In this document: one piece after another, positions 1-23,374 of the stretch
Layout of the letters: each line of letters starts with the position of its first letter
Position numbering within the stretch: the first letter of the stretch is position 1
DNA from: a virus
Length of the DNA: 23,374 bases
IMG/VR virus record: IMGVR_UViG_3300021406_000044
Coordinates: 1 to 23,374 of that record
Direction: 5' to 3' (one strand)
Made by a program: the position numbers and the translations under genes
The notes under the pieces: model-generated
What the model saw: the letters and a program-made list of their open reading frames with translations, nothing else
The model's database searches: none
What the model was told of the DNA's origin: nothing

Positions 1-604
1 TTTCCTTCAGACCAGAGGTAGCCGAGACAATACGGTATAACTGATTAGCAATATCGTTGAAGTCCAGTCCGGTAGACTTGCCGATGTTCAGTCCACCCTG
101 CATAATAGCGGGTAGGCGACTAGAAGCCAGGCCAGCCTGAGTGACAAGCTGCGTCATTGACTTCTGGTATTTCATATACTGGTCTATGGACTCGCCACCG
201 ATACCAAGAGCACCAACGATGCCCCACTTGCCAAACTTTGCTACAGGACCAGAAGCAAGCTTCTCTAAGGTGCCACTGAAACTTTTAGTAGCATCATCAG
301 CAGCGGTTGTCGATGCCTTAACCTTGTCCAGCGCTGTCTTGTGTTGACCGGCAGCCACAACACCAGCATCCCCGGCAACAATGGCAGCCTCTTCGGACTT
401 GCCAGCGGCGGCGGTAGACTCAGCGCCAGCGGCAGCCGTAGACTCGCCCATCTTTGCAGCGGACGCCTCTACCTTGTCCATTGCTAGGCCGACTTCGCCA
501 AGGTTCTTCTTCAGGTCGTCTAATGCGGTGTTGGCTTCCTTGATGGTTGCAAGGAAGGTGCCTGGGTCTAGGACAAGCCTAGCGCCGATCTCTTCGGATG
601 CCAC
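1..604 (-). CDS. Tape measure protein, N-terminal part (cut by window edge)
   Basis: Open frame on the minus strand from a GTG at 604 to the left edge (about 201 residues, no stop). It begins MASEEIGARLVLD and has an Ala-rich, coiled-coil-like stretch (roughly residues 20-110). A Gly/hydrophobic segment follows, then SIDQYMKYQKSMTQLVTQAG near residues 145-165; phrases of this kind (residues close to MKYQKSMTQ) are typical of the conserved start of TP901-type tape measure proteins. The family sets tail length and is packed in the tail tube until DNA ejection. The position after the tail tube and chaperone genes fits. The GTG directly follows the TAA of a 33-codon frame (TAAGTG), so translation is probably coupled; no clear Shine-Dalgarno is visible. 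The next in-frame ATG lies about 40 codons inside, so the exact start is less sure than the identity. Confidence 0.85.
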   Translation of the reverse strand, partial: MASEEIGARLVLDPGTFLATIKEANTALDDLKKNLGEVGLAMDKVEASAAKMGESTAAAGAESTAAAGKSEEAAIVAGDAGVVAAGQHKTALDKVKASTTAADDATKSFSGTLEKLASGPVAKFGKWGIVGALGIGGESIDQYMKYQKSMTQLVTQAGLASSRLPAIMQGGLNIGKSTGLDFNDIANQLYRIVSATSGLKE

Positions 605-706
605 TTATGCCACCAGATAGGAAAAGCCGCCGCTCCTAAAAGCGACGGCTCCCTTAAAGAACTGAAGACCGTCGTAGAAAAGCTGGTCTACGCTGGAAAA
701 TTTCAT
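605..706 (-). CDS. Very small protein between chaperone and tape measure (33 aa)
   Basis: ATG at 706, TAA at 607-605, 33 residues beginning MKFSSVDQLFYDG. An AAGGGA stretch lies about 10 bases upstream of the ATG. The frame starts 20 bases after the end of the chaperone extension and its stop touches the tape measure GTG, so it f ills the gap exactly. It may be a real small gene or only a translated leader that couples the tape measure to upstream genes. No family recognised. Confidence 0.4.
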   Translation of the reverse strand: MKFSSVDQLFYDGLQFFKGAVAFRSGGFSYLVA

Positions 707-726
707 ACGATGGTCATCCCTTAGAT

Positions 727-1568
727 TTATAGACCGAGTAGTGACCTCCCGGCAGCGATTTCCAGTTCTTGTTTAAACTCTTCTAAGTGCATTTCAAATG
801 CCCTTGATGCTATTTTGCGATGGATGAGCAAATCAGTTTCGATATCTGCATCTAGCATCGCATCATAGTTGCCCCCTAGAAAGAGGATCCGCGCAGCTAA
901 GTCGATGAACGGGTCATCCTCTAGGGCTTTTAAAAATCCTCTGCCGCCGTTTCGTTCTTCCTGGTGCTCCAGGCAGACAATTCGGTAGAGGCATCAATCA
1001 GATCGCCGTCCGTCAGGTAAAGAGCGCGAACAATGTTTGTCGCTTGTCCCCACTTCCACTCTTCAAGTCCAAGAGCTTCAGCAAGATCGCGGTCAAAGCG
1101 CGTCCAGTCAGCAGGATCGTCAGAAGGCCAGTCAGATGGAAGCCCATCATCGCCAAGTCCTAGGCTGTACTTCTTCTTCAGATCGCCGTCCAAAACAGCG
1201 AAGACTCCGAGACACGCACTGATAAGCACGTCGGCATGGAACAAAAGAGAAGCATCGTTTTGCTGATCTTCTGCACCAGCCGCACGGCGTCTCATGGACT
1301 TCTCTACTTGACCGGCCTCAATAGGACGGTAGCGCACATAGATCTCAGGGTCGGACCAGCGTGGCACCTTTAGGTCAAGGTGCAGCGTGCTAAGAATCTC
1401 TTGGCGCTGTGCTGCAAGAGCAAGACGCGGAGTGATCCTCGCTGGCTTGTTGTCTGGGGCGGTAGGGGCAACCTCTGGAGCAACTGCTTCCTCTGGGGCT
1501 TCTACGGTACCCGATCCATGAAAAGGCTCAGGTGCTACGCCATCGTGTACTACTTTGATGTCAGGCAT
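727..1568 (-). CDS. Tail assembly chaperone, long form by -1 frameshift
   Basis: Shares its N-terminal part with the short chaperone (930-1568). At the end of the short frame the message reads GAT TTT TAA AAG. A slip of one base back on the T5 run (936-932) changes the frame to TTT TTA AAA GCC, which stays open for about 66 codons to a TAA at 729-727. The added peptide begins LKALEDDPFIDLAARILF. Tailed phages with long tails usually make such G and G-T chaperone forms just upstream of the tape measure gene, which is exactly the position here. The run, the stop inside it and the open -1 frame are seen; the slip itself is inferred from the family. Confidence 0.65.
930..1568 (-). CDS. Tail assembly chaperone, short form
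   Basis: 212 residues from an ATG preceded by GGAGG. The N-terminal 45 residues are Pro/Ala/Glu-rich and probably disordered. A more compact region follows, with Trp-rich acidic phrases (DWPSDDPADWTRFDRDLAEAL) and WKWGQATNIVRALYLTDGDLIDAS near the end. I do not recognise the family by sequence. The call rests on position (tail tube, then this, then tape measure), the size, and the slippery T5A4 run at the stop codon that opens a -1 extension. The family binds the tape measure protein during tail assembly and is absent from the virion. Confidence 0.65.
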   Translation of the reverse strand: MPDIKVVHDGVAPEPFHGSGTVEAPEEAVAPEVAPTAPDNKPARITPRLALAAQRQEILSTLHLDLKVPRWSDPEIYVRYRPIEAGQVEKSMRRRAAGAEDQQNDASLLFHADVLISACLGVFAVLDGDLKKKYSLGLGDDGLPSDWPSDDPADWTRFDRDLAEALGLEEWKWGQATNIVRALYLTDGDLIDASTELSAWSTRKNETAAEDF

Positions 1569-1598
1569 TTAGTGTTGTTCCTCCAACGGTGTTGCGGT

Positions 1599-2039
1599 TT
1601 AATTTACCGTTTCAATAGCAAACATTAGGTCATACATACGAGGGGCAGAGCTTGTGGAGTCGGTGTTACCCGGCTTCACGGCAGCCAGACGACCACGGTA
1701 TGTCGTGGGGTTGCCCAGGGCATTCCCTGTGGCATCTAACGGCTGAAGCGTGATGGTTCCGTAGACCAGACCGGCTTGTGGCTGGAGAGCGGCTACAAGC
1801 GCAGCATCTCTCTCAGTCACGAACACGCGGCTGACCGTCACATCTCCAATGATGGAAAGCGATGGATAGGTGATTTCTGGACCCATGCCACCCGGACGAT
1901 ACTTAGTGATCGTAGCGGTTACATCACCACCACTCCACTTGTCATATGTCCCCAGGTTGCCATAGCCATCAATAGAGATGCTAGGTAGGAACTGCTGCTC
2001 AGTAGCGTTCCCAATGGAAGAAGAACTTGGATTAGCCAT
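1599..2039 (-). CDS. Tail tube protein
   Basis: 146 residues from an ATG with AAAGAGA upstream. The sequence is rich in beta-strand-like segments (FLPSISIDGYGNLGTYDKWSGGDVTATITKYRPGGMG) and is of usual size for a tube protein of a contractile-tailed phage. The gene directly follows the tail sheath and precedes the chaperone, the standard order. It would stack in hexameric rings inside the sheath and carry DNA into the cell. Assigned mainly by size, composition and neighbours; no diagnostic motif was used. Confidence 0.75.
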   Translation of the reverse strand: MANPSSSSIGNATEQQFLPSISIDGYGNLGTYDKWSGGDVTATITKYRPGGMGPEITYPSLSIIGDVTVSRVFVTERDAALVAALQPQAGLVYGTITLQPLDATGNALGNPTTYRGRLAAVKPGNTDSTSSAPRMYDLMFAIETVN

Positions 2040-2058
2040 GTATTATCTCTTTCTTAGA

Positions 2059-3606
2059 CTACTGAGTTTGGCCGGGGAAGGCGTTGGTCAACAGGTACTT
2101 CGTTACGTTGACAGTTACGAACTCACCGAACGCGCTCATGTGCAAGAGACATTCTGCGTTAAGCTGTCCCGCCTGAATCGTGTTCGGCGTGTTAACCTGT
2201 GGTCCGGTGTTGATCTGGAACGCCTGAGCCGGTGTGGTGCCGTACAGGCTGCCGTTAGTCCAGTATGACTGGCACTTACCAGCTAGGGCGCCATTGAAGG
2301 CCGAGAACAAGTGACCCTGACCGTCGATCTCTTCGAAGATAAACTCTTCACCAATGATCTGGAAGTCGTTCACAACCTGCATACGGAAGCGAACATTGTT
2401 CAGGTAGACCCAGTTCGGATCAGTAGAGGTAGAGCGGTAACCATATAGCGTGACAGTATTTTGGATCGGACGGATAACGTTAATCCCCGCACCATTCAGG
2501 TTGGCAAGATCGCTCGCAACGTACTGGTGCGTCACGCCTACGGCGTAGGTGCTCTGTCCATTAGGACCGGCAGCAGGAGAGTTGGCGTCATTCGTCTGGT
2601 CATTGCGTGCCATCAGGGCAGCGGCTAGCGCTGAAGGTGGCACGGTACGCAGAGGAATGGGCGAGTTAGCGGCTGGGTTGGTTGGGAAGATGCCAGGGAT
2701 CTGCACCCAAGGAGCGAAGAACGCACCGTAAGATGGATTCTGAGCACTACCCTGGAAGGTAGAAGACTGACTTAGGAGCGGTCCAGCAGAACTATTGTCG
2801 GCTACATCCAGGAGGGGCACGCGGTTGAATGCAATAGCGTGTGCGTTAAGATTGGTGTAGCCAGGCGCCGTGGTGTGACCAGGAGCAGACACCTGTCCTG
2901 GGCCAAAGCTGGCGGTGAAAGCTGATAGGGCATTCGTCCACTGAGTCTCGCTCACGCCAGCGAAGTCATCAACTCCACCGCTCAGCGGGAAGGTTCCGGT
3001 AGCTGGGTTGTTGTTTGGTGGTGCAGTAGCCGAACCATTGTTGGTGATAGTTACGAGAACCTGCCAAGGAGCCAGAGAAGACGCCCATGTGATCGCGTCC
3101 TGAGGAACGAATAGGTTGGGCGACTTTGCTACAGTGGTTCCATTGTTCACAATGGCGATTGTGTAGCTACCACTCACGGTGCCTGCTGCAACCACAACCT
3201 GCACACCAATCGGTCCGCTGGAAGGGTTGCTGTAGTTGGCCCAGGTTCCTGCTCCGTTAGCGGTGATCGTCAGGGTAGCCGCTGGAGAGGGAGATCCCGT
3301 GTCGCTCAGAGTCACGGTAGCCGGTACAGCAGATGGCCCGACGATACGGGAAACGTATGCAAGAACGCCACCGTCATGGAAAAACTCGTCTAGCGAGTCA
3401 TAGATCGTGGATGCCTGAGATGTACGAGCACCCAGGAAGTTAGCGTAGTCAGTCATGGATGTAACAGGGACAGCTAGGCCGGTTGGACCCTGTGCTGGCT
3501 GACCTGTCACAAACCATGTACCGGTAGGAGCGTTCCCGTTCGGAGATGGTGGTGCGGCTATAACGTTAACGTATACGCCGGGTGCCTCACTGTTTACGAT
3601 GGTCAT
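2059..3606 (-). CDS. Tail sheath protein
   Basis: 515 residues, from an ATG with CAGGAAA upstream; it overlaps the previous gene by 4 bases (ATGA). The start PGVYVNVIAAPP, then TGTWFVTGQPAQGP, YANFLGARTSQASTIYDSLDEFFHDGGVLAYVSRIVG, is the recognisable N-terminal part of contractile sheath proteins. The end has NVIRPIQNTVTLYGYRST and INGAL-type phrases and a final EFVTVNVTKYLLT that resembles the C-terminal arm linking subunits. A beta-rich insertion (about residues 100-195) could be an exposed domain. This gene is the main evidence that the phage has a contractile tail. Confidence 0.93.
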   Translation of the reverse strand: MTIVNSEAPGVYVNVIAAPPSPNGNAPTGTWFVTGQPAQGPTGLAVPVTSMTDYANFLGARTSQASTIYDSLDEFFHDGGVLAYVSRIVGPSAVPATVTLSDTGSPSPAATLTITANGAGTWANYSNPSSGPIGVQVVVAAGTVSGSYTIAIVNNGTTVAKSPNLFVPQDAITWASSLAPWQVLVTITNNGSATAPPNNNPATGTFPLSGGVDDFAGVSETQWTNALSAFTASFGPGQVSAPGHTTAPGYTNLNAHAIAFNRVPLLDVADNSSAGPLLSQSSTFQGSAQNPSYGAFFAPWVQIPGIFPTNPAANSPIPLRTVPPSALAAALMARNDQTNDANSPAAGPNGQSTYAVGVTHQYVASDLANLNGAGINVIRPIQNTVTLYGYRSTSTDPNWVYLNNVRFRMQVVNDFQIIGEEFIFEEIDGQGHLFSAFNGALAGKCQSYWTNGSLYGTTPAQAFQINTGPQVNTPNTIQAGQLNAECLLHMSAFGEFVTVNVTKYLLTNAFPGQTQ

Positions 3607-3830
3607 GTGGTTTCCTGATTCTCGTCACGGGCGTTAGCCCTCGGCTTGCGGATTGTAGGTTGTTCTGGTTCTTCAATTTTGTCGGGCACAACACGAAGGA
3701 AGCCAAGAGTAATCTGGCTGTCTACTTCTGGAGTGTGCTCAACTTTGGCAATCTCTCCTGGCACTAGATGGCGTCCGTCGTCCACCGGAATGGGATAAGG
3801 AGCTTGTGCAACTACTGTGATTTTGCTCAT
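3603..3830 (-). CDS. Small unknown protein between neck and sheath (75 aa)
   Basis: 75 residues, MSKITVVAQAPYPIPVDDGRHLVPG, with a charged, Pro-rich end. It overlaps the gene on each side by 4 bases (ATGA), so it is almost certainly translated with them. No motif tells its function. A small head-tail joining or tail accessory protein is possible from the position only. Confidence 0.7.
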   Translation of the reverse strand: MSKITVVAQAPYPIPVDDGRHLVPGEIAKVEHTPEVDSQITLGFLRVVPDKIEEPEQPTIRKPRANARDENQETT

Positions 3831-4540
3831 TGAGTGGGGCTTCCGTTCGGATTGGTTAGCGCCTGCTGCTCAACCGAAACGTCGGTCTGGAGCACTTCTG
3901 GGAAAGGCGGCAACGGAAGCAATGATGGCTCGGTCGGCGTTCCCTCCGCAGCGAACTGAGGCGCTGGTGGACCGGCAAATGGATCAACGGTTGTGGAAAC
4001 CGTGACTTCGAAACCTACGGTAGCCATACCGACATATCTATCGCCGGTATCCTTGCCTTTGAAGTATTGCTCGCCGGTCCACATGGTGGTCTGGGAGAAC
4101 CCTTCTAGGTCGCGGTGTTGAATGATTGCTGCACGAGCGACGGCTGCGTAAGCGTAGGTTAACGCTAACGTCTCTTGCCAGTCTGATCCCGCATAGACGT
4201 TTATGTGGATCTCCATCTTCCAACAGGACTGGTAGCCGCCATTGGTGAACAATGCGGGCTTGCCTGTTGTTCCTGGTACGATCACGTCTATCTGAACATC
4301 TTCGTCTGTACTCCAGACGCGATCCTCAAATGGGTGGAAAGAATCTTCGACTATCCTGAGAACGTTGCCGCCAAGCTGGCGATTCACGTCTTTGATGTAG
4401 ACCGGCAGCCACTTTCTTAGGGTGCGGAGCGTTGCGATTTGTACGGAGTGTCCACCAAGGATAGGACCGTAGGGATCACCAACGTAGCTCAGCCCCCAAT
4501 CCTGCCACCAAGGTGTAGTTGGGTCTGGGAATCCAGGCAT
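3827..4540 (-). CDS. Probable tail terminator/neck protein
   Basis: 237 residues. Its ATG overlaps the stop of the upstream gene by one base (TAATG). The compact part (residues 30-175) includes RKWLPVYIKDVNRQLGG, VQIDVIVPGTTGKP, WKMEIHINVYAGSDWQETLALTYAYAAVARAAIIQHRDL and GDRYVGMATVGFEVTV. That alternation of strands and a long helix is what tail terminator proteins of this gene position look like. The last 60 residues are Pro-rich and likely disordered. Position between the virion morphogenesis gene and the sheath supports a role at the head-tail junction. Family assignment is by context. Confidence 0.55.
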   Translation of the reverse strand: MPGFPDPTTPWWQDWGLSYVGDPYGPILGGHSVQIATLRTLRKWLPVYIKDVNRQLGGNVLRIVEDSFHPFEDRVWSTDEDVQIDVIVPGTTGKPALFTNGGYQSCWKMEIHINVYAGSDWQETLALTYAYAAVARAAIIQHRDLEGFSQTTMWTGEQYFKGKDTGDRYVGMATVGFEVTVSTTVDPFAGPPAPQFAAEGTPTEPSLLPLPPFPEVLQTDVSVEQQALTNPNGSPTQ

Positions 4541-5031
4541 TATAACTTACCGGCAATTCCGTGGACTAAGTAGTTCTGAAGAATCTCGAACCAAGTGGCA
4601 ACCATGTAGAAGCCATTCGAAGACGAAATCCCTGGAACGATCTTTCTGATAGGGGAGAAACCCTCGGCACCTTCCTGGTGGAAGGCTGCATACGAAACAC
4701 TTGTGCCAATGTCCAAGGAGAGTGGAGTCGCACGGTAAACAGAGTGGGCAGAGTGCGAAGTCAGGCTTTGCTTCAGACCTTCGCTGCCTATGTCCCCACG
4801 AACCATCATCTCGTCAGACAAGCCTTGCTTGCGAATGATCGTAGAATCAGCAAGAGGCGCCCAACTCGGACCCTCTTCGGCAAAGACTTGCTTCTCGGCT
4901 TGATAGAAAACTTCAGCCATCGCTGGCATGGCGGGCATAAAGTCTAATGCCCTAGCCTCTATTTCCTTTAGGTGTAGTTGAAAGGCGTCCGTGCCAGGAA
5001 GTATTTCAACACCCACTAGTACCTCATCCAA
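4540..5031 (-). CDS. Phage virion morphogenesis (tail completion, Mu gpG-like) protein
   Basis: 163 residues from a TTG at 5031, inside the end of the upstream gene. The motif EEGPSWAPLADSTIIRKQG followed by LKQSLTSHSAH, and later SVSYAAFHQEGAEGFSPIRKIVPG, is characteristic of the Phage_tail_S/gpG virion morphogenesis family, which helps join tail to head. The Shine-Dalgarno site is weak, so coupling to the preceding gene is likely. Confidence 0.75.
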   Translation of the reverse strand: MDEVLVGVEILPGTDAFQLHLKEIEARALDFMPAMPAMAEVFYQAEKQVFAEEGPSWAPLADSTIIRKQGLSDEMMVRGDIGSEGLKQSLTSHSAHSVYRATPLSLDIGTSVSYAAFHQEGAEGFSPIRKIVPGISSSNGFYMVATWFEILQNYLVHGIAGKL

Positions 5032-5717
5032 GGAGCCAAGGCACGGTCGATGGTGTCGCTAACTTCGTTCAGGTTTACACCGTCACGCATAACGATAGTA
5101 CCGTCGATGGCAAATAGCTTAGCGGCTTGCATCAGGCAGGCGCGCTGTAGGTCAGGTGGAATACCCACCGTGTAGCCACCGCTGTAGACAACCTTAATGC
5201 GCGTGCCCTCAGGAGAGAACGTGCCAAGTCGCAACCAGCAGTGACCTGAGTTAATCTCAGGACCGACAATCCCTCCACCAACAAAGTCGATGGGCTGAGA
5301 GTTGCCGTAGGTTAGGAATATCTCCATAGACTGGATATCGTATGTCCATAGCTCAGAGTAGAGTGGAGCATAGTGATCCAAGAAGAAGTGACGTACCAGG
5401 TCGTCGGCACCTATAGCATTGGCGAACGAGATGCCCAGCGAGCCATAGATGCTCAATGGCATACTAGTGTTGGCGTCACCGTATTCGTTCGGATCAATGC
5501 CGTTCAGCATATCCTCGTATACTATGTTGTTAAATGGTACCAGGCGGCGTGAAGTCATAGACTCCAGATCCGCCGTAGCTTCAATCAGCGTTTCTTCGAT
5601 AACAATCGGATCGCGCTGCTTGGCTATCTCTGGATAACGTCGCATAAATCGACCAACGGTAGTGAGCGCACCAGGAATCTGATAGTCTAGATCCTGAGTA
5701 ATCTCTGGTTCAGTCAC
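5016..5717 (-). CDS. Head-tail adaptor protein
   Basis: 233 residues from a GTG with AGAGAGG upstream. N-terminal part EITQDLDYQIPGALTTVGRFMRRYPE and EETLIEATADLESMTSRRL form the helical start seen in gp6-like adaptors. A beta-rich middle follows, and a helical end (PPDLQRACLMQAAKLFAIDG, VSDTIDRALAPWMRY). Genes of this shape lie just after the capsid gene and sit under the portal. Assigned from helix pattern and position. Confidence 0.65.
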   Translation of the reverse strand: MTEPEITQDLDYQIPGALTTVGRFMRRYPEIAKQRDPIVIEETLIEATADLESMTSRRLVPFNNIVYEDMLNGIDPNEYGDANTSMPLSIYGSLGISFANAIGADDLVRHFFLDHYAPLYSELWTYDIQSMEIFLTYGNSQPIDFVGGGIVGPEINSGHCWLRLGTFSPEGTRIKVVYSGGYTVGIPPDLQRACLMQAAKLFAIDGTIVMRDGVNLNEVSDTIDRALAPWMRY

Positions 5718-5735
5718 CGCTCAGCCTCTCTATCG

Positions 5736-6053
5736 CTATCCTGCCTTGTTCTCTACCAACCCCAGCGCTGCCACCAACGATGGCTTGTCTTCTTCTGGGG
5801 ATGCAGCGGCCTTCTTGGGGCGACCCGGTGCCTTCTTTGCCGGTGCTTCAGCCTTTTGTGCAAAAGCCGGTGGTGCAGATGGAACCGGAAGTGCCTTGTA
5901 TGCTTCAACTACAGCATAGCCGCCACCTGGAATACGCAACAGTTGCACTGCTACTTCCTGGGGAACAGCCACAACCGAATCCGTGTGTTCCCAGTGATAC
6001 TCGTCAATGCCATTTGGGGCACCAGCGCTTGTTAACTGTACTTTGTCGCTCAT
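5736..6053 (-). CDS. Unknown protein with AT-hook-like basic segment (105 aa)
   Basis: Start ATG with a very strong GGAGGAA site. The first 60 residues look folded (IDEYHWEHTDSVVAVPQEVAVQLLRIPGGGYAVVE). The second half is Ala/Lys/Pro-rich with KKAPGRPKKAA, which resembles an AT-hook. It lies between capsid and adaptor genes. A capsid accessory or DNA-contacting head protein is possible; the function is unknown. Confidence 0.65.
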   Translation of the reverse strand: MSDKVQLTSAGAPNGIDEYHWEHTDSVVAVPQEVAVQLLRIPGGGYAVVEAYKALPVPSAPPAFAQKAEAPAKKAPGRPKKAAASPEEDKPSLVAALGLVENKAG

Positions 6054-6077
6054 TTATTGTTCCTCCAATAAATTCCA

Positions 6078-6124
6078 GGACAGGGGTAGAGGGTCGGAGG
6101 AACGGCTACGCTCTACCCCTGTCC
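6078..6124 (-). terminator. Perfect 14-bp inverted repeat after the major capsid gene
   Basis: Bases 6078-6091 are the exact complement of 6111-6124, with a 19-base loop. It lies just after the capsid stop codon (6143) in the leftward direction. There is no clear T run after the hairpin, so it may be a partial terminator or an RNA end-protecting hairpin that gives more capsid mRNA than downstream mRNA. Confidence 0.55.
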
Positions 6125-6142
6125 CAGAAAGTGTCGTCAGCC

Positions 6143-7537
6143 TTAGCTGGACAGGCTTACGGTGGTGTTAGCCAGCTTGCCCATGTACTTAGGAGCACGC
6201 ACGGCAAGCGTGGTGTCCGTTACCGTTGCGAATGGCAACGAGTCAGGCGAAGCAGTGGTTGGGTACACGTCAACTGGCGTGAACTCACGAACGTAAGGAC
6301 GCATGATGTAGTCCGAGTTGCGTGCGATCAGGTATACCTTCTGACCCGAGTTGGTGTTTAGAGGGAACTCATTGGAGTTCTCACCAATCGCAGCGTAGGT
6401 AGCCGGGTTAGAGGCATTCTGCACGCTTCCAACGCTGTACTGAGGAATCAGCGTTACACCGTTGTCGATGATCTGGTTTGCCTGAACGATGTCAGAAGGC
6501 TGAGCCTGACCCTGAGTTGGGCTAACGTTAGCATCAACGTATCCAAGCAGAGACTCCGCACCGGACGACGTGCCACGGTAAACCTTGTAGGACAGAGGCA
6601 CACCATTTTCGAAGCCGGTAGGAGGCGTGAAGGACAGCGTGATGACACCGTTGCCAGTAACGGAGGCGTTAACCTCTAGCTGCTGCACCTGAGACTCACC
6701 GTTCACGTCCACAATGAACGAAACGTAGTAGTAGTAGGTGCCGTTCGCCAGCGCACCACCGGAGCTAACTCCAGCAGCCGTGATGGCGCTCATAGCAGAA
6801 CCGCGTGGAGACAAGAAGTTCGTCTTCACAAGTGGAACGTTACGGTAGGAAGGAACGATCAGACCAGTTGCAACCTCAACCTCGTCAACGAAGCGTTGCT
6901 GGTTGGTGAACAACTGAGCCAGACGGCTAACAGCGGTTGGCGAAAGGACGAACATCCACTCGCTGTTGCAAACATCCTCGGAAACGTTGTTCTCAACCAG
7001 GTCAATCAGTTGGTCAAGAGCACCCAGGTCGAATGCGCCACCCTGGAAGTTGATGGCGTTCTGCGTCGAACCGGAGTAAACGTTAGCGATGGTGTCAAGG
7101 CCGTCGAACTGAGGGTATGGGCCACCAGCGGTAGCGGTAGCGTTGCCCCAGCAGATAGCGTTCTCAACCGACCAGTACAGACGCTTTGCGGCGCCCATGA
7201 TTTCCTTGGCGCGCAAGTTGCCGATCAGGTCTGCGGTCACAGCCTGAGCGTAACCAGTCACTGCACCCACAACCTGCAAGAGCTTGATTGGGTATAGGTT
7301 CTGGTTGTACGTCGAAGTGGTCACAGCGCGTGCGCCACCGTCAGTTACGAAACCACCGGAAGGCTGCTGCGTGCGGTTGTTGAAGTAGTACACCGTGGAG
7401 TTCCAAGGTGTAGTAGGCAGTGTACGCACAAGTGGAGCGTAACGGCGCTGGTACTCCAGCAAGTTAGGGTCAATACGCTTCTGGATAAGCGCTTGTGCGC
7501 CTACCGCTGTAAGCGCCTCTTCAAGAGGGGTAGCCAT
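6143..7537 (-). CDS. Major capsid protein with inserted beta-sandwich domain
   Basis: 464 residues, ATG with GAAAGGAT upstream. The N-terminal 245 residues read like an HK97-fold capsid protein: a helical start, YNQNLYPIKLLQVVGAVTGYAQAV, a long helix with LRAKEIMGAAKRLYWSVENAICWG and WMFVLSPTAVSRLAQLF. The capsid part resumes at about residue 365 and ends in a P-domain-like strand set. Between them, about residues 248-365 (ANGTYYYYVSFIVDVNGES, VITLSFTPPTG, LSYKVYRGTSSG) look like a fibronectin III/Ig-like domain, probably displayed on the capsid surface. It lies between the protease and adaptor genes, the normal place. Confidence 0.9.
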   Translation of the reverse strand: MATPLEEALTAVGAQALIQKRIDPNLLEYQRRYAPLVRTLPTTPWNSTVYYFNNRTQQPSGGFVTDGGARAVTTSTYNQNLYPIKLLQVVGAVTGYAQAVTADLIGNLRAKEIMGAAKRLYWSVENAICWGNATATAGGPYPQFDGLDTIANVYSGSTQNAINFQGGAFDLGALDQLIDLVENNVSEDVCNSEWMFVLSPTAVSRLAQLFTNQQRFVDEVEVATGLIVPSYRNVPLVKTNFLSPRGSAMSAITAAGVSSGGALANGTYYYYVSFIVDVNGESQVQQLEVNASVTGNGVITLSFTPPTGFENGVPLSYKVYRGTSSGAESLLGYVDANVSPTQGQAQPSDIVQANQIIDNGVTLIPQYSVGSVQNASNPATYAAIGENSNEFPLNTNSGQKVYLIARNSDYIMRPYVREFTPVDVYPTTASPDSLPFATVTDTTLAVRAPKYMGKLANTTVSLSS

Positions 7538-7585
7538 TAGGGAGTGATCCTTTCAAGAATCGGAGGAATGTATGGAAAGTGTTAC

Positions 7586-9367
7586 TTAGAAGCCGCGAGC
7601 GTGTGCATCAGCACGGTTCATCAGACGTGACCAACCTGGGTGAGCCGCAAGCGCCTCATATGTGTTGGCTAGGTAATCCTCTTCGCTCATCTCAGATAGC
7701 TCCTGAGCGGAAGGGATCTTGCCTGCCTCGGCCACTGGAGTTGAGAACTGACCAGCGCGTGCGCCAGCCTGTAGACCGGAAGGACCAGGAACAAGGCCAG
7801 CGGCACGAACGGCCTCCAGTGCCTCGTTGTCTGCCCTTGTCTTCTCTTCCTCACGGATAGACGCAACAAGCGCCTTTAGGGCTGCCTCTTCTGCGCTTTC
7901 CTGTGGCTCAGTCTCAGTAACGGGAGCAGGCGTAGCAGCCTTTACCGCTGCTTCAACAGCACCAGTTACAAGAGCCGTCAGTTGGTCAGCAGTCATTGTG
8001 ATAGCTGGCGCTGCGGCTGGCGTCTCTGAGGTTGAAGCCGACTCTTCTGTCGTCTCTGCCTCTGTAGTTGTAGTTTCGTCAGCCACGATGGCTTCCTCAC
8101 TCTCTGTATTAGTGGTTTCTTCTTCGGACTCTTCCTCTGAAGACTCATCATTTGCTAAGGATGCTCCACACTGAGGGCAGAACATAAAGTTTGGTGGAAT
8201 GTCCGCTTCGGAGCACTCAGGGCACACCTGGGAACCTTCCATATTGTTGTCATCTGGGACTGGTGCTGCTTCTCCTGATGGCGCCGTCAGGTCAATGTCG
8301 TCGTCGTTATCAGGATCTAGAGCGTTGATACCAGAGATTGCTGCAAAAGCGATGCGACGTGCAAGGTTCTGGATCTCATCCGCATCAGCGGAACCACTTG
8401 CGCTAATGTTTCCATCGGCATTGTAGATGCACATCGAAGCGTAAGCCTCATAGACTTCCATTGCTTCTTGAAGAGGAAGCATTGTAACGTCTTCACTGAT
8501 GTCTATCTTGAACTTGCCAGCGGCAGACTTGATCTTGCTCTTAACGCGAGCAAGCTGCTGAGCGGTATACGCTCCAGCGTTCTTAGCCTTACTGATGTAA
8601 GCCCATGCAGCGCGGACGTGAGCAGCGGTATCCATCGGATAGCGCTTCTTCTTGTCCTTCTGATAGCCGGGGTCGGCGTAAGTCACATTACCGTATGGCT
8701 TGCTGCCGTCGCCTGGGGCATCCCCCGCTTCGGAAAGCAGATCGGCTGCGTTACGCAGAGCGTCAGCTACTTCAGAAAGGTTGCGATTTTTGTGGTCATC
8801 CTCTTCGGTCGCCTCATCAAAGAAAGCCTCGCCGTCTGCGGACTCGAAGATGAAACCATCGTATACAGGAAGACCAACGGATTCGTAGAGCTTGGCGTCA
8901 GTGATCTGAGCACCTTCAACTCCAGGGCGACCGGTCCAGTCAATGCCGAACACATCAAGATCAGACGCCGTAGTAGCATCCTTGCCGTCTTCTGCTTCGA
9001 CTGTCTTAGGTTCAGCCATCCACGCGCCGCGGATCGAAAGACCCTTCACGAATGGGTTGCTTGGATCAACCAAGGTTGCCATATCGCGACCAGCAGTAGT
9101 GTCTGCAATGTCTGCCTCGAAGGTAGCGGAACCATCCGCTTCTTGCGCCACCTTAGTAATCTTGCCGATGGTCATCAAGGCGTTGTCGGTATCTGCCGTG
9201 CTGTGAGAGGGGAACATCGTCAACGGTAATCCGTCGTTCCCGGTCAAGCGCTTCTGCATACGGGAAACGGCGTTACCGATATTCTCCACTGTATACATTC
9301 TGCGATTCTTGCTTACTGTGGGAACAAGGAAGGTTCCCTTAATGGTCGCTACGCGAGCCTTGCCCAT
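7586..9367 (-). CDS. Prohead protease fused to scaffold-like acidic region with zinc ribbon
   Basis: 593 residues, ATG with AGGAG. Residues 1-160 are the protease: GTFLVPTVSKNRRMYT at the start, a likely catalytic His in MFPSHST (H55) and Ser in KGLSIRG (S111), a His/Ser pair as in herpesvirus/HK97-type prohead proteases. Residues 223-290 (PYGNVTYADPGYQ, RAAWAYISKAKNAGAYT) match a DUF6582-like module. C382, C385, C397 and C400 (CPEC, CPQC) form a zinc ribbon. Residues 403-450 are Glu/Ser/Thr-rich, and the end is helical. The protease would cut scaffold and itself during head maturation; the acidic part probably serves as scaffold. Confidence 0.82.
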   Translation of the reverse strand: MGKARVATIKGTFLVPTVSKNRRMYTVENIGNAVSRMQKRLTGNDGLPLTMFPSHSTADTDNALMTIGKITKVAQEADGSATFEADIADTTAGRDMATLVDPSNPFVKGLSIRGAWMAEPKTVEAEDGKDATTASDLDVFGIDWTGRPGVEGAQITDAKLYESVGLPVYDGFIFESADGEAFFDEATEEDDHKNRNLSEVADALRNAADLLSEAGDAPGDGSKPYGNVTYADPGYQKDKKKRYPMDTAAHVRAAWAYISKAKNAGAYTAQQLARVKSKIKSAAGKFKIDISEDVTMLPLQEAMEVYEAYASMCIYNADGNISASGSADADEIQNLARRIAFAAISGINALDPDNDDDIDLTAPSGEAAPVPDDNNMEGSQVCPECSEADIPPNFMFCPQCGASLANDESSEEESEEETTNTESEEAIVADETTTTEAETTEESASTSETPAAAPAITMTADQLTALVTGAVEAAVKAATPAPVTETEPQESAEEAALKALVASIREEEKTRADNEALEAVRAAGLVPGPSGLQAGARAGQFSTPVAEAGKIPSAQELSEMSEEDYLANTYEALAAHPGWSRLMNRADAHARGF

Positions 9368-9378
9368 CTAAACAACTC

Positions 9379-10362
9379 CTAACTAATTGCGCCTGCTGCT
9401 CCGTACCAACAGCGGCATCCCACATGCTGTGGGATAGAAGGAGCGGCGTCTATGGTGTACGGACTTCCAGCTTCAGCATCTTCGCAATCCTGGCAAACCC
9501 GGCCATCACCTACTGTGATAAAGTCCACTCGTTCGCCAGCATCGGCTATCTGTTGTAGTTGGGCGGCGGCGTAGATGCTGTGCGTAGCCATCTCGGCATA
9601 TAGGGACGCCCCGAGTCCAGCCGCTACTACAGCGCTTACAGAGCCTTGAATGTTGTCGCTCGTCTGGCCGTCGTATTTTTGGCCTGGAATCTGGCGAGCG
9701 AGATCGCCCGCTATTCCTGAAAGCACTAAGGTAGCCGTAGCATCCACTCCGTTTGTGTGGACACCAGACTTGACAACCGCTGTGTGCTCTTTCTTGTACT
9801 GATCGTCTAGGTCTGGGACAGCGACCCCAGCCTTCTTGTTAATGACCGCTCCAGCGGCTACAGTGCCCTCTGCTGCTGCTGTGGCAGCATGAGAAGAGAG
9901 AATCCCTCTAAGTTGTCTGCTGAGCGTCGGTTCGTGACTGAGGGTGGCCGTCAGGGACGCTAAGGCTGAACCCTTCTTGTCCTTCTCTGAGTCATCCCGT
10001 AGAATCTTCTCTAGCACGGCAGCGTTGACAACCGTAGAGAACTTCTTACACCAAGCTATGATAGCTAAGAATAAAGAATGCTCAATGTGATCTTTACGCA
10101 TGTAGAGCTTGTCTACAAGGCCATGCATCCCGCCGCGGGCTTCTACAAACCCAGGTGGAACGGGATAACCAAGCAAAAAATCATGCTCTCGCTTGGCTCT
10201 CGGAGATGGGAAAGCAAACCATTCCGAGTAGCCATGAGCGAATGCTTCTGTTACTTCGGGCCGATACTGCGGCGTCTTGTGCGCCAATGCTTCAGATGCG
10301 AACGGCGCGGCTTGCGCTGGCGTAGACGCTTCTTGAAGTGGTGGACTCTGCTTGCTTCCCAC
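9379..10362 (-). CDS. Head morphogenesis protein, Mu gpF-like
   Basis: 327 residues from a GTG at 10362 with AGAGGGG upstream. The C-terminal motif VGDGRVCQDCEDAEAG followed by PSIPQHVGCRCWYG is the hallmark of the Mu gpF/SPP1 gp7-like minor head proteins. A long Ala-rich middle (about residues 100-250) is helical. The family sits near the portal inside the procapsid. The first 37 codons overlap the end of the upstream gene in another frame; if the real start were further in, that overlap would vanish. Confidence 0.85.
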   Translation of the reverse strand: MGSKQSPPLQEASTPAQAAPFASEALAHKTPQYRPEVTEAFAHGYSEWFAFPSPRAKREHDFLLGYPVPPGFVEARGGMHGLVDKLYMRKDHIEHSLFLAIIAWCKKFSTVVNAAVLEKILRDDSEKDKKGSALASLTATLSHEPTLSRQLRGILSSHAATAAAEGTVAAGAVINKKAGVAVPDLDDQYKKEHTAVVKSGVHTNGVDATATLVLSGIAGDLARQIPGQKYDGQTSDNIQGSVSAVVAAGLGASLYAEMATHSIYAAAQLQQIADAGERVDFITVGDGRVCQDCEDAEAGSPYTIDAAPSIPQHVGCRCWYGAAGAIS

Positions 10363-10718
10363 TTGCCCCTCTGGTCGTAGATCGTAGAAGAGATGCGCTT
10401 CTGGAACTTCTTGTTGATTCCAGTAGGCTTACGGTGGGCGAAGGAAACAGTTAAAGTGTCGGTAACGTGACGCCCACCGATAGGAGCGCGTCCCAAAACA
10501 CCGCCGTAGCGGGACATACCAGCAGAACTAACGTGACGCCTAGCGGCAGCGGATGCAACCGACTTGGTGCTGCGTACTCGCGTTCTGGACAGCGTTAGAT
10601 TCTTAGCTGAAGCGGCTACCTGAGCCGGTGTCCGAGGCTTCGTTCGAAGTGCAGCACGGGCTTTCGCTAAGTTGGCTAGATCGGCTGCACGCTGCTTAGA
10701 TGTAAGCGGCTTCGCCAC
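10251..10718 (-). CDS. Unknown very basic protein (155 aa)
   Basis: GTG at 10718 directly follows the TAG of the upstream gene and has AAGGAAG upstream. The protein is strongly basic throughout (SKQRAADLANLAKARAALRTKPRTP, KKRLRQRKPRRSHLKHWRTRRRS). The last 37 codons overlap the head morphogenesis gene. The charge suggests contact with DNA or with the acidic scaffold region, which is inference. No family recognised. Confidence 0.65.
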   Translation of the reverse strand: MAKPLTSKQRAADLANLAKARAALRTKPRTPAQVAASAKNLTLSRTRVRSTKSVASAAARRHVSSAGMSRYGGVLGRAPIGGRHVTDTLTVSFAHRKPTGINKKFQKRISSTIYDQRGKWEASRVHHFKKRLRQRKPRRSHLKHWRTRRRSIGPK

Positions 10719-10880
10719 CTAGCCCACTTCCTTTTGGATGAGAGCAGCGGCAGCAGCGGCAGTCAAAGGAACACCCAAGGTGCCAACTGGTCCCTCAACT
10801 GGACCACCGTTAATGCCGTAAACGGGATCACCGACTACGGGGTATAGGTAACCAGTCTCTTCTTGGGCCTGTGTTGGCAT
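10719..10880 (-). CDS. Unknown small protein after portal (53 aa)
   Basis: ATG at 10880 touches the portal stop (TAA ATG) and the TAG at 721-719 touches the next GTG. 53 residues, MPTQAQEETGYLYPVVGDPVYG, with a run of six Ala near the end. The tight fit between neighbours supports it. Function unknown; the size is like a head decoration or joining protein. Confidence 0.6.
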   Translation of the reverse strand: MPTQAQEETGYLYPVVGDPVYGINGGPVEGPVGTLGVPLTAAAAAALIQKEVG

Positions 10881-12392
10881 TTAATTCCCTAGCAGTTCCT
10901 CAATTGCTAACTCTTTGCGGGCCTCTCTCCAGGCTTCCCAGTCATCCCGATAGGCCAAGTGGTCAAACGGAATGTGCTCAGTAGGCTTTGGACTCTCTGG
11001 TGGATCGCCAGGCTGGGGTGCGGTCTTCGCTCCACCAACACCAGCAGCATCAGACTGTGCGCTTTGCGCCATAATGGCGGCTAGGTTAGCAGCGGACAGG
11101 TCAGACATATCACGCCATGCAACAAGATTCTGACGGTCAACCAGCACGGCAACATCTCCACCTTCGGTTGGTGGCTCGCCAATGTCGGTACGGTAGCGGT
11201 TCAATAGCCAGCTACCATTACGCAGACGCATATCGCGAATCTGCTCAATAGTCAGGTCGTCACGCCAGTCAACTTCACCAAACTTCAGGTGCCAGTCGTT
11301 CACGTTGTAGCACTGGTACAGAAGGCGGAAGCTGAACTTTTCAAGCACCAACTCAGCAATTGGTCCACAAGTGTTTACTCGGAACGAACGGTCCTGAGAA
11401 GTACCCTGACCACCACCGATGTTTGCAGATTCGATAACCCCCACTTTTGATGGTGGTACGCCAAGTCCAGAAATGATCTCATCACGGCAAGTGATAAGAA
11501 TCATCTTCCAGTCGCTAAGCTTGTTGGTTCCAAGTTCCTGAACGCCGGTCTGTCCCTTTGTCTCAAAGAGGTTGCCGATGTTTTTCGCACCAAGATTCTT
11601 AAACTGGTACTGCTGCTGCAAGCGTTCCTGAACGGAGATAGGCAGAGCGATAGGCCAGTCAACGTGCAACCTAGATGGGTCGCCACGCTTCATTGTCTCT
11701 TGGATCAATCCAGCGGTGAAAAGATAGTTCGTGATTGGAACGTAGTTCTTCTGGATTGGCGAAACACCGTACAGCCCAGACCCAGGCGCGTCCATCTTAA
11801 CGTGGATGACCTGGTGCGGCAGGAAATCTTGCTCCCTACCTGTACCCATAGTCTGGTGGTATCCTAACACTGTGCCATGCTCGTCAGCCAGCACATCCAT
11901 TGTGCTCGGATCCAGTGGGTACAATGCTATCGGCTTCTTGTTAAGATACACGATTTCAGTGAACGAATCACCGAATACCAGAAGATCAGTCACCACACCA
12001 CGCATAAGCTGGCGGGTGTCTTCCTCATCATTGATGTATTCAAGAAGCTGCTGGACAGCCTGTACGGCGGGTGGAGGGGTAGGGATGGTATCCCCCTCCA
12101 GCGACATATTGTTTGGAACAACCTGCACGCCACCAGCCGTAATAGTACGGGCGATAACGTCAATGCAATCTGATACATAAGTGCAGGCTAGGTAAGACTG
12201 GAATAACTGCGTCATCCAGGACGCACGCGTCAAGGCGCCAGCCGTAGTTGACTGGCCTGGATTCGATTCTGTTGAACCACCGATTGGAATCCCTGGAACC
12301 CAACCACGGCGACCCGTTGGGGCCACAGCAGCGCCAGAGGGCGTCGAAATAGTAGCCTCAGAGATTTCGCGGCTTAGCTTAATCAGGGCCAT
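10881..12392 (-). CDS. Portal protein
   Basis: 503 residues. Typical portal features appear in order: an early disordered region with PGQSTTAGALTRASWMTQLFQSYLACTYVSDCIDVIART, a mid-region VFGDSFTEIVYLNKKPIALYPLDPSTMDV, then VIHVKMDAPGSGLYGVSPI, and SGLGVPPSKVGVIESANIGGGQ before the stem and crown part; the C-terminal tail is Pro-rich. Twelve copies form the ring through which DNA is packaged and ejected. It follows the terminase gene with a 10-base gap, the usual order. Confidence 0.93.
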   Translation of the reverse strand: MALIKLSREISEATISTPSGAAVAPTGRRGWVPGIPIGGSTESNPGQSTTAGALTRASWMTQLFQSYLACTYVSDCIDVIARTITAGGVQVVPNNMSLEGDTIPTPPPAVQAVQQLLEYINDEEDTRQLMRGVVTDLLVFGDSFTEIVYLNKKPIALYPLDPSTMDVLADEHGTVLGYHQTMGTGREQDFLPHQVIHVKMDAPGSGLYGVSPIQKNYVPITNYLFTAGLIQETMKRGDPSRLHVDWPIALPISVQERLQQQYQFKNLGAKNIGNLFETKGQTGVQELGTNKLSDWKMILITCRDEIISGLGVPPSKVGVIESANIGGGQGTSQDRSFRVNTCGPIAELVLEKFSFRLLYQCYNVNDWHLKFGEVDWRDDLTIEQIRDMRLRNGSWLLNRYRTDIGEPPTEGGDVAVLVDRQNLVAWRDMSDLSAANLAAIMAQSAQSDAAGVGGAKTAPQPGDPPESPKPTEHIPFDHLAYRDDWEAWREARKELAIEELLGN

Positions 12393-12402
12393 TCGTGCTC
12401 CG

Positions 12403-14979
12403 TCAGAGGTTCATTCGCAAGTCGCCAACCACGAAGGGGCCTATTTGCCTAGCGCTTTCTGGCATGTAGGCTGCGCCTTCTTCTTCGTGGAGTTGGCGCA
12501 CGTCCGCTGACGTAGCCTCCCTTGCGTCATTGTCGTAAATAACAGGTCCACCGCTGGTTCCAGCGGTCATGCAGAGGTAACGCCAGGCGTCTGGGATGTG
12601 GTCCTCTACGTTCTTAGTCTCGGCGTCGTCTGGGTTGAGCGGATGGCGCGGTAGCTCTGGAACTGTTTCCACAAAGCTAGGACACTCATCACCGAAGACG
12701 TGCATCATTGGGCACTCTTCCCAGCCCATCTCGGTGTGATATTCGCAAGCTGGTCCATCATTTAAGAAGTGGTGGCACCGCGCCCAACCGTTAGGACGGT
12801 TGTTGTCAGCTTGCATGATGCCACAACCCTCTAAGCCATACACATCAGCAATACTCATTGGCGTGCCACGATTGCCCCACATGGAAGGGTCGGCAACTCG
12901 TATCACTTCGTACTCGCCAGCAGCTTCTTCGGCTTCGAGAATATTCATGGCTTGTGAACGCGCATCTACACCGCGAGCATACTGCTCACGGTAAACCCAC
13001 ATTCTGCCATCGTTATCTACAGCCGCCCAGACGGCGGCATATGGAGCGTGAACACCGTAGTCAATACCACAGTAACGTTGCCACTCCATCGGGAGATCCC
13101 AATGTCTGTCGATAACGTGCTTGAAATGACTCCACTGTTCGAAGAACTGACCAACCTGGGCGTCCCAGTCGCCGTCACGCATAGCAGCACGACGAGCAGG
13201 ATCATCAATCGCGTCAAGCTGTTGCTTGTACTGTTCTTGATTGATGTACGGGTTGTCTGTGTAGAGCGCAGGGATAAACGCCACTCGGCGTCCAACGGCG
13301 TCGATAGCGAGATGCTGACCGCGCTCTGTTGGCTTGATGAAACGTTCTTTGAGATAACTGTTGCCGCTTACCCAGACTGATCCGTTTTGTCTAACGATAA
13401 ACGTCTCGGTATCATCTATGCCAAGACAGTAGACCTTACCAGTATAATGGTTTCTTCTAATGTTAGAAGAACGCTGGGTCATTGTCTTTACGTCGTAAAG
13501 ATGATTCCCAGTAAGGAGTTCACTCCCCCCAGACAATACCTTCTTAATGTTTACAGTAAAACTAGGACCAACTCTATCTGGCCTCTGAAACTCAGTTACT
13601 AACACTAGATAGCCGAGTTTGACGGCTATCTCTGCAACATCGTCGGCTAATTGTCTAGAGATCGTATAGTATGCACCACCAGTTCTAGACTGCCAGTGCC
13701 CATCACCAGCCATGAGCGCGTTCAGGAGAATCTGAAGATCTTCTCGACTCCCAGCCTTTACCCAGTCAGGAATAAATTTCTCATAGGAATAACCAAACTG
13801 CGAGAAATACCACCACCAATCAGCAGCGTAAATCCTTACTGACTTTTCACCCCAAGTCCCTTGAAGCCCACACCTATCTAGAAGCTTCTGTATCGCGTCT
13901 CTGCCGTCTGGTTTCGATTGAGCTATGTCGAAAGCCTTTGGACCAGAGCGTACTACCGAACCTTCTGATAGGTACCAGCCCAAGAGTTCTGCAAATAGAT
14001 CACCAGAAAGCGTTGCTGGTTGTTCCAACTTGCGCTTTCTTGTCTCTATTGGATCTGGAGTGAACGATGGCAACGGCTTGCCTTGCCACTCTACAGAACG
14101 CAAGATGGTAGCCTGACCGGGGAGTTCTTCAAAAGGGACCAACGAGAATTTTGTCTTTTGATTGGTCTTTGTGCCGCCAACCTTCGCCACTCTATGATTT
14201 GGAGTCATCGCCATAGAAAGCCCGCGAGCGTTGACTTCAATTATGTCATCATCCCAGTCGTATTCGAACGTCCTAGATACGGTGGTTTCGACCATCACGC
14301 CATCAGGTCGCACGGTGTATACTGGATCACCTGTAGTAATGTCTTCAATTCGACGCCAACCATTGGGGGTTAGAACGTCACCATATGGTAGACAGTGCCC
14401 GGTGCCTCCGGGATTTGTAGCAAGCCGTAGTCCCATCACCGGAATGGCTGGGCTTCCAGATCGCAGGTTCTCTTCGGAGTGCTTTATGATGATAGGGAGC
14501 GTTCTAGAAGCCTCATCAATCTCGATGAGTTGGTATTCACCACCAAGGATGCGGGAGATGTCGATCTCTGTCTCGGCGTAGGAGAAGTTTATCTCAGAGC
14601 CGTTGGCAAACCTAAGCTTCTTGTCTGTCTGGTTCCACTTGCCACCCAGCGGGGCAGCGTACTGACGCTTCTTTAGCTCAGCTAGGAAAGACTCTTCTAG
14701 CTCTGGGTAAGTGCGTCGGAGGCAGAGGATCTTCATGCCGGGAAAGTTTACAGCACAATGGATCGCCTCCATCGTCATGGCGCAACTCTTGCCACCGGCT
14801 CGGGCGCCACCGTAAAGGATAGCGTGAACCTTCTGTTGAGAAAGATCGTGAAAGATTTTCTGCTTAGGTGTGGGGTTGTATCCTAAGGGAGTGAAGGCAT
14901 CTATAACGCTAGGGTTGATCGTCTCAGTAAGGACATTGCTGAAATGATCGGGGGCGCGCTTCTTTTTAGCTGTAGCCAA
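12403..14979 (-). CDS. terL: Terminase large subunit with intein
   Basis: 858 codons from a TTG with AAGAGAAAG upstream. The ATPase part has Walker A GGARAGGKS (57-65), Walker B LIEIDEAS (151-158) and the coupling motif ATNPGG (187-192). The intein interrupts directly after NPGGTGH and the extein resumes at SYLKERF (541). The nuclease part starts with CGIDYG, with a likely metal-binding Asp at 640. The spliced protein would be about 513 residues, normal for the family. It pumps DNA through the portal and cuts it. No separate small subunit was recognised in this window. Confidence 0.95.
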   Translation of the reverse strand: MATAKKKRAPDHFSNVLTETINPSVIDAFTPLGYNPTPKQKIFHDLSQQKVHAILYGGARAGGKSCAMTMEAIHCAVNFPGMKILCLRRTYPELEESFLAELKKRQYAAPLGGKWNQTDKKLRFANGSEINFSYAETEIDISRILGGEYQLIEIDEASRTLPIIIKHSEENLRSGSPAIPVMGLRLATNPGGTGHCLPYGDVLTPNGWRRIEDITTGDPVYTVRPDGVMVETTVSRTFEYDWDDDIIEVNARGLSMAMTPNHRVAKVGGTKTNQKTKFSLVPFEELPGQATILRSVEWQGKPLPSFTPDPIETRKRKLEQPATLSGDLFAELLGWYLSEGSVVRSGPKAFDIAQSKPDGRDAIQKLLDRCGLQGTWGEKSVRIYAADWWWYFSQFGYSYEKFIPDWVKAGSREDLQILLNALMAGDGHWQSRTGGAYYTISRQLADDVAEIAVKLGYLVLVTEFQRPDRVGPSFTVNIKKVLSGGSELLTGNHLYDVKTMTQRSSNIRRNHYTGKVYCLGIDDTETFIVRQNGSVWVSGNSYLKERFIKPTERGQHLAIDAVGRRVAFIPALYTDNPYINQEQYKQQLDAIDDPARRAAMRDGDWDAQVGQFFEQWSHFKHVIDRHWDLPMEWQRYCGIDYGVHAPYAAVWAAVDNDGRMWVYREQYARGVDARSQAMNILEAEEAAGEYEVIRVADPSMWGNRGTPMSIADVYGLEGCGIMQADNNRPNGWARCHHFLNDGPACEYHTEMGWEECPMMHVFGDECPSFVETVPELPRHPLNPDDAETKNVEDHIPDAWRYLCMTAGTSGGPVIYDNDAREATSADVRQLHEEEGAAYMPESARQIGPFVVGDLRMNL
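13360..14394 (-). mobile_element. LAGLIDADG intein inside terL
   Basis: Residues 196-540 of the terminase frame (345 aa). It begins with Cys (CLPYGDVLTPNGWRRIED, a classical block A), has block B TPNHRV (259-264), two LAGLIDADG-type motifs, LLGWYLSEG (about 333) and LLNALMAGDG (about 418), and ends VYCLGIDDTETFIVRQNGSVWVSGN before Ser. The first Cys, the last Asn and the +1 Ser are the expected splice residues. The penultimate residue is Gly instead of the usual His. Both endonuclease motifs keep the acidic residue, so it may still be mobile. Confidence 0.93.
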
Positions 14980-15181
14980 GGCTTTCTCTTATCATCTGAC
15001 ACGCCACCTGGTATAGCTCTTGCTTGCCGACGACGCGCTCGTTTGCCGTATCGCGATGTGGCGTGCAGAGGTAGACGGCCAACTCAATGCGCCGAAAGCG
15101 ATCTGGATAAATAGCGTATTCTGCCGGATGCTTGCAGTCTTCAAGGCTGCACTCCGGGTCGTTACTTAAAGATGCGCCCAA
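14966..15181 (-). CDS. Small Cys/His-containing protein (71 aa)
   Basis: Frame from TTG at 15181 overlapping the previous gene by 20 bases and the terminase start by 14. It has C-x4-C (ECSLEDC, then KH) and later CTPHRD, a pattern that could bind one zinc. It lies just upstream of the large terminase. A small terminase subunit or regulator is possible only by position. Function unknown. Confidence 0.55.
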   Translation of the reverse strand: MGASLSNDPECSLEDCKHPAEYAIYPDRFRRIELAVYLCTPHRDTANERVVGKQELYQVACQMIRESLGYS

Positions 15182-15461
15182 GAGTCCAAGAATAAATCGA
15201 CCAGGCCACAGCTAAGGCCGCGGCAACCTTAATGGACTGCTCTACAGCCGTCCATACTCTAGCAACAGCGTTTACTCTATCAATGTGGCCCTGTGTGAGC
15301 GCCAGATCATTGTCAGCAGTAGCACGCTGATAGTGCATCATCTTTTCGAAGTTGTCATCACCCATCTGCTTACGCAGGGCGATTTCGGCATCTCCAACCA
15401 CAGACGTAACATCAGAGTCGTCAAACATATCTTCGAATTTGAACTCTTCTGGATCAGGCAA
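15162..15461 (-). CDS. Small membrane protein (99 aa)
   Basis: TTG at 15461 with GGAGGAA 4-5 bases upstream. An acidic N-terminal part (PDPEEFKFEDMFDDSD) and a helix are followed by one hydrophobic segment VAAALAVAWSIYSWTLGRIFK at the C-terminus. A tail-anchored arrangement is likely. It might take part in lysis, but nothing shows that. Confidence 0.6.
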   Translation of the reverse strand: MPDPEEFKFEDMFDDSDVTSVVGDAEIALRKQMGDDNFEKMMHYQRATADNDLALTQGHIDRVNAVARVWTAVEQSIKVAAALAVAWSIYSWTLGRIFK

Positions 15462-15483
15462 AGTGTTCCTCCACTTGCATGTG

Positions 15484-15651
15484 CTAGAAATCTAGCGTTA
15501 TATCGTTACCACTCATAAGAAGTTCTAGCTGTGTATAGTATGCTTCTTGCACAACGTCATCTGGCAATTGAGCCAATACATTCATTTGGTGGCGGTTAAA
15601 GCCAACAAGACGTAGATCCTTTTCGGATGGCCGAACGTTGTCGTTAGACAT
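15484..15651 (-). CDS. Small unknown protein (55 aa)
   Basis: ATG at 15651, TAG at 486-484. 55 residues, MSNDNVRPSEKDLRLVGFNRHQMNVLAQLPDDV, soluble and mostly helical. It overlaps the preceding 40-codon frame by 8 bases. The Shine-Dalgarno is weak. Supported by composition and by filling an otherwise empty space. Confidence 0.5.
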   Translation of the reverse strand: MSNDNVRPSEKDLRLVGFNRHQMNVLAQLPDDVVQEAYYTQLELLMSGNDITLDF

Positions 15652-15766
15652 AAAAGTCCATTAAAGTGATATCTAAAAGTAAGTTTACACCATCTGTCAA
15701 GTCGAGATCCAAATAAGCTGCTGACCTGGCGAAACTCGAGATTTGCCTGGTAACTTTAAGCGTCAT
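15644..15766 (-). CDS. Possible very small protein (40 aa)
   Basis: ATG at 15766, TAA at 646-644. 40 residues, MTLKVTRQISSFARSAAYLDLDL, lying between the 201-aa gene and the 55-aa gene with an 8-base overlap to the latter. The ribosome site is poor. A TTGACA on the same strand inside this frame (700-695) could instead be a promoter without a good -10, so this stretch may be regulatory. Confidence 0.35.
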   Translation of the reverse strand: MTLKVTRQISSFARSAAYLDLDLTDGVNLLLDITLMDFYV

Positions 15767-15780
15767 AAGAGTGTTACCAC

Positions 15781-16386
15781 CTACTTTGCTTTGTGGGGTC
15801 CGCGGATGGCCTTATTGCCATCACTAGGGGGTGGACATTCAGAAACCAGCAGTAGGTTCTCTTGATTTCGCTGCTTTGTTTTAAAGAAAACCCATGCCTG
15901 AAAGTCAGGCTTTCCGTGCTTCCACCAATCGTGATAATCGCTATCACACATTCCTCTCTTGGTGGCGGGAAGCAACTGACAAACAAGGCATGGAACTGTT
16001 GTCGGACGTTCTTTTTCTTCTTCTAGCTGGATGTTTATATACTTTAAAGCGTCCACCGCGTCAGCTAAATCGGCTTCAGCGTTCCAAATCCAGTCTTGGA
16101 TCTTCTTCGCTTGTGCCTTTACCGGGTCTACAGTTCGGCGCTGATTGAGCGCCATAGACTCAGTAGGCCGAGAGATGCCGTCCTCCGTGGACCCACCGCG
16201 CCCACCACCTTCTCCAAGGGATTTGCCGGGACCAAATCCATCCGGAGTGGACCCGATAGACGCTCGCCTGAGTAGCTCGGTGATTTGCGGCTCATCAATC
16301 AGTCCTATGTACTTTGCTATATTGTCTAGCTGCTTGACGATACCAGTGACTCTATTCTGAACGCCCTTGCTAATCTTGTGCGGCAT
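15781..16386 (-). CDS. Unknown Cys-rich protein, first gene of the leftward operon (201 aa)
   Basis: ATG at 16386 with GGGGAT upstream. Residues 1-45 are helical and basic, 46-75 a Gly-rich linker, 85-125 a coiled-coil-like helix. Then CLVCQLLPATKRGMCDSDYHDWW gives C-x2-C and C-x4-H spacing that could bind zinc, and the end is basic. As the first gene after the leftward promoter it could be a regulator or a packaging accessory. No family recognised. Confidence 0.7.
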   Translation of the reverse strand: MPHKISKGVQNRVTGIVKQLDNIAKYIGLIDEPQITELLRRASIGSTPDGFGPGKSLGEGGGRGGSTEDGISRPTESMALNQRRTVDPVKAQAKKIQDWIWNAEADLADAVDALKYINIQLEEEKERPTTVPCLVCQLLPATKRGMCDSDYHDWWKHGKPDFQAWVFFKTKQRNQENLLLVSECPPPSDGNKAIRGPHKAK

Positions 16387-16399
16387 ATACCATCCCCGT

Positions 16400-16411
16400 G
16401 AACATATGTTC
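16400..16411. promoter_or_regulatory. 12-base palindrome, possible operator
   Basis: GAACATATGTTC is a perfect palindrome. It lies about 13-24 bases inside the leftward transcript, between its start and the first gene, a common site for a repressor. Confidence 0.4.
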
Positions 16412-16430
16412 CACTTATGTGCTCTATGGC

Positions 16431-16459
16431 AGTATAGCAGGGAAATACTGATTTGTCAA
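16431..16459 (-). promoter_or_regulatory. Promoter for the leftward structural operon
   Basis: On the minus strand TTGACA (459-454), 17 bases, TATACT (436-431), with TGC before the -10 (extended -10). The start would be near 16424, about 38 bases before the first ATG. It is the only strong minus-strand promoter I see ahead of 16 kb of genes. Confidence 0.85.
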
Positions 16460-16488
16460 GTAAGTTTATGGGATTTGTAGAAAAAGGG

Positions 16489-16517
16489 TTGACAAGCTGG
16501 ACGTTTTATGCTAAGGT
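16489..16517 (+). promoter_or_regulatory. Promoter 1 of the tRNA array
   Basis: TTGACA at 16489-16494, 17-base spacer, TAAGGT at 16512-16517. Divergent to the leftward promoter, with their -35 boxes about 30 bases apart. Confidence 0.65.
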
Positions 16518-16568
16518 GAATCTCAGGCTGCGTTAACATGATCGTAATAAAAATATTGCCTCTACCTA

Positions 16569-16598
16569 TTGACAAATAGGGGTTGCATGTGCTATACT
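16569..16598 (+). promoter_or_regulatory. Promoter 2 of the tRNA array
   Basis: TTGACA (16569-16574), 18-base spacer, TGC then TATACT (16593-16598), an extended -10. A hairpin GGAAAG-AAAT-CTTTCC (16626-16641) follows before promoter 3. Confidence 0.8.
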
Positions 16599-16647
16599 TG
16601 TTTTGTCGGCAACCGGATTGTAAAAGGAAAGAAATCTTTCCGGGGGC

Positions 16648-16676
16648 TTGACATTCAGCGGCAACTATGTTATAGT
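16648..16676 (+). promoter_or_regulatory. Promoter 3 of the tRNA array
   Basis: TTGACA (16648-16653), 17-base spacer, TGT then TATAGT (16671-16676). The start would fall around 16683, at the first tRNA, so the leader is nearly absent. Confidence 0.85.
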
Positions 16677-16686
16677 AGCGTTCCTT

Positions 16687-16757
16687 GGGGAATTCGTATA
16701 GTGGTAGTACAACGGCTTCCAAACCCGTTAGCGAGTTTTCGATTAGCTCATTCCCCG
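16687..16757 (+). tRNA. tRNA-Trp(CCA)
   Basis: Acceptor GGGGAAT/ATTCCCC, 3-bp D-stem, anticodon loop TTCCAAA, T-arm GAGTT-TTCGATT-AGCTC, discriminator G as expected for Trp. The last anticodon stem pair is C/C. CCA is not encoded. First gene of the array, directly after promoter 3. Confidence 0.85.
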
Positions 16758-16783
16758 CTCAGAGAGGGTTTTTAACCTTCTGT

Positions 16784-16797
16784 TCAGCTTCGGCTGA
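16784..16797 (+). other. UUCG tetraloop hairpin
   Basis: TCAGC-TTCG-GCTGA, a very stable hairpin 27 bases after tRNA-Trp. There is no T run, so it more likely blocks 3' exonucleases than ends transcription. Confidence 0.5.
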
Positions 16798-16826
16798 CCT
16801 ATATGCACATTGACAGAGAAAACCGC

Positions 16827-16906
16827 CTGGCAGCCCCAGAGGCAGGAATCATAGATAAATACCATGAATAAGTGGGAGCGGCATCTGCCTCGTTAAGAGG
16901 GCCAGG
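16827..16906 (+). ncRNA. Structured spacer with alternative helices and a 10-codon frame
   Basis: CCTGGC (827-832) pairs with GCCAGG (901-906); GAGGCAG (839-845) pairs with CTGCCTC (885-891); the latter also overlaps a local CCTC/GAGG hairpin. A short frame MNKWERHLPR (16864-16896) ends in the loop of that hairpin. It could be an attenuator-like leader, but no good ribosome site is seen. Confidence 0.3.
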
Positions 16907-16921
16907 CAACCACCCACTCAT

Positions 16922-17005
16922 CCGTCGTAGGCCCCAATGGTGGTGGCACCAGACTGTAAATCTGGCGTTCTAGTAACACGGTAGGTTCGATCCCTACACG
17001 ACGGA
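16922..17005 (+). tRNA. tRNA-Tyr(GTA)
   Basis: Acceptor CCGTCGT/ACGACGG, anticodon arm CCAGA-CTGTAAA-TCTGG, 15-base variable arm as usual for bacterial Tyr, T-arm GTAGG-TTCGATC-CCTAC, discriminator A. CCA is not encoded. Confidence 0.93.
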
Positions 17006-17006
17006 C

Positions 17007-17035
17007 TTGACAACCAGAGCGAAATGTGTTAAGGT
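17007..17035 (+). promoter_or_regulatory. Promoter after tRNA-Tyr
   Basis: TTGACA (17007-17012), 17 bases, TGT then TAAGGT (17030-17035). It would transcribe the long noncoding stretch that follows. Confidence 0.7.
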
Positions 17036-17040
17036 TGTAA

Positions 17041-17294
17041 TTGATTTGGGTAGCGACGGCAACCCATAGGGTGTGGTAGAAGAATCCTTATAGCTCAGGC
17101 TGGGGGATAATACACGCTTAGGTCGGAGGAAAACTACGCTTGACTGGTGGGCTAGCGCCTGAGGGATAGGGTAGTAAAACCCCTTGCAAGGGTTGAAAAT
17201 CGACAAGCAGAACTAGGTAGTTCGTAGGTAACCAATCATAGGCAACTCTGAGTCCTACGTTGCGGGTAGCCAATCCCGCCACCCACCTAAATCT
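17041..17294 (+). ncRNA. Noncoding structured stretch before the first permuted tRNA candidate
   Basis: No gene is visible in about 250 bases. It holds complementary segments CTCAGGC (17094-17100)/GCCTGAG (17157-17163), a hairpin AACCC-CTTGCAA-GGGTT (17178-17194) that looks like an anticodon arm (TGC), GAACT-AGGT-AGTTC (17209-17222), CGTAGG/CCTACG (17223-17228/17254-17259) and GCGGG/CCCGC (17262-17279). No tRNA closes around the anticodon-like arm. It is the RNA made from the promoter at 17007; the function is unknown. Confidence 0.45.
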
Positions 17295-17295
17295 A

Positions 17296-17366
17296 GCCAG
17301 TATTGCGAGTTCGAATCTCGCTCCCTACCCATGTGGGCTGGGATAGTGTAACGGCAACACGCTGGC
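17296..17366 (+). tRNA. Candidate circularly permuted tRNA (3' half before 5' half)
   Basis: The 3' half (GCCAG, TATT, GCGAG-TTCGAAT-CTCGC, TCCCTAC; 17296-17328) comes first. The 5' half (GCTGGGA, TA, D-arm GTGT/ACAC, G, CTGGC; 17337-17366) follows 8 bases later. CTGGC and GCCAG pair perfectly as an anticodon stem at the right distances on both sides. The acceptor strands pair at 5 of 7 positions. Neither half has a partner in the normal order. The anticodon cannot be read, because the loop end points are not defined. Confidence 0.4.
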
Positions 17367-17384
17367 GCTTTTAATGGGCTAAGA

Positions 17385-17424
17385 TGCACAGACGGTCCTT
17401 ACGGCTAAGTCCGGAGTCTGTGCA
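17385..17424 (+). other. Long hairpin before tRNA-Ala
   Basis: TGCACAGAC (17385-17393) is the exact complement of GTCTGTGCA (17416-17424), with an inner CTTA-CGGC-TAAG hairpin. It ends 4 bases before tRNA-Ala. Confidence 0.55.
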
Positions 17425-17428
17425 ACAT

Positions 17429-17503
17429 GGGGGTATCGTATAATGGCGATTACACTAGTCTTGCACACTTGAAATCTGGTTTCGACTACCAGTACCTCCA
17501 CCA
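17429..17503 (+). tRNA. tRNA-Ala(TGC)
   Basis: Acceptor GGGGGTA/TACCTCC, anticodon loop CTTGCAC, T-arm CTGGT-TTCGACT-ACCAG, discriminator A, CCA encoded. One mismatch lies in the anticodon stem (second pair, T/T). Confidence 0.88.
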
Positions 17504-17570
17504 ACTAAGGCTTGCGAAGACCCTGCTGATACCGCTAGGAGTCCTGGGCATGACGGTAAACTGCCCACAT

Positions 17571-17654
17571 GCTCCTGTGGCGAAACTCGGAAAACGCGCT
17601 AGACTTAGAATCTAGTTCCTCGGATTGCAGGTTCAAATCCTGTCAGGAGTACCA
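17571..17654 (+). tRNA. tRNA-Leu(TAG)
   Basis: Acceptor GCTCCTG/CAGGAGT, anticodon arm CTAGA-CTTAGAA-TCTAG, 11-base variable region, T-arm GCAGG-TTCAAAT-CCTGT, A then CCA encoded. The gap before it (17504-17570) holds only a GGGCA/TGCCC hairpin. Confidence 0.93.
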
Positions 17655-17655
17655 A

Positions 17656-17729
17656 CCCTCATTACGTTAACAGGAAACAGCGACTCTCTTAAAGTCGAAT
17701 CCTCGGGGCAGCACCGAGATGAGGGACCA
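17656..17729 (+). tRNA. tRNA-Lys(CTT) with GGCAGCA T-loop
   Basis: Acceptor CCCTCAT/ATGAGGG (7/7), TA at positions 8-9, D-stem GTT/AAC, anticodon arm CGACT-CTCTTAA-AGTCG (anticodon CTT, U33, A37), then T-arm CTCGG-GGCAGCA-CCGAG, discriminator A and CCA. All stems are perfect, and the gene lies one base after tRNA-Leu. The T-loop is not TTCRANY, so standard searches may miss it. Confidence 0.8.
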
Positions 17730-17730
17730 C

Positions 17731-17802
17731 CGGGTACGAGGAAGACAGCAATCCGCGTGATTTGGGATCACGAAATACTGGGGGCAGCACCCAGGTATCC
17801 GA
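17731..17802 (+). tRNA. tRNA-Pro(TGG) with GGCAGCA T-loop
   Basis: Acceptor CGGGTAC/GTATCCG, D-stem GGA/TCC, anticodon arm CGTGA-TTTGGGA-TCACG with G37 as expected for Pro, T-arm CTGGG-GGCAGCA-CCCAG, discriminator A, CCA not encoded. It lies one base after tRNA-Lys. Confidence 0.8.
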
Positions 17803-17805
17803 CGT

Positions 17806-17868
17806 AACGAAGTGGACACCCGGAGGCTACTGCTAGCGGTTACCCAAAGGCGCATGTGCTTCGTTTTT
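17806..17868 (+). terminator. Possible terminator
   Basis: AACGAAG and CTTCGTT pair and are followed by TTT. The 46-base loop is long for an intrinsic terminator. Confidence 0.25.
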
Positions 17869-18240
17869 CATGGGGCTAAACAAGATTCGATTTCGATGAC
17901 TGACCCTATATTGACAATCCGTGATGCGAGGTCACGTTAATAAGCGCACATGAAACAACCGACAACACTACGTTCGGTATCGCTGACGAAGCCGCTTTCT
18001 ATCTGTCTCAGGTAGGATCTAAGGTTCTCGTATCCGCTTAAAAGCGGCAGCCGGGGCTAGGGACGCCTTGCAATCCAAGATCCCTAAAGTCCGGTTTCTG
18101 ACTTCCGACAATAAAAGTCAGTGGTGGAACAGTGGCGGCAACGTCACCCCTGCAACATGACAAACCGGAAAGACGGAAATGATTGTGACAATGTAGTAGA
18201 GGCCCGAAAGACGCGGGGGCAGTACCCGCTAGCTCCACTC

Positions 18241-18288
18241 AGCATGTTGAGATGCTCAAAATCACGGGCGGCGGGTGCTCAACCACCC
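18241..18288 (+). promoter_or_regulatory. Two hairpins with complementary loops (kissing-loop candidate)
   Basis: AGCAT-GTTGAG-ATGCT (18241-18256) and GGGTG-CTCAAC-CACCC (18273-18288). The 6-base loops are exact complements. A third segment, GGTTGAG (18307-18313), 2 bases before the HNH gene's AGGAG, can also pair with CTCAACC, which suggests a switch controlling the HNH gene. Confidence 0.5.
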
Positions 18289-18326
18289 AATGCCCACCCT
18301 TTCCTGGGTTGAGACAGGAGCAGAAA

Positions 18327-18818
18327 ATGGTTATCAGGAAATACGATCATAGCGAAACGGCCATCCGTAGAGTAGTATCATCATGTTATTCATACGCTGA
18401 TGTTTTGCGTGCGCTGGGTATTCCGTCTAACGGAGTCAACAACACCCGCATTACTCAAAAAATCGCACAATACGAAATAGATGTTTCTCATTTCTGGGTT
18501 AAAGCAAAACCAAAACAGCCTTACAGATCCAGGCGTTCAACTGCCGAACGATTGGTATCAGAAGAAGGAGCGCCCCGCATAGGCTCCGATATCCTAACTC
18601 GGGATCTACTGAGCATAGGTCGGACCTATGAATGTGCGACCAAGGGTTGTCCGATAAGATCGCATTGGCTAGGTGAGTCAATCGTTCTGCACATAGATCA
18701 TATTGATGGAAACTCTTGGAATAACAAACCTGAGAATCTACGATTTTTGTGCCCTAACTGTCATTCTCAAACGCCGACTTTTGCTGGTCGTAATAAAGGC
18801 AAAATCATACGCGGGTAG
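18327..18818 (+). CDS. HNH homing endonuclease (free-standing)
   Basis: 163 residues from an ATG with AGGAG 6 bases upstream. A longer frame from 18252 lacks a site and runs through the hairpins, so I prefer 18327. The N-terminal part (ETAIRRVVSSCYSYADVLRALGIPSNG) looks like a helix-turn-helix DNA-binding module. The C-terminal part has C103/C108, then HIDHIDGNSWNNKPENLRFLCPNCH (122-146), an HNH nuclease with a CxxC zinc site. It would cut a DNA target and spread its gene. Its last codons overlap a tRNA-like D-arm segment. Confidence 0.9.
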   Translation: MVIRKYDHSETAIRRVVSSCYSYADVLRALGIPSNGVNNTRITQKIAQYEIDVSHFWVKAKPKQPYRSRRSTAERLVSEEGAPRIGSDILTRDLLSIGRTYECATKGCPIRSHWLGESIVLHIDHIDGNSWNNKPENLRFLCPNCHSQTPTFAGRNKGKIIRG

Positions 18819-18850
18819 ACAAACTGGTAAAGTCGCCAGCCTCTATCTCA
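18819..18850 (+). pseudogene. tRNA 5'-part remnant
   Basis: Just at the HNH stop codon the sequence reads GGTAGAC AAA CTGG-TAAAGTCG-CCAG. This closely resembles the start of tRNA-Ser(CGA) further on (GGAAAGT CAA CTGG-TGAAGCGG-CCAG). No anticodon arm or T-arm follows before tRNA-Gln, so it appears truncated. Confidence 0.35.
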
Positions 18851-18853
18851 CTT

Positions 18854-18925
18854 TCCGGAGTAGTGTAATCGGTAGCACGCGAGCTTCTGGCGCTCGTAGT
18901 CTGGGTTCGAAGCCTGGCACCGGAA
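18854..18925 (+). tRNA. tRNA-Gln(CTG)
   Basis: Acceptor TCCGGAG/CACCGGA with one A/A mismatch, D-stem GTG/CAC, anticodon arm CGAGC-TTCTGGC-GCTCG, T-arm CTGGG-TTCGAAG-CCTGG, discriminator A, CCA not encoded. Confidence 0.85.
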
Positions 18926-18941
18926 CTTAGCAACAAATCAT

Positions 18942-19016
18942 GGCCTATTAGTGTAGCGGTAGTCACGCAAGCTTGTCACGCTTGAAGAGGGAGTCCGACT
19001 CTCCCATAGGTCGCCA
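18942..19016 (+). tRNA. tRNA-Asp(GTC)
   Basis: Acceptor GGCCTAT/ATAGGTC, anticodon arm CAAGC-TTGTCAC-GCTTG, T-arm GGGAG-TCCGACT-CTCCC, discriminator G as expected for Asp, CCA encoded. Confidence 0.93.
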
Positions 19017-19017
19017 T

Positions 19018-19092
19018 GTTCCCTTAGTGTATTGGATCGCACAAGGATCTACGAAATCCTTAGGGTCGGATCATCCCCGGCAGGGAACGCCA
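19018..19092 (+). tRNA. tRNA-Arg(ACG)
   Basis: Acceptor GTTCCCT/AGGGAAC, anticodon arm AGGAT-CTACGAA-ATCCT, T-arm GTCGG-ATCATCC-CCGGC with an unusual loop, G then CCA. One base after tRNA-Asp. Confidence 0.88.
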
Positions 19093-19093
19093 T

Positions 19094-19166
19094 GCTGTGA
19101 GAAGTGGATTATCAGTAGAGAGTCCGAATCTCTGCCTCCTGGGTCCGAATCCCAGTCACAGCGCCA
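19094..19166 (+). tRNA. tRNA-Arg(CCG)
   Basis: Acceptor GCTGTGA/TCACAGC, anticodon arm AGAGA-GTCCGAA-TCTCT, T-arm CTGGG-TCCGAAT-CCCAG, G then CCA. One base after tRNA-Arg(ACG). Confidence 0.92.
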
Positions 19167-19223
19167 TCGGGTAGGTGCCGTCGCTGACGCCACAAGCGCA
19201 GCAGGCAGCGGCCCGTTGATTTT

Positions 19224-19297
19224 GTCGCCATCGCATAATGGTAGTGTTCTTCCTTGGTATGGAAGTAGTTTGGGTCCGATTCCCAATGGCGGCTCCA
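19224..19297 (+). tRNA. tRNA-Thr(GGT)
   Basis: Acceptor GTCGCCA/TGGCGGC, anticodon arm CTTCC-TTGGTAT-GGAAG, T-arm TTGGG-TCCGATT-CCCAA, T then CCA. Confidence 0.92.
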
Positions 19298-19463
19298 GTT
19301 TGGGTGGTAGGGACAGAGGTTAGCTAGGCCCGGTCATGGGGCGCTGGCGCCGTAAACGGAGGATGGGAAAGCCGTGTCCGCTAGGGGATACTCTAGATTG
19401 TCGGATTTTCGAGTCTGCATGACGACCCACGGTATTGACACCCCACCGGCCACCCAGTTTCTT
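19298..19463 (+). ncRNA. Structured noncoding spacer
   Basis: About 165 bases without a gene. TGGGTGG (19301-19307) is the exact complement of CCACCCA (19450-19456) and encloses the rest. Inside are GGCGC-TG-GCGCC, CCGTG/CACGG (19372-19376/19428-19432) and TCCG/CGGA (19377-19380/19402-19405) with CTAG/CTAG. It is closed by 7 bp like a tRNA but is twice as long, with no recognisable anticodon or T-arm. Confidence 0.4.
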
Positions 19464-19537
19464 CTCGCATTAGCTCAGTGGATAGAGCGTCGGTTTCCTA
19501 AACCGAGTCAGCGTAGGTTCGAATCCTATATGCGAGG
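19464..19537 (+). tRNA. tRNA-Arg(CCT)
   Basis: Acceptor CTCGCAT/ATGCGAG, classical D-arm TAGCTCAGTGGATAGAGC, anticodon arm TCGGT-TTCCTAA-ACCGA, T-loop TTCGAAT, discriminator G, CCA not encoded. The most canonical tRNA in the array. Confidence 0.95.
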
Positions 19538-19541
19538 CAAA

Positions 19542-19646
19542 CCGAGTAGGACCGGTTCGATTCCGGCCCACCGCGGTCTAGACAATTGATCGGGACCGAT
19601 CAGAAGCGGTGGACTTAGTGTAATGGTGGCACAACTCGGGGTTTAT
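19542..19646 (+). tRNA. Candidate circularly permuted tRNA (second case)
   Basis: The 3' half (CCGAG, TAGG, ACCGG-TTCGATT-CCGGC, CCACCGC; 19542-19574) precedes a 31-base spacer with a TGATCG-GGAC-CGATCA hairpin. The 5' half (GCGGTGG 19606-19612, D-arm GTG/CAC, CTCGG 19635-19639) follows. GCGGTGG/CCACCGC pair 7/7 and CTCGG/CCGAG 5/5. The linker between acceptor and D-stem is 5 bases instead of 2. It fits exactly between tRNA-Arg and tRNA-Ser. The anticodon is not defined. Confidence 0.45.
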
Positions 19647-19735
19647 GGATAGTGAACTTACAAGGGGTAAGGCTTGCCTGCTAAGCAATGCGCCCGTTTT
19701 CGGCGGGTGGTGTTCAAGTCACCCGCTATCCTCCA
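19647..19735 (+). tRNA. tRNA-Ser(GCT)
   Basis: Acceptor GGATAGT/GCTATCC, D-stem CTT/AAG, anticodon loop CTGCTAA with a 4-bp stem, long class II variable arm, T-loop TTCAAGT, T then CCA. Confidence 0.88.
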
Positions 19736-19755
19736 GTTGCAACAAAGGAGCAATC

Positions 19756-19887
19756 ATGCTCATTTTCTTAATCCTACTACTGATTCTCTTCGCCATCTTT
19801 GGCTTCATTACAACTCCGTTCGTTTGGATAGCCGCCATCGTCGTGCTAGCCATCATCGTATTCGGACATTCGCGGGGGAAACTGTAG
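19756..19887 (+). CDS. Small membrane protein (43 aa)
   Basis: ATG with AAAGGAG 5 bases upstream. MLIFLILLLILFAIFGFITTPFVWIAAIVVLAIIVFGHSRGKL: two hydrophobic segments joined by a short turn and a basic tail. This resembles small inner-membrane phage proteins (holin-like size), but no lysis role is shown. A longer frame from 19645 has no ribosome site and crosses tRNA-Ser. Confidence 0.7.
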   Translation: MLIFLILLLILFAIFGFITTPFVWIAAIVVLAIIVFGHSRGKL

Positions 19888-19900
19888 GAAAGGACGCGTC

Positions 19901-20062
19901 ATGCAAGTTGTTGCTCTATTCGTCTCCATCGCTGCTGTTGCTGTCTTTGGCTACAAGTGGCACAAGGAAAATGATATCGGATACGCCGGAATGATGTTGT
20001 TTGTGATTGCATTCATCTTGCAATTCTGGACCATATGGCATCCGGTACATTGGGTTTGGTAA
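19901..20062 (+). CDS. Small membrane protein (53 aa)
   Basis: ATG 13 bases after the previous stop, with AGGAAAGGA upstream. MQVVALFVSIAAVAVFGYKWHKEND then MMLFVIAFILQFWTIWHPVHWVW: two membrane segments with a charged loop and an aromatic end. Likely translated together with the preceding gene. Function unknown. Confidence 0.7.
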   Translation: MQVVALFVSIAAVAVFGYKWHKENDIGYAGMMLFVIAFILQFWTIWHPVHWVW

Positions 20063-20068
20063 ACCTGC

Positions 20069-20154
20069 GGAAAGTCAACTGGTGAAGCGGCCAGGGTAGA
20101 TTCGAAACCTACACGTTCCCTTAGGGGGATCCGGGGCGGGACCGGGGCTTTCCT
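20069..20154 (+). tRNA. tRNA-Ser(CGA) with GGCGGGA T-loop
   Basis: Acceptor GGAAAGT/GCTTTCC, D-arm CTGG/CCAG, anticodon loop TTCGAAA, class II variable arm (TCCC-TTA-GGGGA), T-arm TCCGG-GGCGGGA-CCGGG, discriminator T, CCA not encoded. The loop TTCGAAA looks like a T-loop but sits at the anticodon position. Confidence 0.75.
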
Positions 20155-20184
20155 CTCACGAAGGGGAACAGAAGTGGGGATCTC

Positions 20185-20469
20185 ATGGAGATAGCCCTAA
20201 TCATTATCAGCGCAGTTTTCACGGCGTTGATCGGTCCATACATCATCTACCGATTGAACAAGCAGGATCAAAAAGGAAGAGAGCGCGATAACGCTATTGC
20301 TCGCGTTGAGGTTCATGTAGATGGACGCCTTGACGACACGATTGAAGAGGTAAAGAATTTGAAGAAGCTGATTGCTACCAGTAGGGTCAGTGGAGATCCG
20401 GTACCAGCACAACTAGCTGGTGGTGATTCCGCAACAGTAACCGGGAAGGTAAATCAGGAAGGTTCCTGA
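20185..20469 (+). CDS. Single-span membrane protein (94 aa)
   Basis: MEIALIIISAVFTALIGPYIIYRLNKQDQKGRERDN: an N-terminal membrane segment followed by a charged helix (VDGRLDDTIEEVKNLKKLI) and a polar tail. The ribosome site is weak (GGGG about 8 bases upstream). Several phages keep such short proteins near lysis genes. No family recognised. Confidence 0.65.
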   Translation: MEIALIIISAVFTALIGPYIIYRLNKQDQKGRERDNAIARVEVHVDGRLDDTIEEVKNLKKLIATSRVSGDPVPAQLAGGDSATVTGKVNQEGS

Positions 20470-20531
20470 CGCTGCTTTGAATACAGACGGCGCTTAACGG
20501 CGTGCTCATCGTGTGGGCTGCCTTCCTCCAC

Positions 20532-20616
20532 GGAAAGTGAACCGGCAGAGTGTCGGCCCTATCTGGAAAGTAGGTGGGGCGAGAAATCGTCTGGGTGGCG
20601 GGAACCCCGCTTTCCT
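20532..20616 (+). tRNA. tRNA-Ser(GGA) with GGCGGGA T-loop
   Basis: Same acceptor as tRNA-Ser(CGA) (GGAAAGT/GCTTTCC), anticodon arm CCTAT-CTGGAAA-GTAGG, long variable arm, T-arm TGGGT-GGCGGGA-ACCCC (one mismatch), discriminator T, CCA not encoded. The 62 bases before it (20470-20531) show nothing else. Confidence 0.75.
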
Positions 20617-20617
20617 C

Positions 20618-20646
20618 TTGACAACCAGAGATGGTTGTGATATAAT
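20618..20646 (+). promoter_or_regulatory. Full-consensus extended -10 promoter
   Basis: TTGACA (20618-20623), 17 bases, TGA then TATAAT (20641-20646). It directly follows tRNA-Ser(GGA) and starts the next tRNA group. Confidence 0.92.
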
Positions 20647-20780
20647 AGCTCTATGGTCAAGCAGGTCCGGAGATCATAGGGCGTGACGTTTGTGCAAAGA
20701 TCAGCGTCCAAAGATGGGTGAGAACAGGTAGCTCCTGTTCGTTCCAACGGCACAGTTCAGGCACCTTTCAATCCGGCCAT
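20647..20780 (+). ncRNA. Structured leader before tRNA-Glu
   Basis: Hairpin CTATGGTC/GATCATAG (20650-20678), GACG/CGTC near 20684-20708, and a perfect GAACAGG-TAGCT-CCTGTTC (20722-20740). No gene. It is the 5' leader of the transcript from the promoter at 20618. Confidence 0.4.
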
Positions 20781-20857
20781 GCTCCGTTAGAATACGTTGG
20801 TTAGTTCCTCACCCTTTCAAGGTGATAGAAGGGGATCGTCGCCCCTACGGAGTACCA
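20781..20857 (+). tRNA. tRNA-Glu(TTC)
   Basis: Acceptor GCTCCGT/ACGGAGT, D-stem GAA/TTC, anticodon arm TCACC-CTTTCAA-GGTGA, T-arm AGGGG-ATCGTCG-CCCCT (unusual loop), A then CCA. Confidence 0.87.
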
Positions 20858-20877
20858 AGCAAGTCAAAGCAACACAA

Positions 20878-20948
20878 GCCGGTATAGGATAATGGTAGTC
20901 CACATGGTTCTCAGCCATGCAGTTCGGGTTCAATCCCCGATATCGGTA
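20878..20948 (+). tRNA. tRNA-Glu(CTC)
   Basis: Acceptor GCCGGTA/TATCGGT with two wobble pairs, D-stem GGA/TCC, anticodon arm CATGG-TTCTCAG-CCATG, T-arm TCGGG-TTCAATC-CCCGA, discriminator A, CCA not encoded. A GC-rich CGGGG/CCCCG hairpin follows (20949-20970). Confidence 0.88.
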
Positions 20949-21018
20949 CGGGGGTAAGCCAGCCACCCCGGATCTAGAACGGCGCCGCAGCGATGGCCTG
21001 CGTTATCAACCATCGTAT

Positions 21019-21092
21019 TCCCTGCCGGTGTGAAAGCCACATGCTTCGCTGTTAACGAAGAGAACCGGGAGCGTTACCTGGGCGGGGAGCCA
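21019..21092 (+). tRNA. tRNA-Asn(GTT)
   Basis: Acceptor TCCCTGC/GCGGGGA, D-stem GTGT/ACAT, anticodon arm CTTCG-CTGTTAA-CGAAG, T-arm CCGGG-AGCGTTA-CCTGG (unusual loop), G then CCA. One base before tRNA-Cys. Confidence 0.85.
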
Positions 21093-21093
21093 C

Positions 21094-21167
21094 GGCGCCG
21101 TGGGTGAGTAGTGAACTGCTCGTCTGCAAAACGAGTCACACCAGTGCAAATCTGGTCGGCGCCTCCA
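21094..21167 (+). tRNA. tRNA-Cys(GCA)
   Basis: Acceptor GGCGCCG/CGGCGCC, anticodon arm CTCGT-CTGCAAA-ACGAG, T-arm ACCAG-TGCAAAT-CTGGT, discriminator T (the Cys identity base), CCA encoded. Confidence 0.93.
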
Positions 21168-21170
21168 AGT

Positions 21171-21244
21171 GGGATATTGGTACAGAGGCAGTACGTCAGC
21201 TTGCCATGCTGAAAGCACGGGTTCGATTCCCGTATGTCCCTCCA
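21171..21244 (+). tRNA. tRNA-Gly(GCC)
   Basis: Acceptor GGGATAT/ATGTCCC, anticodon arm TCAGC-TTGCCAT-GCTGA, T-loop TTCGATT, T then CCA. Confidence 0.93.
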
Positions 21245-21265
21245 TTTTATTTATAGGAGAAACAA

Positions 21266-21850
21266 TTGCTCTACTCACAGACTCTAGCTTACGTTGGGGT
21301 TCCCACGATACCGTTATCTCAGGCTCAGGCTGGAGATTGTGTTTTTTGTACGTCGCCGGGGTTTGTGGGTTGGGCGATTCGTCTGGGCCAGAAGATCCGC
21401 GGATACGGCAAGTACACTACATGGAGTCATGTTGCATGGCTAGATCGCCCTGTAAGGGACGATTCCGGAAAGGTGGTGGACTGGTATCTTGGACAGGCTC
21501 AGGGACGTGGGGTGTATAACACACAACTTCTGAGCGAACATGGTGGGCAGTACGAGATCATCTCTCTGTCGGCATTTCCTAGAGTGGTCGGAACTAACCA
21601 AGCATGGGAGCAAGATCGTCAGGAAATCTTAACTATGCTAAGAAGCCAACTAGGAACGAAGTATGGTTTCCTTACAATCCTAAGTATCGCGTTTAACGTT
21701 TTAACGCCTAAGTTCATTCGAGTGGATTTCAGACGTGACGGAACATGGATCTGCTCCGGACTGTATGCTTACGGGCTTCTGTCTGGTGGAGGAAAAATAA
21801 CGGGGGACGTGTACCAACAGTTCCCCGCGGAATTAGCAGCAATAGCATAA
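21266..21850 (+). CDS. Permuted NlpC/P60 (YiiX/C92-like) cysteine hydrolase
   Basis: 194 residues from a TTG with AGGAGA upstream; the AGGAG-to-TTG spacing supports this start. Motifs in order: AQAGDCVFC (G23-D24), TTWSHVAWLD (His55), RGVYNTQLLS, YEIISL and, near the end, TWICSGLYAYGLLSGGG (Cys163). In the permuted NlpC/P60 superfamily the His lies before the Cys, as here. Members cleave amide bonds in peptidoglycan or lipids. There is no signal peptide, so it would act in the cytoplasm or need a holin. A lysis or cell-wall role is inference. Confidence 0.7.
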   Translation: MLYSQTLAYVGVPTIPLSQAQAGDCVFCTSPGFVGWAIRLGQKIRGYGKYTTWSHVAWLDRPVRDDSGKVVDWYLGQAQGRGVYNTQLLSEHGGQYEIISLSAFPRVVGTNQAWEQDRQEILTMLRSQLGTKYGFLTILSIAFNVLTPKFIRVDFRRDGTWICSGLYAYGLLSGGGKITGDVYQQFPAELAAIA

Positions 21851-21854
21851 CAAT

Positions 21855-21929
21855 GTGGGTATAGTGAAGTGGCTATCACGTCATCCTTCCAAGTTGAAGT
21901 CAGGAGTTCGAATCTCCTTATCCACTCCA
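21855..21929 (+). tRNA. tRNA-Gly(TCC)
   Basis: Acceptor GTGGGTA/TATCCAC, anticodon loop CTTCCAA with one T/T mismatch in its stem, T-arm AGGAG-TTCGAAT-CTCCT, T then CCA. Confidence 0.9.
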
Positions 21930-21930
21930 T

Positions 21931-22003
21931 TCCCGGCTAGTGTAAGGTAGCACAGCAGCCTTTGAAGCTGTTCGTCTAGGTCCGAGTCCTAGGCTGGGAG
22001 CCA
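21931..22003 (+). tRNA. tRNA-Gln(TTG)
   Basis: Acceptor TCCCGGC/GCTGGGA, D-arm TAGTGTAAGGTAGCACA, anticodon loop CTTTGAA, T-loop TCCGAGT, G then CCA. One base after tRNA-Gly. Confidence 0.92.
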
Positions 22004-22004
22004 C

Positions 22005-22079
22005 GTCACCATAGTTTACCTGGTAAAACCCGACCTTTGTACCGTCGTGAAGTGGGTTCAAGTCCTACTGGTGGCTCCA
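22005..22079 (+). tRNA. tRNA-Thr(TGT)
   Basis: Acceptor GTCACCA/TGGTGGC, anticodon loop TTTGTAC with a C/C closing mismatch, T-arm GTGGG-TTCAAGT-CCTAC, T then CCA. One base after tRNA-Gln. Confidence 0.88.
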
Positions 22080-22093
22080 CCTAAGGAGATTCA

Positions 22094-22264
22094 ATGTCAA
22101 TCGCAGATAGCAGAATCCCACAAGAAGACGAAAGTTTTGCTGAGTGGCAATTTCGAGTAAAACCATACTTGACCGCTTTCAACGCTTTCGTAGACAAGCA
22201 TTACCCAATCGGCTATCGTAGCCCAAAGATTGAATACAAACTCCCAGAAGGAGAAACGATATGA
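22094..22264 (+). CDS. Small unknown protein (56 aa)
   Basis: ATG with AAGGAG 5 bases upstream; MSIADSRIPQEDESFAEWQFRVKPYLTAFNAFVDKHYP, soluble. Its TGA overlaps the next ATG (ATGA), so the two are translationally coupled. Function unknown. Confidence 0.75.
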   Translation: MSIADSRIPQEDESFAEWQFRVKPYLTAFNAFVDKHYPIGYRSPKIEYKLPEGETI

Positions 22265-22509
22265 GTACGAGTGTTACTCTCAATACGCTGAAGTCTGATG
22301 TCAAGGTCATCGCGGCCGACATCGCATCCGTAGGTGCATCCGTAGGTGCCGTACTGGCCGTCGTGGAAAATGCTGCATCCTCTCTGCACATTGCAGGACC
22401 AGAAACAGCAATCATCGTAGCCGTGTCTACTGCTGTGTCGGCAGTGGTTCTAGAGGCTCGTCGCGTTGTAGGCGCTTTGTCCAGCAGCAAGAAGACTGCG
22501 GGGGCTTGA
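22261..22509 (+). CDS. Small hydrophobic protein, holin-like (82 aa)
   Basis: MSTSVTLNTLKSDVKVIAADIASVGASVGAVLAVVENAASS, then ETAIIVAVSTAVSAVVLEARRVVGALSSSKKTAGA. Two Ala/Val-rich segments and a basic C-terminus. The shape would suit a holin, or a minor membrane protein; Ala content is high and charge inside the first segment makes a true membrane span less certain. The start overlaps the previous gene (ATGA). Confidence 0.7.
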   Translation: MSTSVTLNTLKSDVKVIAADIASVGASVGAVLAVVENAASSLHIAGPETAIIVAVSTAVSAVVLEARRVVGALSSSKKTAGA

Positions 22510-22534
22510 CATCATCGAGTCCATCTGTTATAAT
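22506..22534 (+). promoter_or_regulatory. Full-consensus extended -10 promoter
   Basis: TTGACA (22506-22511), 17 bases, TGT then TATAAT (22529-22534). The expected start (about 22541) is the A of the next ATG. Confidence 0.92.
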
Positions 22535-22540
22535 GCAGAT

Positions 22541-22651
22541 ATGCTCGTAAGAACCGTTTTGTGGATAGCGTTAGATTATCTTGCTGCTGCTGCGGCAAGA
22601 GTTGAGAACGCTTGCCATGAGGCGATAGACGTTCTAGACCGCTACTACTAG
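22541..22651 (+). CDS. Small protein from a probably leaderless mRNA (36 aa)
   Basis: ATG lies 7 bases after the TATAAT, so transcription should start at or next to the A. No Shine-Dalgarno can exist on such an mRNA. MLVRTVLWIALDYLAAAAARVENACHEAIDVLDRYY: one amphipathic or membrane-like helix and an acidic end. Leaderless genes are common in actinobacteria. Confidence 0.6.
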   Translation: MLVRTVLWIALDYLAAAAARVENACHEAIDVLDRYY

Positions 22652-22659
22652 GAGGAACC

Positions 22660-22839
22660 ATGACGGAGGACAAGCTAGACAATCTCATTGAAGGAGCGAT
22701 TGACGCTATTGATGAAGTCGGCTGTGATGCGTTACTTTTAACGGTAGCTGAGTCGGCTGAGTTCTATGCTTCAATCGCCGCACACTGCGAAGGATGGAAC
22801 CAAACCCTTCAGATCGAGATGGACCAAGAAGAAGATTAG
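22660..22839 (+). CDS. Small acidic protein (59 aa)
   Basis: ATG with AGGAGGAA 3-4 bases upstream, 8 bases after the previous stop. MTEDKLDNLIEGAIDAIDEVGCDALLLTVAESAEFYASIAAHCEGW: helical, strongly acidic. Cotranscribed with the leaderless gene. The acidic character resembles small host-takeover or DNA-mimic proteins, which is only a hint. Confidence 0.75.
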   Translation: MTEDKLDNLIEGAIDAIDEVGCDALLLTVAESAEFYASIAAHCEGWNQTLQIEMDQEED

Positions 22840-22843
22840 CCGT

Positions 22844-22917
22844 GCGGGAGCGGGGTCGGTACCCCAGCCAGTCTTATTAACTAGCCTTAGCAGGCTCAAC
22901 ACCTGTCTCCCGTACCA
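22844..22917 (+). tRNA. tRNA-Ile(TAT), unusual anticodon loop
   Basis: Acceptor GCGGGAG/CTCCCGT, D-stem GGGG/CCCC, anticodon loop CTTATTA, T-arm GCAGG-CTCAACA-CCTGT, A then CCA. Position 37 is T instead of a purine, and one stem pair is C/A, so the identity (codon AUA) is tentative. Confidence 0.65.
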
Positions 22918-22918
22918 T

Positions 22919-22993
22919 GTTGCCGTAGCTGAGACGGTGTAGCGCCGCCCTGAAGAGGCGGATACGCGGGTTCGATTCCTGCCGGTAACACCA
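22919..22993 (+). tRNA. tRNA-Phe(GAA)
   Basis: Acceptor GTTGCCG/CGGTAAC, anticodon arm CCGCC-CTGAAGA-GGCGG, T-arm GCGGG-TTCGATT-CCTGC, A then CCA. Confidence 0.94.
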
Positions 22994-22994
22994 G

Positions 22995-23070
22995 TGGGGT
23001 ATAGTGTAGGTGGTTCGCACAATACGCTGATAACGTATTAGACTCGGATCGACGCCGGGTGCCCCAACCA
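22995..23070 (+). tRNA. tRNA-Ile(GAT)
   Basis: Acceptor TGGGGTA/TGCCCCA, anticodon arm ATACG-CTGATAA-CGTAT, T-arm CTCGG-ATCGACG-CCGGG (A54), A then CCA. Confidence 0.9.
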
Positions 23071-23071
23071 T

Positions 23072-23148
23072 GCAGGTGTAGCAAAATTTGGTGTTGCAGC
23101 AGCCTTTTAAGCTGACAAAAGCGGGTTCGATTCCTGTCGCCTGCACCA
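23072..23148 (+). tRNA. tRNA-Lys(TTT)
   Basis: Acceptor GCAGGTG/CGCCTGC, anticodon arm GCAGC-CTTTTAA-GCTGA, T-loop TTCGATT, A then CCA. Confidence 0.93.
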
Positions 23149-23149
23149 T

Positions 23150-23223
23150 GCTCCCTTAACATAATGGTAGTGTAACAGGCTTACATCCTGTTAGTGTCAG
23201 TTCGATTCTGGCAGGGAGTACCA
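23150..23223 (+). tRNA. tRNA-Val(TAC)
   Basis: Acceptor GCTCCCT/AGGGAGT, anticodon arm ACAGG-CTTACAT-CCTGT, T-arm GTCAG-TTCGATT-CTGGC, A then CCA. Confidence 0.94.
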
Positions 23224-23228
23224 ACGGC

Positions 23229-23257
23229 TTGACAAATGGAGAGATCCATGTTAAGCT
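23229..23257 (+). promoter_or_regulatory. Promoter before tRNA-His
   Basis: TTGACA (23229-23234), 17 bases, TGT then TAAGCT (23252-23257). The start would be within a base or two of the tRNA-His 5' end. Confidence 0.7.
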
Positions 23258-23263
23258 ATAGAT

Positions 23264-23341
23264 GTGGCGGAAGCTAAAGTGGTCGAAGCACTAGGTCGTG
23301 GCCCTAGTAGGTAGGGGGTTCGAGTCCCCTCCGTCACCCCA
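23264..23341 (+). tRNA. tRNA-His(GTG)
   Basis: Acceptor GTGGCGG/CCGTCAC, D-stem GCT/AGC, anticodon arm CTAGG-TCGTGGC-CCTAG, T-loop TTCGAGT, discriminator C (His identity), then CCA. Position 33 is C instead of U, and base -1 is T rather than the expected G. Confidence 0.88.
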
Positions 23342-23353
23342 TTTAGGAGCAAG

Positions 23354-23374
23354 ATGAAGATTGGACTACGACTA
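23354..23374 (+). CDS. Start of a further gene (cut by window edge)
   Basis: ATG with AGGAG 4 bases upstream, seven codons visible (MKIGLRL). The strong ribosome site and the position right after tRNA-His support a real gene; nothing can be said about its product. Confidence 0.6.

Follow-up and report, generated by a model that had tools for sequence, protein, structure and literature searches.

Our analysis of a 23,374-nucleotide stretch of viral DNA (IMG/VR record IMGVR_UViG_3300021406_000044, hereafter the window) showed that seven of its RNA genes, all on the plus strand, carry G at position 55 of the T-loop. Four of them are the tRNAs for which a T-loop of the form GGCRGNA had been proposed in the original prediction, and their positions and loops were confirmed: tRNA-Lys(CTT) (17656..17729) and tRNA-Pro(TGG) (17731..17802) have GGCAGCA, and the class II tRNA-Ser(CGA) (20069..20154) and tRNA-Ser(GGA) (20532..20616) have GGCGGGA, so that only C56 and R57 are retained from the TTCRANY consensus. 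All four are real, but the set is larger than was proposed: a one-piece tmRNA (17872..18236) has the loop GGCAGTA on a GCGGG/CCCGC stem, and G55 is also found in tRNA-Asn(GTT) (21019..21092; AGCGTTA, with A-U at 54-58) and in tRNA-Cys(GCA) (21094..21167; TGCAAAT, with U54-A58 retained).

The D-loop is altered as well. It reads AACAGGA in tRNA-Lys, where the sequence AGG leaves the A18-G19 assignment ambiguous, GACAGCAA in tRNA-Pro, CAAGATTCGA in the tmRNA, GCAGAGTGT in tRNA-Ser(GGA), AAAGCC in tRNA-Asn and GTAGTG in tRNA-Cys, and it contains GAAGCGG in tRNA-Ser(CGA); A18-G19 replaces G18-G19 throughout, with the reservation made for Lys. Both halves of the elbow (the D-loop/T-loop corner) are altered jointly in these seven RNAs, and G19-C56 is retained. 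The remaining parts of the four tRNAs had been described as normal, which holds for the stems of Lys and Pro, whose cloverleaves are complete (7-bp acceptor, 5-bp anticodon and T stems, U33) with perfect acceptor and T stems, and for the encoded CCA of Lys, the only one among the four. It does not hold for the D-loop, nor for the Ser genes: tRNA-Ser(CGA) has an A31/C39 mismatch, the T-stem of tRNA-Ser(GGA) is closed by U53-A61 and contains one mismatch, and the discriminator position is U in both. Canonical tRNAs form the majority in this phage (12 strict cloverleaves with U/C55 vs 4 with G55), and among the tRNAs identified Pro, Ser and Asn are served by the A18/G55 type alone, with none in the canonical set.

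The window tmRNA scores 48.2 bits against Rfam RF00023, above the gathering score of 47, and has a G3-U70 pair in its acceptor (GGGGCTA/TAGCTCC). Its 5' acceptor strand lies 341 bases upstream of the T-arm, and it is therefore not permuted. The permuted (two-piece) tmRNAs of Rfam RF01849 (alpha_tmRNA) share with the window RNAs the T-loop GGCRGUA and AG at 18-19, and their consensus T-arm, CCGGGGGCgGUACCCGG, aligns with that of the window tRNA-Pro; they differ in gene order, whereas the window tmRNA is in one piece and the four GGCRGNA genes are tRNAs with anticodon arms. The elbow loop is already known from permuted tmRNAs and is not new there. All of the permuted viral tmRNAs checked (n=108) read AG, as do 111 of the 112 viral tmRNAs with an identifiable 5' partner, and one canonical phage tmRNA has GG together with TTCGACT. 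Transfer of the T-arm from the adjacent tmRNA to the tRNAs was considered and rejected, as their T-stems differ and the loop alone is common.

Detection by gene finders and covariance models

That standard tools would miss these tRNAs was borne out for two such tools: tRNA-Lys, tRNA-Pro, both tRNA-Ser and tRNA-Asn are absent from the ARAGORN list for the window, and the Rfam tRNA model RF00005 gave no match to Lys, Pro or the two Ser even at E<=10. The expectation was too general, however, in that a tRNA-His of the same type (see below) is annotated as such in some, though only some, GenBank phage records. The window tRNA-Cys was picked up by both ARAGORN and Rfam. A covariance model (R1) made from 35 related sequences, all from outside the window and all class I tRNAs, found tRNA-Pro with 63.1 bits (E 2.4e-15) and tRNA-Lys with 56.4 bits (E 1.7e-13), both higher than for any canonical tRNA in the window, as well as tRNA-Asn (38.8 bits, E 1e-8) and tRNA-Cys (39.9 bits). 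Its scores for tRNA-Ser(CGA) (E 0.023) and tRNA-Ser(GGA) (E 0.077) were weak because the model holds class I tRNAs only.

The elbow in other phages and in bacteria

T-arms of the GGCRGNA form, for which a search in related phages had been suggested, occur in other phages. In 33 records of Streptomyces phages (Samistivirus, Coruscantvirus), a tRNA-His(GTG) has the T-loop GGCRGTA and the D-loop AAAAG, the same elbow as the window tRNAs in another isotype and another phage family; GGCRGTA and AAG are constant while the acceptor and anticodon stems vary with compensation. The original prediction had named relatives lacking such compensation as evidence against it; compensating changes are seen, both in this family and in 19 of 20 pairs with two-sided change, counted in rows pre-filtered for good stems. 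Further A18/G55 tRNAs occur in giant-phage contigs, in verrucomicrobial tRNA arrays, some of which consist almost wholly of this type, and in actinobacterial genomes. Restriction of the motif to tmRNA or to phages was accordingly rejected, as it is present in phage tRNAs and in cellular tRNAs. The only tRNA-His, tRNA-Gly(GCC) and tRNA-Cys(GCA) found in one Levybacteria genome are all of the A18/G55 type, in a gene list that lacks tRNA-Met and tRNA-Ala(TGC) and from which other genes may be missing too. The tRNA-His suggests that the A18/G55 form probably works in translation.

An actinobacterial family combines one tRNA body and the A18/G55 elbow with many anticodons, including TCA and CTA. 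One actinobacterial copy of the elbow adjoins a gene for a CdiA-CT RNase-A-like toxin and another a type I restriction specificity gene, observations made on few loci and without a control; PADLOC and Pfam searches of the neighbourhoods of the actinobacterial copies revealed no neighbour common to them.

Coupling of positions 18 and 55

For positions 18 and 55 we tallied the bases in cloverleaves that came from bacterial, viral and phage loci and had not been selected for the coupling. With U/C55, 330 had G18 and none A18; with G55, 90 had A18, 20 the ambiguous AGG (window Lys included) and 2 a nominal G18, position 18 being read by aligning a variable loop. The Fisher p value of 9e-91 is indicative only, since the sequences are not independent. 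The coupling holds in viral and phage loci alone (G18:A18 of 263:0 with U/C55 vs 2:40 with G55) and in cellular loci alone (67:0 vs 0:50). A database pattern scan for A18 with GGCRGNA gave 41 matches, 34 of them cloverleaves, against 3 matches and 1 cloverleaf in a control scan for G18 with GGCRGNA. The coupling is not absolute: a tRNA-Asp (L174) pairs G18 with GGCAGCA, and at least 6 A18/U55 tRNAs occur among the first 120 matches listed in a scan selecting AG (A18 with canonical TTCRANY). Most of the matches listed were register artefacts, namely tRNAs whose D-loop retains GG, Leu being frequent among them, and the scan is thus not a clean fourth cell.

Positions 54 and 58 covary too, G-G being the commonest combination, with U-A, A-U and C-A also found; in loops with G-G or A-U, A predominates at position 60. 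Some close homologues are separated by exactly the 18/55 swap (tRNA-Phe of Mildred21 vs LilMartin). The swap also separates the homologous tRNA-Arg(TCT) of two verrucomicrobial arrays (TGCAAAT vs TTCAAAT) and the window tRNA-Pro from that of BillNye (TTCGACC, GG).

Discussion

Gene finders, structural rules and models of tRNA modification all rest on the TΨC loop and G18-G19, which are regarded as features of nearly every tRNA. Our study showed that the altered loops are real and extend beyond the four tRNAs in which they were first noticed, and that the A18/G55 motif is not specific to phages, being found in permuted tmRNAs and cellular tRNAs too. It is highly probable, judging from the sequences, that the seven window RNAs are functional, as tRNAs or as a tmRNA, and that their elbow is made of alternative tertiary contacts. 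An A18-G55 contact would stand in for G18-pseudouridine55, and G54-G58 for the reverse-Hoogsteen U54-A58 pair, while the outward-facing G19-C56 pair, which is contacted by RNase P and the ribosome, would be preserved and the L shape retained. With G55, the A18/G55 RNAs would be no substrate for pseudouridine-55 formation and, with G54 and G58, the GGCRGNA loops would be none for m5U54 or m1A58 either. The proposal that these tRNAs fold the elbow differently and lack the T-loop modifications is supported by the coupled change at position 18, by its recurrence in hundreds of RNAs and by the compensated stems of relatives. During infection, the A18/G55 tRNAs of the window would most likely serve as ordinary adaptors, since the canonical tRNAs identified leave Pro, Ser and Asn unsupplied.

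A supposedly universal feature of tRNA would then have a natural second version, and if this coordinated alternative is widespread, the tRNA sets of phages and bacteria are incompletely annotated. The alternative elbow would also provide a natural test of the roles of Ψ55, m5U54 and m1A58, and a tertiary-contact swap open to structural and mutational testing.

Why such an elbow exists is a separate question. Compensatory drift from G18/U55 to A18/G55, in tRNAs independent of T-loop modification and without special function, is compatible with working tRNAs and has, in our view, slightly less than an even chance of being the explanation: minimal pairs differ by one T-loop base (TTCAAAT/TGCAAAT) and position 18, intermediate 54/58 combinations occur, and the isotypes and lineages affected are scattered. 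Scattered drift seems too little to account for the verrucomicrobial arrays switched almost throughout, but these could also reflect descent of an array from a common ancestor. It is also conceivable, if unlikely, that the elbow was selected to hide phage tRNAs from host TΨC-arm enzymes or toxins (T-loop ribonucleases, tRNA-targeting defence systems, modification enzymes). GGCRGNA removes U54, U55 and A58, the sites such enzymes use, all at once, the elbow is frequent in phages and extra bacterial tRNA arrays, and the actinobacterial copies near the toxin and restriction genes, few and without a control, would fit; yet most tRNAs of the window phage stay canonical, and neither permuted tmRNAs nor the only tRNA-His found of a bacterial chromosome has an obvious need for evasion. 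The wider proposal of a second natural elbow class (A18-G55; 54-58 G-G or other) that works without TΨC modifications and is used by phages and mobile tRNA arrays for tRNAs beyond the reach of the host's T-arm enzymes, modifiers or nucleases seems to us doubtful.

Decay into pseudogenes is hardly credible. The stem irregularities of the two Ser genes, and the failure of standard tools on these and on Lys and Pro, might suggest it, but the perfect acceptor and T stems of Lys and Pro, their strong R1 scores, the conservation of relatives with compensation and the concerted change of the distant positions 18 and 55 led us to reject both a pseudogene and a chance origin. Diversion from translation through weak EF-Tu binding, as has been proposed for the staphylococcal cell-wall tRNA-Gly genes, is quite improbable. 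The T-loop of these non-proteinogenic tRNA-Gly also has G55. In S. aureus their positions 18-19 are UU or CU instead of GG, making them natural bacterial tRNAs that lack G18-G19 (PMC4052509), as the window tRNAs do, and the actinobacterial family of one body and many anticodons could be read in the same way. The staphylococcal tRNAs have lost G19 as well, however, and their use in translation is thought to be avoided, whereas the window tRNAs keep G19-C56 and combine A18 with G55. More generally, A18/G55 RNAs retain G19 and C56 and switch 18 and 55 jointly, the window genes supply ordinary isotypes that the canonical set lacks, and in the Levybacteria genome translation seems to depend on the tRNA-His of this type.

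We thus favour working tRNAs with an alternative elbow, of which the literature searched gave no description. As in the window, extra tRNA gene clusters on mobile elements are described in two studies of phage, plasmid and bacterial tRNA arrays, in which a term search found no mention of an alternative T-loop or D-loop (PMC5966550, PMC6409571). A search with the portal protein of the window found no relatives; its sheath protein matches those of Gordonia, Brevibacterium and Arthrobacter phages at about 30% identity.

RNAs with G55 in the window

Our analysis of this IMG/VR viral record of 23,374 bases showed that all four tRNAs of the original prediction carry GGCRGNA T-loops, GGCAGCA in tRNA-Lys(CTT) at 17656 and tRNA-Pro(TGG) at 17731, and GGCGGGA in tRNA-Ser(CGA) at 20069 and tRNA-Ser(GGA) at 20532. 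In the canonical elbow, G18 is contacted by U55/Ψ55 and G19 pairs with C56 (review, PMC7912444). The view that all other parts of these tRNAs are normal holds for the perfect acceptor (7-bp) and T (5-bp) stems of Lys and Pro, but not for the D-loop, which has A18-G19 in Pro (GACAGCAA) and in both Ser genes (GAAGC and AGAGT), the Lys D-loop (AACAGGA) being ambiguous. Seven window RNAs have G55, since these four are joined by tRNA-Asn at 21019 (T-loop AGCGTTA, D-loop AAAGCC), seen in a structure-only scan and absent from the ARAGORN list, by tRNA-Cys at 21094 (TGCAAAT and GTAGTG), also pointed out by structure-only scanning, and by a one-piece tmRNA between the Pro and Ser genes (RF00023, 48.2 bits; T-loop GGCAGTA; D-loop CAAGATTCGA, A18-G19). 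The remaining window tRNAs have U55 or C55 together with GG in the D-loop.

As anticipated, standard tools overlook the four tRNAs: ARAGORN lists 21 others in the window and none of these, and the Rfam tRNA model recovers none of the four with the cutoff relaxed to E<=10. A covariance model built on 35 diverse related sequences, none from the window, ranks Pro first (63.1 bits) and Lys next (56.4 bits), while the two Ser genes and the T-arm of the tmRNA match it weakly.

Coupling of positions 18 and 55

Coupling was assessed in the window and comparison loci, minus tRNAs retrieved by patterns naming positions 18, 54, 55 or 58-60, on cloverleaves with C56 scored on stems alone, those positions being unused. 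Position 18 was assigned by D-loop alignment and is ambiguous wherever the D-loop reads AGG. Cloverleaves with U/C55 had G18 in 330 cases, A18 in none and an ambiguous reading in 38, and those with G55 had A18 in 90, an ambiguous reading in 20 and nominal G18 in two, counts whose p-value is inflated by relatedness among the sequences. Both nominal exceptions also have AG in the D-loop, with GG at another place. The rule is valid separately in viral/phage and cellular loci. In viral contigs, the class I pattern A18 plus GGCRGNA gave 41 matches (34 cloverleaves), and the control G18 plus GGCRGNA gave three (one cloverleaf).

Homologous pairs differ by the same swap. The window tRNA-Pro is 83% identical, T-loop left out, to that of Streptomyces phage BillNye, its canonical partner with TTCGACC and a GG D-loop. 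The tRNA-Phe of Mildred21 combines TGCGATA with ATAGAT and that of LilMartin CTCGATA with ATGGAT, position 18 being the sole difference between their D-arms. Two verrucomicrobial tRNA-Arg(TCT) have T-loops differing at position 55 alone, TGCAAAT occurring with AG and TTCAAAT with GG. The coupling is not absolute: the single cloverleaf of the G18 control, a tRNA-Asp at comparison locus L174, has G18 together with GGCAGCA, and an AG-selecting scan gave six A18/U55 tRNAs among the first 120 matches listed. These are rare viral tRNAs with A18 instead of G18 despite canonical TTCRANY (L331, L355, L380, L388, L393 and L402).

Occurrence in phages and bacteria

GGCRGNA-type T-arms were found in other phages. 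A tRNA-His with GGCRGTA and AAAAG is present in 33 Streptomyces phage records, in many of them unannotated; in the seven examined, the loops are constant and the stems vary with compensation, the conservation by compensating change that the original prediction looked for in relatives. Streptomyces phage Coruscant has an unannotated tRNA-Val(TAC) with GGCAGAA (L123:11161-11230), and several alternative-elbow tRNAs lie on giant-phage contigs (418 kb and 434 kb). A viral-contig scan for tmRNA T-arms with GGCRGNA gave at least 120 matches; among those listed, most are permuted tmRNAs, the 5' partner lies downstream in 111, and AG occupies positions 18-19 in 111 of the 112 with a readable 5' partner, unlike a canonical one-piece phage tmRNA, which has GG. 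The Rfam alpha_tmRNA consensus has the same T-loop. This loop type is thus already on record for tmRNA, and in the window a one-piece tmRNA carries it.

A scan of 84,980 bacterial genomes gave at least 118 alternative-elbow loci, and among the matches listed, 85 of which form cloverleaves, there are three main groups: Levybacteria-like candidate phyla, where most are tRNA-His; arrays of Verrucomicrobia and Chloroflexales; and an actinobacterial family. When all 41 Rfam tRNA places of one Levybacteria genome were examined, the sole tRNA-His, Gly(GCC) and Cys(GCA) found were A18/G55; 22 of 41 genomes of the family have a strong covariance-model match. The verrucomicrobial and Chloroflexales arrays have G55 in nearly all tRNAs. 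In those of Prosthecobacter and relatives (L208, L231, L246, L265, L268, L280, L289), nearly every tRNA is G55/A18 and most isotypes are covered.

The actinobacterial family consists of a single tRNA body with many anticodons. Near-identical genes with hypervariable anticodons, including the stop-reading TCA and CTA, occur in Streptomyces, Actinomadura, Nocardiopsis and others (L175-L292; for example L181:2622-2931, L242:2759-2907 and L235:4957), at times two to four in tandem, and in 7 of 61 Streptomyces genomes searched. Among the few loci viewed, with no control, one such tRNA lies near a CdiA-CT RNase-A-like toxin gene (L176:4167-5993) and another adjoins a type I restriction specificity gene (L235:5208-6257).

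Possible structure and role of the elbow

The 54/58 combinations are G-G, U-A, A-U and C-A, and where they are G-G or A-U, position 60 is mostly A. We infer that A18-G55 would replace G18-Ψ55 and G54-G58 would replace U54-A58, while G19-C56 would keep the outer face of the elbow. By the known chemistry of the modifying enzymes, G55 cannot become Ψ55, and GGCRGNA loops cannot carry m5U54 or m1A58. The proposal that these elbows fold otherwise or lack T-loop modifications gains support from the coupled A18/G55 change, its recurrence in hundreds of RNAs and the compensated stems of relatives. Of the tRNA genes identified in the window, the alternative-elbow ones are the sole source for Pro, Ser and Asn, which fits a role as ordinary adaptors. 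As to why phages have this elbow, neutral drift, freedom from host modification and evasion of T-arm enzymes, the last close to the original suggestion, are three candidate reasons.

The left part of the window encodes contractile-tail phage proteins (sheath, tube, portal, major head protein and terminase) and the right part is the tRNA array. The host is likely actinobacterial, because the closest sheath proteins, at about 30% identity, are those of Gordonia, Brevibacterium and Arthrobacter phages. Within the array, a match to the manA RNA motif of Rfam at 17049-17289 scores 41.8 bits (E 2.5e-8), short of the 55.2 set as gathering score. A tRNA-like gene at 19094-19166 has good acceptor and T stems and an anticodon arm resembling a second T-arm, with the loop TCCGAAT in both positions. 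A probable extra tRNA absent from the ARAGORN list, with anticodon TAT, T-loop CTCAACA and G18, lies at 22844-22917.
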